Shown one piece after another: positions 1 through 64,000 of a stretch of 64,000 nucleotides of DNA. Within the stretch, counting starts at the first letter, position 1; the number at the start of each line of letters is the position of its first letter. The DNA comes from Alkalihalophilus pseudofirmus OF4 (GTDB lineage: Bacteria > Bacillota > Bacilli > Bacillales > Bacillaceae_D): contig NC_013791.2 of assembly GCF_000005825.2 (NCBI RefSeq), forward strand, positions 806,001-870,000. Direction: 5' to 3'. Below the pieces are notes generated by a model. That model searched no databases and had not been told where the DNA came from. It was given only the letters and a program-made list of their open reading frames with translations. Position numbers and translations under genes: made by a program.

Positions 1-513
1 GGAATTTGCTTTATCGGAGAACGTAATTTCAAAGAATTTCTAAGTGGATTTTTGCCTGCACAGCCTGGTGAAATGCAAACCGTTGATGGTGAAGTAAAGG
101 GTCAGCATGACGGATTAATGTACTATACATTAGGGCAGCGTCAAGGTCTTGGCATTGGCGGAGCTGGCGAGCCGTGGTTTGTTATTGATAAAGACTTAGA
201 ACGCAACGTATTGATTGTTGGCCAAGGGTTTCATAACCAAGGTTTATATTCAGAGGGACTAGAAGCCGTTCATTTGAATTGGATCTCACCAACAAAACCA
301 ACTAGTGAATTCCGTTGTACAGCTAAATTCCGCTATCGCCAAGATGATCAAGGCGTGACGGTTATACCGCAGGAAGACGGAGGCGCGCTCGTGAAATTTG
401 ATGAGCCAGAGCGTGCAATTACACCGGGACAAGCCGTCGTTTTCTATGAAGGTGATGTATGTTTAGGTGGAGGTACGATTGATCGAGTGATTAAAAAGTG
501 GGAAAATGCCTAA
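1..513 (+). CDS. mnmA: tRNA 2-thiouridylase MnmA (C-terminal part)
   Basis: The frame is open from the first base of the window, so this is the 3' part of a gene that starts upstream. It encodes about 170 residues that begin [10 protein letters not shown] and continue LPAQPGEM and [13 protein letters not shown], which are typical of the C-terminal half of MnmA (TrmU). MnmA puts sulfur on C2 of U34 in tRNA-Lys, -Glu and -Gln, using sulfur from a cysteine desulfurase. The N-terminal PP-loop ATPase and catalytic cysteines lie outside the window. The next gene is the TPR gene yrrB, as in B. subtilis. A terminator hairpin overlaps the stop codon. Confidence 0.93.
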
Positions 514-534
514 ATGGTATTTTCCCTTTTTCTC
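500..534 (+). terminator. Rho-independent terminator of mnmA
   Basis: An 11-bp stem with one G-U pair (GGGAAAATGCC at 500-510 against GGTATTTTCCC at 516-526) has a 5-nt loop and is followed by a T-rich run. It includes the mnmA stop codon. Confidence 0.8.
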
Positions 535-590
535 TGTGTTCCGGCGTGAGATAATAAATAAAGGATAGAAGCAGTGAAAGGATGAAAATA

Positions 591-1277
591 ATGAGCAATA
601 ATGAATTAAGTAGTAATAAGACGAATTGGAATGAAAAAGGAATTTCGTATATGAATGAACAAAATTACGAGGAAGCGGCAAAAGCGTTTAATGCTGCAAT
701 CGAAGAAAACCCAAGGGATGCAACAGCCTTTATTAACTTTGGAAATCTGCTTGGAGCCGTAAATGACTATGAACGTGCGCTTATTTTCTTTGATAAAGCG
801 ATTGAACTAGATGAACATGCTGCCACTGCTTATTACGGTGCGGGAACGATTTATTTTAAGCAAGATCAGTTTGAAGAAGCTGCAAAAATGTTTAAACAAG
901 CGTTAGTAGAAAAGCTTGAAGAGGCAGATGTCTTTTTTATGCTTGGAATGAGTTATTATCAGCTTGGGGCTCTGCCGCATGCACTTGCAAACTTTAAGCG
1001 TGCGGTTGAACTCAATAAGTCAGATGTAGATGCGCGCTTCCATTACGGTCTAACGTTAGCTCAGCTCGAACAGGTAGAGGATGCGGTAGTTGAGCTTGAA
1101 GAAGTAGTTAAGCTGGCACCTGAACATGCGGATGCTCATTTTAACCTTGGTGTTGCTTATGCGTATCAGGAAAATTTGACGAAAGCTCTTCAAGCATTTG
1201 AAGAAGCTCTTCGTATCCAGCCGGATCATGCACTAGCTGCTAATGGACGAAAGACCGTATCAGAAGCCTTGCAATAA
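591..1277 (+). CDS. yrrB: TPR-repeat protein (YrrB-like)
   Basis: The protein has about 228 residues and consists almost entirely of 34-residue tetratricopeptide repeats, with repeated patterns of the type A...LG..Y...........F..A...... The helical scaffold is expected to mediate protein-protein contacts in the cytoplasm. No signal peptide or membrane segment is visible. An ATG at 582 is also in frame, but GAAAGG at 576-581 is well spaced only for the ATG at 591. It lies 12 bp upstream of recD2 and the order matches yrrB-yrrC in B. subtilis. The partner is unknown. Confidence 0.85.
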   Translation: MSNNELSSNKTNWNEKGISYMNEQNYEEAAKAFNAAIEENPRDATAFINFGNLLGAVNDYERALIFFDKAIELDEHAATAYYGAGTIYFKQDQFEEAAKMFKQALVEKLEEADVFFMLGMSYYQLGALPHALANFKRAVELNKSDVDARFHYGLTLAQLEQVEDAVVELEEVVKLAPEHADAHFNLGVAYAYQENLTKALQAFEEALRIQPDHALAANGRKTVSEALQ

Positions 1278-1289
1278 GGGTGATTATGA

Positions 1290-3608
1290 ATGGATGAACA
1301 ACAATCCTTAGAACAAGATAACGGAATAGAGCGTGGCTATATAAAAGGCGAGGTTCTCCATCTCGTCTTTAGAAATGATGAAAATGCCTACACTGTAGCT
1401 CTGATTCGGGTCAGTGAAACAAATGAAGAGCTAAAGGATAAGAAAATAACGGTAGTGGGAATCCTTCCGCAGCTGGATGTAGCAGAAACCTTTTTGTTTT
1501 TTGGGACCATCACTGACCATCCACGTTTTGGACAGCAGTATCAAGTAGAGCAATTTAGACGAGATCTGCCTCAAACAAAGAACGGCATCATTCAATATCT
1601 TTCAAGTGATCGCTTCCCTGGGATCGGCAAGAGGACAGCAGAAACGATTGTTGAGGTATTAGGGGAAAGGGCCATTACTCGGATTGTTGAAGACCGAGCT
1701 GTACTAAAAGCTGTACCAAAGCTCTCTAAAGAAAAAGCAGACCAATTATATCAGCAGCTCATAGACCAACAAGGAGTTGAACAGGTCCTAATGACGCTGT
1801 CAAAGCACGGATTTGGTCTTGAACTATCAATGAAGGTATATCAAAAGTATGGGTTTCAAGCACTTGATATTATTCAAACAAATCCTTATCAGCTGATTGC
1901 AGATGTAGAAGGGATCGGATTTAGGAAGGCTGATTTACTTGGAGCTGCGATTGGTTTAACAGGGAATCACCCAGACAGGATCCGAGCGGGGCTTTTGTTT
2001 GTTGTACAAGAATTATGCTTACAAGATGGACATGTCTATATCGAAAAAGAAGAATTGATCCCTCATGTAAAACAACTGTTATCGTCACCAGATGCATCAA
2101 TAAGTACAGAAGAAGTCGAGCATGAGCTTTTAACGATGGAAGAGGAGGATGCGCTTGTACTTGAGGAAACGCGCGTCTATATAAAATCACTGTATTTTGC
2201 TGAAAAAGGAATTGTCTCAAGTGTAAGGAGACTCATGGCTACAGAGGTTAAGGATGAATTCCCGGAATCGGAGTTCTTAAAAACACTAGGCGAGCTTGAG
2301 GAAGAGTTAAAAATTGAATACGCACCGCAGCAGAAAGAAGCGATTCAAACAGCGTTAGCTAATCCTTTTATGCTCCTTACAGGGGGGCCGGGAACGGGAA
2401 AGACAACCGTTATTAAAGGAATTGTCGAAACGTATGCAAGGCTTAACGGTTTATCACTTGACCCTAAAGCGTACACTAAATCCAATCCATTTCCAATCTT
2501 ACTTGTCGCACCAACTGGAAGAGCGGCAAAGCGGATGAGCGAGGCAACAGAACTGCCTGCTGTTACCATTCATAGGCTGCTTGGCTGGAAAGGCGGAAAT
2601 GGTGGATTTGAAAAAGGAGAACATGAGCAGCTGGAAGGAGAATTGATTATTGTCGATGAGGTTTCAATGGTTGACATCTGGCTTGCTAATCAATTGTTAA
2701 AGGCGATCCCTAAAGGCATGCAGGTCGTTTTTGTAGGAGATCAAGATCAATTGCCTTCAGTTGGACCTGGCCAAGTACTTAAAGACTTCTTAGATGCAGA
2801 GGTCGTTCCAACAGTTCCGTTAACAGCGATCTATAGACAAAAGGAAGGCTCCTCGATCATCGAACTCGCCCACGAGATGAAACAAGGGAAAATGCCTAGC
2901 GACCTGCCTGAAGCGAAGCCTGATCGACGGTTCTTTCCGTGTACAACCGATCACGTCCAGCATGTTGTGACACAGATTTGTGAAAATGCTATAAAAAAAG
3001 GGTATCTTGCCAGAGACATACAAGTGCTGGCTCCGATGTATAAAGGGCAGGCTGGGATTACAGAACTCAATCGTATTCTCCAGGAGCTTTTCAACCCTAA
3101 GACAGAGCAAAAACGAGAGCTTTTATACGGGGAACTTGCTTACCGGACAGGAGATGTTGTACTTCAGCTTGTAAACAATCCTGATGAAAATGTGTACAAC
3201 GGAGACCGCGGAGAAATTGTGGCGATTTTCTATGCAAAAGAAAATACAGAAAAACAAGATCAGGTTGTGATTAGTTTTGATGGAACAGAGGTTGTCTACA
3301 ATAAGAAAGATTTAAATCAAATTACACATGCTTATTGCTGTTCGATCCATAAATCGCAAGGAAGCGAATTTCCAATCGTTGTCATGCCTGTAGTACGTAA
3401 TTATTCTCGGATGCTGAGGAGAAATTTAATTTATACAGGGATTACTCGGGCAAAAAAATTCCTGCTTCTATGCGGCGAATTAAAATCCTTTCATACCGCA
3501 GTTACACGAGAAGATGAGTTAATCAGGTATTCGATGTTAAAAGACAAGCTTGTCTCCCTAAAACAATCTCAACAGGAATATGAGAATGGAAATGGTCAAC
3601 TAACATAA
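1290..3608 (+). CDS. recD2: ATP-dependent 5'-3' DNA helicase RecD2
   Basis: This 772-residue protein has the RecD2 plan: an N-terminal extension with helix-hairpin-helix region (FPGIGKRTAETI, about residues 108-120), a Walker A motif GGPGTGKTT near residue 367, Walker B-like IIVDEVSM near 455 and a C-terminal UvrD-like region with HKSQGSEF near 686. RecD2 is a RecBCD-independent SF1B helicase that helps replication restart and mismatch or recombination repair in Bacillus. AAGGGTG at 1276-1282 sits 7 nt before the ATG. It follows yrrB closely and precedes yrrD, the conserved Bacillus order. Confidence 0.95.
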   Translation: MDEQQSLEQDNGIERGYIKGEVLHLVFRNDENAYTVALIRVSETNEELKDKKITVVGILPQLDVAETFLFFGTITDHPRFGQQYQVEQFRRDLPQTKNGIIQYLSSDRFPGIGKRTAETIVEVLGERAITRIVEDRAVLKAVPKLSKEKADQLYQQLIDQQGVEQVLMTLSKHGFGLELSMKVYQKYGFQALDIIQTNPYQLIADVEGIGFRKADLLGAAIGLTGNHPDRIRAGLLFVVQELCLQDGHVYIEKEELIPHVKQLLSSPDASISTEEVEHELLTMEEEDALVLEETRVYIKSLYFAEKGIVSSVRRLMATEVKDEFPESEFLKTLGELEEELKIEYAPQQKEAIQTALANPFMLLTGGPGTGKTTVIKGIVETYARLNGLSLDPKAYTKSNPFPILLVAPTGRAAKRMSEATELPAVTIHRLLGWKGGNGGFEKGEHEQLEGELIIVDEVSMVDIWLANQLLKAIPKGMQVVFVGDQDQLPSVGPGQVLKDFLDAEVVPTVPLTAIYRQKEGSSIIELAHEMKQGKMPSDLPEAKPDRRFFPCTTDHVQHVVTQICENAIKKGYLARDIQVLAPMYKGQAGITELNRILQELFNPKTEQKRELLYGELAYRTGDVVLQLVNNPDENVYNGDRGEIVAIFYAKENTEKQDQVVISFDGTEVVYNKKDLNQITHAYCCSIHKSQGSEFPIVVMPVVRNYSRMLRRNLIYTGITRAKKFLLLCGELKSFHTAVTREDELIRYSMLKDKLVSLKQSQQEYENGNGQLT

Positions 3609-3659
3609 CGAAGGGACATAACATGCATACTAAGGTTGTTCGGAAAGGTGGGGAGTACT

Positions 3660-4136
3660 TTGCGAACTTTTTCAACCGTAGAAGGTCTTCCAGTCATCGA
3701 ACAAGCTTCAGGAATAGAATGCGGGCATGTTCTTGATGTGTTAGTTGACCGAGGCGAGCGTATCTCAGGGTTTGTTATTGACAAGAAAGGGTGGCTTAAT
3801 CACCATCTTTTTCTGCCGATAGGCGCAGTTGCAAGCTTTGGATATGACGGGGTAATGGTGGAAAGCTTTAAAAATGTGTCGAGATATGATCGAAAAAACC
3901 ATCATGCCCATCCATTAAAGCTAGGCAAAAGACGTCTTCAGGGAATTTCCTTGTTGACGACTGAAGGCGAAAAAGTCGGGCTTGTCGAAGATGTATATTT
4001 TGATGAAGAAGTGGGGACAATCGTAGGGTATGAAGTGACCGATGGGTTAGTAGCTGACTTAGTAGACGGCAGGAAGGTAGTTAAGACCAAGGGCCCTCTT
4101 GTAGTTGGCAAGGATCGCGCCATCGTGTCGATTTAA
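3660..4136 (+). CDS. yrrD: PRC-barrel domain protein (YrrD-like)
   Basis: The protein has about 158 residues with two PRC-barrel-like halves. The first contains IECGHVLDVLVDRGERISGF and the second contains GEKVGLVEDVYFDEEVGTIV. PRC barrels are small beta-barrels that bind RNA or protein partners; the role of YrrD is not known. The frame extends to a TTG at 3636, but AGGTGGGG at 3646-3653 is spaced for the TTG at 3660, giving MRTFSTVEGLPV. The stop codon is followed directly by the ribosome site of the next small gene, so the genes are probably co-transcribed. Confidence 0.8.
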   Translation: MRTFSTVEGLPVIEQASGIECGHVLDVLVDRGERISGFVIDKKGWLNHHLFLPIGAVASFGYDGVMVESFKNVSRYDRKNHHAHPLKLGKRRLQGISLLTTEGEKVGLVEDVYFDEEVGTIVGYEVTDGLVADLVDGRKVVKTKGPLVVGKDRAIVSI

Positions 4137-4149
4137 GGAGGCCCTGCGT

Positions 4150-4338
4150 ATGCAATGTCCAAACTGTAAATCAAAAGATATAGGGAAAATCGGTACAAAT
4201 CAGTACTATTGCTGGAATTGCTTTGTGGAAATGAGCTTGCAAAAAGGAATGCTAAGTTTACATCAGGTCGAAGAAGATGGTTCGCTTAGTTCCTTAGATG
4301 ATTTGTTTGATGATGAGGATCTGCATGTTGGAATGTAA
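4150..4338 (+). CDS. Small zinc-ribbon protein
   Basis: The gene encodes 62 residues starting MQCPNCKSKDIGKIG and containing a second pair YYCWNCF, so CPNC and CWNC form a likely four-cysteine zinc ribbon at residues 3-6 and about 24-27. The tail is acidic (DDLFDDEDL). AAGGAGG at 4135-4141, overlapping the yrrD stop, fixes the start. A small protein occupies the same place in B. subtilis (possibly yrzR), but I am not certain of that name. No function is known to me. Confidence 0.72.
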   Translation: MQCPNCKSKDIGKIGTNQYYCWNCFVEMSLQKGMLSLHQVEEDGSLSSLDDLFDDEDLHVGM

Positions 4339-4363
4339 TCCAATATAAAGGTGGTGTCATCCG

Positions 4364-4552
4364 ATGAGAAAAGCTTTTACGTCCTTACTTGCTGTTGGAG
4401 TGGGAGCTGCTGCTTATTCGATGAGTAGTCGCCAGAAAAAGCGTAAATTTGACCAGTTTATCCAGCCTATTACGCGGTTAGATATGGATAAATATCTGAA
4501 TAAACGAACGTGGAATAAAACGATGAAACGCTTAACCAAACGTTTTTCGTAA
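4364..4552 (+). CDS. Small DUF3918-like protein (YrzQ-type)
   Basis: The 62-residue product has a short hydrophobic N-terminus (SLLAVGVGAAAYSM) that could be a single membrane segment. A strongly basic tail follows, with KKRKF and MKRLTKRF. GGTGG at 4351-4355 is a weak ribosome site before the ATG at 4364. Position between yrrD and yrrI matches the B. subtilis YrzQ/DUF3918 family, and the sequence resembles it. Function is unknown. A terminator follows at once, so this is the last gene of the yrrB-recD2-yrrD transcript. Confidence 0.7.
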   Translation: MRKAFTSLLAVGVGAAAYSMSSRQKKRKFDQFIQPITRLDMDKYLNKRTWNKTMKRLTKRFS

Positions 4553-4562
4553 ATGCAGCGAT

Positions 4563-4597
4563 AAGCTTGTCTACACATGTAGGCAGGCTTTTTTTTG
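4563..4597 (+). terminator. Rho-independent terminator
   Basis: An AAGCTTGTCTAC / GTAGGCAGGCTT stem with a 4-nt loop (imperfect at one position) is followed by eight T. It ends the yrrB to yrzQ-like unit. Confidence 0.85.
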
Positions 4598-4682
4598 TGA
4601 AAAAATAAGGAGAGTGATAATGTAAATTAATTTGTACACACTAATGATAACAAGAACAGGAAATGAAAAGGAGGTGTTGGGA

Positions 4683-5747
4683 ATGTGGAAAACACTTGAG
4701 AATAAGTGGATCACAAGACTTATTCTTATTTTATTACTCATGCTGATTGTATTTATGGCAATGCAATTATTCCCTTTAGTAACTCCAGTACTAAGCATTA
4801 TAAAAGCATTGCTGCTTCCTCTTTCCCTATCCTTCTTATTTACATATTTGCTGCATCCGCTAGTAGAGGGGCTTCATGAGCATGGGCTGCCGCGTTCGCT
4901 AAGTGTATTACTCGTATTTCTCGCTTTATTAGTTACCCTAGGCCTTGTTCTCATGTTTGGTGTTCCGTTATTAATTGAACAAGTTCAGCACGCAATGACA
5001 GTCTTACCACAGCAAATTACCGAAATAGAGAAAATGATTATTCAAATTCAAACGCAAGCCAGAGCTCTTCCATCCCCTATCCGAGTTCATATTAATGAAT
5101 GGTCGACTCAGGCGGGCGTGCTTGGAGCAAAAGCACTCGATCAGATAGAAGTTCTTGCACTATGGTTGATTCAATCTATTTTTAGTTTAATGGTCGTCCC
5201 CTTTCTTGTTTTTTACTTCTTAAAAGACTTTGACCTAATAGAAAAAGTTTCCTGGTATCTAACTCCTAGAAAATGGAGGCCGGGTTTAAAGCGCTATGCA
5301 AAAGATGTGGACCATTCATTTGGGAGCTATATAAGAGGACAATTATTAGTTGCACTTGCCGTAACAATTATTTCGAGTTTGGGTTTTTGGTTGATCGGTG
5401 TTCCCTACCCAATTCTTTTAGGAGTATTTATGGGGGCGACAGAGATGATACCATACTTTGGAGCATACATTGGTGCCGTCCCTGCTATTATCATTGCATT
5501 GTTTGAGTCATGGCAGCTAGCTTTGATAACAGCTGGATTTATATTAATCTTACAACAGATTGAAGGAAATATATTATCTCCCGTGATTGTTGGTAAGACA
5601 TTACATTTGCACCCTATATTAATTATCCTCGCTTTGGTAATAGGGATTGAAGCAGGGGGCGTGATCGGGCTGCTATTGGCCGTACCTGCCCTTGCTATTT
5701 TAAAGGTGACTCTTCTACATTTAAGACTATATTTCATCAGTCATTGA
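4683..5747 (+). CDS. yrrI: AI-2E family transporter (YrrI-like)
   Basis: The protein has about 354 residues with an N-terminal pair of membrane helices, a periplasm-facing or cytosolic linker, and a second cluster of helices with GVPYPILLGVFMGATEMIPY and IIGIEAGGVIGLLLAVP-like motifs typical of the AI-2E (PerM/YdiK) family. Family members are exporters or Na+/H+ antiporters of poorly known substrate. The frame opens earlier (4632), but AAAAGGAGGTG at 4667-4676 points to the ATG at 4683 and the product MWKTLENKW. It sits between the YrzQ-like gene and alaS, as yrrI does in B. subtilis. Confidence 0.85.
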   Translation: MWKTLENKWITRLILILLLMLIVFMAMQLFPLVTPVLSIIKALLLPLSLSFLFTYLLHPLVEGLHEHGLPRSLSVLLVFLALLVTLGLVLMFGVPLLIEQVQHAMTVLPQQITEIEKMIIQIQTQARALPSPIRVHINEWSTQAGVLGAKALDQIEVLALWLIQSIFSLMVVPFLVFYFLKDFDLIEKVSWYLTPRKWRPGLKRYAKDVDHSFGSYIRGQLLVALAVTIISSLGFWLIGVPYPILLGVFMGATEMIPYFGAYIGAVPAIIIALFESWQLALITAGFILILQQIEGNILSPVIVGKTLHLHPILIILALVIGIEAGGVIGLLLAVPALAILKVTLLHLRLYFISH

Positions 5748-5773
5748 CAAGTGTATAAACGCTTTTCTATAAT
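5744..5773 (+). promoter_or_regulatory. SigA-type promoter of the alaS leader
   Basis: A perfect TTGACA (5744-5749) and a perfect TATAAT (5768-5773) are separated by 18 bp. It lies at the end of yrrI and directly upstream of the T-box leader. Confidence 0.8.
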
Positions 5774-5794
5774 AGGAATCAAATGGTTTAACTC

Positions 5795-6066
5795 GATGGT
5801 TAGAAGAGTAGATCAACGAACGAATCGTATACAAAACACGTCGACGGAATAAGTACGAATCAGACCGCACAAAGAGAGGCAGCTCCTTAGGCTGAAAGAG
5901 CTGCTGTGTGAAGGGATTTGGAAAGCTGCTCCTGAGTGCAGGGAAAAACCTGCCGTCAGCCTCGTTACGGCTTTGAGTGATGAATTACAATAGGTAATTC
6001 ATAATTAGGGTGGCACCGCGTGATTACAACTCTCGTCCCTTCTTTTTGGGATGAGGGTTTTTTTGT
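5795..6066 (+). promoter_or_regulatory. T-box riboswitch (alanine) upstream of alaS
   Basis: The leader of about 330 nt carries the T-box sequence AGGGTGGCACCGCG at 6007-6020 and a terminator (CTCTCGTCCC 6030-6039 with GGGATGAGGG 6048-6057, then seven T). The Stem I elements include GGCTGAAAG and GAAAGCTGCTCCTGAG. Two adjacent GCT codons at 5925-5930 are the candidate specifier, and either reads as alanine. Uncharged tRNA-Ala should bind the specifier and T-box and prevent termination, raising alaS expression on alanine starvation. The exact stem limits were not computed. Confidence 0.92.
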
Positions 6067-6104
6067 ATGCAAATGTTCGATCAAAATAAAAAGGAGATGA
6101 CAAA

Positions 6105-8744
6105 ATGAATTCATTAACATCAGCACAAGTACGACAAATGTATCTTGATTTCTTTAAAGAAAAAGGTCACGACATTGAACCAAGTGCATCACTTGTTCCA
6201 CATGAGGACCCATCTCTTTTATGGATCAACAGCGGGGTGGCAACTCTTAAGAAGTATTTTGACGGACGAGTCATTCCGGAAAATCCTCGTATTACCAATG
6301 CGCAAAAGTCAATCCGTACAAATGATATTGAAAATGTCGGTAAAACGGCACGACACCATACCTTCTTTGAAATGTTAGGAAACTTCTCTATAGGTGATTA
6401 CTTTAAAGAAGAAGCGATTGAGTGGGCGTGGGAGTTCTTAACGAGTGAAAAATGGATCGGTTTTGACCCAGAAAAATTATCAGTTACGGTTCATCCAGAG
6501 GACAATGAAGCGTATGATTATTGGGCAAAGAATATCGGGGTGCCAGAAGAGCGTATTATTCGCTTAGAGGGGAATTTCTGGGATATCGGAGAAGGTCCAA
6601 GTGGTCCTAATACTGAAATTTTCTATGATCGCGGCCCTTCATATGGTGATGATGCAAATGATCCAGAACTATACCCTGGAGGAGAGAACGAACGTTACTT
6701 AGAAGTTTGGAACTTGGTTTTCTCTCAGTTCAACCATAATCCAGACGGTACATACACACCTCTTCCTAAGAAAAATATTGATACAGGAATGGGTCTTGAG
6801 CGTATGGTATCGGTTATTCAAGATACGAAAACAAACTTTGAAACAGATTTATTTATGCCAATCATTCAAGCAACAGAGCAGTTAACATCTGTGAAATATG
6901 GTGCTGATACTGAAACGGATGTAGCGTTTAAAGTCATTGCAGACCATGTTCGTACTGTTACGTTTGCAGTAGGTGATGGTGCGCTTCCATCGAATGAAGG
7001 CCGCGGGTATGTCCTTCGCCGCTTGCTTCGTCGTGCAGTACGTTATGCTAAGCTGATCGGTATCGATCGTCCGTTTATGTATGAGCTCGTGCCGGTTGTT
7101 GGGGAGATTATGGTAGACTTCTATCCTGAAGTTAAAGAGAAAACGGAATTTATCCAAAAAGTGATGAAAACAGAAGAAGAGCGTTTCCATGAAACATTAA
7201 ATGAAGGCCTCGGCATTCTTGATAAAATTCTGGCTGAAGCGAAGGGTAAGAATGAAGAAGTGATTTCTGGTTCTGATGTGTTCCGCCTTTACGATACGTA
7301 CGGCTTCCCGGTAGATCTTACGGAAGAATATGTAGAAGAAAAAGGTTTAACGATTGATCGTGATGGCTTTGAGGTAGAAATGGAACAGCAAAGAAGCCGT
7401 GCACGAGCAGCACGTCAAGAATCTGGCTCTATGCAGGTACAAGATGAACTTCTAGGTGAGATTAACGCAGAAAGTACGTTTGTAGGATATAACCAATTAT
7501 CAGCAGAAGGTACTGTAAGTGTGTTAATTGCAGGTAAAGAACGCATGTCAAGTGTACCAGCTGGGGAAACTGCACAAGTGATCTTAAGTACGACGCCTTT
7601 CTATGCAGAAAGCGGCGGACAAGTAGCTGATACGGGGACGATCGTTGGCGAGGGAGTTATCGCACGTGTAACAGAAGTAACAAAAGCTCCAAACGGCCAA
7701 CACCTTCACACCGTAGTTGTTGAAGAAGGAGAGCTGAAGGAAGGTGTTACAGTGACAAGTACGGTAGAGGAAACCTCTCGTATCGGCATTGTTAAAAACC
7801 ATACAGCGACTCACTTGCTTCACCAAGCGTTAAAAGATGTTCTAGGAGTTCATGTTAACCAAGCAGGTTCCCTTGTATCAGAAGATCGCCTTCGTTTTGA
7901 TTTCTCTCATTTCGGTCAAGTAACGAAAGAAGAGTTAACAAAAATTGAAGAAATCGTGAATGAAAAAGTTTGGAATGCCATTTCTGTAGATATCAGTGAA
8001 AAGAAACTTGCTGAAGCGAAAGAAATGGGCGCAATGGCGCTTTTCGGTGAGAAATACGGAGATACTGTACGCGTCGTACAAGTTGGCGATTACTCATTAG
8101 AGCTTTGCGGTGGTTGTCATGTTCGCAATACAGCAGAGATCGGATTATTTAAAGTTGTATCTGAATCTGGGATTGGTGCAGGTGTCAGACGGATTGAAGC
8201 GGTCACTGGGCAAGGTGCATATGAATTCATGAATGATCAGCTGCGTTTATTGACGACAGCATCTGAACTAGTTAAAGCGAAAAATGTAAAAGATGTTCCT
8301 GCAAGAATTGAAGCGATGCAGCAGCAAATTCGAGATCTGCAGCGTGAAAACGAATCATTATCATCAAAATTGGGCAACATGGAAGCTGGGAACCTTATTG
8401 ATGAAGCAGTAGAAGTAAATGGTGTTAAAGTTCTATCTAAAGAAGTCAATGCAAGTGATATGGACGGACTTCGTGCGATCGTGGATAAGTTGAAGCAAGA
8501 CCTTGATTCAGGCGTAATTGTTCTAGGTGCCGTTTCTGGTGAAAAAGTAAATCTTGTTGCTGGTGTAACAAAAGATTTAATTAGTCAGGGCCACCATGCA
8601 GGGAAACTTGTAAAAGAAGTAGCATCACGCTGCGGCGGCGGCGGCGGCGGCCGTCCTGATATGGCGCAAGCAGGCGGTAAAAAGCCAGAACAGTTAGCTG
8701 AAGCACTGGCTTATGTTCCTGAATTCGTTAAAACAATTTCCTAA
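6105..8744 (+). CDS. alaS: Alanyl-tRNA synthetase
   Basis: The 879-residue protein is the usual length of bacterial AlaRS. The class II catalytic core is at the N-terminus, with [19 protein letters not shown] near residues 84-102. The editing domain has HTATHLLH near 565 and the zinc-binding CGGCH near 668. The C-terminal C-Ala domain ends in a glycine run followed by RPDMAQAGG near residue 848. It charges tRNA-Ala in the cytoplasm and deacylates Ser/Gly-tRNA-Ala. AAAAAGGAG lies 8-9 nt before the ATG, and a T-box controls it. Confidence 0.98.
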
Positions 8745-8843
8745 TTTGGCCAACTTCGTGTACAATAGAATAAGACAACCTTTTATGTACGAGAATTCGA
8801 TTTAAGAATTCAATAAAGGTAAAGAAAGAAAGAGGTGTTTGTG

Positions 8844-9116
8844 ATGAGCTCTATGGACAAGACAATGCAATTTAACTTTCCTGATGATTCCGTTGATGTT
8901 GACGTCCAAGAGGTATTACTTTCGGTATATGAGGCACTTGAGGAAAAAGGGTACAACCCGATCAATCAAATTGTAGGTTATTTACTTTCTGGTGATCCAG
9001 CGTATATCCCTCGCCACAAGGACGCTCGTGCACTTATCAGAAAGCTTGAGCGTGATGAGTTGATTGAGCAATTGGTAAAGTCTTATTTGTCACAGCACCG
9101 TAAGGAGAATGAATGA
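8844..9116 (+). CDS. ireB: IreB/ReoM family regulator (YrzL)
   Basis: This 90-residue protein of the UPF0297 family contains [13 protein letters not shown] near the start and [20 protein letters not shown] near the middle. In Enterococcus (IreB) and Listeria (ReoM) the homologue is phosphorylated by the PASTA kinase and controls ClpCP-dependent degradation of MurA, so it links kinase signalling to peptidoglycan synthesis. GTG at 8835 is in frame, but AGAGGTG at 8831-8837 favours the ATG at 8844. The stop overlaps the ruvX start (ATGA), so translation is coupled. Confidence 0.92.
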
Positions 9117-9532
9117 GAGCTTTAGGACTTGATGTAGGCACCAAGACAGTAGGGATTGCCCTCAGCGATGAATTAGGGTGGACGGCACAAGGCATTGAAA
9201 CCCTACGCAGAAATGAAGAAGATCCAGAGAGTGACTTCCTGAAAATTGCCGAGCTAGCAAAACAGAATGATGTTGAAACCATTGTCATTGGACTGCCCAA
9301 AAACATGAATGGCACCATCGGCCCAAGCGGTGAGCGCTGCATGGAATTTGCAGACTCTCTTAAAGAGCATGTGGACTGTGAATTTGTAATGTGGGATGAG
9401 CGCCTTACAACAGTAGCTGCTGAGAGAATGCTTGTAAGTGCTGATGTGAGTCGTAAGAAACGTAAAAAAGTAATTGATAAAATGGCTGCAGTAATGATCC
9501 TTCAAGGGTATCTTGATCGAAAAGGAATGTAG
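9113..9532 (+). CDS. ruvX: Holliday junction resolvase-like RuvX (YqgF/YrrK)
   Basis: The protein has 139 residues, the normal length of the YqgF family. It starts [19 protein letters not shown], the RNase H-fold strand with catalytic Asp at residue 7. Other motifs are [11 protein letters not shown], the second acidic site [11 protein letters not shown] and [13 protein letters not shown]. It is a predicted resolvase or a nuclease for 16S rRNA 5' processing. It overlaps ireB by 4 nt and is followed by yrzB; the trio is a conserved Firmicutes unit. Confidence 0.95.
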
Positions 9533-9557
9533 CTTAAATAGAAGAGGTGTAGACATT

Positions 9558-9851
9558 ATGTCACAAGAAGAAAAAGAACGCATTGTTATTCCTGATGAGA
9601 ACGGTGATGAGCATCTATTTGATGAGCTATTTAAATTCACTGTAGATGAAACAGGAAAAAGTTATATTTTAGTTACTCCAGTTGGAGATATTGACGATGA
9701 TTCAGAGGAAGAAGTAGAAGTATTTGCTTTCCGTTATGAAGATCGTGAAGGCGAAGACAACGACATTGCTTTATTCGCAGTGGAAACAGATCAAGAATGG
9801 GAAATGGTTGAGGAAATGCTTAACACGTTCTCAGCAGAAGAGGAAGAGTAA
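9558..9851 (+). CDS. yrzB: DUF1292 family acidic protein (YrzB)
   Basis: The product of 97 residues is very acidic, with IVIPDENGDEHLFDELFKF near the start and a tail FSAEEEE. This is the DUF1292 pattern. GAAGAGGTG at 9541-9549 fixes the ATG at 9558, although the frame is open from 9513. It closes the ireB-ruvX-yrzB unit. Function is unknown. Confidence 0.88.
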   Translation: MSQEEKERIVIPDENGDEHLFDELFKFTVDETGKSYILVTPVGDIDDDSEEEVEVFAFRYEDREGEDNDIALFAVETDQEWEMVEEMLNTFSAEEEE

Positions 9852-9880
9852 GAATTAGTTTGCTCTAAATCAGAATAAGG

Positions 9881-9920
9881 AAAAGCCCTTTTGCCAAAGC
9901 TTAGCAAAAGGGCTTTTTCA
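9881..9920 (+). terminator. Rho-independent terminator after yrzB
   Basis: A 12-bp perfect stem AAGCCCTTTTGC / GCAAAAGGGCTT with a 9-nt loop is followed by a T run. Confidence 0.9.
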
Positions 9921-10036
9921 TGTGTTCAGACATTCTTTGTTTTGTCACAATATAGAGGTTTTTCGGCTATCAAATAATTTGTTTACTGACATATTGCAGA
10001 ATTATAGTATAATGATACGGTGGAAGGGGGAGAACG

Positions 10037-11200
10037 ATGTCTGATTCCAACGAAAAACCACGAAATGATTTATATGAAGAACGGGTATCAGAGGCGAAAG
10101 TAGTTCGCAAAATCGTCTTTTATAGTGTCATTGGACTTGCTGCAATGGCGTTAATAGCCATAATTAGTGGTTATTTTTATTTTAGTAATGCATTAGGTCC
10201 GGTAGATTCAGGAGAAGGGGAAACGGTTGAAGTAACGATCCCGATTGGGTCATCGTCTACGCAAATCGGACAAATTCTTGAAGAAGAAGGACTTATTAAT
10301 AACGGAACGATTTTCAGATATTACGTACGTTACAAAAATGAATCTGGATTTCAAGCAGGTACGTATGCCTTGTCTACTTCAATGACTATGGATGAAATGA
10401 TTCAAGAGTTAAAAGAAGGACGTGTCATTGAAGAGCCTGAGTTAATCTTCACCATTCCTGAAGGCAGATGGTTAGAAGATGTAGCTGTTATGATTGCGAA
10501 TGAAACGGGTCATGATGCAGAAGAAGTCATGTCTGTACTGAATGACGAAGAGTACTTAGAAGAATTGATTAATCGTTTTAGTATGCTGACAGATGATATC
10601 TTGCAAGAAGATATCCGCTATCCTCTTGAAGGGTATTTATTCCCGGCACGTTATGACTTTTTGGAAGCTGAACCTAGCATTCAAACGGTGATTGAAGCAA
10701 TGCTTAGCCGTACGCAGGAAATTATTGATCAGAATATGGCTGCGATTGAAGAAAGTGACTATTCAGTACACGAGATCTTAGCGCTTGCATCCATTATTGA
10801 AAGAGAAGCACAAACGTCTGAGGACCGTTATAAAATTGCAGGGGTTCTTCACAATCGACTTGATGAAGATATGAGACTTGAGGTTGACCCAACAGTCGCT
10901 TATGCGATTGGGGAGCACAGATATATGACTACCTTTGCTGACCTTGAAGTTCAGTCCCCATATAATACGTATCGTAATACAGGGATTCCAATCGGACCGA
11001 TTGCAAACCCTGGGGAAGATGCGATTAAAGCGGCAATCAACCCAGAAGATACAAATTATTTATTCTTCTATGCGCGTTATAACGGAGAGGTTATTTACAA
11101 TGAAACATATGAAGCACATAACCGGACTCATCAGCAGTACCGCCAGGAATGGGTAGAGGCTGCACAAGATGAAGGTGAAACAGAAACTGAGACAGAGTAG
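10037..11200 (+). CDS. mltG: Endolytic murein transglycosylase MltG
   Basis: The protein has 387 residues. It has a short cytoplasmic N-terminus, one membrane helix (about residues 26-50) and then an extracellular YceG/MltG domain with LysM-like and catalytic parts. The catalytic Glu is expected in ILALASIIEREAQ near residue 253, and RYPLEGYLFPARYDF is also typical. MltG cuts nascent glycan strands next to the membrane and so sets strand length. A ribosome site GGAAGGGGGAG is upstream and a TATAAT at 10008-10013 may be its -10. The extreme C-terminus is acidic (GETETETE). Confidence 0.93.
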   Translation: MSDSNEKPRNDLYEERVSEAKVVRKIVFYSVIGLAAMALIAIISGYFYFSNALGPVDSGEGETVEVTIPIGSSSTQIGQILEEEGLINNGTIFRYYVRYKNESGFQAGTYALSTSMTMDEMIQELKEGRVIEEPELIFTIPEGRWLEDVAVMIANETGHDAEEVMSVLNDEEYLEELINRFSMLTDDILQEDIRYPLEGYLFPARYDFLEAEPSIQTVIEAMLSRTQEIIDQNMAAIEESDYSVHEILALASIIEREAQTSEDRYKIAGVLHNRLDEDMRLEVDPTVAYAIGEHRYMTTFADLEVQSPYNTYRNTGIPIGPIANPGEDAIKAAINPEDTNYLFFYARYNGEVIYNETYEAHNRTHQQYRQEWVEAAQDEGETETETE

Positions 11201-11268
11201 GACAAACAGAGGGGGATGTGGCAGTGGCACTCCCTCTCTTTCTACGTCCAAATAAGAGGTAGAAAGAA

Positions 11269-11916
11269 GTGGAAACTGTGATTAATAACCAAGTTGAAAA
11301 TTATCTAAAATCACTTGTCCCTAAAAGAACGCCATTCGTTATGGAGATGGAAGCGTACGCCAAAGAACATCAAGTGCCGATTATGGATTTAGTCGGGATG
11401 GAGAGCCTGCTTTGGAAGCTTAAACTGATTCAGCCAGAACGCATCCTTGAAGTGGGGGCAGCCATCGGCTATTCTGCAATCCGAATGGCACAAGAGCTTC
11501 CGAATACAACCATTGTTACAATTGAGCGTGATGAAGTCCGCTATAAGGAAGCTGTGGCAAATATTGAAAAAAATGAGCTGTCTAACCGAATTGAGGTACG
11601 ATTTGGTGATGCACTTGATTTAGCTCAAATACTTGAATCAGAGCCCCTTTTTGATGTATTATTTATTGATGCCGCAAAAGGGCAATATCAACGTTTTCTT
11701 GACTTATATGGGAAAATGGTCAAGCCAAATGGTGTTGTTTTTTCTGATAATGTTTTATTTAGAGGCCTAGTTGCCGAAGATGAAATAGAAGAAAAGCGAT
11801 TACGCTCTATTGCTAGGAAATTAAGAACATATAATGAGTGGTTAATGCAGCATCCTGACTATGATACTAGAATTTTACCGGTCGGAGATGGGCTTGCGAT
11901 AAGTATTAAGAAATAG
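11269..11916 (+). CDS. trmR: tRNA 5-hydroxyuridine methyltransferase TrmR (YrrM)
   Basis: This 215-residue class I SAM-dependent O-methyltransferase has the SAM motif ILEVGAAIGYSAIRMA near residue 59 and metal/substrate-side motif VLFIDAAKGQYQRFL near 134, as in the catechol O-methyltransferase-like family. B. subtilis YrrM (TrmR) methylates 5-hydroxyuridine at tRNA position 34 to 5-methoxyuridine. The two genes that follow make the hydroxyuridine substrate, which supports the call. The start is a GTG with AGAGGT at 11255-11260; a second GTG at 11278 is possible. Confidence 0.88.
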   Translation: METVINNQVENYLKSLVPKRTPFVMEMEAYAKEHQVPIMDLVGMESLLWKLKLIQPERILEVGAAIGYSAIRMAQELPNTTIVTIERDEVRYKEAVANIEKNELSNRIEVRFGDALDLAQILESEPLFDVLFIDAAKGQYQRFLDLYGKMVKPNGVVFSDNVLFRGLVAEDEIEEKRLRSIARKLRTYNEWLMQHPDYDTRILPVGDGLAISIKK

Positions 11917-11939
11917 AAGTACAGGAGGGTGAGAGTAAC

Positions 11940-12872
11940 ATGAGTAAAAAGCCAGAATTACTATGCACGCCGGCAGATCTAACAGCAGCAGAACGCTTAT
12001 TTAAAGCAGGTGCTGATGCGGTCATCATCGGTGAAGAACGTTACGGGCTTCGTCTAGCAGGGGAGTTTACAAGAGACGATATCAAAGCTTGTGTGAAGCT
12101 TGCACACGCTGCAGGTAAAAAAGTGTATGTGGCGATGAATGCACTTTTTCATAATGATAAAGTAGGGGAACTAGCAGATTACATTGCATTCTTAAAAGAG
12201 GCTGATGTGGACGCAATTGTATTTGGGGACCCTGCTGTGTTAATGACAGCAAGAGAAGTGGCTCCTGATATGAAGCTGCACTGGAATACAGAAACAACGG
12301 CAACGAACTGGTTTACAGCAAATTACTGGGGACGTAAGGGAGCAAAACGTGCTGTGTTGGCACGTGAGCTTAATATGGATGCCATCGTTGAAATTAAAGA
12401 AGAAGCGGATGTTGAGGTTGAGGTTCAAGTACATGGCATGACATGTATGTTCCAATCAAAACGTATGCTAATCGGAAACTATATGAAGTTCCAAGGAAAG
12501 AATCTAGCTGTAGAACGTACGGGTCAATCTCGTAATATGGTGTTATTTGATGAAGAACGTGATGCAAAATATCCTATTTTTGAAGATGAAAATGGGACGC
12601 ATATTATGAGCCCTAATGATATTTCTATTATTGATGAGCTAGAAGAGATGATTGATGCTGGAGTGGACAGCTTTAAGATTGAAGGAATCTTAAAATCAAC
12701 TGAGTATATGGAAGAAGTAGTAGCGGCGTATCGTGCGGCGATCGATTTATGTGTTCTAGACCGTGATGCCTATGAAGAGACGAAAGATGAGTTTGTTGAA
12801 CAAATCGAAGCAATCCAGCCAGCTAACCGTAAGTTAGATACAGGATTCTTCTTTAAAGAAACGGTTTATTAA
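11940..12872 (+). CDS. yrrN: U32 family protein TrhP1/YrrN (tRNA ho5U34 formation)
   Basis: The 310-residue protein belongs to the U32 'collagenase-like peptidase' family. It begins ELLCTPADLTAAERLFKAGADAV and contains VQVHGMTCMFQSKRMLIGNY and SFKIEGILKSTEYM. In B. subtilis YrrN and YrrO (TrhP1/TrhP2) are needed for prephenate-dependent hydroxylation of U34. Compared with the next gene, this paralogue lacks the four-cysteine cluster and is shorter, so it is likely the partner subunit rather than the iron-sulfur-bearing one. AGGAGGGTGAG precedes the ATG. Confidence 0.86.
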   Translation: MSKKPELLCTPADLTAAERLFKAGADAVIIGEERYGLRLAGEFTRDDIKACVKLAHAAGKKVYVAMNALFHNDKVGELADYIAFLKEADVDAIVFGDPAVLMTAREVAPDMKLHWNTETTATNWFTANYWGRKGAKRAVLARELNMDAIVEIKEEADVEVEVQVHGMTCMFQSKRMLIGNYMKFQGKNLAVERTGQSRNMVLFDEERDAKYPIFEDENGTHIMSPNDISIIDELEEMIDAGVDSFKIEGILKSTEYMEEVVAAYRAAIDLCVLDRDAYEETKDEFVEQIEAIQPANRKLDTGFFFKETVY

Positions 12873-12881
12873 GGAGGGAAT

Positions 12882-14147
12882 ATGATGCAGACGATTGCTG
12901 AAACAACAAAAGAAGGCAAGCGTATTATCGTGAAAAAGCCTGAGCTTCTTGCTCCGGCAGGAAGTTTAGATAAGCTGAAAGTCGCTGTACATTACGGTGC
13001 AGATGCTGTGTATATCGGAGGCCGGGAATTTGGCCTGCGTTCTAATGCAGACAACTTCTCAATCGATCAAATGCGTGAAGGTGTACAGTTTGCAAGTAAA
13101 TACGGGGCAAAAGTATATGTTACAACGAATATCTATGCTCATAATGAAAATATGGACGGGCTTGAAGAATACTTGCGTGACTTGCAGGATGTTGGTATAA
13201 CAGGGATTATCGTTGCTGATCCATTGATTATTGAAACCTGTAAGCGAGTGGCACCTAAAGTAGAGGTGCACCTTAGCACACAGCAATCTCTTTCTAACTG
13301 GCTCGCTGTGAAGTATTGGAAAGAAGAAGGCTTACACCGTGTCGTTTTAGCTCGTGAGGTCAGTTTAGAAGAAATGCTTGAGATGAAGAAAAATGTGGAT
13401 ATTGAAATTGAAACATTTGTACACGGAGCAATGTGTATTTCATACTCAGGACGTTGTGTATTAAGTAACCATATGACTGCACGTGATTCAAACCGTGGAG
13501 GCTGCTGTCAATCATGCCGTTGGGAATATGATCTTTACGAAACGAATGAAGACGGGGAAAAAGCATTATTTAACCCAGATGATGCAGCTTATACGATGAG
13601 CCCGAAAGATTTGAACCTTGTTCAAGCCATTCCTAAGCTGATTGAAGCAGGAATTGACAGTTTAAAAGTAGAAGGACGTATGAAATCTATCCATTACGTA
13701 GCAACTGTAACAAGTGTGTACCGTAAAGTAATTGATGCCTATTGTGCGGATCCTGAAAATTTTGTTATTGATAAATCTTGGTTAGATGAACTTGAGAAAT
13801 GTGCTAACCGTGATTTTGCACCTCAATTCTTTGAAGGCAAGCCGACGTTTGAAGAGCAAATGTATGGAACGCATCCAAAGCGTACGAAATATGATTTTGC
13901 TGGTCTTGTGCTTGATTATGATGCGGAGACAAGCATGGTAACATTACAGCAGCGCAATCACTTCAAACCTGGTGATGAGATCGAGTTCTTTGGTCCAGAA
14001 ATTGAAAACTTTGTCCAAACAGTAGGAACGATTTGGAACGAAGAAGGCGATGAGATTGATGCAGCAAGACATCCGCTTGAGATCGTTCGTTTCAAGGTAG
14101 ACCGTCCGGTTTATCCTCAGAATATGATGCGTAAAGAGGTACGATAA
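12882..14147 (+). CDS. yrrO: U32 family protein TrhP2/YrrO (tRNA ho5U34 formation)
   Basis: The 421-residue U32 protein has KPELLAPAGSLDKLKVAVHY at the start, VHGAMCISYSGRCVLSN near residues 184-200 and RDSNRGGCCQSCRWEY soon after. These cysteines are the conserved U32 set that likely binds a [4Fe-4S] cluster. SLKVEGRMKSIHYV follows, then a C-terminal beta-barrel extension. With YrrN it should hydroxylate U34, feeding TrmR two genes upstream. AAGGAGGG precedes tandem ATGs at 12882 and 12885. Its stop touches the udk start (TAAATG). Confidence 0.88.
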   Translation: MMQTIAETTKEGKRIIVKKPELLAPAGSLDKLKVAVHYGADAVYIGGREFGLRSNADNFSIDQMREGVQFASKYGAKVYVTTNIYAHNENMDGLEEYLRDLQDVGITGIIVADPLIIETCKRVAPKVEVHLSTQQSLSNWLAVKYWKEEGLHRVVLAREVSLEEMLEMKKNVDIEIETFVHGAMCISYSGRCVLSNHMTARDSNRGGCCQSCRWEYDLYETNEDGEKALFNPDDAAYTMSPKDLNLVQAIPKLIEAGIDSLKVEGRMKSIHYVATVTSVYRKVIDAYCADPENFVIDKSWLDELEKCANRDFAPQFFEGKPTFEEQMYGTHPKRTKYDFAGLVLDYDAETSMVTLQQRNHFKPGDEIEFFGPEIENFVQTVGTIWNEEGDEIDAARHPLEIVRFKVDRPVYPQNMMRKEVR

Positions 14148-14783
14148 ATGGTGAAGAAACCGATAGTGATTGGTGTGGCAGGCGGAACAGGTTCTGGTAA
14201 AACCACTGTCGCAAAAGAAATTTTTCAACAGTTTAATGAGCAGTCTATTGTGTTAATCGAACAAGATGCGTATTATAAGGATCAAAGCCACCTTGCATTT
14301 GAGGAACGTCTTCAAACAAACTATGATCACCCTTTTGCTTTTGATAATGATTTATTACTTGAGCACCTGCAGCAGCTTGCTCGCGGTGAGGGGATAGAGA
14401 AGCCAGTTTATGATTACAAAGCACATACACGCTCTGATGATGTTATTGTGATCGACCCAAAAGACGTAATTATTGTTGAGGGGATTTTGATTTTAGAAGA
14501 CGAACGCCTTCGTAATATGATGGATATTAAATTATTCGTCGATACTGATGCTGATATTCGTATTATCCGCCGTCTTGTTCGTGATATTAAAGAACGCGGC
14601 CGCTCGATTGAATCAGTAATTGACCAATATACAACGGTTGTAAGACCTATGCATCTCCAATTTATTGAGCCGACAAAGCGTTATGCGGACGTAGTCATTC
14701 CAGAGGGTGGCCAAAACCGTGTCGCAATTGATCTAATGGTGACAAAAATTCGCACAATTATTGAAGAAAAAGCCATTTTGTAA
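14148..14783 (+). CDS. udk: Uridine kinase
   Basis: The 211-residue protein is the normal length of uridine/cytidine kinase. It has a Walker A motif [12 protein letters not shown] at residues 8-19, the DHPFAFDND motif, [11 protein letters not shown], and [13 protein letters not shown] with a lid-like arginine set. It phosphorylates uridine and cytidine to UMP and CMP for pyrimidine salvage. It is the last gene of the mltG-yrrM-yrrN-yrrO-udk unit, in the order found in B. subtilis. Confidence 0.96.
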
Positions 14784-14790
14784 TAGCATA

Positions 14791-14826
14791 AAGAAAGCGA
14801 GGTTCCATAGACCTTGCTTCTTTTTC
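14791..14826 (+). terminator. Rho-independent terminator after udk
   Basis: An AAGAAAGCGAGGT / ACCTTGCTTCTT stem (slightly imperfect) is followed by five T. Confidence 0.8.
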
Positions 14827-14907
14827 TACATATGTATAGAATTTCTTATTTTAGATGGGAATACTATATACAACTGATATTGGATATATGACGAGGAGTG
14901 AAAGTCA

Positions 14908-15384
14908 ATGGCAGAAGAAAAAAAGCATTATATGACTGAAGATGGAAAGCGAAAATTAGAAGAAGAATTAGAATTTCTTAAAACAGAGCGACGTAAAGAA
15001 GTCGTTGAGCGTATAAAAATTGCCCGCAGCTTTGGTGATCTATCTGAGAACTCTGAGTACGACTCAGCAAAAGAAGAGCAAGCTTTCGTTGAAGGACGTA
15101 TTGCTCAGCTTGAAAAAATGATTCGTAACGCGGTTATGATTGAAGAAGAAGCAGGTTCTTCTCATGCTGTATCATTAGGTAAGCGTGTTAAATTTATTGA
15201 ACTTCCTGATGGAGATGAAGAAGAGTATACAATCGTAGGTAGTGCAGAAAGTGATCCTGCAGAAGGCAAGATCTCAAACGATTCACCAATGGCACAAAGC
15301 ATACTAGGACGCTCTGTAGGAGATAAAGTAACAGTTAACACTCCTGCTGGTGAAATGAAAATTGAAATCTTAGAAATTAACTAA
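14908..15384 (+). CDS. greA: Transcription elongation factor GreA
   Basis: The 158-residue protein has the standard length and layout. An N-terminal coiled coil has [20 protein letters not shown] and, at the tip, [16 protein letters not shown] with the acidic residues that reach the RNA polymerase active site. The C-terminal FKBP-like part has [19 protein letters not shown]. GreA restarts backtracked polymerase by transcript cleavage. It has its own upstream region of about 80 bp after the udk terminator and a GAGGAGTG ribosome site. Confidence 0.97.
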
Positions 15385-15393
15385 GCAATGAAG

Positions 15394-15420
15394 AAAACCG
15401 CCTCTACGGGCGGTTTTTTG
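15394..15420 (+). terminator. Rho-independent terminator of greA
   Basis: The stem AAACCGCC / GGGCGGTTT has a 5-nt loop and is followed by six T. It lies between the convergent greA and acyl-CoA dehydrogenase genes. Confidence 0.9.
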
Positions 15421-15434
15421 TTTTTTAATATGTT

Positions 15435-16580
15435 TTATTGATCCAATACTTGTTTTGCTAGCTGAATGACCGTCATATCATCCATTGGTGGATTATGCAA
15501 ACCAAACCGGACATCCCGGTAGTAACGTTGCAGAGGATTATCGTGAAAGAGACCGCTTGCTCCGGCCACCCGCATTGCTTGGTCTACAACATCGTTGGCC
15601 GAATTAACTACCATCATTTTAACGGCAGCAAGCTCCGGCTTCATGAATGATCTTTCTTCTTGTGATGAACTATCCCATTTTTTAGCTACTGAGTAGAGAA
15701 AATGTCTGCTTTGCATCAGCTTCGCTTCATTTTCTCCAATGCGCTGCTGCACATTTGGCAGCTCACTTATTGTGCCTGAAATACTATTTGGCGAATACGT
15801 TTTTGCGAAGTTGATCGATTCTCTCTGAGCAGCTTCAGCAATGCCTAAGTAGCATGCAGGTATATGCAAAAGCCAGCCCATCGGCGTTTTTTCTTTGTTT
15901 GAAAGCCGTTCGACTAAGAAACGGTTAGGTACTCGCACATTTTTTAACAGGAGGTCGTGACTGCCTGTAGCACGCATTCCAACGGTGTTCCAGGTTTCGT
16001 CAATTATTATGCCCGGACTCTCACGCGGAATTAGAAAGTTAGCCACTCCTTCTTCATCTTCTAAAGAGGCTGTGACAATAAAATAATCAAGTACAGGAGC
16101 CATTGTCGTGAATGTTTTCTTTCCTGAAATCACCCACTCTGTGCCATCTTTCACAGCAGTCGTTTGCGGTTTGCCCCCTCGGGTAGGACTTCCTGTATCA
16201 GGCTCAGTTGCCGCAGCATTAATTAATTTGCCGTGATGGAATACCTCCTCACAAATCTCTTTATAAATGTTTTCGTTCCACTTATTTTGTTCTCCTAAAT
16301 TCTTAATGATTCCCATATGCCAGCCAATGGATAAAGCCGTAGCCCCGTCACCCTGTGCCAAGAGTTGCTGTAAGCGCACAAGTTCGTATAATGTTATCTC
16401 AGCTCCCCCGTATTTCTTTGGCACGGTCAAACTTGTGTAACCTATCTGTTTTAGTTCTTCTATATTTTCTTTTGGGAAGCTCGCATCTAGATCATGAGCT
16501 GCAGCTCGTTTACGGAATCGTTCTACAAAAGGTTGTAATTCTTTTAAGCGCTCATCTGTTTGGTGTAAGTTACTACCCAC
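15435..16580 (-). CDS. Acyl-CoA dehydrogenase family flavoprotein (YdbM-like)
   Basis: The 381-residue product follows the acyl-CoA dehydrogenase plan. The N-terminal helical part has LTVPKKYGGAEITLYE, the central beta part ATEPDTGSPTRGGKPQTTAV and WVISGKKTFTTMAP, and the C-terminal helices have RVAGASGLFHDNPLQRYYRD. It should use FAD to oxidise an acyl-CoA or related substrate. The frame extends 21 codons upstream, but AAGGAGG just before fits a GTG start at 16580. Length matches B. subtilis YdbM (381 aa, from memory). The substrate cannot be inferred; the gene interrupts the usual greA-yrrS order. Confidence 0.82.
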   Translation of the reverse strand: MGSNLHQTDERLKELQPFVERFRKRAAAHDLDASFPKENIEELKQIGYTSLTVPKKYGGAEITLYELVRLQQLLAQGDGATALSIGWHMGIIKNLGEQNKWNENIYKEICEEVFHHGKLINAAATEPDTGSPTRGGKPQTTAVKDGTEWVISGKKTFTTMAPVLDYFIVTASLEDEEGVANFLIPRESPGIIIDETWNTVGMRATGSHDLLLKNVRVPNRFLVERLSNKEKTPMGWLLHIPACYLGIAEAAQRESINFAKTYSPNSISGTISELPNVQQRIGENEAKLMQSRHFLYSVAKKWDSSSQEERSFMKPELAAVKMMVVNSANDVVDQAMRVAGASGLFHDNPLQRYYRDVRFGLHNPPMDDMTVIQLAKQVLDQ

Positions 16581-16904
16581 AACTTGACCTCCTTGTTCAA
16601 ATAAACTTATAAACAGAATACGCAAAGCTTTCATAAAACGCAAAAAAACAACCTTGCCTGTTCGGAAAAATGTGTTCTTTTCAAATAGGTCGCATGGTCG
16701 TAAAAAAATATGTAGAATATCGGAAGTTTCACATTACTTTGCTTACATTTGATAGGATAGGAAAAGTGGAAGGTGTGTACCATCACGAAAAAGATGAAAA
16801 TACTTCCTTAGACATAGTCGCCTTTTAGGGAGAGATTTTGTATAATACTATTCATAGATAATCCATTTAGTAGTTGATAGTTTAAGAGAGAGGAAGTGGA
16901 AACT

Positions 16905-17513
16905 GTGCAAGGAACACGTTTTGAACATCGAAAAAAGAAGCGTATGAATACAATTTTAAATGTAGCTATAGGACTCGTAGTGGTTTTAATTATTGTGTTT
17001 GCAGCGCAAATATTCCTCGGCTCTTCTAATACAGAAGAAGCAGCACTTGAAATAGATGACGAATCTGAAGAAAATGTAGAAGTTGAAACAGAACCTGAAG
17101 CAACGGTTGACCCGGAAGAAGTAGCTGATTCACCTGAGGAAGCACCTGATGATGAAGCATTAGAAGAAGATGAAGACGAAGAAGGTACAGAAGAGGATGA
17201 CCTAGAGCCGGTTGAAGACGGTGATTGGGAACCGGTTGGTACAAACCAATCAGGAGAATTCTCACATGACTTTACGAAGGGCGGTCAAAACTGGAATGAA
17301 ATGGAACGAGCTCTTCGTTATGCTGCAGGTCTTGGCGATGACATGATCGTATGGCGTATCGAAAATGGCGGACCTACTTCTGTTGTCGGGACAGTAAGTG
17401 GACCAACTGAGCAAACGACCCCATATCAAATCCAGCTTGATTGGGTAGATGGGCAAGGCTGGATGCCTGTTTCAAAAGAACAATTATCACAAAACCCTTA
17501 TCGCAGAGGGTAA
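16905..17513 (+). CDS. yrrS: DUF1510 membrane-anchored protein (YrrS-like)
   Basis: About 202 residues. A basic N-terminus (RFEHRKKKR) is followed by one membrane helix (about residues 18-40). A long acidic stretch of Glu/Asp/Pro follows, and then a C-terminal DUF1510 domain with GQNWNEMERALRYAAGLGD and LDWVDGQGWMPVSK. The topology is a signal-anchor protein with its domain outside. Spacing from AGAGGA at 16889-16894 suits the GTG at 16905; GTG at 16896 is also in frame but very close. In B. subtilis yrrS is beside pbpI (yrrR) after greA; here pbpI is absent. Confidence 0.82.
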   Translation: MQGTRFEHRKKKRMNTILNVAIGLVVVLIIVFAAQIFLGSSNTEEAALEIDDESEENVEVETEPEATVDPEEVADSPEEAPDDEALEEDEDEEGTEEDDLEPVEDGDWEPVGTNQSGEFSHDFTKGGQNWNEMERALRYAAGLGDDMIVWRIENGGPTSVVGTVSGPTEQTTPYQIQLDWVDGQGWMPVSKEQLSQNPYRRG

Positions 17514-17522
17514 CATGGAAGC

Positions 17523-17550
17523 GGCTGTCCAATTTTTGGGCAGCCACTTG
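17523..17550 (+). terminator. Probable terminator of yrrS
   Basis: An 8-bp stem GGCTGTCC / GGGCAGCC with a T-rich loop. The following T run is weak, so the call is tentative. Confidence 0.5.
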
Positions 17551-17644
17551 CTTTATATACGTTTAATAAATCGGTTTGACACACTCCGCTTCATTATTTC
17601 TTGGGTTATTAACGATGGTTGAAGCTTGGTCAGCCATCATGGGA

Positions 17645-17845
17645 TCAGATTGATAAGGGGAAAGTAAGGCCCCAGCGTAAATAACCTATTCTCCTATCAC
17701 CATTTTCTCCCTGAATAATGGAAAGTATCTGACTTTGAGGGGCTATATTATAGCGAGCAGAATAATCACTAGGAACGTCATTCATAAATTTAAATTCTTC
17801 TTGCAGCTGCTTTCTACCGCTAAATAAAGAGAAACGTCCACACAT
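17645..17845 (-). pseudogene. Truncated SRAP/HMCES-like gene
   Basis: The 66-residue frame starts MCGRFSLFSG, with Cys2 as the catalytic residue of SRAP domains, and has YSARYNIAPQSQIL and RIGYLRWGLTF. It resembles the first third of the YoqW/YedK family, which crosslinks to abasic sites in single-stranded DNA. Family members have about 220 residues, but here a stop follows RWGLTFPLSI. I found no convincing continuation in other frames downstream, so this is a 3'-deleted remnant. GGAGGG precedes the ATG. In an intact protein, later His and Glu residues would complete the active site. Confidence 0.75.
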
Positions 17846-17982
17846 AATATCCCTCCAATATCCATCCGTTTCTAACAAGTATAACCAAGTATCCCTGCAT
17901 GGATCTTAATTAGAATCCTGCACTATGTAAAAATGAGTAGACAAAGACCCCTCGATTGAATATGATAGTGATAACTCCTTAT

Positions 17983-17997
17983 TTGTAATTATTATAA
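17983..17997. promoter_or_regulatory. PerR/Fur-type box upstream of the P-type ATPase
   Basis: TTGTAATTATTATAA matches the B. subtilis PerR consensus TTATAATNATTATAA at all but one defined base. It lies about 80 bp before the pfeT-like start. Fur and Zur boxes share this 7-1-7 architecture, but this site fits PerR best. Confidence 0.72.
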
Positions 17998-18075
17998 ATA
18001 ATAATCTTTATCAATTAAAACCATGACTAAATTATGGAAAACATTCTTCAATCACTGATTACGGGAGGGGTTTAA

Positions 18076-20046
18076 TTGGACGCAGTTAAGGCGGGAGGCT
18101 GCTCAAGTTGTGCTCATATGGAAAAGTGTTACGGAACAGAAAGCTGTCAACTTAAAAAGAACAAAATGAAATTCGTAGAAGAACATTTAGAGTTAACATT
18201 AGCACTTATAAGCGGCAGTATCATCATTATGGCTTGGTTACTGCAAAGATATGAATATCCAGCGCTCTCGGTCGCCCTATTTTTAAGTGCCTATGTCATA
18301 GGGGGCTATTTTAAAGCTAGGGAAGGCATAGAAGATGCACTATCTAATAAAACTTTGAATGTAGAGCTTTTAATGATCTTCGCTGCAATCGGTTCAGCCT
18401 TCATTGGTTATTGGGTGGAAGGCGCAATTTTGATCTTTATTTTTTCTTTAAGCGGGGCTCTTGAAACCTACACGATGAATAAAAGTCACCGAGAAATTTC
18501 ATCCCTTATGGACTTACGACCTGAAACAGCGACTGTTTTGGTCAATGGGAAAGAACGTAAAGTAGGGGTAGACCATTTAGTGATTGGTAATTTCGTACTC
18601 ATAAAACCAGGGGAACGTATACCAGCCGATGGGAAGATTGTTAAGGGTACATCGATGATTGATGAAGCAGCGTTAAGCGGTGAAGCGCTTCCTCTTCTTA
18701 AAACAGTAAATGATGAAGTATTTACAGGTACAGTAAATAAAAATGGCTTAATTACCATTGAAGTAACGAAAAAAAGCGAGGAGACATTGTTCCAAAAAAT
18801 TATAGAACTTGTACAACAAGCGAAAGAGGAAAAAACACCTTCCCAGCAATTTATTGAGAAATTTGAAGGTCCTTATGTGAAAATTGTTCTGCTCATTGTA
18901 GGATTAATGTTATTTTTACCTCATTATATTCTTGGATGGAGTTGGAGTGAAACATGGTACAGAGCCATGGTGATGCTTGTTGTAGCTTCACCCTGTGCTC
19001 TAGTGGCTTCAATTATGCCTGCTACATTATCAGCGATATCGAATGGAGCGCGTAAAGGAATTCTATTCAAGGGCGGTGTCCATCTTGAAAACTTAGCAGC
19101 ACTTAAGGCCATTGCTTTTGATAAAACAGGTACATTAACAAAGGGAAAGCCTTCTGTAACGGATCTTTTTATCCGCCCAGGTTTAGATAAGGAAGTATTT
19201 TTACAAAGTGTGTATATAATTGAAAAGCAATCGACCCATCCATTAGCGGAGGCTGTTGTTCATTATGTGAAGGATCATAATATGAAAGATAGAGGCATTC
19301 ATTCAGCACTCTCTGTTGATTCTATGCATGAAATCCCAGGGTGTGGGGTAGAAGCTAAGATAAACGATATTCCGTGGAAAGTGGGGAAGCGTAGTTTTAT
19401 TGGGGATTCTTTGGCCGGCTCTTTTTACGGAAATGAAGCAAATAGACTTCAAGAGGAAGGGAAAACTCTTGTGTATGTGGCAGATGATAAGGGGGTAGCT
19501 GGACTGTTCGCTGTCCAAGATACGTTGCGTGAAACGACAAAAGAGGCCGTGAAATCATTCAAAGACCAAGGGCTTTATACGATTATGCTCACTGGAGATC
19601 AGGCGGCAACAGCTGCCGCTGTGAAAGAAATGACTCAGATTGATACAGTGGTGGCAGGCTGTTTACCTGAAGGGAAAGTAATGGAAATCAAAAAGCTTAA
19701 AGAAAAGTATCACACTATTGCGATGGTCGGGGATGGAATTAATGATGCACCTGCTTTGGCTGCGGCAAATATCGGAGTCGCAATGGGAGGAGGTACTGAT
19801 GCTGCGATTGAAACGTCTGATATCGTTTTAATGAAAAACGATTTATCAAAAATTGCTGAAGCTGTTCGTTTATCGAAACGAATGAATCGAATTATTAAAC
19901 AAAATATTGTTTTTTCTATTGCTGTTATCGCATTGCTCATTATCTCTAATTTTATGGGGCATGTTTCGCTTCCTCTAGGGGTGATTGGACATGAAGGCAG
20001 TACCATTCTTGTGATCTTGAATGGTTTGAGATTATTACGAGGATAA
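18076..20046 (+). CDS. pfeT: P1B-4-type metal-efflux ATPase (PfeT/ZosA-like)
   Basis: The 656-residue P-type ATPase has the actuator motif SGEALP, a transmembrane SPC motif (residues 305-307), the phosphorylation site DKTGT at Asp349, the HP motif THPLAEA and the hinge VGDGINDAPALAAA. SPC instead of CPC is typical of group P1B-4, which in B. subtilis includes PfeT (formerly ZosA), an Fe(II) exporter controlled by PerR. There is no HMA domain; instead a short leader carries four cysteines, Cys9, Cys12, Cys18 and Cys24. The start is TTG with GGGAGGGG 5 nt before it. A PerR box upstream agrees with the iron-efflux assignment. Confidence 0.86.
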   Translation: MDAVKAGGCSSCAHMEKCYGTESCQLKKNKMKFVEEHLELTLALISGSIIIMAWLLQRYEYPALSVALFLSAYVIGGYFKAREGIEDALSNKTLNVELLMIFAAIGSAFIGYWVEGAILIFIFSLSGALETYTMNKSHREISSLMDLRPETATVLVNGKERKVGVDHLVIGNFVLIKPGERIPADGKIVKGTSMIDEAALSGEALPLLKTVNDEVFTGTVNKNGLITIEVTKKSEETLFQKIIELVQQAKEEKTPSQQFIEKFEGPYVKIVLLIVGLMLFLPHYILGWSWSETWYRAMVMLVVASPCALVASIMPATLSAISNGARKGILFKGGVHLENLAALKAIAFDKTGTLTKGKPSVTDLFIRPGLDKEVFLQSVYIIEKQSTHPLAEAVVHYVKDHNMKDRGIHSALSVDSMHEIPGCGVEAKINDIPWKVGKRSFIGDSLAGSFYGNEANRLQEEGKTLVYVADDKGVAGLFAVQDTLRETTKEAVKSFKDQGLYTIMLTGDQAATAAAVKEMTQIDTVVAGCLPEGKVMEIKKLKEKYHTIAMVGDGINDAPALAAANIGVAMGGGTDAAIETSDIVLMKNDLSKIAEAVRLSKRMNRIIKQNIVFSIAVIALLIISNFMGHVSLPLGVIGHEGSTILVILNGLRLLRG

Positions 20047-20172
20047 TCTTTCTAAGCATGAGTCTTATCTTGTGTATCAGAATGTACAATAATATCCCAC
20101 ATTAAACCAGTTTATCTTTTGGATTTTGAGGGAACATATCACTAAACACACAGATAAGAGAGGATGATAAAA

Positions 20173-20241
20173 ATGCTTAGAACAATTTTAATGATTATTG
20201 GTGCAATTGTAGTTATTTCTTTAATTATGTCATTACTGTAA
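20173..20241 (+). CDS. Putative 22-residue hydrophobic peptide
   Basis: The short frame reads MLRTILMIIGAIVVISLI followed by four more residues and TAA. It is almost all hydrophobic, long enough for one membrane helix. AGAGAGGA at 20156-20163 is 9 nt before the ATG, a good ribosome site. It lies 126 bp after the pfeT-like gene and 30 bp before the IS element. It could be a membrane micropeptide acting on the ATPase, or chance coding; only spacing and composition support it. Confidence 0.45.
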   Translation: MLRTILMIIGAIVVISLIMSLL

Positions 20242-20274
20242 GAATGATTTATTAAGTCTCCTTCTTAATAAAAT

Positions 20275-20326
20275 GTACCCTATAGAGTAGACACTTAAAA
20301 AAAGTCTACCTATAGGGTACTTTTTT
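20275..20326 (+). terminator. Hairpin at the left end of the IS
   Basis: GTACCCTATAGAGTAGAC (20275-20292) pairs with GTCTACCTATAGGGTAC (20304-20320) with one bulged A, and six T follow. It overlaps the terminal inverted repeat and should block transcription reading into the transposase from outside. Confidence 0.75.
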
Positions 20327-20380
20327 GTATAATAAATAACATTACTACTAGAGAAATACATCATGAGATGGGAGTACATA

Positions 20381-20794
20381 ATGAGTAAAAAGGACTTTAC
20401 TAAAAACGAGATTAAGCGATTATCATCTAATAAGTACGTTAGATCTGTTAGTTCAAAAAGCATCACTTATACAGATGAATTTAAACACATATTTATAGCG
20501 GAAAAAGAGAAAGGGAGGTTTGCCAGAGACATATTTGAAGTATGCGGATTTGACGTTGAAGTTTTAGGAACAGAAAGGATTAAATCAGCGAGTAAAAGAT
20601 GGCAAAAAGCTTACAATCAAGACGGGTTAATGGGACTACGTGACACGAGAGCTGAAAATTCAGGGCGTACAAAGGAAAAGGAGCTTTCCATGGAGGAGAA
20701 GAATGCTCGCTTAGAAGCTCAAATTAACTTACTAAAGGCGGAAAACGAACTTTTAAAAAAGATTCGGTTCGCGGAAAGGGGGATGAAGAAATAG
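20381..20794 (+). CDS. IS3-family transposase OrfA
   Basis: About 137 residues from the ATG at 20381 (GGAG 10 nt before; the frame opens at 20363). The N-terminal half is helix-turn-helix-like, with YTDEFKHIFIAEKEKGRFARD. The C-terminal part, EEKNARLEAQINLLKAENEL, is a leucine-zipper-like coiled coil typical of OrfA. It binds the IS ends and can also be expressed as part of OrfAB through frameshifting at 20755-20761. Confidence 0.85.
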   Translation: MSKKDFTKNEIKRLSSNKYVRSVSSKSITYTDEFKHIFIAEKEKGRFARDIFEVCGFDVEVLGTERIKSASKRWQKAYNQDGLMGLRDTRAENSGRTKEKELSMEEKNARLEAQINLLKAENELLKKIRFAERGMKK

Positions 20795-20814
20795 TCCTTC
20801 CCCCTAGCCAGAAG
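20755..20814 (+). promoter_or_regulatory. Programmed -1 frameshift signal
   Basis: The heptamer A-AAA-AAG (20755-20761) is in the correct register of orfA (TTA AAA AAG). A -1 slip enters the orfB frame at GAT TCG GTT, which is open into orfB. An AGGGGG / CCCCCT hairpin about 15-20 nt downstream could stimulate slipping. Confidence 0.8.
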
Positions 20815-20832
20815 TATATCCTCATTCGTACT

Positions 20833-21711
20833 GTGATTGAAAAGTATCAACTGAAACATATGGTTAAATATCTTTGTGAATTAGCTGGTGTCTCAAGAAG
20901 CGGGTACTATAATTACTTTTCATTAAAGTCACAGGAACACAGGAAACAACGAGATAAAGCCGATCAAAAAGTGAAGAAGGTCATCCTAAAAGCTTTCCAT
21001 TTTAAAGGTCGTAAGAAAGGGGCACGTCAAATTAAAATGACATTGGCGGGTCAATTTAGTGTTGTCTACAATTTGAAGCGGATCCGACGAATCATGAAGA
21101 AATACAACATTATTTGTCCTATTAGGAAGGCCAACCCTTATAGACGAATGATGAAAGCTACACATGAACATCGGACAATGCCAAACTTATTGAATCGGGA
21201 GTTTAGGCAAGGTATTCCAGGAAAAGTCCTCTTAACAGATATCACCTATTTATTTTACGGTAAAAATCAAAAGGCTTACTTATCAACCATAATAGATGGT
21301 ACCTCTGGACAAGCTTTGGCTTATCATGTGTTAGACCGCCTAACGATGGACTTAGCTACAGACACTCTTTTAAAGTTAAAGAAGAATAGAAACTTCAAGA
21401 AAGCAAAGGATGCTTTCATTCACTCGGATCAAGGATTTCATTACACAAGTCCTGCTTTTCAAAAGTTAGTGAAGAAGATGGGATATCATCAGTCGATGTC
21501 AAGACGAGGAAACTGTTGGGATAACGCCCCTCAGGAATCTTTCTTTGGCCACCTTAAGGATGAAGCCTCTATTAAAGAATGTTCAACTCTAGATGAAGTA
21601 AAAAAAGAAATGAAACGATATATGACCTACTACAATCACTATAGATACCAGTGGAATAGAAATAAGATGACCCCTGTTCAGTACAGAGATCATCTTATTA
21701 AGGCTGCCTAG
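20833..21711 (+). CDS. IS3-family transposase OrfB (DDE integrase)
   Basis: About 292 residues are shown from a GTG, but the biologically relevant product is probably the OrfAB fusion made by frameshifting. It has an HTH_21-like N-terminus (GVSRSGYYNYF) and an rve integrase core. The DDE residues are in LLTDITYLF, HSDQGFHYTS and PQESFFGHLKDE, with SMSRRGNCWDNA before the Glu as usual in the IS150 group. No frameshift or stop breaks the gene. Confidence 0.93.
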   Translation: MIEKYQLKHMVKYLCELAGVSRSGYYNYFSLKSQEHRKQRDKADQKVKKVILKAFHFKGRKKGARQIKMTLAGQFSVVYNLKRIRRIMKKYNIICPIRKANPYRRMMKATHEHRTMPNLLNREFRQGIPGKVLLTDITYLFYGKNQKAYLSTIIDGTSGQALAYHVLDRLTMDLATDTLLKLKKNRNFKKAKDAFIHSDQGFHYTSPAFQKLVKKMGYHQSMSRRGNCWDNAPQESFFGHLKDEASIKECSTLDEVKKEMKRYMTYYNHYRYQWNRNKMTPVQYRDHLIKAA

Positions 21712-21844
21712 GCTTTTTAAAAATGTCCTTTACAAAGGGTACACTTTATAATACAGAAGGGGACTTTTTTCATGTTGTGGACATCTCATAAAAATGTCGA
21801 GAAAAAACCTTTTAATTTTCAGAATAATGTGTATATAATGATTA

Positions 21845-21864
21845 CATACTGAATGGTTAGTATG
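21845..21864. promoter_or_regulatory. Palindrome upstream of the GPH symporter
   Basis: CATACT-8 nt-AGTATG lies just after a TATAAT (21834-21839) that could be the promoter -10. The position fits an operator, but no cognate regulator is encoded nearby. Confidence 0.4.
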
Positions 21865-21876
21865 AAAAATAATAAG

Positions 21877-21892
21877 TTGAAAGCGTTTACTT
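21877..21892. promoter_or_regulatory. cre site (CcpA) before the GPH symporter
   Basis: TTGAAAGCGTTTACTT fits the cre consensus WTGNAANCGNWNNCW at every defined base. It lies 22 bp before the start and downstream of the putative -10, a position for CcpA repression by roadblock. Confidence 0.75.
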
Positions 21893-21913
21893 ATGGTGTA
21901 GAGGGGGAGAGGT

Positions 21914-23290
21914 ATGTTAGAAGCTAAACAGAAGCAGATGCAATCAGTAAGGCAAGTGGATAAGCCAGGACATAAAGAAATGCTCAACTATGGATTAGGT
22001 TTCTTTGGCATTATCCTTGTTTGGACGTTAGTTGGTTCTTTTCTTACATTTTACTATACAGATGTGGCAGGGATATCTGCTGGAGTAGTAGGCACACTCA
22101 TGTTAGTTGCCAGACTGTTTGATGGCATCACAGATATTGGGATGGGCACCCTTGTAGACCGGACAAAGTCCCGTCACGGTAAAGCACGTCCATGGATTAT
22201 CTGGATGACGGTCCCTCTTGCAGTAACAACCGTCATGCTCTTTACGGTTCCTAACTTAGGAATGACAGGAAAGATCATCTATGCTTATATCACGTATATA
22301 TTATTGATTTTAGTCTATACGGCCATTTCTATCCCATATAAAACCCTACTTGGCCTTATGACGCAAGACCAGCAAGGACGCTCAACGACCAATGTCTATA
22401 CGGGTATTTTCACGATGACTAGTACTTTGCTTGTGATGATGGCAGCCCAGCCTGTTGCCAGTGCGATTGGAGGGCAGCTCGGGTGGACGGTTGTAGCTAT
22501 AGCAGCCGGGTTGATTATTGTGACCACAAGCTTAATTGCTTTTAAAGCTACAAAAGAAAGAGTGGGTAAAGATGCGAGCGTACAAGTGAAAGATGATGTC
22601 CCGCTTAACATGGGGTTAAAGGCGTTACTGACAAATAAATATTGGCTTGTAATCACAGGTTATTGTGTGGTGACGTATACAGTAAATGCTCTTCTGACAG
22701 GTGCGGGTATTTTTTATGCAACGTATGTGTTAGGAAGCGGCAGCTATTTTTCACTTATTAGTTTAGCGTTATTCATTCCAAGTATTATCTGCTTCTTTTT
22801 TATCGCCAATTTAATTAAGCGATTTGGAAAACGAAATATTGCTCTTGTTGTTACTGTTATTGCGATCTTCGGTCCAATTATTAAGATGATAGATCCTACA
22901 AATGCTTCGTTGTTCTTAGCAGGGACAGTCATTCAAGGATTCAGTTTAATTCCAGTTCTTACTCTTTTATATGCAATGATTAATGATACCAATGAATTCG
23001 GCGAATGGAAGCATGGGTTTAGAACGGAAGGACTCATAAACAGTGCTGCGAGCTTTGGGATGAAGGTTGGAACAGGAATCGGGAGTGCTTTAATAGGATG
23101 GATGTTGGCATATGGAGGCTACGTTGGTGCAGCAGCAGAGCAGACAGCCATGGCTACAACCATGATTATCGCACTTAATATTTATTTACCTTTAGGTTTG
23201 TGTTTCTTACAGATTTTATTATTATGGATGTATAAATTAGACCGTCAGTATCCTATTATTTTAGCGGAGTTAAAGCAGAGAAGAGTGTGA
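21914..23290 (+). CDS. GPH family glycoside/cation symporter
   Basis: The 458-residue membrane protein has about 12 helices. Its GPH (MelB-type) signature is LNYGLGFFGIILVWTLVG, then YYTDVAGISAGVVGT, ARLFDGITDIGMG and VDRTKSRHGKARPWI. Such proteins take up galactosides, pentosides or glucuronides with Na+ or H+; the substrate cannot be told here because no hydrolase gene is adjacent. GGGGGAGAGG precedes the ATG. A cre site just upstream indicates carbon catabolite repression. The nearby IS end lies 170 bp upstream and does not break the promoter. Confidence 0.85.
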   Translation: MLEAKQKQMQSVRQVDKPGHKEMLNYGLGFFGIILVWTLVGSFLTFYYTDVAGISAGVVGTLMLVARLFDGITDIGMGTLVDRTKSRHGKARPWIIWMTVPLAVTTVMLFTVPNLGMTGKIIYAYITYILLILVYTAISIPYKTLLGLMTQDQQGRSTTNVYTGIFTMTSTLLVMMAAQPVASAIGGQLGWTVVAIAAGLIIVTTSLIAFKATKERVGKDASVQVKDDVPLNMGLKALLTNKYWLVITGYCVVTYTVNALLTGAGIFYATYVLGSGSYFSLISLALFIPSIICFFFIANLIKRFGKRNIALVVTVIAIFGPIIKMIDPTNASLFLAGTVIQGFSLIPVLTLLYAMINDTNEFGEWKHGFRTEGLINSAASFGMKVGTGIGSALIGWMLAYGGYVGAAAEQTAMATTMIIALNIYLPLGLCFLQILLLWMYKLDRQYPIILAELKQRRV

Positions 23291-23294
23291 ATGA

Positions 23295-23330
23295 AATGAG
23301 GGGGCTTGCTGAATGCAAGCCCCCTCATTT
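23295..23330. terminator. Bidirectional terminator
   Basis: A perfect 14-bp stem ATGAGGGGGCTTGC / GCAAGCCCCCTCAT with a 5-nt loop lies between the convergent GPH symporter and madM genes. Confidence 0.88.
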
Positions 23331-23380
23331 GGTCGAAAACAAAAAAAGAGAAGGAATTCTTCATCCCTCTCTCCCCCAAA

Positions 23381-24145
23381 TTAAGCTCCAAATACAGCTC
23401 TTACAGCTAAAAATAAGATTGATGGTGCTAATAAGCAGCCGAGTCCTGTGTAGAACGTAGCGGTCATAGCTCCATATGGCACAAGCTTAGGATCTGTAGC
23501 AGCCAGTCCGCCGGCTACACCGCTTGTTGAGCCCATTAGTCCACCATAAACAATGGCTGAACGTGGGTTATTAAGCCCAATATATTTAGCAATAAACGGT
23601 GTGGCAATCATTATTAAAATGGCTTTTATTAAGCCAGCAGCAATACTTAATGCAATAACCTCTGAACTTGCACCGACAGCAGCGCCGGTTACAGGGCCGA
23701 CAATATAAGTTGTGGTTCCTGCACCAATTGTTGCAAGGCTTGCAGCATCGGTGTATCCAAATGCTAGTGCAATCAATACACCAATCAGGAAGGAGGAGGC
23801 GATCCCAACGAACAAAGATAAAATTCCACTCAGTCCCGCTTTTTTCACCTCTTCTAAATGCACTCCAAATGCAGTAGCAATGATTGCGAGGTCACGAAGC
23901 ATTGCACCGCCCATTATTCCAATCCCAGCAAAAATAGATAGATCAGCAAGCCCCTTATCTCCGCCTGTAGTAATCCCCCCAAAATAAGCAAGCACTAGAC
24001 CAAGAATAATCGCTATCGCTGAACCATGAACACGCCCTCTAGTTAACTTCTTTGAAATAACATAGGAAACGTACATCAAAATACCAATAACTGCAAAAGC
24101 TGTTACCAGTCCATTTTTTTCGAGTACAGAAATAATCGCATCCAT
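23381..24145 (-). CDS. madM: Malonate transporter subunit MadM
   Basis: The 254-residue protein has about 8-9 hydrophobic segments and MadM-type motifs such as HGSAIAIILGLVLAYFGG, GTTTYIVGPVTGAAVGASSE and VYGGLMGSTSGVAGGLAATD. Together with MadL it forms a two-component, Na+-dependent malonate uptake system. The gene lies 19 bp after madL and is divergent from the malonate decarboxylase genes, which makes the substrate assignment strong. A bidirectional terminator follows. Confidence 0.9.
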   Translation of the reverse strand: MDAIISVLEKNGLVTAFAVIGILMYVSYVISKKLTRGRVHGSAIAIILGLVLAYFGGITTGGDKGLADLSIFAGIGIMGGAMLRDLAIIATAFGVHLEEVKKAGLSGILSLFVGIASSFLIGVLIALAFGYTDAASLATIGAGTTTYIVGPVTGAAVGASSEVIALSIAAGLIKAILIMIATPFIAKYIGLNNPRSAIVYGGLMGSTSGVAGGLAATDPKLVPYGAMTATFYTGLGCLLAPSILFLAVRAVFGA

Positions 24146-24164
24146 CTATTAGTCCCCCCTAATA

Positions 24165-24557
24165 TTAAACATCACGAGTATGGTTATTAAATGTGTTATC
24201 AGAACTTTTACCAACCTTGCTGATAACTGGAACGAGCAGAAAGCTGACAACAACTGCTAGTGTACCGGCCAAAATAGCAATCGGTCCTCCTGACAAAGCA
24301 GATACAACATTTTGCTGTGCAGCCATGGCTACAACGACTGGTATATAGATCGCACTCCAAAATTTAATTCCTTCCTCTGCGGGGATATCGAGCTTCTTTT
24401 TCCTGCGTAAATAATCAATAACTAATACGAGAAGAACCATTCCAATACCTACACCACCGACATTTGCACTTACCCCAATTAAATTTCCAATAAAATCACC
24501 CAATAGTACACCTACTAACATACAAACAGACAATAGTGCTACGCCATAAATGACCAT
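24165..24557 (-). CDS. madL: Malonate transporter subunit MadL
   Basis: The 130-residue protein has four hydrophobic segments, with LGDFIGNLIGVSANVGGVGI and FWSAIYIPVVVAMAAQQNVV, which are typical of MadL. AAGAAGGAG stands before the ATG. It is the first gene of the madLM unit. Its upstream region holds a cre-like site and one copy of the operator shared with gntR and mdcH, so malonate and carbon status both probably control it. Confidence 0.9.
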   Translation of the reverse strand: MVIYGVALLSVCMLVGVLLGDFIGNLIGVSANVGGVGIGMVLLVLVIDYLRRKKKLDIPAEEGIKFWSAIYIPVVVAMAAQQNVVSALSGGPIAILAGTLAVVVSFLLVPVISKVGKSSDNTFNNHTRDV

Positions 24558-24672
24558 TTGTTCAGCTCCTTCTTTTTTATTAAAGCATTAGGTGAAGTCA
24601 TTCGTGATGTGTACGATTCATGATGGAAGAGATTTTGATAGAAAAACGCGCAGAGTAATGAGTGGACTATGA

Positions 24673-24686
24673 TGATAACGCTTACA
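24673..24686. promoter_or_regulatory. cre site upstream of madLM
   Basis: TGATAACGCTTACA fits TGWNANCGNTNWCA at all defined bases. It lies between the madL start and the malonate operator. Confidence 0.65.
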
Positions 24687-24698
24687 AAAAATAAATCA

Positions 24699-24714
24699 AG
24701 TCAACAGTCGACTA
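24699..24714. promoter_or_regulatory. Malonate-locus operator copy 1 (madL side)
   Basis: AGTCAACAGTCGACTA, identical to copy 2 and matching copy 3 at 14 of 16 positions. The identity with copy 2 extends through 20 bp. Confidence 0.7.
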
Positions 24715-24781
24715 TTCTATTTCTCATCTTAGTGAACAACCTATAAAAAAGCAAGAAGATTTTTAAATTTTCAAAAAATAA

Positions 24782-24810
24782 TTGATATAACCTCCTTTCC
24801 TGTGTATACT
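24782..24810 (+). promoter_or_regulatory. Promoter of the gntR-like regulator
   Basis: TTGATA (24782-24787) and TATACT (24805-24810) are 17 bp apart. Operator copy 2 starts 3 bp after the -10, overlapping the expected transcription start. Confidence 0.65.
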
Positions 24811-24812
24811 TG

Positions 24813-24828
24813 AGTCAACAGTCGACTA
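24813..24828. promoter_or_regulatory. Malonate-locus operator copy 2 (gntR side)
   Basis: AGTCAACAGTCGACTA placed over the likely gntR transcription start, which suggests autoregulation. Confidence 0.72.
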
Positions 24829-24869
24829 TTCTAAGCTACATTATTTTGTTTTAAAAGGAGATATACCTT

Positions 24870-25529
24870 ATGGAGCCAAATAAATTTTCAGATAATTCAT
24901 TGTCCACTCAAATTGCAAAAAAAATTACACAACAGATCATTTCAGGTGAATTACAGCCAGGAGAGAAGTTAAGTGAGTATATGTATGCAGATGAGTTTGG
25001 AACAAGCAGGGCTCCAGTTCGTGAAGCACTCTACCTATTAACAATCGAAGGGTTAGTTGAGAGAATTCCAAGAAAAGGAGCATTGGTAAAAGGGTACAGC
25101 CCCTCTGAAATTTTCGATCTATTAGAAATAAGAACCATGCTTGAAGAGTTAGCTATGAAAAGAATTAAAGAGCGAGGAGTTCAATCTATTAGCTTAGAAC
25201 GCATGAATCTACTCTTAGATAAAATGTATGAAGAAGAGGATAGTAAAGCATACACTCATCTTAATCATGATTTTCATATGTGCCTAATAGAAATGAGTGG
25301 AAGTGAGATCATTAGTAAAATGTATGAACGTTTAGAAATGCCGTTATTATCGATTCAGAATATGTCGTTTTCAGCTTCAGGCAATATTGAGAAATCGATC
25401 AAGGAGCATAAACTACTTTTACAATTGCTTCAAGAAAATCAAGTGGAAGTTGCTCTCGAACTTCTGAACAAACATAATCGTGATGTAATCGAAAGTATAC
25501 AAAAGCAAATAAAAGATAAGCAAAAATAA
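24870..25529 (+). CDS. GntR-family regulator (FCD subfamily) of the malonate locus
   Basis: The 219-residue protein has an N-terminal winged helix (residues about 10-75) with QIISGELQPGEKLSEYM, GTSRAPVREALYLLTIEGLV and RIPRKGALV, typical of GntR. It continues into an all-helical FCD effector domain with LEIRTMLEELAMKR, LNHDFHMCLIEMSG and SIKEHKLLLQLLQ, in which Asp/His residues usually bind a metal and a carboxylate ligand. Location between madLM and mdc suggests malonate or malonyl-CoA as ligand, similar in role to MdcY. Three operator copies flank it and the mdc promoter. Confidence 0.86.
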   Translation: MEPNKFSDNSLSTQIAKKITQQIISGELQPGEKLSEYMYADEFGTSRAPVREALYLLTIEGLVERIPRKGALVKGYSPSEIFDLLEIRTMLEELAMKRIKERGVQSISLERMNLLLDKMYEEEDSKAYTHLNHDFHMCLIEMSGSEIISKMYERLEMPLLSIQNMSFSASGNIEKSIKEHKLLLQLLQENQVEVALELLNKHNRDVIESIQKQIKDKQK

Positions 25530-25540
25530 GACGGCAGCAA

Positions 25541-25575
25541 TAGATTACCTAACTATATGTTAGGATCTATTTCAG
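25541..25575 (+). terminator. Hairpin between gntR and mdcH
   Basis: An imperfect long stem: TAGAT with ATCTA outside and CCTAAC with GTTAGG inside, with a 5-nt loop. There is only a short T run, so termination may be partial. Confidence 0.4.
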
Positions 25576-25582
25576 TTAAATT

Positions 25583-25599
25583 AGTCGACAATCGACTAG
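25583..25599. promoter_or_regulatory. Malonate-locus operator copy 3 (mdcH side)
   Basis: TAGTCGACAATCGACTA is a perfect 7-3-7 palindrome and the most symmetrical of the three copies. It lies 35 bp before the mdcH start. Confidence 0.75.
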
Positions 25600-25633
25600 T
25601 ATACAAGAATTTCAACTAGAGAGGAGTGATGTT

Positions 25634-26563
25634 TTGAGTGTTGCTTACTTATTTCCAGGACAAGGTTCTCAACTTCCAGGCATGCTCCATTCCTTACCGG
25701 CCCACCCTTCTGTGAAAGAAATGATCGAAGAAGCTAATCAAACACTACAACAAGACATCTTATCTCTAGATAGTGAAGAAGCTCTTAAATCCAGTACAAA
25801 TGTTCAGATATGCTTGCTTACTGCTGGTGTGGCTTGTGCAAGTGCATTGAAAGCAGAAGGTATAAGTCCAGACTATGTAGCTGGTCATTCTGTAGGGGCA
25901 TTTAGTGCGGCTGTTACTTCAGGGGTCCTGACATTCTCTGATGCGATCAAAATAGTAAGGTTGCGAGGACAGCTAATGGAGAATAAGACACCCGCTGGGT
26001 ATGGAATGGGAGTAGTAGTTGGTTTATCTGAAAAAAAACTAACTTCTATAGTAGAACAAATTCATACTGAATCTACCCCTTTATACGTTACAAATAGGAA
26101 TTCACCAGATCAAATAACCATCTCTGGTTCAATTGATTCGATTAAAAAAGCCTTGATAGAAGCAAGGCAGGCAAAAGCAAGAAAAGCAGAATTGCTAAAT
26201 GTCAGCGTCCCTTCACATTGTCCAATCTATTCACACATAAGTGACCACCTAGAATCCCACTTACAAAAAATCAACATCTATGATCCGGAAATTCCTTATA
26301 TATCTAATTTGAAAGCAAGAAGATTATTTAAGAAGGAAGATATCATTTCAGATTTGGCTAAAAGCATTTCATCACCTGTACTATGGCACAATGTTACAAC
26401 CACACTTTATGAGTTAAGTGTCCGCTTATTTATAGAGATGCCGCCGGGTCAGGTGCTATCAGATTTAGCAAAACAATCATTTCCTGAAGCAAGATCTATC
26501 GCAGCCTCAGTGAGCGGGTTAAAGACAGTTCAAGTTTTAGCAAAACGTGAACTGAGTTTATAA
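25634..26563 (+). CDS. mdcH: Malonate decarboxylase epsilon subunit MdcH (malonyl transferase)
   Basis: The 309-residue protein is an FabD-like malonyltransferase. It has FPGQGSQLPGML at residues 7-18 and the nucleophile motif GHSVGAF with Ser86, then the catalytic His in NVSVPSHCPIYS near residue 195. MdcH loads malonyl from malonyl-CoA onto the prosthetic group of MdcC, priming the decarboxylase. The start is TTG, with GAGGAG 8 nt before it. It heads the mdcH-A-B-C-DE-G operon, an order with mdcH first rather than last as in proteobacteria. Confidence 0.9.
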   Translation: MSVAYLFPGQGSQLPGMLHSLPAHPSVKEMIEEANQTLQQDILSLDSEEALKSSTNVQICLLTAGVACASALKAEGISPDYVAGHSVGAFSAAVTSGVLTFSDAIKIVRLRGQLMENKTPAGYGMGVVVGLSEKKLTSIVEQIHTESTPLYVTNRNSPDQITISGSIDSIKKALIEARQAKARKAELLNVSVPSHCPIYSHISDHLESHLQKINIYDPEIPYISNLKARRLFKKEDIISDLAKSISSPVLWHNVTTTLYELSVRLFIEMPPGQVLSDLAKQSFPEARSIAASVSGLKTVQVLAKRELSL

Positions 26564-26604
26564 ACAAAATTATTTTAATTAAATATTAGAGGAGGACTTT
26601 ATCT

Positions 26605-28260
26605 ATGGCGAGGTCACAAGTAAAGACAAAGCGTTCTTGGACGACTAAACGAGAGGCAAAGGCAAGAAGGCTTGAAAATATCAAAAAGATTACAACAAGT
26701 AAAGTGATACCAACAGAATCAATCGTAGAAGCTATGGAATTAGTCATACAGCCTCATGACCGAGTGGTGATGGAGGGGAATAACCAAAAGCAAGCCTCCT
26801 TTCTTTCAAAGTCACTCTCTCTTGTAAATCCTGATAAGCTGCATGATCTACATATGATCATGTCAAGTATCTCGAGGCCGGAGCATCTCGATATATTTGA
26901 AAAAGGAATTGCACATACGGTTGATTTCGCTTATGCCGGACCGCAAAGCTTACGTATTGCACAAATGATTGAGGATGGGCAGTTAAAGATGGGCGAAATC
27001 CATACGTATGTTGAGCTTTACGGAAGATTATTCATTGATTTAATTCCAAATGTTGCTTTAGTAGCGGCAGATAAAGCTGATGCAGATGGAAATTTATACA
27101 CAGGGGCAAACACAGAGGAAACCCCTACTCTTGTTGAAGCTGCTGCCTTCAAAGATGGAATTGTCATTGCTCAGGTTAATGAATTAACAGATGAATTACC
27201 ACGGGTAGATATTCCAGGGTCTTGGATTGATTTTGTTGTCGTGGCGGATAGTGCTTATCAACTTGAACCTCTTTTCACTAGAGACCCAAGACACATAACA
27301 GATATACAAGTATTAATGGCGATGTTGACGATCAGAGGTGTATATGAACGGCATCAAGTAGAATCATTGAATCATGGAATTGGCTACAATACTGCAGCTA
27401 TTGAATTATTACTGCCTACTTACGGAGAATCTTTAGGACTTAAGAATAAGATCTGTAAGTACTGGGCATTAAACCCGCATCCCACCCTTATTCCGGCTAT
27501 TGAAAGCGGCTGGGTTGAGAATGTCCATTCATTTGGCGGAGAAGTGGGGATGGAGCCTTATATCGCAGCAAGACCTGATGTCTTCTTTACAGGCAGTGAC
27601 GGAAGTATGCGCTCTAACCGAACCTTGTGCCAGCTAGCAGGACAATATTCCGTTGATTTATTCATTGGGTCTACTTTACAAATGGACCCAGACGGTAACT
27701 CATCCACTGTAACATCAGGTCGATTAGCTGGATTTGGCGGGGCACCTAATATGGGACATGATCCAGGTGGAAGAAGGCATTCAAGCCCTGCATGGTTAAA
27801 TATGATTGAATCAGATAATCCTCTAGCTCGAGGAAGGAAATTGGTTGTCCAAATGGTGGAAACTCATCAAGCAGCCAATAAACCTGTTTTCGTTGAATCA
27901 TTAGACGCGATTGATGTTGCAAAAGATGCTAGCCTTGCTACGACACCAGTGATGATTTACGGAGAAGACGTTACGCATGTTGTAACAGAAGAAGGAATTG
28001 CTTATTTATACAAAACAGACAGCATAGAAGAACGACGTCAGGCGATAGCGAGCGTAGCTGGAGTTACTCCGATTGGATTAGATCGTGACATGAAAACGTC
28101 TAGAAAGTTGAGGGAGCGAGGCATTATTGCTTTGCCTGAGGACTTAGAGATCAGAAGGTCTGATGCTAAACGTTCACTACTCGCAGCCAAAAACATTGAG
28201 GATTTAGTTGATTGGTCAGAAGGACTTTATACACCGCCTGCAAAATTTAGAAGCTGGTAA
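26605..28260 (+). CDS. mdcA: Malonate decarboxylase alpha subunit MdcA (CoA-transferase)
   Basis: The 551-residue protein is the acetyl-S-ACP:malonate ACP transferase subunit. Recognisable stretches include RVVMEGNNQKQASFLS near the start, SFGGEVGMEPYIAARPDVFF and GFGGAPNMGHDPGGRRHSS, with GEDVTHVVTEEGIAYL towards the end. It exchanges acetyl for malonyl on the carrier protein thioester. GAGGAGG precedes the ATG. A very basic N-terminus (KTKRSWTTKREAKARR) is present. Confidence 0.93.
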   Translation: MARSQVKTKRSWTTKREAKARRLENIKKITTSKVIPTESIVEAMELVIQPHDRVVMEGNNQKQASFLSKSLSLVNPDKLHDLHMIMSSISRPEHLDIFEKGIAHTVDFAYAGPQSLRIAQMIEDGQLKMGEIHTYVELYGRLFIDLIPNVALVAADKADADGNLYTGANTEETPTLVEAAAFKDGIVIAQVNELTDELPRVDIPGSWIDFVVVADSAYQLEPLFTRDPRHITDIQVLMAMLTIRGVYERHQVESLNHGIGYNTAAIELLLPTYGESLGLKNKICKYWALNPHPTLIPAIESGWVENVHSFGGEVGMEPYIAARPDVFFTGSDGSMRSNRTLCQLAGQYSVDLFIGSTLQMDPDGNSSTVTSGRLAGFGGAPNMGHDPGGRRHSSPAWLNMIESDNPLARGRKLVVQMVETHQAANKPVFVESLDAIDVAKDASLATTPVMIYGEDVTHVVTEEGIAYLYKTDSIEERRQAIASVAGVTPIGLDRDMKTSRKLRERGIIALPEDLEIRRSDAKRSLLAAKNIEDLVDWSEGLYTPPAKFRSW

Positions 28261-28276
28261 GGAGAGGGTGGGATGG

Positions 28277-29155
28277 ATGAGAAATAATGACCTTGAAAAG
28301 TGTAAGCGTTTTCTATCGGATTGTGCCGTCCAAGCTTTAATTGATGAAGTAAATCTTACCCCTAAGCCAGGACTTGTAGATAGGAATAACAATGGGGTTC
28401 ATAACGATCTAAGTCTGCCGATCATGTTGAAGTCTGCTGAATCTCTACGGCAAACATTTGAAGAAATTGCAGCTGTATCCTATAACGAGGAACCTTCTCA
28501 AATGCTTAGAGAAGAGATTGCTCGAATTGGCAGAGATGGTGAAAAAACGATGTACCAAGCGACAGGAGGAACAAATTCGCATAAAGGAGCGATCTGGTCA
28601 CTAGGTCTGCTCGTATCAAGTGCTGCTTCAAAGAAAGGACTTGGAGAAGCAGATGAATTTCTTGAAACGGCTGGTAAGATAGCTCGAAACCGAGATCGTT
28701 ATGTACCTAATAACCTCACAAATGGGCTAATTGTGAAAAAGAAATACAATATTCGTGGAGCGAAAGAAGTGGCTGAATCAGGCTTTCTCCCTATTAAACA
28801 TTATAGTTTACCAACGTTAGTAGGCAGTCGTTTAAGTGGGGTGAAAGAAGAAGAGGCAAGATTGAATGCACTAGTATCATTGATTGCTCATTTAGATGAT
28901 ACGTGCATTCTTCACAGAGGGGGCAGTCAGGCTTTATATGAATCCAAAAAAATTGCCCATCAAGTTCTAAATGCTGGTGGTGTCTCAACAATTGAAGGCG
29001 CTAAACATTTACGTGAGCTTGATGAAACGATGCATGCTTACAATGCATCACCTGGTGGGTGTGCTGATTTATTAGCTGCCACTCTATTTATTGATAAAAT
29101 ATCGGCTAAAACTAATCTGAGAAAAAAAGAAGTACAAGGTGTAGCAAACCCTTAA
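28277..29155 (+). CDS. mdcB: Triphosphoribosyl-dephospho-CoA synthase MdcB
   Basis: About 292 residues. The family motif VNLTPKPGLVDRNNNGVHND is near residue 25, followed by ATGGTNSHKGAIWSLGLL and LDDTCILHRGG with catalytic-type His/Asp residues. The enzyme (CitG/MdcB family) makes 2'-(5''-triphosphoribosyl)-3'-dephospho-CoA from ATP and dephospho-CoA, precursor of the MdcC prosthetic group. The frame opens further upstream inside mdcA, but AGGAGAGG at 28260-28267 fits the ATG at 28277. Confidence 0.9.
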   Translation: MRNNDLEKCKRFLSDCAVQALIDEVNLTPKPGLVDRNNNGVHNDLSLPIMLKSAESLRQTFEEIAAVSYNEEPSQMLREEIARIGRDGEKTMYQATGGTNSHKGAIWSLGLLVSSAASKKGLGEADEFLETAGKIARNRDRYVPNNLTNGLIVKKKYNIRGAKEVAESGFLPIKHYSLPTLVGSRLSGVKEEEARLNALVSLIAHLDDTCILHRGGSQALYESKKIAHQVLNAGGVSTIEGAKHLRELDETMHAYNASPGGCADLLAATLFIDKISAKTNLRKKEVQGVANP

Positions 29156-29175
29156 ACTAATTGGAGGTGGATTGG

Positions 29176-29487
29176 ATGGAATGTCTAACATTTAATTATC
29201 CTGCGAAAACCCCTTTACCGGAGTGCTCTCATGTAGGAGTTGTAGGTTCTGGTGATTTAGAAATTATTATGGTTCCTAATGATCAGAAAGTGATTAATGT
29301 GGAAGTGAACACGAGCATTGATGGATTTGCAGATATATGGGAAGTGGTGCTGGAGCGCTTTTTTGAAGCAAATCATTATGCGATGAATGTGAAGATTAAT
29401 GATTTTGGTGCAACGCCGGGAATGGTAACGATGCGGTTAGCACAAGCATTGGAGGTGTCTAATACTCATGAATATGCTCAAAGATAG
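29176..29487 (+). CDS. mdcC: Malonate decarboxylase acyl carrier protein MdcC (delta)
   Basis: The 103-residue carrier protein has HVGVVGSGDLEIIM, and Ser25 in GSGDLE is the expected attachment site for the phosphoribosyl-dephospho-CoA group. The malonyl thioester formed here is decarboxylated by MdcDE. GGAGGTGG at 29163-29170 fits the ATG at 29176. Its 3' end overlaps mdcDE by 20 bp, so translation is probably coupled. Confidence 0.92.
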   Translation: MECLTFNYPAKTPLPECSHVGVVGSGDLEIIMVPNDQKVINVEVNTSIDGFADIWEVVLERFFEANHYAMNVKINDFGATPGMVTMRLAQALEVSNTHEYAQR

Positions 29488-31126
29488 TCTAGTAGAAAAG
29501 TATGCAAGGGATCGAGTGAGGGCTTTATTAGATGAAGGTACCTTTAAGGAACTAATTAATCCATTTGATGGAGTAGAATCTCCACATTTACGTGACCAAG
29601 GAATTGTACCCCAAAGTGACGATGGGGTGGTTGTTGCAAAGGGAAAAATAGACGGAGTCCAAGCTGTAATGATTGCCATTGAAGGGAACTTTCAAGGAGG
29701 GGGAATCGGTGAGGTTTCTGGTGCAAAGATAGCAGGCGCCCTAGAACTTGCTCTTGAAGAAAATAAAAAAGGTCATATGACACGTGCGGCTTTAATTTTT
29801 GATACTGGTGGAGTAAGGCTGCAAGAAGCCAATTACGGCTTACTTTCAATTTCTGAAATAGGTTCCGCGATTGTAGCGCTTAGGCAATACGTACCTGTAG
29901 TAGGGGTTGTTCCAGGTAAGGTGGGGTCATTCGGAGGTATGTCAATAAATTCAGGACTTTTAAGTTCTATTATTGCAACCAAAGAAGGGCGTATCGGTTT
30001 AAACGGACCCGAAGTGGTTGAACTTGAAGCAGGGATTGAAGAAGTAGATTCAAAAGACCGCCAAGGGATTTGGGGTATGATTGGTGGAGAGCAACGTTTA
30101 GCAATGGGGTTAATCGATCACTTAGTCGATGATGATGTGGATCAAATAAAGGAATGTATACATGGTGTTTATAAAAATGGGGTGGGTCAACCACGCAGTA
30201 CTCAAGTCGAACGGTATCTTTCATTTCTACAATCAGTAAGTGTGGAGGAGAAAGTTTCTCCCATACAGGCAAGAAAGTTATGGGAAAACTCCTCTAATAT
30301 AGAGGACCTTTCAGAATCTAGTGTGGGTTCAAATCAATTGCTGACTAGAGGGGCAAGATGGTTTAAACAATTAACAGAAGGAGCGGAGGAGAAAAATGAA
30401 CTTTCCTCGGTACTCTGTGCTGACAAAGGTGGGATTCGTTATTTATGTGTGACAGCCAATCCACAAGCCTCATTTTATAGAGCAAAAGATGGAGAAGTCG
30501 GGCTTGTGGAAGGATGGAAGCTAGCTAAGTATATCCGCGAAGTAATAGAAGCGGATAATGGTCGAGAAAAAAGACCGATTGTAGCAATAGTCGATGTTCC
30601 GAGTCAAGCTTATGGATATCATGAGGAGCTTTTTGGCATCCATCAAGCTTTGGCAGCGAGTGTAGATGCCTATGCTACAGCAAGGCAGGCAGGGCATCCT
30701 GTCATCAGCTTAGTAGTAGGTAAAGCCATTTCTGGTGCTTTCTTAGCTCATGGACTCCAATCAAACCGGATCTTAGCATTAGATGATGATGCTGTAAATG
30801 TTCATGTTATGTCCAAACAATCTGCTGCCAAAATTACAAGGAGAACGATTCAAGAATTAGAAGAAGCAACAGGCAAAGTTCCTGCAATGGCATATGACGT
30901 ACGTTCATTTTCAACATTAGGAACATTGGATGATTTAATTGAGGGTGTTAACGGAGAAGCTCCGACATTTGAGGATGTACAATTCATTCATTCTAAAATT
31001 TCAAATGCTATTAATGAAGTGCGATATAGTACACCTGATCTTAGCCACCGACTTAAATCAGACTTTGGGACAAAGAATCGAGCGTTTTCAGTCAAAGTTA
31101 GAGAGCTGTTGAGAGAGCAATGGTAA
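29468..31126 (+). CDS. mdcD: Malonate decarboxylase beta-gamma fusion MdcD-MdcE
   Basis: The single 552-residue frame joins two carboxyltransferase-type subunits. Residues about 1-270 match the beta subunit (MdcD), with LIFDTGGVRLQEANYGLL, VVPGKVGSFGGMS and IGLNGPEVVELEAGIEEVD. Residues about 285-552 match the gamma subunit (MdcE), with GISGAF-like KAISGAFLAHGLQ, VDVPSQAYGYHEELFGIH and ALDDDAVNVHVMSKQSAAKI. The complex decarboxylates malonyl-S-ACP to acetyl-S-ACP without biotin. In the proteobacterial systems I know these are separate genes. The linker shows no stop or frameshift. Confidence 0.9.
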   Translation: MNMLKDSLVEKYARDRVRALLDEGTFKELINPFDGVESPHLRDQGIVPQSDDGVVVAKGKIDGVQAVMIAIEGNFQGGGIGEVSGAKIAGALELALEENKKGHMTRAALIFDTGGVRLQEANYGLLSISEIGSAIVALRQYVPVVGVVPGKVGSFGGMSINSGLLSSIIATKEGRIGLNGPEVVELEAGIEEVDSKDRQGIWGMIGGEQRLAMGLIDHLVDDDVDQIKECIHGVYKNGVGQPRSTQVERYLSFLQSVSVEEKVSPIQARKLWENSSNIEDLSESSVGSNQLLTRGARWFKQLTEGAEEKNELSSVLCADKGGIRYLCVTANPQASFYRAKDGEVGLVEGWKLAKYIREVIEADNGREKRPIVAIVDVPSQAYGYHEELFGIHQALAASVDAYATARQAGHPVISLVVGKAISGAFLAHGLQSNRILALDDDAVNVHVMSKQSAAKITRRTIQELEEATGKVPAMAYDVRSFSTLGTLDDLIEGVNGEAPTFEDVQFIHSKISNAINEVRYSTPDLSHRLKSDFGTKNRAFSVKVRELLREQW

Positions 31127-31737
31127 GAGTTCATGACCTCGTTGAACTTAAAGACGTGGAAGGTTTTCTATCAAAAGAAACGTTCCCTGACTGGGTTTAT
31201 TCAGTTCTCAGAGAGGCTCCCTTTGTCGTTGTGCGAAGAGCACCACAAATGGATGGCATCATTCCAGTGGGCATCAGAGGGAATCATAGAAGCCAGCGCT
31301 GTGCCAGTGCTATAAACATGACCGAAATGAAACAATGTTTTTCTCCAGAATCAATTAAGGTCAAGGAAGTAAAAACAAGTATTGATTTAATTAACATTGG
31401 ATTGATCCAAATTCAAAATATCATGGATGATTTCCCTGACCTAACTTGGGGACCTGCTGGGAGTGTAGGTTTTGAATTAGTAACATCGTACCCTGCAACC
31501 CATAAAAATAGTGATATAGATATGGTCATCAGGACCAATAGGATTTTAGAGCAGAGTGTGGCGCAGAAAATAGTAGAGCTCCTTAACGTACTTTCCATAA
31601 ATGTGGATGCTCTTTTAGAAACGAACCAGGGGGCGTTTGCATTAGCTGAATATGCCACTAATTGTGAGAAGCTCATCTTAAGAAGTTCAGTTGGACCTAA
31701 GCTTGTATACCATCCTGCTTTTCAGCTTCAATCATAA
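31120..31737 (+). CDS. mdcG: Malonate decarboxylase holo-ACP synthase MdcG
   Basis: The 205-residue nucleotidyltransferase-like protein contains WGPAGSVGFELVT and THKNSDIDMVI, the GS...D.D metal-binding pattern, and NVDALLETNQGAFALAEYA and GPKLV at the end. MdcG transfers phosphoribosyl-dephospho-CoA onto Ser of MdcC. Its start overlaps the end of mdcDE by 7 bp and lacks a strong ribosome site, so translation is probably coupled. A terminator follows, closing the operon. Confidence 0.9.
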   Translation: MVRVHDLVELKDVEGFLSKETFPDWVYSVLREAPFVVVRRAPQMDGIIPVGIRGNHRSQRCASAINMTEMKQCFSPESIKVKEVKTSIDLINIGLIQIQNIMDDFPDLTWGPAGSVGFELVTSYPATHKNSDIDMVIRTNRILEQSVAQKIVELLNVLSINVDALLETNQGAFALAEYATNCEKLILRSSVGPKLVYHPAFQLQS

Positions 31738-31746
31738 TACAGTCTA

Positions 31747-31776
31747 ACGGCCAATCCGTATGATTGGTCGTTTTCA
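31747..31776 (+). terminator. Terminator of the mdc operon
   Basis: A 10-bp stem ACGGCCAATC / GATTGGTCGT (one G-U) with a 5-nt loop and a short T run. Confidence 0.75.
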
Positions 31777-31841
31777 TTATGAATAATCTTCTTTTTTTAT
31801 TAGGACACTAAAGAAGCCTGTAAAAAAAAGGAGATGAAAAA

Positions 31842-32690
31842 ATGAAGAGAATTATGATCGTGTTAATGATTAGTTTGATGGTAGGAAGCTATGCTGGTGT
31901 TGTATGTGCAAACGAACTAGACGGGGTTCATCAAAAATGGTGGGGGAAGAAAGATGAAGAGAGGCAAGTCGATGATGAGATTCCTGAGCCTCAAGGTGGT
32001 CCTGAATATACAGAACGCGTAAGGCAGCCTGTCTCAAATATCATTTTACAACAGCGCTACCCAGATACAGTTATTTTAAGAGGTCCTGATACATCCAATC
32101 GTATTGCATTAACATTCGATGATGGTCCTGATCCAAGGTACACTCCAGAGTTACTTGATGTATTAAGCGAGTACGGGGTGCCGGCAACGTTTTTTGTTAT
32201 GGGAGCAAGAGCTGAAAGGTATCCAGAAATTCTAGAGCGAATCAATAATGAAGGTCATATTATAGGGAATCACACCTACTGGCATCCCAATCTGGTAGAA
32301 GAGGGAGATATCGCGACTCTTGAGCGAGAAGTCAATCAAACCGAAGAAGTGATTAACGATATTGTCGGATACCGTACTCGTTTATTCCGTGCACCGTATG
32401 GATTCTTATATAATCAGCTCGTTGAGAAATTAGCAGAAATGGATTACTCCGTGATAGGCTGGTCACTTGATACACTTGATTGGCGTGAGATGCCGGCTGA
32501 AGAAATTGCTTATACAGTGATAAGTAATGTGAATCCAGGCGCAATCATTCTTATGCATGACGGCGGCGAGTATGATAGTGATCGGACGAATACCATTGAA
32601 GCAGTACGCCAGCTTATCCCTATTCTCCAAGAGCAAGGATTTGAGTTTGTAACTGTACCCGAATTAACAGGCATTCCATATCAAAGATAA
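31842..32690 (+). CDS. Secreted polysaccharide deacetylase (NodB/CE4)
   Basis: The 282-residue protein starts with a signal peptide (MKRIMIVLMISLMVGSYAG..). A CE4 domain from about residue 80 has the motifs ALTFDDGPDPRYTPELL, GNHTYWHPNL, LFRAPYGF and AIILMHDGGEYD. The two Asp of TFDDGPD and the His pair of HTYWH form the metal and catalytic site. It should deacetylate peptidoglycan or another N-acetylated glycan outside the cell. AAAAGGAGATG stands before the ATG. It is a single-gene unit after mdc with its own terminator. Confidence 0.9.
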   Translation: MKRIMIVLMISLMVGSYAGVVCANELDGVHQKWWGKKDEERQVDDEIPEPQGGPEYTERVRQPVSNIILQQRYPDTVILRGPDTSNRIALTFDDGPDPRYTPELLDVLSEYGVPATFFVMGARAERYPEILERINNEGHIIGNHTYWHPNLVEEGDIATLEREVNQTEEVINDIVGYRTRLFRAPYGFLYNQLVEKLAEMDYSVIGWSLDTLDWREMPAEEIAYTVISNVNPGAIILMHDGGEYDSDRTNTIEAVRQLIPILQEQGFEFVTVPELTGIPYQR

Positions 32691-32765
32691 ATATGCCATC
32701 CTTCTATTAGTTGTTATTGTCTGCTGCAAATAAAACAAGTATAAAAGAGGAGGAGCAGCACTCGC

Positions 32766-32807
32766 AAAAAGACGACATTTCATTTAATTAATGAAAGTCG
32801 TCTTTTT
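32766..32807. terminator. Bidirectional terminator
   Basis: A stem of AAAAAGACGAC(A)TTTCATT with AATGAAAGTCGTCTTTTT, flanked by A and T runs, serves both the deacetylase gene and the opposing membrane-protein gene. Confidence 0.88.
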
Positions 32808-32859
32808 GATTAGGTATTATGGGAATTTTTACTAATATTGCTTTTAAGCAGCTTTTTCT

Positions 32860-33873
32860 TTAATCGTTCTCTTTTTCCACACCTTCATTACATTCTTCAT
32901 ACTTCCATTTGTAATAATCGCATTCTAGCTTATAAATCTGCCTTCTCATCGCATTCCAGTCTTCATTCCCAAGTGAGGCTTTACGCAATTCTTCCGTTAT
33001 CTCCTCGAGCTTGTCCATACTTATGTCGGATCCGTCCTCAATCTCATGTCTCATTTCTTGAATTTGATCCTCAAGCTTCTGCAAGCTGTGATCCCATGTG
33101 AAATAGAAGTCAACTGGCCTCATTTCCTCTGATAAAATATGCTTTACTTCACACACATCCTGCCTTGGTCCCACAATAGAAATATCAGTCGCATGAACGG
33201 TAATCTCGACCTCATTATCCTCTAGTTCAGCTGTAATGTATTTCATTTTTTTAGCGATTTTAAAATTGAAAATATGCTCGAGAACATAGGATAGCATGAC
33301 GAAATTGAACCAAACCAGCTTTTTAGGGTCATGTATATAGGTTTTGATCTGATGTTTTTTTAACGTTTCTTCCACTTCTTTTAGTACATCATCATACTTC
33401 CCTTTTCGGATCATGATGGCAAACTGCTGCTGCGAGTGCATTTGAAGGATATTCGGCAGCTTTATAAGTGGAATTAATACAAGCAGGACCATCGACATGA
33501 CACCTAAAATGAGCGTGTATGGATAACCCATGAAGGTCTGCTTTATTTTTGAACAATCTGGATCCCTATTTTTCATTTTAGTAGAGATATACCCATTTAT
33601 TAAAGGAATAAGAAGGATTAACACAATAGAGGCTATTCGTACGATTGTATCATCATCTGGCATAAAAGGGATAAATGTTTCGGCTAAGTCTGGGAAAACA
33701 GTTGTCACTAAAATATAAATCCAATAAAGAGATAAAAGTCCCATGAAACTAACTTTTGAATCGTCTTGTGATGGAATGCGCCCAAAGAAGGTGAGAGTAG
33801 CCATGCTGAATACTTTACTTAATAGTTTAGCTATTCCAGTTAGGATGATTCTAAAATATGGCAAATGTTCCAC
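32860..33873 (-). CDS. Unknown membrane protein
   Basis: The 337-residue product has three or four hydrophobic helices in its first 150 residues (for example LLSLYWIYILVTTVF, IASIVLILLIPLINGYI and LILGVMSMVLLVLIPLI). A soluble C-terminal half rich in Glu and Lys follows, ending in a predicted coiled coil (LEDQIQEMRHEIEDGSDI). The start appears to be GTG and its ribosome site is weak. I do not recognise the family. It is divergent from the SNF2 helicase gene and convergent with the deacetylase. Confidence 0.68.
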   Translation of the reverse strand: MEHLPYFRIILTGIAKLLSKVFSMATLTFFGRIPSQDDSKVSFMGLLSLYWIYILVTTVFPDLAETFIPFMPDDDTIVRIASIVLILLIPLINGYISTKMKNRDPDCSKIKQTFMGYPYTLILGVMSMVLLVLIPLIKLPNILQMHSQQQFAIMIRKGKYDDVLKEVEETLKKHQIKTYIHDPKKLVWFNFVMLSYVLEHIFNFKIAKKMKYITAELEDNEVEITVHATDISIVGPRQDVCEVKHILSEEMRPVDFYFTWDHSLQKLEDQIQEMRHEIEDGSDISMDKLEEITEELRKASLGNEDWNAMRRQIYKLECDYYKWKYEECNEGVEKEND

Positions 33874-34026
33874 CTGCTTCTGAAAGTTCTTAAGTCAAGT
33901 TTACTATTCCCTTAATCACAAGGGTTAAACGTTGTACCACAGCTTTAAGCTCACAAAGAGATACAGGTATGCTATGAAGATATGCTATGATTGAATGACT
34001 ATAATTCGTATAAAGGATGATCGGTT

Positions 34027-37000
34027 TTGACCACTGTACTTAGTGATTTTCTCATTCGACAATTAGCGTCGAGTCAGCCAGTTTATAAACGTGGATTAGA
34101 ATATTACCGAGCTGGGCTAGTAGAGTATATCTCTTATAGTGAACTATACAATTCCTATCAGGCGAAGGTTTCAGGCAGCTACATGTATGAGGTGGAAATT
34201 GACATAGAAGATGATGGCAGCCTTGATTTTGCTTGTGATTGTGAAGCGTCTTATACATATCCGGGCGCCTGTAAACATGTTGTGGCAACCTTGCTTGAAC
34301 TTCAGGAGAGAGGTACTGTTTTTGAGCGGAAGCGGCAAATCCTTTCAAAGAAGAGTTCGCTGTTAACAGAATTTAAGTCCGTTCAAAAGTGGAAACAGCC
34401 TTCTCTTAAGAAAAAACAAAAGCTTCAAGTCGAGTTTGAACTGAAAGTAATGGCTGCTGGTGGATACTTTAAACATATGGTTAACTACATTCAGCTAGGT
34501 ATGAAAGTAGGAGAAAACAGACTGTATGTTGTAAAAGACTTGTATGCTTTTTTAAAAGCGGTAAATGAAAAGCGACCGTACGCATTCACTAATAAATTTA
34601 ATTATGAACCTGATCAGTATGTTTTTGATGAGGAAGACGAAGCTGTATTTGAACTTCTGTTTAGGCTGCTTGCCGTTGAAGAGCATCACACAAGAAATAC
34701 ATACGGCCATAAGTCCACCAAACGTCATTTGTTAATGCCGGCTGTGTATATGCATTCCTTTTTGGATTTATTAGCCGGTCGCTATACTACTTTACATGTT
34801 GACAGTACAAAAGAATACAAGGAGAGTCTGCAGGTGAAGACGCTTGAAAAAGGGGATTCTTTTTTCACGTTTTTACTCGAGGAAACCGATGACATAGTGG
34901 AACTTCAGGCAAATCTCCACCCCGATGTTTTATTTGTCGATCAGCCATACCAAAGCATTCTGAAAAAAGACACGTTCTATAAGCTGACGGAGGAGCAGGC
35001 TAAGTCGCTCGAGATACTGGCTAATGAATATGAAGAGGATGAACCAATTGATGTTATTCCTAATGACCAGCTAGAGTCCTTCTGCTCAGAAGTACTACCG
35101 GTTATTTCTCAGTACGGTACGGTTCAAATGGAGGATACGCTAAAAGATAAAATTGATCAAAAACCACTTCAAGCCTCTATTAAAGTTGATTACGAAGATG
35201 ATGAATTAGTGCTTGAGGTCTCTTTTAGATATGGACAAGAAGTGCGAAATCCTTTTGCTAAAAAAGACGTTGCTGATTCAAATACAATTATGGTGCGGGA
35301 TGTGGAAAAGGAGCAAACGATCCTTCAGGTCCTCGAGCAATATCCATTTGAAGTAGAGGGAGAGAAACTTGTCCTACATCGAATTCAGACAATCATTGAG
35401 TTTTTATTTGAGTACTTGCCAAGTCTGAAATCGTATGCTGATATCTACTTAACGAGTGATGCAAAAAAGCTCTTATTTCAGCCGGCTTCTTCCCCGTCTG
35501 TTTCGATCGATGTTGAGGGGGAATCCAATTGGCTTGATGTAAGCTTCTCTATCGATGGAATTTCTGATGAAGAAATTGTCGATGTCCTTCGTGCCCTTTA
35601 CAACAAAAAGAAATATCATCGACTCTCAAACGGCTCATTCATTCATTTAGAAGAAGAGCAGTATGGTTCTCTTCAGAAGGCAGTGGATTCATTAGGCGCC
35701 TCTGCTAAAGAATTAAATAAAAGCATGAATGTGCCTCTGCATAAAGCTTTCTCATTAGATGAGAGTCAAGCAGGTTTGAAGTTATCAAAAAAGCTGCACC
35801 GGCTTATTCAAGATGTTCAGTCACCTGAGTTCAGTGAATGGATGACACCTGAGAGACTTGATGCCGATCTTAGAAGTTATCAGGAAACTGGTTACAGGTG
35901 GATCCGAACGCTTGCCAAATCTGGACTTGGCGGCATATTAGCTGATGACATGGGACTTGGTAAAACGCTCCAAACCATTACACATTTGCAAGCTGACAAA
36001 GAAGCTGCATCACAAGCAAAATCTCTGATTATTGCACCCGCTTCTGTCATTTATAATTGGGAAAAAGAGATTAAGCGATTTGCTCCAGAACTCCATGTTG
36101 TCGTTATAGCTGGTGCCAAAGCAGAAAGAGAACATGCCCGCACGATAAAAGAAGCTGATGTATGGATTACTTCATATCCGCTGATTCAACGAGATTATGA
36201 AAAGTATGAAGGGATCACTTTTGACACAATGGTGTTAGATGAAGCGCAGGCCATAAAAAATGAACAAGCGAAAACGACAAAAGCGGTAAGAGCCATAAAA
36301 GCCTCAAGTCGATTTGCTTTAAGCGGCACACCAATTGAGAACCGTATAGATGAATTGTATACGTTGATGCAGACAATCTTGCCAGGCTTGCTTGGTACAA
36401 AGAAACAGTTTCGGGAACGTTCTCATGAAGAGATCGCTAAACGAATACGTCCATTTATCTTAAGACGTCTCAAACGCGAGGTATTAAAAGAGCTTCCAGA
36501 GAAGATGGAGTCTGTTCAATACACTGATCTTTTGCCGGAACAAAAAAAGTATTATTTAGCCCAGGTCAAGCAGCTTAGATCTGATGTCGATGATGCAATC
36601 TCTAGTGATCAATTCCAGAAGAAACGGATAGAAATCTTAGCCGGCTTAACAAAGCTCAGACAAATTTGCTGTCACCCTAGACTCGTATCAGAAGAAGACG
36701 AGGTAGAGTCAGGCAAGTTATTGAGACTGATGGAGTATGTGGAAGAGGGAATGGAAGCGGGCCAGCGGATGGTTATTTTCTCTCAATTCACGTCCATGTT
36801 AGCCATAATAAGAGCTGAATTTGAAGAGCGAGGCTGGGAGTTCTTTTATTTAGACGGACAAACGCCAGCAGTGGAGCGTTTGAGGCTTGCTGATCAGTTT
36901 AACCAAGGAGAAAAAAGTCTGTTTCTCGTCTCATTAAAAGCAGGAGGAACGGGGCTTAATCTTACAGGAGGCGACACCGTGATCCTCTATGATACGTGGT

Positions 37001-37221
37001 GGAACCCGGCAATTGAAGAGCAGGCTGCTGATCGAGTGTACCGATTTGGACAGACCAAAAATGTTCAGGTAATCAAGCTGATTGCAAACGGAACGATTGA
37101 AGAAAAAATCCTTGCCCTGCATGAAAAGAAGAAAGCGTTGGTGGATGCAGTCATTCAACCAGGAGAAGCACAAATGTCCTCTTTATCTGCAGAAGAGATC
37201 AAAGAACTTCTTACCTTTTAA
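34027..37221 (+). CDS. SWIM zinc-finger SNF2 family helicase
   Basis: This 1,064-residue protein starts with a SWIM zinc finger: CDCEASYTYPGACKHVV near residues 73-90. A long middle region of SNF2-associated (DUF3670-like) type follows, then a SNF2 ATPase. The ATPase has GILADDMGLGKTLQTI near residue 638, the DEAQ box VLDEAQAIKN near 737, ALSGTPIENR, and a C-terminal helicase half with MVIFSQFTSM and AADRVYRFGQTKNVQV. Such proteins move along double-stranded DNA or displace bound proteins; the target is not known in bacteria. The start is TTG with AAAGGATGAT upstream. Genes on both sides are unrelated. Confidence 0.88.
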   Translation: MTTVLSDFLIRQLASSQPVYKRGLEYYRAGLVEYISYSELYNSYQAKVSGSYMYEVEIDIEDDGSLDFACDCEASYTYPGACKHVVATLLELQERGTVFERKRQILSKKSSLLTEFKSVQKWKQPSLKKKQKLQVEFELKVMAAGGYFKHMVNYIQLGMKVGENRLYVVKDLYAFLKAVNEKRPYAFTNKFNYEPDQYVFDEEDEAVFELLFRLLAVEEHHTRNTYGHKSTKRHLLMPAVYMHSFLDLLAGRYTTLHVDSTKEYKESLQVKTLEKGDSFFTFLLEETDDIVELQANLHPDVLFVDQPYQSILKKDTFYKLTEEQAKSLEILANEYEEDEPIDVIPNDQLESFCSEVLPVISQYGTVQMEDTLKDKIDQKPLQASIKVDYEDDELVLEVSFRYGQEVRNPFAKKDVADSNTIMVRDVEKEQTILQVLEQYPFEVEGEKLVLHRIQTIIEFLFEYLPSLKSYADIYLTSDAKKLLFQPASSPSVSIDVEGESNWLDVSFSIDGISDEEIVDVLRALYNKKKYHRLSNGSFIHLEEEQYGSLQKAVDSLGASAKELNKSMNVPLHKAFSLDESQAGLKLSKKLHRLIQDVQSPEFSEWMTPERLDADLRSYQETGYRWIRTLAKSGLGGILADDMGLGKTLQTITHLQADKEAASQAKSLIIAPASVIYNWEKEIKRFAPELHVVVIAGAKAEREHARTIKEADVWITSYPLIQRDYEKYEGITFDTMVLDEAQAIKNEQAKTTKAVRAIKASSRFALSGTPIENRIDELYTLMQTILPGLLGTKKQFRERSHEEIAKRIRPFILRRLKREVLKELPEKMESVQYTDLLPEQKKYYLAQVKQLRSDVDDAISSDQFQKKRIEILAGLTKLRQICCHPRLVSEEDEVESGKLLRLMEYVEEGMEAGQRMVIFSQFTSMLAIIRAEFEERGWEFFYLDGQTPAVERLRLADQFNQGEKSLFLVSLKAGGTGLNLTGGDTVILYDTWWNPAIEEQAADRVYRFGQTKNVQVIKLIANGTIEEKILALHEKKKALVDAVIQPGEAQMSSLSAEEIKELLTF

Positions 37222-37225
37222 AGAA

Positions 37226-37258
37226 AGCCTCCTTGCACTACTGGCAAGGGGGTTTTCA
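37226..37258 (+). terminator. Terminator of the SNF2 gene
   Basis: A stem AGCCTCCTTGC / GCAAGGGGGTT (one G-U) with a 7-nt loop and a short T run. Confidence 0.7.
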
Positions 37259-37363
37259 CGTTGGGTGAAATAGGAAAAGGATTGACCAGGTAAATAGATA
37301 GAGGAATTTCGGCATGATTTGTAGAATGTACCAAATACCATTACTGCACAGGGAGGGGATTAG

Positions 37364-37972
37364 GTGTCAAGAAAGTGGCTGGTTTTATCGATCATGACAG
37401 CTGTAATAGCAAGTTGCGGTGTCAGCTATTTTTATATGTTTCATCAACCAAACATCGAAACAACTGCACATGCAGAAGCACGAATGATACCATCGGATCA
37501 TCCGGACCCTGAGATGATGCAAGAAGAAGCTGATTTTCTAGTCACGTTACAATATGGTGAATATGAAGAAGAGATTGCCTATCAAGACGGTCAGGAAAAA
37601 AAGGTCAAAGCAATCATCTCCGCACAGCACAGCTATTTAAATACTCTAGCTGGATGGGGAAGAGCAGAAGACTTAAATGTAGCAGCGACAATGTATACAA
37701 AGGAATGGAAAAAATTACGAGCTGATATAAAATGGCTTCATGACGAAGGGCTTGCTGATTCGCGCATTAAAAATGATATGAAAAATGCTCGAGCCTTTAT
37801 GTATGTAGCCGAAACGGGTGACTCTATGTCGCTGCGTTATTTACATCGAATTTTTCACGATCTGGACGCCACGTTAAACGGCGCAGAGGTGGAGAAGGTC
37901 TGGGAAGTAACTCATGCTTTCGGCACATCCTCAAAACAACGAACCCTCCATAAGTACTTGCAAGGAAACTAA
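37364..37972 (+). CDS. Unknown secreted protein, possible lipoprotein
   Basis: The 202-residue product has an N-terminal hydrophobic segment with VIASCGVSYFY, where IASC could be a relaxed lipobox (Cys18). The remainder is hydrophilic, with Tyr/Glu-rich and helical segments (LNTLAGWGRAEDLNVAATMY). I do not recognise the domain. The start is GTG with GGGAGGGG before it. The gene stands alone between terminators. Confidence 0.65.
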   Translation: MSRKWLVLSIMTAVIASCGVSYFYMFHQPNIETTAHAEARMIPSDHPDPEMMQEEADFLVTLQYGEYEEEIAYQDGQEKKVKAIISAQHSYLNTLAGWGRAEDLNVAATMYTKEWKKLRADIKWLHDEGLADSRIKNDMKNARAFMYVAETGDSMSLRYLHRIFHDLDATLNGAEVEKVWEVTHAFGTSSKQRTLHKYLQGN

Positions 37973-38010
37973 GAAACCAGGATCAGATGAGGACTGATCC
38001 TGGTTTCTTA
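37971..38010 (+). terminator. Rho-independent terminator
   Basis: A perfect 16-bp stem AAGAAACCAGGATCAG / CTGATCCTGGTTTCTT with an 8-nt loop, beginning at the stop codon of the preceding gene. Confidence 0.8.
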
Positions 38011-38048
38011 GTTAAATGGGCAGAGCGTGTTGCTGCTTCGGACGAATG

Positions 38049-38222
38049 GACGCAATTGTGCGATGAACCGGCGCAATTGGTGGTCTGAGCGACGCAATTA
38101 GTCCCTGAAAAGACGCAATTCAGAGGAACTGACGCAATAGTCATCGGAACCGGCGCAATTGCCTCAAAAATAAGCGCAATTAGCAGAGAGAGCGACGCAA
38201 TAACATCTTGAACCGGCGCAAT
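38049..38222. repeat. 21-bp-periodic GRCGCAATT array (array 1, nine units)
   Basis: Nine copies of (G/A)(A/G)CGCAAT(T) start at 38049, 38070, 38091, 38112, 38131, 38152, 38173, 38194 and 38215. The intervals are 21 bp except one of 19. The 12-bp spacers vary, though TGAACC or GGAACC often ends a unit. The array fills the intergenic gap of about 304 bp between two converging transcription units. Confidence 0.85.
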
Positions 38223-38276
38223 CAGTAACCGCGCCCACCCCTCTCTGATGTGTTCTGCCTCTACGGTGCCAACATT

Positions 38277-39053
38277 TTACTTTCTATTCAATAACTCATC
38301 ATTCGTCCAGTCGGTGACAAACATATGGCCTGGCGCATGTGTAATCATAAGTGGAAGCTTAGCTTCAGTTGCAGCTGCTTGAGGTGTCACGCCACAAGCC
38401 CAAAAAACAGGAACTTCATCTTCTGCGATCTCAACAAATTCTCCGTAATCCGGCTTCTCGATTGCCGTAATGCCAATCTCAGCTGGATCGCCGATATGAA
38501 CAGGGCCGCCGTGCATTTGCGGGTATTTTTCAGTGATGGCTACAGCCTTGTCAACCAGAGCCTTCTTAATAGGGCGCATCGAAACAACGAGCGGGCCAGC
38601 GAACGGACCAGCCGCTTCTGTTTGAATGGATGTGCGGTACATCGCAACATTTTTATTTAAGTTAATATGTTTTAGAGGAATATCTGATTTCACCATTTCG
38701 CTTTCAAACGTAAAGCTGCATCCGATTAAAAAGGAAACAAAATCTTTTTGCCAGTAAGATTCAATTGACGTTACTTCTGTTTCGAAAACCCCATCTTTAA
38801 AGACATGGTATTTGGGGATATCTGTGCGGATATCAGAGCCTTCTGCAAGGGCAGACTTTACTTGGCCTGGTTCTAATACATCAATAACGGGACACGACTT
38901 TTGATTACGGTACGTATAGAGAAAGAAATCAAATGCATATTCTTTAGGTACGATGACTAAGTTGGCTTGTACATAATCTTGGCAGTAACCGGCAGTACTT
39001 GTATTAAACTTATTTGTTCTTATTTCTTCTCTAAAAGATACGGGACTGATCAT
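38277..39053 (-). CDS. YcsI family (DUF1445) putative hydro-lyase
   Basis: The 258-residue protein shows the DUF1445 pattern: RTNKFNTSTAGYCQDYVQAN at the start, FLIGCSFTFESEM in the middle, and RPIKKALVDKAVAITEKYP with VFWACGVTPQAAATEAKLPL near the end, followed by ITHAPGHMFVTD. The family includes YcsI and a mammalian D-glutamate cyclase domain, and bacterial members are annotated as putative hydro-lyases. AAGGAG precedes the ATG. It lies alone, with no ycsF-type (5-oxoprolinase) genes beside it, so the substrate is open. Confidence 0.85.
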   Translation of the reverse strand: MISPVSFREEIRTNKFNTSTAGYCQDYVQANLVIVPKEYAFDFFLYTYRNQKSCPVIDVLEPGQVKSALAEGSDIRTDIPKYHVFKDGVFETEVTSIESYWQKDFVSFLIGCSFTFESEMVKSDIPLKHINLNKNVAMYRTSIQTEAAGPFAGPLVVSMRPIKKALVDKAVAITEKYPQMHGGPVHIGDPAEIGITAIEKPDYGEFVEIAEDEVPVFWACGVTPQAAATEAKLPLMITHAPGHMFVTDWTNDELLNRK

Positions 39054-39334
39054 GTTGAAAAACTCCTTGTCTGCATATATTTATATCAGTATTACATAAA
39101 AGCTTTCTTTATCAAAATAAAGCAATATTCTCTATGAGTCAAATAATTCTGTCATTTTGGTTTGGTAAGATTAAAACTGGATAAATAGGTATTTATCCTT
39201 TCTTAATTTTAGCGCTTATCTCAAGACTTATAGCCTATTATTCTCACATTTGCTTTACACACACATAAATCAACTATATATTGTAATATGTTGTAAATGA
39301 AAATATTGGATAGAGAAGTAAGAGGGGAGAGAAA

Positions 39335-39850
39335 ATGATGAGTGAAAATAGTGTCCGGCTAGAAGTAGAGAACCATAATGCAAGCATTGAAGAGGCTTTT
39401 GTTGGAAAAAACTACACTACATATTACAAGAAAAAATGGAATGAAATGGACGAGAAGAAAAGACAGACATCGTGGAATTTTGCTGCTTTTTTCTTAAGTT
39501 TATTTTGGTTAGGCTATCGTAAAATGTATCGTTACATTTTTATTATCATGGGACTATTTCTTGCAGTCGATCTGCTGATTTTCTTAGCAGCTTCAGGAGA
39601 TGAGGCTATGGTGATGCGATTAAATAACTCAGTCGGAATGGGGTTAGCGGTTGCTACAGGATTATTTGGAAATTATATGTATCGCCTCCATATGAATAAG
39701 CAGATTGAGTTAACCGCAGCGAGTACCACAGAACTAGAAAAGCAAGAAGCAATGCTCAGAAAAAAAGGCGGAAGAAGCTGGCTTGGAGTATTAAACACGG
39801 TTCTAATTTTTATAGGCTACCTGATTATTACGACTGTTTTATTCGGTTAA
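39335..39850 (+). CDS. DUF2628 membrane protein
   Basis: The 171-residue protein has a hydrophilic start with YYKKKWNEMDEKKRQTSWNF, then AAFFLSLFWLGYRKMYRY, the DUF2628 hallmark, and three or four hydrophobic helices. Function of the family is unknown. It stands alone with a GAGGGGAGAG-like ribosome site and its own terminator. Confidence 0.8.
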   Translation: MMSENSVRLEVENHNASIEEAFVGKNYTTYYKKKWNEMDEKKRQTSWNFAAFFLSLFWLGYRKMYRYIFIIMGLFLAVDLLIFLAASGDEAMVMRLNNSVGMGLAVATGLFGNYMYRLHMNKQIELTAASTTELEKQEAMLRKKGGRSWLGVLNTVLIFIGYLIITTVLFG

Positions 39851-39876
39851 GCATCGTTAGCTAATGATTTTTTTAG

Positions 39877-39908
39877 AGTGCTCTCTTTATAAAGGGAGCA
39901 CTTTTTAC
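39877..39908 (+). terminator. Rho-independent terminator
   Basis: A stem AGTGCTCTCTTT / AAAGGGAGCACT with one G-U pair and a 2-nt TA at the centre is followed by five T. Confidence 0.8.
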
Positions 39909-39960
39909 TTTATATAAGGTACACTTATAAGTACAAGATTGGATGGAAGGGAGTGGTGGA

Positions 39961-41145
39961 ATGACAAGTAAATGGAAGGCGTTAGGATGGATTGCAGCAG
40001 CTGAGCTGTTTGCACTTAGCCTTTGGTTTAGCGGATCTGTGGTTGCTTTTGATTTAATCGAGGTGTGGGGAGTGAACGAGGGCTTATCACCTTGGTTATC
40101 TGCTGCTGTACCTGCAGGTTTTGTGATTGGAGCGCTGATCAGTTCGTCTATAGGGTTGGCTGATCGCTTTAATACGAGGTATGTGTTTGCCCTTGCTGCG
40201 TTATTCGGTGCTCTTTTTAATGGGTTAATTCTATTTACAGACCAAGCAATCATTGGAATCTTATTAAGGGTGTTAACCGGCGTCATGCTTGCTGGAGTTT
40301 ATCCTACGGCGGTTAAGCTGTTATCGCAGTGGTTTCCTGCAAAAAGAGGCTTGGCTATAGGAGTACTTATTGCTGGCTTAACAATGGGATCTGCCATGCC
40401 GCAATTTTTCATTACGTTCATTGGAGGCCTCCATTGGCAGTATGTGATCATAGCCAGTTCAACTCTGGCAGTCATTGCAGCAGCAATCATCTATTTCATA
40501 CTTGATGATGCTCCAGTTACTCAAAAGAAAACCTATTTCTCATTTAACCTCTTAAAAAGGGTTATCAGAAACAAGCCTGTGATGTTAGCGAATTACGGCT
40601 ACTTCGGCCATATGTGGGAGCTGTATGCGATGTGGACTTGGCTGCCGTTATTTTTCTCAGCAAGCTTTTTAACGTATGATGCTTCTACATCATTAGCTTT
40701 TATTGCCTTTGCTTCGTTTCTATGTATTGGAGTTGCGGGAGGTGCAGGGAGTATAATAGGCGGTCTTGTAGCTGACAAAGTAGGCAGGGCACGCTTAACG
40801 GTTTACTCAATGGTCATTAGTTCCCTTTGCTGTTTGACAGTAGGGTTTACATTCGGGCAGTCTATTTGGCTGACTCTTACATTAGCGATGATATGGGGGG
40901 CGTCAGTGATTTCAGATTCTGCTCAATTTTCTGCAGCTGTCTCAGAATTTGCAGAGGTGGAATACATTGGAACTGCACTAACCTTTCAAATGTGTGTCGG
41001 CTTTCTCATTACCATCTTTTCTATCAATCTAATTCCGTACGCTGAGGCTTTAATGGGCTGGGAATGGGTGTTTTCGATACTTGCAGTTGGGCCGGTTCTT
41101 GGAATTATTTCAATGGCGCGCTTCAAACGTTATGAAGTTACTTAA
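39961..41145 (+). CDS. MFS transporter
   Basis: About 394 residues with twelve hydrophobic helices. It has a MFS loop-2-like GLADRFNTRYVF between helices 2 and 3 and GGLVADKVGRARLTVYSM between helices 8 and 9. The WFSGSVVAFDL and PTAVKLLSQWFPAKRGLAIG motifs point to the nitrate/cyanate-like (NNP, CynX-like) branch, but the substrate is not determinable. The frame opens at 39943; GGGAGTGG fits the ATG at 39961. Confidence 0.85.
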   Translation: MTSKWKALGWIAAAELFALSLWFSGSVVAFDLIEVWGVNEGLSPWLSAAVPAGFVIGALISSSIGLADRFNTRYVFALAALFGALFNGLILFTDQAIIGILLRVLTGVMLAGVYPTAVKLLSQWFPAKRGLAIGVLIAGLTMGSAMPQFFITFIGGLHWQYVIIASSTLAVIAAAIIYFILDDAPVTQKKTYFSFNLLKRVIRNKPVMLANYGYFGHMWELYAMWTWLPLFFSASFLTYDASTSLAFIAFASFLCIGVAGGAGSIIGGLVADKVGRARLTVYSMVISSLCCLTVGFTFGQSIWLTLTLAMIWGASVISDSAQFSAAVSEFAEVEYIGTALTFQMCVGFLITIFSINLIPYAEALMGWEWVFSILAVGPVLGIISMARFKRYEVT

Positions 41146-41209
41146 GGTTTACTATCGCCTTAGTGTGCCTATACTATGAAAAATGGATTGCTCTAGAGTA
41201 GGTGAATTG

Positions 41210-41521
41210 ATGAAGGTTTTAATAGCAGCAGGCATCGTTGTTGTTCCTTTTTTCATGATAATCATTGAGCGCTTTTGGTATAAAGGAAGATTTCTTTTTA
41301 ATGCTCTCGCATATGCGGCGTTCGTTATTTTTGGATTTATTGCTTCGAGTGCCATTCATACGATCTTAAGAGACCAAGAAGTATTTATGACTAGTATTCA
41401 CGGTATTTTCCTAAATAAGTGGTTTTTAATTAGCGGAGCCTATATCGGCTGGTATACGCTGTACAGAGTTTTACTCGTTACATTAGCTGAATACCCTGAA
41501 AATAAAGAGGTTAGGACATAA
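41210..41521 (+). CDS. Small unknown membrane protein
   Basis: About 103 residues with three hydrophobic helices (IAAGIVVVPFFMIIIERFW, LAYAAFVIFGFIASSAIHTI and WFLISGAYIGWYTLYRVLLV). I do not recognise the family. The start at ATG 41210 is preceded by TAGGTG; the frame is open from 41183. It follows the MFS gene by 64 bp in the same direction and may be co-transcribed. Confidence 0.6.
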   Translation: MKVLIAAGIVVVPFFMIIIERFWYKGRFLFNALAYAAFVIFGFIASSAIHTILRDQEVFMTSIHGIFLNKWFLISGAYIGWYTLYRVLLVTLAEYPENKEVRT

Positions 41522-41661
41522 AGAGTGGTTAAACAGTGAAACTTATAAATGTGTACTAACTTTGAAGATGAGTTTTGAACTTCACTAGTGAAATTCCTCT
41601 CTTTATATAGTTAATGATTTCTGCTGCAGGCACACGCTTTCTTTCTTACGTGCCTCTACAC

Positions 41662-41714
41662 TAAAAAGGTCCTTATCAGGTACTCTTCTAATTGAAGTGT
41701 ACGCGATAAGGACC
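41662..41714 (-). terminator. Terminator of clpE
   Basis: GGTCCTTATC (41668-41677) pairs with GATAAGGACC (41705-41714), and an inner GGTAC / GTAC part adds to the stem. In the minus direction a T run follows (41667-41663). Confidence 0.8.
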
Positions 41715-41799
41715 ATACTTATTTGAATGTAGAGAAGAATACACTAATTTAACATCAAAATCTCGTCAACTCTATCTTTTTATCCTAATCTTTCGCAAC

Positions 41800-43956
41800 T
41801 TAAGCCTTTGCTATGACAATCTTATCTTCCTTTACATCTACAGCTATTGCTTTAACTTCCTCTTCATCTAATAATAGATCCGTTATTTGATCTTCTAATT
41901 GCTCTTGAATCACACGGCGAAGCGGACGCGCACCAAATGCTGGATGATAGCCAAGTTCTGCTATTTTTTCTTTAGCAGGTGCAGTCACTGACATTGTAAT
42001 GTTTTGCTCAGATAATGTGTGTTCAAGGTCAAGGAGCAATAGGTCAACAATTTGTACAAGATTTGCTTTGCTTAGCTGGTTAAATTCGATGATCGCATCA
42101 AAGCGGTTCAAGAATTCTGGCTTGAAGTAAGCTGATAAAGCATCAAGCACGGAAGTTTCGGCAACAGCCTCGCTTGCGCCAAATCCAACTGTCTTCTTTT
42201 TCACTCCGACACCAGCGTTGCTTGTCATAATGATGACTGTATCTTTAAAGCTCACTGTTCTTCCTTGGCTGTCAGTTAAGCGCCCGTCCTCTAAAATTTG
42301 CAGGAACATATGCTGAACATCAGGGTGAGCTTTCTCAATTTCATCAAGCAGAATAATAGAGTACGGGTTGCGGCGCACTTTCTCTGTTAACTGACCCGCC
42401 TCATCATGACCTACATATCCAGGCGGCGATCCAATTAATTTAGAGACAGAGTGTTTTTCCATGTACTCACTCATATCAAGCCGAACCATTGCCTCTTTTG
42501 TACCAAATAATTGTTCTGCTAATGACTTAGTTAATTCTGTTTTACCCACACCAGTTGGACCTACAAATAAGAAGGATCCGATCGGTCGGTGTTTTGCTTT
42601 TAGGCCGGCACGTGAACGGCGAACGGCTTTGGCTACTTTTTCAACCGCTTTTTCTTGTCCAATGACCTTGCCGCGAAGCTGATCCGCTAGGTTTTTCATT
42701 TTTTCTTGATCGTTTGCTTGCAGTTTACCGACTGGAATCCCTGTTTTCTTCTCAATAATGGCTTCAATTTGAGCTGTGTCTACATTCGCTTTTTTATCTT
42801 CTGATTTATTTAGTTTAGCTTCTAGCTTTACTTCTTCATCCCGTAATTTTGCAGCTGCTTCATAGTTCTCTTCTTTTAGTGCCTTGTCTTTTTCTTTATG
42901 AATTTCTGCAAGGCGTGATTCAATATCGTCGTGGCTTGCTGCACCTGCTTGCAAGTTTAACTTCGAACCAGCTTCATCTAGTAAATCAATCGCTTTGTCA
43001 GGTAAAAAGCGGTCTTGAATATAGCGGTGTGATAAGTTCACACAAGCTTTGATCGCATCTTCAGTGTAGCTTACTTGATGATAATCTTCATATTTACTTT
43101 GAATACCCTTTAAAATGTTGATGGCATCTTCTATAGACGGCTCATTGACCATCACAGGCTGGAATCGACGTTCAAGGGCCGCATCTTTTTCGATTTCACG
43201 GTATTCTTTTAGCGTTGTTGCACCAACAACTTGGAGCTCGCCACGCGCTAGAGCTGGCTTTAAAATATTGCCTGCATCCATAGAACCCTCTGCAGAACCA
43301 GCACCTACTAATAAATGAATTTCATCGATAAACAGCATCACATTTTTACGTTCTTTAAGCTCAGCGATAAGCTGATTCATCCGCTCTTCAAATTGGCCGC
43401 GGATTCCTGTATTGGCAACAAGTGATGCTACATCTAATAGGATGACTTCCTTATTTAAAAGTTTTGAAGGAACATGACCTTCAACAATTTTTAATGCTAA
43501 ACCTTCTACAATAGCTGTTTTACCAACGCCAGGCTCCCCTATAAGCACTGGGTTGTTTTTATTGCGTCGGTTTAATATCTCAATCACGCGTTCAATCTCT
43601 GTATCACGTCCAATGACAGGATCAATTAATCCAGCCTTGGCAGCCTGCGTCACGTTTTTCCCATATTGATCGAGGAAACCGCCTCCTCCTTTATGCCCTC
43701 CATTCATAGATTCAGCATGGGGTGGATATGGTTTCGGATCATGAGCTGCTGCATTCATATGGTTGTTTGTTAGTTGCTTAAATAGGTCATCGAACGGCAT
43801 ATGAGAAAATCCATGCCCAAAACCTGATGGAATTCCATTTGCAGCACGCATTTCTTGATAGCATGTCTGGCATAACTTAAATTGCCTTTTCTCAGAATTG
43901 AATTGCATATTAACATTCACTGTTGCTTGTCGTTGTTCGCAGTTTTGACATTTCAT
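41800..43956 (-). CDS. clpE: ATP-dependent Clp protease ATPase ClpE
   Basis: The 718-residue Hsp100 protein has an N-terminal four-cysteine zinc finger (CQNC at residues 3-6 and CQTC about 26 residues later), which distinguishes ClpE. It has two AAA+ modules with GEPGVGKT and GPTGVGKT Walker A motifs, and a UVR/M domain between them. With ClpP it unfolds and degrades damaged proteins and helps disaggregation under heat stress. GAGGAGG on the minus strand fits the ATG at 43956 (MKCQNC) rather than those 2 or 8 codons earlier. CtsR boxes cover its promoter. Confidence 0.96.
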
Positions 43957-44046
43957 TAACATAACCTCCTCGATTATCATTCATTTTTTCTATTTCATCG
44001 GCTGTTTATCTTGTTGAAAGGTTCATCTTGATTTTAAAGATCAAAG

Positions 44047-44110
44047 TTTGACTTTGACTTTCTTTGACCTTATTTGACTTTATTATACTTTGACCTTTTT
44101 TGACTTTCAA
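44047..44110 (-). promoter_or_regulatory. clpE promoter with tandem CtsR boxes
   Basis: On the plus strand TTTGACY heptads start at 44053, 44063, 44073, 44089 and 44099, with 3-nt gaps between partners, plus an overlapping TTTGACT at 44047. On the minus strand this reads RGTCAAA-N3-RGTCAAA, the CtsR operator. A minus-strand promoter TTGAAA (44105-44110), 17 bp, TATAAT (44082-44087) lies within the cluster. CtsR should repress clpE until heat or thiol stress. Confidence 0.88.
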
Positions 44111-44266
44111 GTGTTTTGCCTAATTTTTTTAAATTATTACCTTGCCTATATAAGTAAGCTTCACTTCGCTTTCCTTTATTAGTAGATTAATGTTTGAAAT
44201 GAATCAGAAAGGACTAAAGACAATAAGAAAAACCATTTAGTAGACTTAGTAAAAGGAGGGATTCTT

Positions 44267-46927
44267 TTGAAAGAAAAATGTATTTATATCACTATCTTTT
44301 TAATGTTAGTGGTCTTTTTTTCATCCAGCACTCTAGCACAAACAACTGGTGAGCCTGCAGCTGATCTTGCCTTAGAAATGGTTGGTCCGAATAATCAAGG
44401 ATTTATTACCTCTGAATTTGTTCAATACATATATGCAGAGGCAAGAGGAATAGATTTACCTCGGTTAGCAAGGGAGCAGCGCCAAGTAGGAGAGGAAGTT
44501 GCCCGTGAAAGCCTGCAAGCAGGAGACATTCTTTTCTTTCAAGGAAGCTCATTAATGTCAGGAATTTATATAGGGGACGGCCGCTTTGTAGTGGTAACAA
44601 GTGGAGGAATCACAGAGATAAATCTTGATGCCAGTACTTATTGGTCAGGAATTTATGTCGGAGCTAACCGCTATTTCGAGGATGCTGTTCCCGTAGAGGA
44701 CCCTGCAGCTAGTCTTGCATTAGAAATGATTGGACCAAATGAACAAGGGTTTTTAACTTCCGAATTTGTTCAACATGTATATGCACAGAGTAAAGGCATA
44801 GATTTGCCACGTCTTGCAAGAGACCAACTCTTAACAGGGGCTGAAGTGGAAAAAGATAAACTAGAAGCAGGTGATGTTGTCTTTTTTCAAGGAAGTTCAT
44901 TAATGTCAGGGATCTATATCCAAAATGGTCAATTTGTTATTGTTACTAGTTCTGGAATTACGCAGGCTAATTTATATTCTAGTAGTTATTGGTCAGGAAT
45001 TTATGTTGGAGCCAATCGCTATACCGAGGGAAGCAGTATCGAAGATTCTTCAGCAAACTTAGCACTAGAAATGGTGGGTGAAAACCATCAAGGTTTCATT
45101 ACATCCGAATTCGTTCAATACATCTATAAAGAAACTAAAGGGTTAGAACTTCCTCGGGCAGCTAGTGATCAGTGGCTGCTAGGAGAGGAAGTAGCTTTAG
45201 AAGACTTGCTGCCGGGGGATGTTGTCTTTTTCCAAGGTGCATTTTTAATGTCAGGAATCTATATAGAAAATGGTCGTTTTGTCATTATAACTAGTGAGGG
45301 AATAACAGAACGGAATATGAACACGAGCGAGTACTGGTCCAATGCGTTCGTTGGAGCTAAGCACTATACGGATGAAAATCTTACTCCGCCTCCTACGTCA
45401 AATGAAATTGTCGAAAAAGCCCGTTCATTAATCGGGACTCCTTATAACAGAAGAGGGGATAATCCTGTAGATGGTTTTAATACAGGTTCTTTTGCTTATT
45501 ATGTGTACCGGGAAGTAACCGGAAGCTGGCTCTCAAAACTATCTTACGCGCAATTTGAAGCTGGTCTTGAAGTTGAACGCGATGAGCTTCAAGAAGGGGA
45601 TCTTGTGTTCTTTCAGAATAATGACGAGTGGCTGACCGGAATTTATTCAGGAGATGACCGGTTTATCATAGCTGCATCAGAAGGAGTGCAGGAACGTCAT
45701 TTAGACTTCCATACCTATTATTCAGATCGATATGTTGGAGCAGTAAGATATACAGACGCGATTCTCAATAAATCTAACCCAAATACGTATCTAAATCATA
45801 AAAATCCAGTCATCCAAGAGGCAATGAAATATATGGGAACACCTTATCTTATGACTGGAAGTACACTCGAAGCCTTTGATTGTTCTTTCTTGATTCAAAC
45901 GTCCTTTAGAGAAGGAAAAGGGATATACCTTCCAAGAATCAGTTATAGACAATGGGAAGTAGGAGAAACCATTCTGCCGGAAGGCACCAATATAGAAGAG
46001 ATCACACTTGATGATCATATCAGACCTGGGGATGCTCTTTATTTTTCAGGCACATGGCAAGAAGGTATTTCACATGTCGCCATTTATTTAGGAGATAACT
46101 ATATGATTCATGCAACTGGTGAAGAAGGAATGACAACAATCTCTTATATGAATTCATATTGGCGTGAACATTTCACAGGGGTTAAACGCTTTGATGATCT
46201 TTCAGTCCAACTAGATCATCCAGCGGTTTACGAGGCTTATCAAGTACTAGGAAGCCCTTATCAATTAGGTGGAGCTGATCCTGAGCAGGGATTTGATACA
46301 GGAGGGCTTACACAATATATTTACAAGCAGGCATATCAATATGATCTTCCACGCTACGGCAGCCAGCAATGGCAAGTTGGAATGGAGATACATCCTGATA
46401 ATGCTGAACCTGGAGATTTGTTATTCTTTGAAGGGACGACATTGATTCCTGCAATTTATTTAGGGAATAACCAAATGGTTGTGGCTACTCAAGCAAACGG
46501 GGTGATGATTGTTGACCTCACTGTAAGCTCCTATTGGCCGCCACGACTTTATGGAGCCAGAACGTATGAAATAGAAGATGTTACTCTTGAAGCCGTTGCT
46601 GTCCTAACAGAGAATTATGTGGGAGAAGTGTTTCATGGCTCTTCTGTTGAATTTGTACAAAACATGTACTTAGAAGCTGCCAATAAACAGTTATCAGGAA
46701 ATATTCATACGCTTCGTTCAGGCGGGGACTCCATTCATATTGAAGAATTAGAGCGAGGCGATGTGATGTTCTTCAGTGAAGAAACCGAAAGTAATACCCC
46801 AAGTTTTATTGGCATTTATTTAGGGGATGGTTCTTTTGCAACGTTAAGAGATCAAGTGGTAGAAAAGTATGAGATGAATGATGATATTTACTGGATTAAT
46901 CGATTATTGGAAGCAAGGAGATATTAA
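44267..46927 (+). CDS. Secreted seven-module NlpC/P60 protein with one intact active site
   Basis: The 886-residue protein has a signal peptide (about residues 1-25) and then seven NlpC/P60-like modules, about residues 31-139, 145-254, 261-369, 379-497, 513-645, 651-768 and 772-886. Only module 5 keeps the catalytic set, Cys539 in EAFDCSFLIQ, His603 in ISHVAIYLG and His615. The cysteine position is Thr in modules 1, 2, 3, 4 and 6 (residues 48, 164, 279, 406, 678) and Gly in module 7, and the first His is replaced by Met, Leu, Ile or Phe. Modules 1-3 are close copies. The active module would cut gamma-D-Glu-meso-Dap bonds in peptidoglycan; the others may bind wall. TTG start with AAAAGGAGGG upstream. 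Confidence 0.88.
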   Translation: MKEKCIYITIFLMLVVFFSSSTLAQTTGEPAADLALEMVGPNNQGFITSEFVQYIYAEARGIDLPRLAREQRQVGEEVARESLQAGDILFFQGSSLMSGIYIGDGRFVVVTSGGITEINLDASTYWSGIYVGANRYFEDAVPVEDPAASLALEMIGPNEQGFLTSEFVQHVYAQSKGIDLPRLARDQLLTGAEVEKDKLEAGDVVFFQGSSLMSGIYIQNGQFVIVTSSGITQANLYSSSYWSGIYVGANRYTEGSSIEDSSANLALEMVGENHQGFITSEFVQYIYKETKGLELPRAASDQWLLGEEVALEDLLPGDVVFFQGAFLMSGIYIENGRFVIITSEGITERNMNTSEYWSNAFVGAKHYTDENLTPPPTSNEIVEKARSLIGTPYNRRGDNPVDGFNTGSFAYYVYREVTGSWLSKLSYAQFEAGLEVERDELQEGDLVFFQNNDEWLTGIYSGDDRFIIAASEGVQERHLDFHTYYSDRYVGAVRYTDAILNKSNPNTYLNHKNPVIQEAMKYMGTPYLMTGSTLEAFDCSFLIQTSFREGKGIYLPRISYRQWEVGETILPEGTNIEEITLDDHIRPGDALYFSGTWQEGISHVAIYLGDNYMIHATGEEGMTTISYMNSYWREHFTGVKRFDDLSVQLDHPAVYEAYQVLGSPYQLGGADPEQGFDTGGLTQYIYKQAYQYDLPRYGSQQWQVGMEIHPDNAEPGDLLFFEGTTLIPAIYLGNNQMVVATQANGVMIVDLTVSSYWPPRLYGARTYEIEDVTLEAVAVLTENYVGEVFHGSSVEFVQNMYLEAANKQLSGNIHTLRSGGDSIHIEELERGDVMFFSEETESNTPSFIGIYLGDGSFATLRDQVVEKYEMNDDIYWINRLLEARRY

Positions 46928-46935
46928 TCCTTAAG

Positions 46936-46968
46936 AATAGGAAGCTGTCAGCTTCCTATTTTCTTTTT
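46936..46968 (+). terminator. Rho-independent terminator
   Basis: A perfect 10-bp stem AATAGGAAGC / GCTTCCTATT with a 5-nt loop, then a T-rich run. Confidence 0.85.
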
Positions 46969-47052
46969 GAACAAGGAAATTCCCTCTTTGGAATCGAATT
47001 TTGTATATTGAGGGAGGATATCTTCCTTAGACATACATTCTAGGAGGACAAC

Positions 47053-48099
47053 ATGGACATTAATCAGCTTTCAAAACGCTTTATTCTTTTTGCCAATGAT
47101 GAGTGTGCAGACTCTAGCAAGTTATATGAGACATTATCCAAAGAAACAGCGAAAGACGAAGAGCTTCTCATCATTTGTTCGCATGCGAAAGAGGGCCAGC
47201 CCATCCCTAATTTATTTTTTGGGGCGGTTCACTATCTTCTATTAAAAGGAGTAAGGCATGAGCTTGCGGATTATTATCTTAGTTTAGTTGAAGAACCGAA
47301 AAAATCTACCCATGCATTTGTTCACTTTAAGTCATTCTGCGAGGAGTATAAAGAAGAGATTATTCACCTTTTACAAACGAAACTCGTACAAACGAATGAA
47401 GTGCGGCGCTGTGCATATCTATATCCGAGTTTTTCCTGTATATATGAGAAAACAAACAAACCTTTGGCTTTAATTGAGATCGGTACAAGTGCCGGTCTGC
47501 AATTGCTATGTGATCAATATCAGTATTCATATGATGGGTTACATCGATATGGGAACCTTAACTCACCTTTATCTCTAAGCTCTGAAATAATAGGAGAGAA
47601 TGTTCCATCGTTTAAAAAGGAAGCTTATCCTGTGCATTCTCGCTGCGGGATTGATTTGCATATTAATGATTTAAGAGACCAAGAAGACATATGCTGGCTT
47701 AAGGCATTGATTTGGCCAGAACATATGGAGAGAAGAAATGAATTTGAAGCAGCAGCCTCTATCTTAAAAGAAAGTGTAGATGAGTTGAATTTGGTAGAAG
47801 GGGACGGAATTGAATTACTGCCTCAAATAGTAGAAGGGCTGCCTCAAAATGTAACCGTTTGCGTGTTCCGTACGCATGTTGCCAATCAAATGCCGTTGGA
47901 GACAAAAAAGCAACTGCTTCAAACAATAGATGAGCTAGGAAGAGACCGAGATATCTTTCATTTGTATAATAATATTTCAGATCGATTCTTACATTTAGAT
48001 TCTTATATTGATGGAAGGAAAACAGAAGAAACTCTAGCAGAAACTGCTGGACACGGCGAGTGGTTTAGTTGGAATGTTCAAGAAACAACACATGTTTGA
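47053..48099 (+). CDS. DUF2332 family protein
   Basis: The 348-residue protein has AHAKEGQPIPNLFFGAVHYLL-like and ALIEIGTSAGLQLLCDQYQY stretches that are typical of DUF2332. The second resembles a SAM-binding GxSxG loop, and some members are described as methyltransferase-like, but this is not proven. GGAGG lies 7 nt before the ATG. No functional neighbours. Confidence 0.75.
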   Translation: MDINQLSKRFILFANDECADSSKLYETLSKETAKDEELLIICSHAKEGQPIPNLFFGAVHYLLLKGVRHELADYYLSLVEEPKKSTHAFVHFKSFCEEYKEEIIHLLQTKLVQTNEVRRCAYLYPSFSCIYEKTNKPLALIEIGTSAGLQLLCDQYQYSYDGLHRYGNLNSPLSLSSEIIGENVPSFKKEAYPVHSRCGIDLHINDLRDQEDICWLKALIWPEHMERRNEFEAAASILKESVDELNLVEGDGIELLPQIVEGLPQNVTVCVFRTHVANQMPLETKKQLLQTIDELGRDRDIFHLYNNISDRFLHLDSYIDGRKTEETLAETAGHGEWFSWNVQETTHV

Positions 48100-48146
48100 T
48101 ATACATCGCTGATAGGAAAATGTTCGTGTGTTTGTCATTTATTGAT

Positions 48147-48170
48147 TGCGAAAAAAAGGGTTTTTTTGCC
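48147..48170 (+). terminator. Possible terminator hairpin
   Basis: GCGAAAAAAA / TTTTTTTGC with a GGG loop, about 48 bp after the DUF2332 stop. The stem is almost all A-T, so it is weak. Confidence 0.35.
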
Positions 48171-48211
48171 TCTTTCTAGTATAATATAGGTAAATTGACG
48201 GATACGTTGAA

Positions 48212-48258
48212 AACTTCTCTGTAAATTGGGCGCTTTGAGAAGTTGGAGTAAGTAGCGC
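48212..48258 (+). promoter_or_regulatory. Possible H-type pseudoknot in the hemAT leader
   Basis: AACTTCTC (48212-48219) pairs with GAGAAGTT (48237-48244). Inside the loop, GCGCT (48230-48234) can pair with AGCGC (48254-48258), closing an H-type pseudoknot. It ends 13 nt before the AAAGGGG ribosome site and lies 27-80 nt downstream of a TATAAT at 48180-48185. Confidence 0.5.
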
Positions 48259-48285
48259 AACCGGCCGATAAAGGGGATACTTTAC

Positions 48286-49605
48286 ATGAGCCTGTTTTCG
48301 TTAATCAAATTTTTCAAAGAAAGTCAAAACGATTGGATGGAGCAAGTAGGTCAGCTGCAAGTGAAGGTAGATGTGGCCGATTCGACGATTCATGACAAAA
48401 TGAGAATGGTTCAATTGACAGAGCAAGATCTGCAAGTCATTAAAAGCATACAACCTTTAGTCATATCACATGTTAATGAGCTGGTTCGTGGTTTCTATGA
48501 TACGATCCTTCAAGTGCAGGTATTAAGAGAAAAAATTGAGCAGCATAGTTCGGTAGATCGACTTGAAAGAACGTTAGAGAAGCATCTAATTAACTTATTT
48601 GAAGGGAATATTAATGAACAGTTTGTGGAGAATAGAGTGAAAGTCGCAAAGGTTCATTACAAGATTGGTGTAGAGACTTCTTGGTATATGAGTGCCTTTC
48701 AAAACCTTCAACAAGCTATGTTTCTTGTTATTTGCCGGGAGTTTGATCAAGGGTCTAATAAAATTGATGAAATTAAGCAAGTCACAACTGCAGTTAATAA
48801 ATTATTTAGTTTAGAACAGCAAATTGTACTCGAAGCTTATGAAAATGAAACCGTTGCCAAAATGAAAGAACAATTTGAAGTTGGGAAAACAGAAATCCGT
48901 ACTAAAATTATGGAGATTAGTGAAGGATTAGTAGCTTTGGCCGAAGAAACTCAAGCTTCAGTAGAGATTTTAAGTTCTCACTTCAATGAAGTAAGCGGAA
49001 ATTCATTAGCAAGTAATGAGCAATCAATTATTGCTGAGAAAAAGGCAAATGACGGTCAAGGACAATTAAATGACATGCTTCATAAAATCCATTCAATTGA
49101 AGAGTATACCAATAATATGCAAAAAGCTATTAATCATCTTGGACAAGCAACAAGTGAAATTACTCATGTAATTACGATTGTAAAAGATATTGCTGAACAA
49201 ACAAATTTACTTGCGTTAAATTCAGCAATTGAAGCTGCCAGAGCAGGAGAGCATGGCCGTGGGTTTGCGGTGGTATCACAAGAAGTGAAAAAGCTTGCAG
49301 AACAAACGAAGAATTCAATCAGTCAAATTGATAAATTAATCGCTAATTCAGATCACTACAAACAAGAAGTGGCACAATCATTAAGCCAGGTTATTCAAGC
49401 TGTGAAGATGGGGCTTGAGGCATCGGGACAAACCGATGTGGTGTTTGGTCAAATGGTGGAATCCATTCAACAAAGCAGCCATACCGTTATGAAAGTAAAA
49501 AACCAAATGGACGAGCTTACTCGTGTCGTAAAAGAGATAGAGAAAGCTAGTATGAACGTAGCATTATCAGCCGAGCAATTAAATGAAGCGGTTGCGACTG
49601 CTTGA
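48286..49605 (+). CDS. hemAT: HemAT-like globin-coupled chemoreceptor
   Basis: The 439-residue soluble protein has an N-terminal sensor globin (about residues 30-200), with the proximal haem ligand His124 in [11 protein letters not shown] methyl-accepting signalling domain follows (about 215-439), with the highly conserved hairpin tip [20 protein letters not shown] and [18 protein letters not shown]. subtilis HemAT senses oxygen and controls aerotaxis through CheA. No transmembrane segment is present, as expected. AAAGGGG precedes the ATG, behind a possibly structured leader. Confidence 0.93.
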
Positions 49606-49611
49606 TTGTGC

Positions 49612-49643
49612 AGCATCTTACTTAGTGTAAGGTGCTTTTTTTC
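49612..49643 (+). terminator. Rho-independent terminator of hemAT
   Basis: AGCATCTTAC / GTAAGGTGCT stem (one mismatch-type G-T) with a 5-nt loop and eight T. Confidence 0.85.
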
Positions 49644-49703
49644 AAAATCTTTGGTTAGACTGTTGAATGAGATAACTATGTCTTCCTAAAAAGGGGAATC
49701 CGT

Positions 49704-49796
49704 ATGCAAAAAGAAAAGCGCAAGGCATACTGGCAAGTGTTGGCCTGGGGGCTGATTGTGGTCATTTTAGTAGGTGTATGGAGAGCGATGCAATGA
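49704..49796 (+). CDS. Putative 30-residue membrane peptide
   Basis: The frame begins MQKEKRKAYWQVLAWGLIVV and ends VWRAMQ. A basic start is followed by one hydrophobic helix, so the N-terminus would face the cytoplasm. AAGGGGA at 49691-49697 is a good ribosome site. It lies between the hemAT terminator and the nicotinate phosphoribosyltransferase gene. Composition and spacing support it; no family is recognised. Confidence 0.5.
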   Translation: MQKEKRKAYWQVLAWGLIVVILVGVWRAMQ

Positions 49797-49962
49797 GGAA
49801 ATAAACATGATACGTTATGTGAATGATATAGTTTATAAATGAGTTCTATTTCGGAAATAATAATGGGGCGTATAGGTTTAAAGATTTGGAAAAAGAGTAA
49901 ATAGTAAGTAGGATAATTACTAGGTATAAATAAAAGCAAGCCAACTAATTGGAGGCCGAATA

Positions 49963-51063
49963 ATGAAAAAAGAAATTGAAATGAAGATGGCTGGCGAGCT
50001 TTCACGGTTAACAAATCATACATTTAAATTTGACGAGAGAATTAAAGAGGGCTGGTACTCTGCGGTATACTTCCTTAAAACAAAAGAAATCGCGAAAAGA
50101 TATAAGCCTGATAAAATAGTCACGATGCAGTTTTTTCAAAAAGAAGAGGCTGTTTTATGCGGAATTGATGAAGCGATTGCTCTTTTGCACACGTTCTCAG
50201 AAGATCCTGAAGAACTTGAAATCCATGCCTTGCATGACGGTGATAAAATCAGCCCTTTTGAAACAGTTCTCACGATTAGAGGATCCTATCATAAATTCGG
50301 CTTTTTAGAAGGAATTATTGATGGTATTTTAGCGAGACGGACAAGTGTTGCAACGAATGTATACAGGGTTGTTTCAGCTGCTAAGCATAAGCGGGTTATC
50401 TTTATGGGTGATCGTGATGACCATTTCAGCAATCAAGCAGGAGACGGCTATGCCGCATTTATCGGAGGGATGTCTGCACAAGCTACTCATGCGATGAATG
50501 AATGGTGGGGAGAAAAGGGTCTTGGTACAATGCCCCATGCTCTTATTCAGCTGTTTAATGGGGATGTAGTAGAAGCATCAATTGCCTATCATGAAACCTA
50601 TCCTGAAGATGAATTAATTGCGTTGGTTGATTACAATAATGATGTAATTACGGACTCTTTAAAAGTAGCTAGGGAATTTGGTGCTACACTAAAAGGGGTT
50701 AGAGTTGATACGTCAAGAACGATGATTGATCAATACTTTATTCGTAATCAACATATTTTAGGAAGCTTCGACCCTCGTGGTGTGAATATTCCGCTTGTAA
50801 AAGCATTAAGGGAAGCCTTAAATGAGGAAGGCTATCATCATGTACAAATTGTCGTGAGCGGGGGATTCTCAGCTGAGAGAATTCGTGAATTTGAGAAGAA
50901 TGATGCTCCTGTTGACGTCTATGGTGTCGGAGGCAGTTTACTAAAGCTGTCAGTTGGTTTTACCGGGGATGATGTCTTGCTTGATGATCAGCCTGAAGCA
51001 AAAGCGGGCAGAAAGTTTAATCCTAACCCGCGAATGGAAAAAGTTGAAATGCCGCACTACTAA
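49963..51063 (+). CDS. Nicotinate phosphoribosyltransferase
   Basis: The 366-residue protein has the type II phosphoribosyltransferase pattern, with VIFMGDRDDHFSNQAGDGY, GGMSAQATHAMNEWWGEKG, LVDYNNDVITDSLKVA, LKGVRVDTSRTM and VVSGGFSAERIREFE followed by VYGVGGSLLKL. It forms nicotinate mononucleotide from nicotinate and PRPP for NAD salvage. It is shorter than the about 490-residue PncB class and resembles the compact nicotinate PRTase subgroup. GGAGG lies 7 nt before the ATG. Confidence 0.88.
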   Translation: MKKEIEMKMAGELSRLTNHTFKFDERIKEGWYSAVYFLKTKEIAKRYKPDKIVTMQFFQKEEAVLCGIDEAIALLHTFSEDPEELEIHALHDGDKISPFETVLTIRGSYHKFGFLEGIIDGILARRTSVATNVYRVVSAAKHKRVIFMGDRDDHFSNQAGDGYAAFIGGMSAQATHAMNEWWGEKGLGTMPHALIQLFNGDVVEASIAYHETYPEDELIALVDYNNDVITDSLKVAREFGATLKGVRVDTSRTMIDQYFIRNQHILGSFDPRGVNIPLVKALREALNEEGYHHVQIVVSGGFSAERIREFEKNDAPVDVYGVGGSLLKLSVGFTGDDVLLDDQPEAKAGRKFNPNPRMEKVEMPHY

Positions 51064-51068
51064 TTCGC

Positions 51069-51108
51069 AGCATATGTATTCTTACAAAAGAGTGCATGTG
51101 CTTTTTTA
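51069..51108 (+). terminator. Terminator after the nicotinate PRTase gene
   Basis: An 8-bp stem AGCATATG / CATGTGCT (one G-T) with an 18-nt loop and six T. Confidence 0.55.
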
Positions 51109-51293
51109 TGTGAGTAAAGAGTTGGACTGTAACAAACAAATAGGTAACTCTGCCCTATTTGAAAAATATGTCATTTGTCTGCTTGTATTAAGAAGTGATA
51201 TGATATATCATAATTTTCAGATAATCATTTGCTCTGGTCATCATAAGCTAGCCATCCGATGATCAATCAGTAAGTGGTAAGTAGGTGAAGTAC

Positions 51294-51611
51294 ATGTTCG
51301 ATCAAGATTCTATCTATATTGTTGGTGAAGCAAAATCACCATCTAATAATCCGATAACCGAACAATACAAAGTATTCTTCATTGGTTTTGTGGTTGACCG
51401 ACTATCTGGAAAAATCATTGATGCTGAAGCAACGTCTATATTATCGATTACAAGCTCATTTATAAGGCACTTATTTGTCGGAAAAAATATCCGAGAGACA
51501 GATCAGATAGTGAAGGCCATTGAGGAGAAGTATTACGGCTCTTCTCAAAAAGCTGTCATTGTTGCCTTTCGTCATGCAAGTCAAAAGTTTAATCAACTAC
51601 ATAACGTGTAA
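51294..51611 (+). CDS. DUF3870 domain protein
   Basis: About 105 residues. The sequence YIVGEAKSPSNNPITEQYKV at the start, then FFIGFVVDRLSGKIIDAEAT and FIRHLFVGKNI, fits DUF3870. The family is of unknown function and often lies near amidohydrolase or transport genes. GTG at 51285 is in frame, but AGGTG at 51283-51287 fits the ATG at 51294. It lies 89 bp before the ykfB-like gene, separated by a strong terminator. Confidence 0.78.
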   Translation: MFDQDSIYIVGEAKSPSNNPITEQYKVFFIGFVVDRLSGKIIDAEATSILSITSSFIRHLFVGKNIRETDQIVKAIEEKYYGSSQKAVIVAFRHASQKFNQLHNV

Positions 51612-51634
51612 GCTGCTTTGTCCCTTACAGGATA

Positions 51635-51675
51635 AAATCCAGCTAAGTTCTTTACAGAACTTAGCTGGATTTTTT
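51635..51675 (+). terminator. Rho-independent terminator
   Basis: A perfect stem of 17 bp (AAATCCAGCTAAGTTCT with its complement) has a 4-nt loop, and seven T follow. Confidence 0.93.
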
Positions 51676-51700
51676 TAATTGATGTCGAAGGAGTTTTTAT

Positions 51701-52768
51701 ATGAACATTCAACAAATAGATGTAACAGAGAAGGTTGTTTCTCTTAAGGAACCCTTCATAACGGCTCTTAGGACAGTGACTGAGGTAGAGGTGATTGAGG
51801 TGAAGATTACCCTGGATTCAGGGATTACAGGGGTGGGTTCGGCTGTTCCGACCTATGCCATTACCGGCGAATCAAAAGAGAGTATTATAGCTGCAATTGA
51901 ACATCCAATTACAGATGCTCTTTTACACACACCTGTTTACTCATTTCAAGAAATGATAAGGCTCGTTCAAAAGAGCTGCATTCAAAATTATAGTGCAAAA
52001 GCAGCCGTTGACATGGCACTGCATGACGCTTATTCGAAAAGCTTAGGAATCGATCTGCTCGAATTCTTTGGCGGAGGCTCCATTCCTTTGCAAAATGATA
52101 TGACAATTAGTCTTAGCTCAAAAGAAGAAATGAATCAGCAAATGCAGCGTCATACTAGAGCTGGTTTTACTCAGATGAAAGTAAAGCTTGGAACATCAGG
52201 AAAAGAGGACATTGCGCGGATTTTGTATTTAGCAGAGAACGCAAATGAGAACATTGAGTTTCGAATTGATGCAAATCAAGCTTGGTCACCAAAAGAAGCG
52301 ATCACACTCATTCACGTTCTTGAAGCAAATCAAGTTCCCGTTCAATTTATAGAACAGCCTGTAGCAGCAGATGATTTAGAAGGGTTAAAGTACGTGAGGG
52401 AGCACGTACATCTGCCTATTATGGCAGATGAAAGCTGTAGAACTCTAAAGGATGCTCATCACATTATTAAGATGGGTGCTGCTGATATGTTGAATATAAA
52501 GTTGATGAAATGTGGGGGGCTGAATGAAGCAAGAGCCATTGCAGACCTCGCGCAAACAGTAAGAATGCCTTGTATGGTCGGCAGCATGATGGAATCACAT
52601 CTATCTGTTGCACCGATCGCCGCTTTGGCCAGCGCACATCCGAATATTACCATGGTGGACTTAGATGCACCACTTTGGTTAGAAGATGAGGAAGCAAAAA
52701 GCAATCTCTTCTATGAAGACGGGGTTGTTTCTTGGCGCAAGTCAACAGAGGCAAGGCTTTCAATATAA
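51701..52768 (+). CDS. ykfB: L-Ala-D/L-Glu epimerase (YkfB)
   Basis: The 355-residue enolase-superfamily protein has MKVKLGTSGKEDIARI with the KxK catalytic lysine pair, and the metal ligands in RIDANQAW, QFIEQPV and IMADESC. A lysine in NIKLMKCGGL and the C-terminal VDLDAPLWL follow. This is the pattern of the Ala-Glu dipeptide epimerase. It recycles murein peptides by making L-Ala-L-Glu from L-Ala-D-Glu. The adjacent ykfC gene 26 bp downstream supplies the substrate, so the pair forms the ykfBC unit known in B. subtilis. AAGGAG precedes the ATG. Confidence 0.9.
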   Translation: MNIQQIDVTEKVVSLKEPFITALRTVTEVEVIEVKITLDSGITGVGSAVPTYAITGESKESIIAAIEHPITDALLHTPVYSFQEMIRLVQKSCIQNYSAKAAVDMALHDAYSKSLGIDLLEFFGGGSIPLQNDMTISLSSKEEMNQQMQRHTRAGFTQMKVKLGTSGKEDIARILYLAENANENIEFRIDANQAWSPKEAITLIHVLEANQVPVQFIEQPVAADDLEGLKYVREHVHLPIMADESCRTLKDAHHIIKMGAADMLNIKLMKCGGLNEARAIADLAQTVRMPCMVGSMMESHLSVAPIAALASAHPNITMVDLDAPLWLEDEEAKSNLFYEDGVVSWRKSTEARLSI

Positions 52769-52793
52769 ATTCAAAACAGGAGGAGAATGTCTA

Positions 52794-53798
52794 ATGAAAA
52801 AATGGTTGCTTATGCTGTTGATGGTAAGTATGGCTGGAATGATCCTAACACCGGCCGGCCTAGCAAAAGAGGTAGGAAAAGGAGATATTGCCTTTGTTGA
52901 TGTATCTGTGTTGACGGTGTGGGCTGAGCCGAATTTGGACCGGCCGATTGATGCACCTGCTGTATCGAATCCAGTTGATCACTGGAAGTGGACTACTGAC
53001 ATGACCTATGAGGAAAAGCTATGGCTAGTCGGAAAGCTAGAAACACAAGCTCTATACGGAATGAAAGTTAATGTGTTAGAAGAAGCGGGTGACTGGGTTA
53101 AGATTTCAGTAGAAGGCCAGCCTACGCCTCGTGAAGAATCAGGTTATCCAGGCTGGGTTCCTAAAGTTCAGTTAACAAATAATGAACGGCTAGAAGATTT
53201 ATCTAACCGTCCGTTTGCGACAGTCACTGTGCCGACTGCTTCTTTATACGAAGATCGTGCTTTATCAAAAGAATTTATGGAAGTGAGTTTCAATACAAGA
53301 TTGCCGGTTATGGCCGAGCAGGGAAATAAAGTACTTGTTGCGACACCAGCTGATGGAAACAAGTGGTTCGACCTAGCAGATATTGAAATATATGAATCAG
53401 AGCAAGATATACCAAAACCAACAGCTGATGATTTACTAGCTACTGGTGAATTGTTTTTAGATTTACCATACTTATGGGCTGGTGTATCAGGCTTTGGATT
53501 TGATTGTTCAGGATTTACACACACGATTTATAAGGCTCATGGAATAACGATCCCTCGTGATTCAAGCATACAAGCTCAGCATGGTACATTTGTTGAAAGA
53601 GAAGATTTGCAAAAAGGAGACCTTGTATTCTTTGCCCGTAACAATGGCACAGGAGCCGTTCACCATGTCGGAATGTATATTGGTGAAGGGAAAATGATTC
53701 ACTCACCCAATACAGCCAGCACCGTAGAAATTGTGGTGATTGATGAATCGAGTTATGCATCAAGCTATCACAGCGGACGTCGTTATTTAGAAAATTAA
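52794..53798 (+). CDS. ykfC: Gamma-D-glutamyl-L-amino acid endopeptidase (YkfC, NlpC/P60)
   Basis: About 334 residues. There is a signal peptide (MKKWLLMLLMVSMAGMIL..), two SH3-type segments (VDVSVLTVWAEP and FATVTVPTASLYED regions) and a C-terminal NlpC/P60 domain. The catalytic residues are Cys238 in GFDCSGFTHTIY, His291 in HHVGMYIG and His303 in MIHSPN. It cleaves L-Ala-gamma-D-Glu-Dap peptides between D-Glu and Dap, releasing L-Ala-D-Glu for YkfB. AGGAGGAG precedes the ATG. Unlike its six-fold degenerate relative at 44.3 kb, all three catalytic residues are present. Confidence 0.92.
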   Translation: MKKWLLMLLMVSMAGMILTPAGLAKEVGKGDIAFVDVSVLTVWAEPNLDRPIDAPAVSNPVDHWKWTTDMTYEEKLWLVGKLETQALYGMKVNVLEEAGDWVKISVEGQPTPREESGYPGWVPKVQLTNNERLEDLSNRPFATVTVPTASLYEDRALSKEFMEVSFNTRLPVMAEQGNKVLVATPADGNKWFDLADIEIYESEQDIPKPTADDLLATGELFLDLPYLWAGVSGFGFDCSGFTHTIYKAHGITIPRDSSIQAQHGTFVEREDLQKGDLVFFARNNGTGAVHHVGMYIGEGKMIHSPNTASTVEIVVIDESSYASSYHSGRRYLEN

Positions 53799-53806
53799 CA
53801 ATAGCA

Positions 53807-53843
53807 GGAGGCTGGTCCATGTGTGAATGGACCAGCCTTATTT
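53807..53843 (+). terminator. Terminator after ykfC
   Basis: AGGCTGGTCCAT / ATGGACCAGCCT stem with a 6-nt loop, then TTATTTG. Confidence 0.85.
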
Positions 53844-53882
53844 GTTAAATAGAGGTACACGCGGTTTACTAGCAAAAACAAA

Positions 53883-53908
53883 AAAAGCGTGGAAGTGTCC
53901 ACGCTTTT
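53883..53908 (-). terminator. Terminator of the subtilisin gene (also usable from the left)
   Basis: A perfect AAAAGCGTGGA / TCCACGCTTTT stem with a 4-nt loop, flanked by A and T runs. Confidence 0.88.
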
Positions 53909-53913
53909 AACAA

Positions 53914-55053
53914 TTATTGTTGAATAGCAGCCATTGACTGCACCAAACCATTTCCGAACTGATTTGAGCCGCCTAGTGGAAGGGCAGTATCATTTAAGAG
54001 ATTACGAAGCTCAACATTAGATAAATGGGGCTTCGCTTGCCATACCTGTGCAGCGACACCAGCTACATGTGGAGAGGCCATAGATGTTCCATTAAATGAA
54101 GCATAGTTATTATTAGGAGTTGTACTTAAAATACCGGCACCAGGAGCTGAAATCTCAACAGCTGGTCCTGTACTAGAGAACGTTGCACGTTGATTGTTTT
54201 GGTCTGTTGCAGCAACAGCGATGACAGATTCATATTTAGCAGGGTAGCCAACTGTGTCGTTATTACCGCCGCGATTGCCGCTATTCCCAGCAGCAGCGAC
54301 AACTAGTAATCCTTCGGCGTAGGCAAGGTCACTGAACTCTTTTAAAATAGCAGAGCTTTGAGAACCACCTAGACTCATATTAATAATATCCATTCCATTA
54401 TTAATGGACCACTCAATTCCTTCTGCAATCCCTGCATAGGAGCCGCTTCCAGCATTATTTAGTACTTTGACAGCATAAAGATCTGCTTCACTTGCTACTC
54501 CAACGACACCAATGTCGTTATTAACGGCAGCTACGGTACCTGCAACATGTGTTCCATGGCCGTCACCATCAAAAAATGGATCGCGGTTTGCTGAATCTGT
54601 AAATACAGAGTGACCACCTTGTACATTCGCTGTAAGATCTGGATGGCTGCGGTCAATTCCTGTATCAAGAATAGCTACTTTTACACCATTGCCAGTGTAT
54701 CCAGCATTTTGTGCGTCAGTTCCTTGAACACGAGGAATACCCCAAGGTACGTTTTGTGCAAGCTTCGTTACCTCTGCATTTTCCTCAACAAATTTAATAT
54801 GGGGGTGGTTTTTTAGACCGCGAGCTTTATTTTCAGGTAGTTCTACTTGAACGACCGGGAGCAGATTAAATTCATGGATAATATCTTCTTCCTCCACTCC
54901 AAACGCCTTCAACAATCCTTTTTGAGACGGGCCGTCAAATGAAACTAAATACTCTTTCGTTTCGTTTTGAGCAAAATTATTTTGAGCGAAAGCTGCTTGT
55001 CCTGGTAATAGCATTGTGAACACTAATAGAAGCGCCAATAAAAGATGTCTCAT
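53914..55053 (-). CDS. Secreted subtilisin-like alkaline serine protease
   Basis: About 379 residues. It has a signal peptide (MRHLLLALLL...QAAFA, about residues 1-23), an I9 propeptide (about 24-98) and a mature S8 protease starting AQNVPWGIPRVQ near residue 99. The triad is Asp130 (ILDTGIDRSHPD), His166 (GHGTHVAG) and Ser324 (NGTSMASPH), with oxyanion Asn257 (AAAGNSG). The mature start and length are like AprE and the high-alkaline subtilisins, with a one-residue insert near the active Asp. It is secreted to degrade protein. GGAGGA suits the second ATG (55053), not the one at 55059. Confidence 0.95.
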   Translation of the reverse strand: MRHLLLALLLVFTMLLPGQAAFAQNNFAQNETKEYLVSFDGPSQKGLLKAFGVEEEDIIHEFNLLPVVQVELPENKARGLKNHPHIKFVEENAEVTKLAQNVPWGIPRVQGTDAQNAGYTGNGVKVAILDTGIDRSHPDLTANVQGGHSVFTDSANRDPFFDGDGHGTHVAGTVAAVNNDIGVVGVASEADLYAVKVLNNAGSGSYAGIAEGIEWSINNGMDIINMSLGGSQSSAILKEFSDLAYAEGLLVVAAAGNSGNRGGNNDTVGYPAKYESVIAVAATDQNNQRATFSSTGPAVEISAPGAGILSTTPNNNYASFNGTSMASPHVAGVAAQVWQAKPHLSNVELRNLLNDTALPLGGSNQFGNGLVQSMAAIQQ

Positions 55054-55088
55054 TTTCATCTTCCTCCAATTATTTATTTAGTTGTAAG

Positions 55089-55136
55089 TATCTATCTAAT
55101 ATGAGTCTAAATAGATAGATAATTCTAACTATTATA
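55089..55136 (-). promoter_or_regulatory. Subtilisin gene leader: TATAAT and 5' hairpin
   Basis: On the minus strand a TATAAT (55131-55136) is followed by a 10-bp inverted repeat TATCTATCTA / TAGATAGATA (55121-55112 with 55098-55089, 13-nt loop). If the -10 is used, transcription starts near 55124 and the hairpin is at the very 5' end. No clear -35 was found. Confidence 0.5.
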
Positions 55137-55283
55137 ATATTAATGATAAAGTGCAATAGATCAGGAAGCAATCAATAATTATATAAACATACTTATACAA
55201 GTAGTGTCAGAAGGGATTTTCCTATTATTGGCTAATACATGTAAGAGGAGTGTATTAGGAACAAAGAGAGGGAGTCACCTATT

Positions 55284-55802
55284 ATGAAACAAATCGTCCA
55301 TTTTAAAAGGGAAGAGGTCTTTCGGGAGCGTGCAGCTTTAGTGGTAGCTAAGCATACGGAAAGGATCAAAAACGGCCTGCAAAATGCTTGTGTGATTCAT
55401 GTTGGCAGCACAGCAATTGAAGGGTCTTTAACAAAAGGAGATGTTGACCTTCAAGTTCGTATTCCAATAGAGGAGTTTGACCATGCAAAAAGCTTCTTGT
55501 TAAAGCACTACACCATTAATACCGGGAGCACGCAAACGTCATTCTTTTGTGCGTTTGAAGACGAGGAAGACCTTCTGCCTTTAGGATTACAGTTAACAGC
55601 TGCAGGTTCAGAGTTAGATCATTTCTGGAAAGTAAAAGCATACTTTGTCGCATATCCGTGTGAGGTCATTCAATATAATGAGTTGAAGTTAATGTTTGAA
55701 GGAAAAGATATGGAAACTTACAGACATGCAAAGTCTCTTTATATGAGAAGAATTTTAACATCTAAAGAATACAGAGAATTTGAAAAGAGGTTAGGAGAGT
55801 GA
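55284..55802 (+). CDS. GrpB family (UPF0157) protein
   Basis: The 172-residue protein has VIHVGSTAIEGSLTKGDVDL near residue 38, the GrpB GS...D.D pattern of a nucleotidyltransferase-like fold, and a C-terminal helical stretch YRHAKSLYMRRILTSKEYRE. The biochemical role of the family is unknown. GAGGGAG stands before the ATG. Confidence 0.85.
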   Translation: MKQIVHFKREEVFRERAALVVAKHTERIKNGLQNACVIHVGSTAIEGSLTKGDVDLQVRIPIEEFDHAKSFLLKHYTINTGSTQTSFFCAFEDEEDLLPLGLQLTAAGSELDHFWKVKAYFVAYPCEVIQYNELKLMFEGKDMETYRHAKSLYMRRILTSKEYREFEKRLGE

Positions 55803-55820
55803 TAGATATAGGGGGCGGCT

Positions 55821-55858
55821 TGAAGCACTCATGAATCCAGCATGGGTGCTTCATTTTA
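55821..55858 (+). terminator. Rho-independent terminator
   Basis: TGAAGCACTCATG / CATGGGTGCTTCA stem (one G-T) with a 7-nt loop and a T run; placed between convergent grpB-like and 5TMR-LYT genes. Confidence 0.85.
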
Positions 55859-56437
55859 TCTCGTCTTCTGATGGAACTTAAGTAAGAATATAAGCAAAGC
55901 CATTAGGAAGACCATGGTTAAGGTTTGCATTGTGATCATTAGTTTTGCTGCATCGTAAAACTCGTTTGTAAGAGAGGTGAAAAAGAAGCTTAACGAAGAT
56001 ACATAAAAGAACACATGAAAAAGAGCTAAGCCAGAAGCCATAACGATTTTCTTTAAATCGTTAGATGCCAGAAAGCTCGTATGTAGAAAAGGGATCGTAA
56101 CCACAACAAGGCTTGAAATAAAAAAGGAAGGGACCCACCCTGGCCCGCCAATGATTAACCGGTATATATTAAGTACAGCGTAAATAGGAATGGCAACCGG
56201 AAACCCGCCGAATAAAGAACCGATAATAAATGGTATATACCTAAGGTCAAATATAAAACCATGGCTGATATGGATAGGGAACGACATACACAACACCATG
56301 ACGATGCTAGATAAGAGAGCTAGTATGATGACATTTCCATCCGTTGTCTTTTTGTATTCGATGATCATTAAATAAAAAAGCATTCCAAGTAGCAAAAAGA
56401 AGACGTTACCTAACAACGTTTCAATTAAATCAAACAT
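55856..56437 (-). CDS. Stand-alone 5TMR-LYT membrane sensor module
   Basis: The 193-residue product is almost entirely hydrophobic (five or six helices). FIFDLRYIPFIIGSLFGGFP and YRLIIGGPGWVPSFFISSLV are the 5TMR-LYT hallmark found in LytS kinases and YhcK-type diguanylate cyclases. Here the usual cytoplasmic output domain is missing; the protein ends after LLKFHQKTR. It may be a truncated receptor or an input subunit that works with another protein. AAAGGA precedes the ATG. A cre-like site is 86 bp upstream. Confidence 0.75.
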   Translation of the reverse strand: MFDLIETLLGNVFFLLLGMLFYLMIIEYKKTTDGNVIILALLSSIVMVLCMSFPIHISHGFIFDLRYIPFIIGSLFGGFPVAIPIYAVLNIYRLIIGGPGWVPSFFISSLVVVTIPFLHTSFLASNDLKKIVMASGLALFHVFFYVSSLSFFFTSLTNEFYDAAKLMITMQTLTMVFLMALLIFLLKFHQKTR

Positions 56438-56522
56438 GAGGATCGTCCTTTCAGTTCTTTCTAAAATCTTACCATAACACCTATGGAAAAAGATACTCTA
56501 GGGCATATCACTGTATGATGTA

Positions 56523-56536
56523 TGATAACGCTTATA
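56523..56536. promoter_or_regulatory. cre-like site upstream of the 5TMR-LYT gene
   Basis: TGATAACGCTTATA matches TGWNANCGNTNWCA at all but one defined base. It shares TGATAACGCTTA with the madL-side cre at 24673. Confidence 0.45.
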
Positions 56537-56620
56537 CTTTTTCGAGCATTCCAAGACATGACATACGTATCTCAACATTTTACCCTATTTGCCTAGTACA
56601 CCTCTATTAAGATAGAAAAA

Positions 56621-56650
56621 AATATGAAGCCAGATTAAGCTTCATATTTT
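56621..56650 (-). terminator. Terminator of the SET gene
   Basis: AATATGAAGC / GCTTCATATT stem with an 8-nt loop, flanked by A and T runs, so it can act in either direction. Confidence 0.75.
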
Positions 56651-56661
56651 TAGGTCCTTGC

Positions 56662-57042
56662 TTATTTATCTTTCATGAACCATAGCGGCGTCTCATCGGC
56701 TACTTCTCCGTTATAATTCACGAAGATTTCCTCGCCAGCTTTAATATCGCGATAGGCATAATAACTGAAAATATGCTTATCAAAATTAATATCATAGGTT
56801 GCATTTGGAGTAAAAGAATGATTAAAAAGCATTCCATAGCCCAGCACAATCGCGGTATGATTTTTGCCATATTCATATACATAATCAGCTAAGACCGTTT
56901 CTTGGATTAAAATGTGCTCGATATTCGGATAAGGTACGACAGGAGCCTCGTGAAACATGGTTCCTTTTGGGATATCTTCTGTTGCAAAGACCCCTCTATT
57001 AAATTCTCCTCCACTGACAGGGGAGGTTTTGACTGTAATCAT
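56662..57042 (-). CDS. Small SET-domain protein
   Basis: About 126 residues, all SET domain. It has NRGVFATEDIPKGTMFHE near the start, GYGMLFNHSFTPNATYDI in the pseudoknot region and FYAYRDIKAGEEIFVNYNG-like sequence at the end. SET proteins methylate lysine using SAM; bacterial substrates are mostly unknown. The ATG at 57042, after AAGGTG, is favoured over the GTG three codons upstream. No Cys-rich post-SET region is present. Confidence 0.82.
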   Translation of the reverse strand: MITVKTSPVSGGEFNRGVFATEDIPKGTMFHEAPVVPYPNIEHILIQETVLADYVYEYGKNHTAIVLGYGMLFNHSFTPNATYDINFDKHIFSYYAYRDIKAGEEIFVNYNGEVADETPLWFMKDK

Positions 57043-57180
57043 TTGCGTCACCTTCGCGTTCTTAGAAGTAGTTATATTTATCTTCCTAGCTTGACAGTTG
57101 TTCGTGTGAAAAGCAACTGTAAAATGCTTACTCTAATCTAGTCATTCTCAATTGAGCTGATAAGGATTATAACACGTCTG

Positions 57181-57753
57181 CTAGATGAGCCACATTTCCT
57201 CAGGATTCAGTTGATACATCCCATTTTCACGGTGCATAAAATGACACATAATAAATTCACGTCTAATTGTTGCAAAGTCCTCGTGGTATTGTTTAATAAA
57301 TTCATTTAATTCTTTTTCACTGTAGATGACTCCAACGTTTAATTTGCTAGCTAGGTATTCTAAAATGATAAGCTTTTTCTTGCGTTGGGCCGGAATAGTT
57401 TTTAATTTACCATCGTCTGTGAAGAAGTTTTGAATAACTTTGTATTTCTCTTGGTCTTCTACTTTAAATGGGTCCATCTCTACTTCACCCCCTACTTTAA
57501 TAATCGCTGCTGCCATTATTTCAAGTTTCTTCTCATCTAAATGATAGTAAATCGTATTTTTTTCTCTGCGTTGGTAAACAAGATTTATGTCTCTTAATTT
57601 AGCGAGATGGTGAGAAATAGTGGGAGGAGTTAAGCCTAACTTTCCCGCAATGGCTTGCCCATGAAGCGAGCCGTTCTTTAATAAAGCAATAATTTGAATA
57701 CGGGTTTTATCCCCTAATGTTTTATGGAAGTTAACTAAACGGTTTAATTGCAT
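57181..57753 (-). CDS. ArsR-type regulator with DUF2087 domain
   Basis: The 190-residue protein has an N-terminal ArsR-like winged helix (about residues 5-85), with LGDKTRIQIIALLKNGSLHG and LTPPTISHHLAKLRDINLV. A DUF2087 domain follows, with IPAQRKKKLIILEYLASKL, YSEKELNEFIKQYHEDFATI and RREFIMCHFMHREN. There is no metal-binding CxC motif, so the signal is not a metal by that site. AAGGGG suits the second ATG. A perfect 20-bp palindrome covers its -10, so it is probably self-regulated. Confidence 0.85.
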   Translation of the reverse strand: MQLNRLVNFHKTLGDKTRIQIIALLKNGSLHGQAIAGKLGLTPPTISHHLAKLRDINLVYQRREKNTIYYHLDEKKLEIMAAAIIKVGGEVEMDPFKVEDQEKYKVIQNFFTDDGKLKTIPAQRKKKLIILEYLASKLNVGVIYSEKELNEFIKQYHEDFATIRREFIMCHFMHRENGMYQLNPEEMWLI

Positions 57754-57779
57754 CTTCATATCCCCTTAGATCGTTATCT

Positions 57780-57799
57780 AATTAGATTATAATCTAATT
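57780..57799. promoter_or_regulatory. 20-bp palindromic operator of the ArsR-DUF2087 gene
   Basis: AATTAGATTATAATCTAATT is a perfect palindrome that contains TATAAT, in the gap between the divergent regulator and the GGCT-like gene. Confidence 0.72.
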
Positions 57800-57930
57800 G
57801 CTAAGAAATGACAATAGTAATACTAAGAACTTTTCGGGCGGGTTAGACAATTTAGCAAAAAATCGTTATCCTAATGGAACGAAAAGTGATAAAGGTGTGT
57901 GTAAATGTGGATGTGAAAGAGGAAACAATT

Positions 57931-58584
57931 ATGAAGAGTGACGACATTTTAAAGACAACCCATGTGTGGTATGCAAGCTATGGTTCAAATATGAATCCAG
58001 AGCGATTTTATTGTTATATTCAAGGTGGGAAGCCTGAAGGGTCAACAAAAACCGAAAAAGGCTGTCGAGATCACACTCTGCCTGTTGAGGTTCGGACGTT
58101 ATCTTTACCATATGAAGCCTATTTTGCTCACTATGCCGACCGCTGGGGAGGAGCCCCTGTTTTTATCGATCCAAATAAAGGGGATAAGCACTCCTTTTTT
58201 GTTTGCTACTTAGTAACAATGGAACAATATTTAGATGTGATGGCTCAAGAAAATGGTCTCTTAGAGGTAGAAAGTGAGTTGTCACGTCTCGTTAATGACC
58301 AGACCGCTTTATTAAAAGGGTTATATGGAAAGATGATGAACGTAGGGACAATGGATGGCTTCCCTATTTTTACATTTACGAATCCGAAACGGCCCGAAGT
58401 AGAGTCAGAGTTTCCCCCAGCTATCCCTTACTTAAAGACGATTTTAAAAGGGTTGATGAACCAATGCGGGTTATTAGAAGAAGAAGCAGCTGATTACTTA
58501 CTAAGCCTTGAAGGGGTTAGTCCAGCTTATACTCGCTCAGAGTTGATAGAGCTTGCAGTCGATGCACAGGAGAAAATAAAGTGA
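57931..58584 (+). CDS. Gamma-glutamylcyclotransferase-like protein
   Basis: About 217 residues. The motif VWYASYGSNMNPERF near residue 11 is the YGSN substrate loop of the GGCT-like fold, followed by ADRWGGAPVFIDPN. The fold acts on gamma-glutamyl substrates in some members; no catalytic Glu was confirmed here. The frame opens earlier, but AAAGAGGA before the ATG at 57931 sets the start. It is divergent from the ArsR regulator gene and may be its target. Confidence 0.72.
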   Translation: MKSDDILKTTHVWYASYGSNMNPERFYCYIQGGKPEGSTKTEKGCRDHTLPVEVRTLSLPYEAYFAHYADRWGGAPVFIDPNKGDKHSFFVCYLVTMEQYLDVMAQENGLLEVESELSRLVNDQTALLKGLYGKMMNVGTMDGFPIFTFTNPKRPEVESEFPPAIPYLKTILKGLMNQCGLLEEEAADYLLSLEGVSPAYTRSELIELAVDAQEKIK

Positions 58585-58586
58585 TA

Positions 58587-58628
58587 AAACAATCGAAACG
58601 GGGTACGTCCTTGTTTCGATTGTTTCAA
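58587..58628 (+). terminator. Rho-independent terminator
   Basis: A perfect 13-bp stem AAACAATCGAAAC / GTTTCGATTGTTT with a 13-nt loop. Confidence 0.78.
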
Positions 58629-58708
58629 TTAAGGAAACTTTTGTATGAGAATCAACGTATACTTAGGAAGATGATAAAAAGTATTTTTTGTGTGAGAGGA
58701 GTAAACCT

Positions 58709-58921
58709 ATGAATGAGATCCTTACAGAGCTTGACCAGCTTAACTTAGCTGTCATTGCACCTTTTCTAGTTATTCAATTCATTTTAATGCTTGTAGCTTT
58801 ATTTGATTGGTTTCGAATCGAGAAAACGAATGGCCCTAAATGGTTGTGGCTAATTATTATTGTATTCGTTAATTTAATCGGTCCAATATTGTATTTTGTA
58901 ATCGGCAGGAGGCAAGATTAA
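58709..58921 (+). CDS. yxlE: PLDc_N-type membrane protein (YxlE-like)
   Basis: The 70-residue protein has two hydrophobic helices, with FDWFRIEKTNGPKWLWLIII and LIGPILYFVIGRRQD, the phospholipase D nuclease-N (PLDNc) pattern. GAGGAG is before the ATG at 58709. Its stop overlaps the ABC ATPase start by 1 nt. In B. subtilis yxlE precedes yxlF and yxlG in the sigY operon. Confidence 0.8.
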   Translation: MNEILTELDQLNLAVIAPFLVIQFILMLVALFDWFRIEKTNGPKWLWLIIIVFVNLIGPILYFVIGRRQD

Positions 58922-59829
58922 TGTCCTTTTTTCAGGTTGACCAGCTAACTAAAGTATATGGTGATAATAAAGTAGTTGATTCCGTTTCTTTCTCACTTGA
59001 AGAGGGGCGTTGTGTAGCATTGCTTGGTCCGAATGGTGCTGGAAAAACCACCACTTTAAAAATGCTGACTCATTTGTTGAAGCCTACTAGCGGCACTATT
59101 AGCATGTCAGGTTTTAGTTCGGATTCAGATTTACGAGAGCAGATTGGCTATCTTCCTCAATACCCTGTTTTTCATAACTGGATGAGTGGAAGAGAATTTC
59201 TAGAATACGTTGGGAAATTAGCTCATTTGCCTAAAGCTGAGGTGAAGGCGCGTACAAGCGAGCTGCTTGAAGTAATGGGTTTAAGTGATGCGGCAAACCG
59301 CAGAATTGGAAAGTACTCTGGTGGAATGAAACAGCGGTTAGGGATCGCTCAGGCCATTATACACAAGCCAAAGCTGCTATTATTAGATGAACCGGTTTCA
59401 GCACTTGATCCCTTTGGTAGGCGTGAAGTGCTTGAGTTAATTCGTCAGCTTAAGAAAGATACAACGATCCTTTTTTCCACTCATGTACTAAATGATGCAG
59501 AAGAAGTGAGTGATGATGTCATAATCATTCATAATGGTGAAATAAAGGTAGCAGACAAATTGGGCAATCTTCAAGAAAAGCATCAGAAGCCGATTATCTC
59601 AATCCAAACAAAAGGTCCGATTCAGACCTACATTCAACATTGGGAGAAATGGGAGGATGTACTTGAGGTTGATTATGAAGAAGACTCTGCAAAGGTCCGT
59701 CTCAATGACATTGAGAAGACGAAGAGAGCAATGCTTCAAGATATTGTAGAACAAAATATCCCCCTTACCCGCTTTGAAGTAGAAAAATCATCACTTGAGG
59801 ATTTATTTGTTAAGGTGGTGAGAGGATGA
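58921..59829 (+). CDS. yxlF: ABC transporter ATP-binding protein (YxlF-like)
   Basis: The 302-residue ATPase has GPNGAGKTTTLKML at residues 36-49, the Q-loop IGYLPQYP, the signature YSGGMKQRLGIAQAI and the Walker B LLLLDEPVSALDP. The D-loop and H-loop (LFSTHVL) are present, followed by a C-terminal extension as in YxlF/NatA-type exporters. It powers the permease encoded immediately downstream, whose start overlaps its end by 4 nt. Substrate unknown. Confidence 0.9.
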   Translation: MSFFQVDQLTKVYGDNKVVDSVSFSLEEGRCVALLGPNGAGKTTTLKMLTHLLKPTSGTISMSGFSSDSDLREQIGYLPQYPVFHNWMSGREFLEYVGKLAHLPKAEVKARTSELLEVMGLSDAANRRIGKYSGGMKQRLGIAQAIIHKPKLLLLDEPVSALDPFGRREVLELIRQLKKDTTILFSTHVLNDAEEVSDDVIIIHNGEIKVADKLGNLQEKHQKPIISIQTKGPIQTYIQHWEKWEDVLEVDYEEDSAKVRLNDIEKTKRAMLQDIVEQNIPLTRFEVEKSSLEDLFVKVVRG

Positions 59830-60605
59830 GGCAATGGGTTGTTTTATTTCAAAAAGAAGTACTAGAAATGACACGTAATTATAAATTAATTTGGCTGCCA
59901 ATCGTGTTTATCCTTTTAGGCATGACAGATCCCCTAACTACTTACTATATGCCTCAAATCCTTGAGATGTCAGGCGGTTTGCCTGAGGGAGCTGTGTTTG
60001 AAATGCCGACACCCGCAGCACAAGAGGTATTAATGATGGTCATTTCTCAACTAAATATGCTAGGAGTATTAATTATTGTCTTGGCATCAATGGGAATTAT
60101 CTCCGAAGAACGAAGAAGCGGCTTGGCGGGTATGATTTTAGTGAAGCCAGTATCATATGCGTCCTATGTGACAGCAAAGTGGGCGGGCCTTAGCATTGTT
60201 GGCCTTTTATCGCTTTTTTTAGGGTATTTGGCAGGCTGGTATTATGTTGTAGTGTTATTTGAAACTGTATCCTTTGCAGTCTTTTTACAAAGCTACCTGT
60301 TATTAGCCTTATGGTTCTTGTTTATATTTACATTAATTATTCTTTTCAACGCCGCGCTTAAGGTGCCTGGATTAGTAGCATTTGTTACTATTACAACCAT
60401 TATCATTCTTTCAATAATGACTAGCACTTTCGAGAGTTGGATGGAATGGAGTCCCGCACAGCTTACAAGTCATCTAGGTTCTATTCTGGTTGAGGAGATG
60501 GTTCCTGAAGGTCTATGGCTTACTGTTAGTGTGACGGTCGTACTGATTATTGTATTTTTGTTAGGGTCTATTAAGATCCTTCAAAACAAAGAGTTATCGG
60601 AATAG
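59826..60605 (+). CDS. yxlG: ABC transporter permease (YxlG-like)
   Basis: The 259-residue ABC-2 type permease has six hydrophobic helices, starting MRQWVVLFQKEVLEMTRNYK and containing ISEERRSGLAGMILVKPVSY, the ABC-2 membrane hallmark. It pairs with the ATPase encoded just upstream. The start overlaps the upstream gene by 4 nt. The sigma factor SigY and its anti-sigma genes of the B. subtilis operon are not present here. Confidence 0.88.
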   Translation: MRQWVVLFQKEVLEMTRNYKLIWLPIVFILLGMTDPLTTYYMPQILEMSGGLPEGAVFEMPTPAAQEVLMMVISQLNMLGVLIIVLASMGIISEERRSGLAGMILVKPVSYASYVTAKWAGLSIVGLLSLFLGYLAGWYYVVVLFETVSFAVFLQSYLLLALWFLFIFTLIILFNAALKVPGLVAFVTITTIIILSIMTSTFESWMEWSPAQLTSHLGSILVEEMVPEGLWLTVSVTVVLIIVFLLGSIKILQNKELSE

Positions 60606-60668
60606 TATCTTTATGATTATGACAAAATACACCTGTACCATTAATTTAAAAAATAAGGTGGGAATCCT

Positions 60669-60785
60669 ATGTCACAATCAAAATCACAAGAAGAACGTCA
60701 ATGGAGACAGCGTAAAGAATCACAGCATCCACATGGAAAGATTAAGTCCTTAAAAGATCTTTCTAATGAAACAAAGAAACAATAA
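60669..60785 (+). CDS. Small basic/hydrophilic protein (38 aa)
   Basis: The frame starts MSQSKSQEERQWRQRKESQH and continues PHGKIKSLKDLSNETKKQ. It is hydrophilic and rich in Lys, Arg, Gln and Ser. AAGGTGGG is before the ATG. It resembles short conserved Bacillus proteins (DUF6254-like, from memory). It is too short for a firm family call but coding is likely. A hairpin terminator follows. Confidence 0.65.
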   Translation: MSQSKSQEERQWRQRKESQHPHGKIKSLKDLSNETKKQ

Positions 60786-60790
60786 AAGAA

Positions 60791-60823
60791 CAGCTGCTGT
60801 GTCATCACAGCGGCTATTCTTTT
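60791..60823 (+). terminator. Terminator of the 38-aa gene
   Basis: An AGCTGCTGTG / CACAGCGGCT stem with a 4-nt loop and a T-rich tail. Confidence 0.75.
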
Positions 60824-60863
60824 CATGCTCTCTTTTGTAGTCTCTTTCGTACTATTTATAGAC

Positions 60864-61916
60864 TTACCACAAAACATCTAATACATTTCCATCAAACCAG
60901 TTGGTATCAATATTGCAAGTTTCTGCATCGATCCCGTACTGCCACCCTCCGATTAGCCCTCCTTCAGGGAATTCTGGATTATAGGCAGGTGCGTTCGCTT
61001 CTGTCGTAATTCCTTCATTAGGGGATGCTGTCCAAATGTACATTTCATCGTAAATAGTACTATCTTGTTCAGCAGCTGCAACGTATGCAGTATATAGTTC
61101 TTCACTTGGGCTGAAAATGCCATAAATACCAGAGTTGTATTCAGATTCCATCATCGTTTCATGCCAGCCTAAAATGAATTGATCATCAATCGGATAGATC
61201 GGTTCGACATTTGCAAATAAAGCAACACCTTCAGGAATTCCAAAGTCTCGTGCGAGCTCAATGGCAGCAGATGCTTCACTTTGACCTTTGTCAAATCCAA
61301 CGGGTTCATTAAATTGATTCCAAATGACAAGGATTTGAATGTCATTTGATTGGAGCAATTCAACTTCTTCCTGAGTTAATCCAAACGATACGCCATCTTT
61401 GTCCCCTAGATAACGACCCCATACTTCGGGATTACCGAAATTATCCCGTACACAGGCTAACAGTTCATCATCTGTTAAGCTTGCTGAATCCACTCCCCAT
61501 ACGATATCAGGCGTTTCGCTGTCCCCATTTCCATTGCTGTCTCCGTTAGCATTGCCATTATTACTGCCATTCCCCCCGCTAGTGCCATTTTCATTTGAAC
61601 TTTTACCCTCTTTATCTACTTGATTAGAGATGGCATTTCTAACGGTAACATCTACACTAACGGATATATTATTGAGTACATTGTTATCATTTTCATTGGT
61701 TTCTCCGTTATTTACCTGGTTATCAATGGAGTTCTCGACAATTGCATTCTCAGAATCAATGTTATTTTGGATATTATTCTTAATCGCAGCATCTCCATCA
61801 AACACGACCGAACCAGGTGCAGGAGTTTTACTTTGGCTGATAATTGAGACGGTTAAAACAAACAAAATGGAAAGGGTAGCAACCATAAAAAGCATAAGAT
61901 TTGTCTTCGTATTCAT
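60864..61916 (-). CDS. Membrane-anchored DUF1906 (glycoside hydrolase-like) protein
   Basis: The 350-residue protein has one N-terminal membrane helix (about residues 5-27). A low-complexity extracellular linker follows (about 40-138), rich in Asn, Gly and Ser, with repeats of NNI/NSI and NGN types. Then comes a DUF1906 domain of about 210 residues starting VWGVDSASLTDDELLACVRD and with IQILVIWNQFNEP and YGIFSPSEELYTAY. DUF1906 resembles GH25-like TIM barrels that act on bacterial wall. Anchoring outside suggests a wall-linked role. AAGGCGGTG precedes the ATG. Confidence 0.82.
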   Translation of the reverse strand: MNTKTNLMLFMVATLSILFVLTVSIISQSKTPAPGSVVFDGDAAIKNNIQNNIDSENAIVENSIDNQVNNGETNENDNNVLNNISVSVDVTVRNAISNQVDKEGKSSNENGTSGGNGSNNGNANGDSNGNGDSETPDIVWGVDSASLTDDELLACVRDNFGNPEVWGRYLGDKDGVSFGLTQEEVELLQSNDIQILVIWNQFNEPVGFDKGQSEASAAIELARDFGIPEGVALFANVEPIYPIDDQFILGWHETMMESEYNSGIYGIFSPSEELYTAYVAAAEQDSTIYDEMYIWTASPNEGITTEANAPAYNPEFPEGGLIGGWQYGIDAETCNIDTNWFDGNVLDVLW

Positions 61917-62034
61917 TAATTCACCGCCTTATTTTACTCGAACTATTGTATGAAAGGCAGGCAAATAAGGTGAAGGAATGACCTTGAATCTTACTGCTTG
62001 AAATCTAAAAATACGATAGAATAGAGGTGGAGTT

Positions 62035-62088
62035 ATGATAATTCGGAAAATTTTGTTTCTGGAGGGTGTTTACAAATGGACCATGTGA
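62035..62088 (+). CDS. Possible 17-codon leader ORF overlapping the GlcD-like gene
   Basis: MIIRKILFLEGVYKWTM ends at a TGA 10-12 bp inside the next gene, in another frame. GAGGTGG at 62024-62030 is 4 nt before its ATG. Such overlap could couple translation. Coding is uncertain. Confidence 0.35.
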   Translation: MIIRKILFLEGVYKWTM

Positions 62089-63434
62089 AAGAACTGAGTA
62101 AGCTTTTAACAGAAGATCAAGTGACCACAAATCAAACGATGCGTGAGCAGCATAGCCGTGATGAGAGCTATCACATTCCATCTTTGCCTGATATGGTCAT
62201 CTTTCCAAAAAGGACAGAAGATGTTCAAAAGGTCATAAACTATGCAAATACATACGAAATTCCGGTAGTGCCTTTTGGGCTAGGCTCAAGTTTAGAGGGA
62301 AATGCGATTCCTTATAAAGGAGGAATTTCTCTAGATATGTCTCTTATGAATCAAGTGCTTGAAGTAAGACCAAATGATTTCTTAATTAAAGTGCAGCCAG
62401 GGATTACTCGACTCCAGTTAAATAAAGAGCTGAAGAAGTACGGATTATTTTTTACAGTAGATCCCGGTGCTGACGCAACGCTCGGTGGAATGGCTGCTAC
62501 AAATGCAAGCGGGACTACCTCTGTAAGATACGGGATTATGCGAGATCAGGTACGTGATTTGGAAGTTGTATTAGCGAGTGGTGAAGTTATTCATACGGGA
62601 GGTCTCTCAGCTAAGTCTTCTTCAGGGTTGCATTTAAATGGATTAATGGTTGGATCTGAAGGGACACTTGGTGTTATTACGGAGTTAACATTAAAAGTAC
62701 ACGGCATACCAGAATGCATCATGGCAGCGAGAGCTACTTTTCCTGATCCAGGGCGAGCTGTGGAGGCAGTGACAAGTATATTAGCTGCTAATATTCCGGT
62801 TGCCCGCATGGAATTTGTGGACGAGCATTCCATTCAGCAAGTGAATATTGCCAATGAAAGAAACTACGAACTGAAGCCGACACTATTTTTAGAGTTTCAT
62901 GGTAATGAAGCAGGTCTCAAGCAAGATGTAGAGTTTATGAAAGAAATAGTCAGTGACTTAGGTTGTATGGATATTCATTTTGAAATGGATACAAAATCAC
63001 GCGCTGAACTTTGGGAAGCACGACACAATCTAGCTTATTCATTTATCCACGGGCATCCAGGCAAGAAGCTGATGGTGACAGATGTCAGTCTTCCTATAAC
63101 TGAGCTTGCAGGAGCTATTCTTCATGCAAGAGCATCCATTGAAAAGACAGGACTTGTGGGCGCAGTGGTGGGCCATGTAGGGGATGGTAATTATCATGCG
63201 CTTGTTATGGTTGATTTAGCAGATGAGACAGAAGTAGAAAAGGCGAAGGAGCTAAATGAACTGATCGTTCTTTATGCACTAGAACGGGGAGGCACATGTA
63301 CAGGTGAACACGGTGTCGGCGTCGGAAAAGTGAAGTATCAGCAAAAGGAACATGGTGCCGCCTATGAAGTGATGAAATCAATTAAGCACACCCTGGATCC
63401 TAAAGGAATTATGAATCCGGGAAAAATATTCTAA
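62076..63434 (+). CDS. FAD-linked oxidase (GlcD/D-lactate dehydrogenase-like)
   Basis: The 452-residue VAO-family flavoprotein has VVPFGLGSSLEGNAIPYKGG near residue 68 and the FAD-binding LGGMAATNASGTTSVRYG near 135. Its C-terminal half has the metal/substrate motifs VGHVGDGNYHALVMVD and GGTCTGEHGVGVGK. It oxidises a D-2-hydroxy acid such as D-lactate or glycolate with a quinone or flavoprotein acceptor. No GlcE or GlcF genes are next to it, so the electron acceptor is open. GGAGGG lies before the ATG. Confidence 0.85.
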   Translation: MDHVKELSKLLTEDQVTTNQTMREQHSRDESYHIPSLPDMVIFPKRTEDVQKVINYANTYEIPVVPFGLGSSLEGNAIPYKGGISLDMSLMNQVLEVRPNDFLIKVQPGITRLQLNKELKKYGLFFTVDPGADATLGGMAATNASGTTSVRYGIMRDQVRDLEVVLASGEVIHTGGLSAKSSSGLHLNGLMVGSEGTLGVITELTLKVHGIPECIMAARATFPDPGRAVEAVTSILAANIPVARMEFVDEHSIQQVNIANERNYELKPTLFLEFHGNEAGLKQDVEFMKEIVSDLGCMDIHFEMDTKSRAELWEARHNLAYSFIHGHPGKKLMVTDVSLPITELAGAILHARASIEKTGLVGAVVGHVGDGNYHALVMVDLADETEVEKAKELNELIVLYALERGGTCTGEHGVGVGKVKYQQKEHGAAYEVMKSIKHTLDPKGIMNPGKIF

Positions 63435-63448
63435 AGTGAACAAGCTAG

Positions 63449-63480
63449 ATGCTGCCTCATCATAAAATGAGGCAGCTTTT
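63449..63480 (+). terminator. Rho-independent terminator of the GlcD-like gene
   Basis: GCTGCCTCAT / ATGAGGCAGC stem with a 6-nt loop, followed by five T. Confidence 0.88.
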
Positions 63481-63496
63481 TGTGTTAAATCCAATT

Positions 63497-63651
63497 GACG
63501 CAATTCTCCTCTGAAAAATGATAAACCTCTGAGTATTGACGCATACCGCAGTTGAATTAGAACAATAATCGTAAAGGGACGCAATTCAACTTTCAAAAGA
63601 TACATTTATCTAATCAATCCGAGCAATCACCTTACGAATGGACGCATAATT
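63497..63651. repeat. Degenerate 21-bp-periodic GACGCAATT array (array 2)
   Basis: Core units at 63497 (GACGCAATT), 63538 (GACGCAT), 63578 (GACGCAATT) and 63641 (GACGCATAATT), with degenerate traces near 63560 (GAACAAT) and 63621 (GAGCAAT). Their spacings of 41, 40 and 63 bp are about 2, 2 and 3 times 21. The orientation is as in array 1 at 38 kb. Confidence 0.7.
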
Positions 63652-63830
63652 GACCCCAAAAAATATAATTCCAGTTTCTCAACCCACATGTCCATTAAAA
63701 AAATGAAAAAAAGTGAATTAATTAGAATGATGTCGATATAAAGAGAAAGAAGCTGAATCATAAGGGAAAACCGTCCGAAATAACTTATCTGAATATTTAC
63801 AAAAATTAAATAATTAGTTATAGTAAGGAC
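63652..63830. other. Non-coding AT-rich stretch
   Basis: Between array 2 and the tandem repeat I see no credible gene. An open frame on the minus strand (63627-63881) is long but of mostly hydrophobic, A/T-driven composition, without a ribosome site. Confidence 0.5.
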
Positions 63831-63885
63831 AAGCAACACCAAGCAATACTTAGTAACACCCAAGCAACACCCAAGCAACACCCCA
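63831..63885. repeat. Short tandem repeat (about 11-bp unit)
   Basis: Units close to AAGCAACACCC run in tandem for about five copies (AAGCAACACC, AAGCAATACTT, AGTAACACCC, AAGCAACACCC, AAGCAACACCC). The last 115 bases of the window after them hold no gene I can identify. Confidence 0.7.
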
Positions 63886-64000
63886 ACACAACTTCTTAGG
63901 AAAGGGGATAGGATATGTAAGATAAGGCAGGAGCATGGCTACACCAATTTGGAACTCTTTGAAGGGACTGATTCCAATGACGTAGCGAAAGCGAAATGTA

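Follow-up and report, generated by a model that had tools for sequence, protein, structure and literature searches.

What do six NlpC/P60 modules without catalytic residues do in a protein that has a single module with them? The question was raised by a gene in a 64,000-nucleotide stretch of Alkalihalophilus pseudofirmus OF4 DNA, which we refer to as the window; coordinates given without a locus label are positions in this stretch.

Gene and module layout

The gene encodes an 886-aa protein, and Pfam matched PF00877 to seven stretches of it with a whole-protein E value of 5.7e-111, which is far beyond chance. Three other Pfam candidates (cNMP_binding, CHAP, and TrkA_C) scored under the cut-offs and were rejected. 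The start codon is TTG and is preceded by a strong ribosome-binding site. Judging from a hydrophobic N terminus read by eye, the protein is probably secreted. The features are as follows.

44254..44260, + strand: ribosome-binding site AGGAGGG, read by eye, 6 nt upstream of the TTG start
44267..46927, + strand: whole gene, seven NlpC/P60 modules, 886 aa (open reading frame and Pfam)
44267..44341, + strand: putative secretion signal, aa 1-25 (hydrophobic N terminus, by eye)
44342..44686, + strand: module 1, noncatalytic; Thr48; Met and Val replace the His pair; short loop (alignment, model, and fold match)
44687..45034, + strand: module 2, noncatalytic; Thr164; Met and Ile replace the His pair (alignment to module 5)
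45035..45379, + strand: module 3, noncatalytic; Thr279; Met and Ile replace the His pair (alignment to module 5)
45380..45763, + strand: module 4, noncatalytic; Thr406; Leu and Ile replace the His pair; position of PgdS domain 1
45764..46201, + strand: module 5, catalytic; Cys539-His603-His615; position of PgdS domain 2
45881-45883, + strand: Cys539 codon of module 5
46202..46570, + strand: module 6, noncatalytic; Thr678; Ile and Val replace the His pair; position of PgdS domain 3
46571..46924, + strand: module 7, divergent, noncatalytic; Gly791 or Ser; Phe and Thr replace the His pair

Several other genes in the window were noted. An enolase-like epimerase gene followed by a gene for a YkfC-like NlpC/P60 protein (51701-53798) is separate from the seven-module finding, and the pair presumably functions in murein peptide recycling. 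A subtilase-family protease gene is located at 53914-55059, a gene for a malonate decarboxylase alpha subunit is at 26605-28260, and a protoglobin fused to a chemotaxis signaling domain, a likely oxygen sensor, is encoded at 48286-49605.

Catalytic residues of the seven modules

The nucleophile, His, and third residue of each module were read by alignment to module 5. The Cys-His-polar triad was present in module 5 alone and was missing from the other six modules. Thus, the original prediction of seven modules with a single catalytic set in module 5 was confirmed by Pfam and by alignment. The alignment also bore out the predicted Thr at the nucleophile position of modules 1-4 and 6, and it agreed with the proposal that the first catalytic His is replaced by Met (modules 1-3), Leu (module 4), Ile (module 6), or Phe (module 7). 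In the case of module 7, the predicted Gly at the nucleophile position held when the alignment was anchored on the preceding Phe (Gly791) and gave way to Ser when it was anchored on the following helix; the residue was never Cys. None of the 10 window-type chains examined carried Cys at the Thr positions, that is, outside their one catalytic module.

We considered Thr as an alternative nucleophile and did not retain this idea, given that the modules in question have also lost both of their His residues. In addition, modules 1-3 are about 8 residues shorter before the Thr, and the pocket Tyr (PgdS number 181) is lost with these residues.

The core of the protein corresponds to PgdS

PgdS of B. 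subtilis hydrolyzes poly-gamma-glutamate (gamma-PGA). It has a signal peptide and comprises three NlpC/P60 domains, of which the available text of PMC5880399 describes domain 2 as the only active one, with the triad Cys194-His247-Gln259. Domains 1 and 3 have Pro and Thr, respectively, where Cys is expected (PMC5880399; cf. PMC3573020). According to the same portion of PMC5880399, earlier work had assigned no function to the two dead domains. What is proposed there is a route for the substrate that runs between domain 2 and domain 3, and point mutants back this proposal, in that K242A, R284A, and K359A substitutions at the domain 2/3 junction led to poorer gamma-PGA degradation (PMC5880399).

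The dead-active-dead order of PgdS is found in modules 4-5-6 of the window protein, and four further noncatalytic modules flank it. On alignment, the layout of PgdS is therefore that of modules 4-5-6, and modules 1-3 and 7 are additions. The architecture had been proposed to be previously undescribed; this could not be upheld for the core, as the dead-active-dead arrangement is already described for B. subtilis PgdS in the available text of PMC5880399. In the limited open-access literature that was covered, we found no report of NlpC/P60 arrays of more than three modules. What is new here is the expanded arrays of 4 to 10 modules with one Cys, together with the S-layer domains that lead the chain in two close relatives, and the window protein is an expanded PgdS-type enzyme.

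Kinship with PgdS was further examined with L050, a 413-aa protein from our sample of the order. L050 has 12 of 12 tested PgdS residues at the published numbers, and about 4 kb separate its gene from pgsB. In domain 1 of L050, Ser takes the place of the Pro given in the PgdS paper; a relative, L063, has Pro at this position. When L050 was used as a query on the A. pseudofirmus OF4 genome, the window gene (modules 5-6) was the top match (E value of 1.9e-65), a paralogue was nearly equal (4.2e-62), and the next NlpC protein was far below (1.5e-30). When the window core was used as a query on the L050 genome, the best match was L050, with 47% identity over modules 5-6. Hence, the window gene and L050 are reciprocal best hits over these two modules.

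At the PgdS domain 3 position, Thr was found more often than any other residue, in 33 of 41 proteins. Two features of PgdS were not found in the window protein. The Cys-His-Gln triad is replaced by Cys539-His603-His615, and His as the third catalytic residue is also seen in three-module relatives near pgsB, such as L051, L068, and L075. Furthermore, PgdS residues K223, K242, R284, and K359 correspond to Thr568, Gln598, Lys640, and Glu714 in the window protein, and only Lys640 is basic.

One catalytic module per chain in arrays of 2 to 10 modules

Module counts across the family ranged from 2 to 10, and the single catalytic module was retained across nearly all multi-module chains examined. Specifically, exactly one Cys module was present in 60 of 61 multi-module proteins (217 modules), and 43 of 44 proteins followed this rule after near copies were removed. 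The 61 proteins were scored from 68 distinct open reading frames, seven of which were dropped for having fewer than two scorable modules, and the sole exception was one piece of a broken gene in genome G013. All 25 class-sample proteins (21 of one genus; 2 repeats) and all 10 window-type chains (9 loci; 4 repeats) also had a single Cys. The class sample consisted of the proteins of loci L105-L129 and excluded three matching genomes without a locus (G752, G768, and G665). Because the genome-search query included the catalytic module and no genome of the large samples had more than 4 first-look candidates scored, chains without any Cys would be under-found in these counts.

A noncatalytic module directly followed the catalytic module in 41 of 43 proteins (near copies removed). 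The class-sample chains were mostly of the dead-active type, with nothing C-terminal to the active module. Among noncatalytic modules located ahead of the catalytic module and its neighbor, 14 of 27 keep both His residues and lack only the Cys. This applied to nearly all such modules in the chains of 8 and 10 modules, one of which has Lys, and all three catalytic residues are lost in the window-type noncatalytic modules.

The longest chains were L065 (10 modules, 1310 aa) and L064 (8 modules, 1044 aa). Both arrays come after pgsB, pgsC, pgsA, and a gamma-glutamyltransferase gene on the same strand; pgsB was identified by search, the transferase was assigned at L131, and the other neighbors were assigned by open reading frame likeness. 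The distribution of the family was patchy. In the window's own family, 6 of 41 genomes had a match (E ≤ 1e-30); in the family to which the 10-module genome belongs, 2 of 15 had one, and both were already known. A contig scan of genomes yielded one distinct locus.

Origin of the extra modules

A tree of 101 modules, built on few columns and with many of its forks open, had a branch (support of 74) that set all catalytic modules apart on one side. The leading modules of the window-type chains formed one set (9 rows, support of 97), and a separate set (14 rows, support of 91) held the additional modules found in the chains of 8 and 10 modules. These two separate sets indicate that arrays grew at least twice.

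Modules 1-3 had been described as near copies that arose by recent duplication. Their identities were only 59-67% at the protein level and 62-70% at the DNA level, so they are not near copies, and other families of the order also carry modules that belong to their set in the tree. Given this modest identity and wide occurrence, the duplication is not recent. Modules of the 1-3 type are kept across several genera. A second tree disfavors the catalytic module as the source of modules 1-3 (p-AU of 0.027). Grouping them with all domain-3 modules (p-AU of 0.137) or with all domain-1 modules (0.117) was not rejected. In the best reduced tree, modules 1-3 joined module 4 of the window type together with its paralogue (14 rows, support of 96), and a direct match list gave a value of 48% to PgdS domain 3.

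Fold and selection of the noncatalytic modules

A structural model of module 1 was built from the seven modules of the window protein and the seven modules of L046, an Alkalihalophilus marmarensis protein that is 95% identical to it. The mean pLDDT was 94.8, and the pTM was 0.88. Foldseek returned 62 PDB matches at E ≤ 0.001, and the best was 7v6s_A, a MepS-type structure (E value of 6.4e-11, TM of 0.85). MepS-type peptidases headed the matches; among the best 50 of 62, LytE was at rank 28 and the noncatalytic RipD (4jxb) was at rank 34. In the model, Thr48 opens the helix 23-35, and active NlpC/P60 members bear the nucleophile at the first residue of that helix. The prediction that the inactive modules retain the fold was supported by the model and Foldseek for module 1 and by the Pfam profile for the other noncatalytic modules. 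A two-module model of modules 5 and 6, which was meant for the interface, was weak (pLDDT of 70, pTM of 0.54).

The comparison with A. marmarensis, which involves few changes, yielded a dN/dS of 0.21 when the six noncatalytic modules were pooled; that of module 5 was 0.39. Values for individual noncatalytic modules, which likewise rest on few changes, ranged from 0.09 (module 4) to 0.48 (module 7), with 0.40 for module 6. This supports purifying selection on the noncatalytic modules, within the limits of so few changes.

Association with pgs genes

The order sample comprised 397 genomes, with the core detected in 46 (E ≤ 1e-25) and pgsB in 70 (E ≤ 1e-100). We found pgsB in 45 of 46 genomes with the core and in 25 of 351 without it (Fisher 5e-40, not corrected for kinship). 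The single core genome lacking pgsB was G408, in which there was only a short hit. In an author-picked set that overlaps the order sample (40 of its 46 core genomes plus 4 from the search of the window's own family), pgsB was present in 44 of 44 core genomes. The order-sample genomes left out of this set were G082, G201, G226, G314, G408, and G409, and all of them except G408 have pgsB. Twenty of 57 hand-listed arrays were located within 12 kb of pgsB; this list excludes the arrays of the same six genomes and a short G090 fragment.

In the A. pseudofirmus OF4 genome, pgsB, a pgsC-like gene, pgsA, and a gamma-glutamyltransferase gene are all on one strand. The paralogue, a 485-aa copy of the core, is located on the opposite strand between pgsA and the transferase gene (L133 4369-5826), and the window gene is 2.75 Mb from pgsB. 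Of the nine window-type orthologue loci, six had no pgsB within the fetched flanks, and pgsB was present at L152, L153, and L154. The orthologues at these three loci have module 7. Those at L153 and L154 are on the pgsB strand, 0.5-0.6 kb upstream of the gene. The L152 orthologue is about 6 kb from pgsB on the other strand, and there was no pgsA hit in that stretch. At L130, a broken window-type copy ends a same-strand run of pgsB, pgsC, pgsA, a gamma-glutamyltransferase gene, a gene for a gamma-glutamyltransferase/glycosyltransferase fusion, and a LytR/CpsA/Psr gene.

Several side observations were made at these loci. The orthologue at L084 4119-5254 (also L130), in a genome of the same family, is split into open reading frames of 118 and 260 aa. 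The fusion of a gamma-glutamyltransferase and a family 2 glycosyltransferase is encoded in the pgs cluster at L130 6678-9674 (Pfam) and at L153 53-3070, and the two proteins are 62% identical over 996 aa. A gene for a LytR/CpsA/Psr ligase is next after the L130 fusion gene, and the fusion could join polyglutamate to wall glycan. The 10- and 8-module arrays are each followed by a gene (L131 3255-3986 and L132 3320-3982, respectively); the L131 product matches N-formylglutamate amidohydrolase (PF05013) and is possibly another gamma-glutamyl hydrolase. Finally, pgsB is in three pieces beside a three-module array at G036:C16 11977-13123, which reflects either a decaying cluster or sequence errors.

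Leading parts and charge

SLH domains are surface anchors. Pfam identified them at the front of L153 and of the second L154 protein (which is without module 7), where six-module orthologues carry noncatalytic modules. In the relatives L094 and L047, which consist of an active and a dead module, SLH domains were also found at the front (Pfam). Two-module relatives with long N-terminal parts were noted at L093 12050-13741, L094 226-1917, and L047 2790-4463. The swap of SLH domains with noncatalytic modules at the front of the chain indicates that the leading part is exchangeable and favors binding or placement; it suggests that the leading part may serve in attachment.

The mature window protein has a net charge of -70 and a pI of 4.4, versus a charge of +13 for L050. 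The 10-module chain of a pgs cluster has a charge of -71, yet it keeps K242, R284, and K359. Given the charge of -70 and the loss of basic residues at three of the four junction positions, an electrostatic grip on a polyanion is doubtful for the window protein. The noncatalytic modules may recognize the gamma-glutamyl backbone in a groove, hold the polymer through cation bridges, or target another surface polymer.

Function of the noncatalytic modules

Our best explanation, to which we assign a probability of roughly 0.6, is that the gene encodes a secreted PgdS-type endopeptidase acting on gamma-PGA, in which one module cuts and the other six serve in binding or positioning. Secretion, the substrate in A. 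pseudofirmus OF4, and the ligand of the noncatalytic modules are what we infer from kinship and gene context. The products of the organism's own PgsBCA genes would make the gamma-PGA substrate, and module 5 would cut it via Cys539-His603-His615. Module 6 would be the invariant partner of module 5, a role that domain 3 has in PgdS. Having lost catalysis, modules 1-4 and 7 would serve to bind or place the polymer or the cell surface, which would let the one cutter work on a chain gripped at several points. The original prediction had been that the inactive modules may form a multivalent peptidoglycan-binding array or an inhibitor around one cutter. The binding array stands as the best reading; peptidoglycan as its target was not supported, since the genome association and the gene neighborhood point to gamma-PGA instead.

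A cell wall (peptidoglycan) endopeptidase whose noncatalytic modules bind murein as RipD does is the strongest of the alternatives, although we consider it unlikely. It draws on the similarity of the module 1 fold to murein enzymes and RipD described above, on the ability of RipD to bind murein without a catalytic triad (available text of PMC12067865), and on the action of DL-endopeptidases on both the wall and gamma-PGA, as worded in a title in the reference list of PMC11075323. Murein as the sole target was rejected as the main reading on two grounds, namely, the association with pgsB and the pgs cluster and the reciprocal best hit with L050, which was far above other NlpC proteins.

We give less weight still to a mainly regulatory role, in which the noncatalytic modules would cover or steer the module 5 active site and limit activity. 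There is a precedent in PgdS, whose domain 1 shifts relative to domains 2-3 with pH, such that intramolecular control is possible (available text of PMC5880399). However, a specific lid is hard to fit to chains that range from 2 to 10 modules around a single cutter, and SLH domains can occupy the leading end. It is very improbable that the extra modules are decaying duplicates without function, a reading that was already disfavored. The loss of all three catalytic residues and the pocket loop in modules 1-3 would fit decay, but the dN/dS of the noncatalytic modules (two species, few changes), the maintenance of modules of the 1-3 type in several genera, and the confident module 1 model argue against it.

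Returning to the gamma-PGA endopeptidase with a binding array, what is of interest is the one-cutter rule over very different chain lengths, together with the exchange of leading modules and SLH domains. We tentatively suggest that dead NlpC/P60 modules might be a general polymer grip, with lineages varying the number of modules and keeping one cutter. The number and spacing of dead modules might then set movement along gamma-PGA or product length, and SLH stand-ins might make a surface tether or ruler. Should the dead modules prove to grip gamma-PGA, they would represent a new kind of noncatalytic binding module that would be useful for polymer size control, and enzymes would have turned into binding arrays repeatedly. 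The natural one-cutter arrays of 2 to 10 modules and their SLH-led versions are material for probing the function of the dead PgdS domains.

Comparison with known systems

The YkfC-type peptidase encoded in the window (52686-53798) has NlpC/P60 in common with the seven-module protein and differs in having one such domain plus SH3 domains. The closest known system is PgdS/YwtD. Both proteins have tandem NlpC/P60 modules in which a dead module, a catalytic module, and a Thr-bearing dead module follow one another, and relatives of the window gene are associated with pgs genes. In contrast, PgdS has three modules and Gln as the third catalytic residue, whereas the window protein has seven modules and His, and the basic substrate route is mostly lost in the window protein. 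The pgdS gene adjoins pgsBCA in B. subtilis, whereas the window copy is apart from pgsBCA, at the distance from pgsB given above.

RipD of Mycobacterium also has an NlpC/P60 fold without catalytic residues that is kept for binding, as we infer for the window protein; unlike the window protein, RipD has a single dead domain, binds murein, and has no attached cutter. RflaF_05439 of Ruminococcus flavefaciens likewise has a duplicated NlpC/P60 domain, but it has two copies and a cellulosomal dockerin, and its peptidase activity is called unproven in the available text of PMC3573020.
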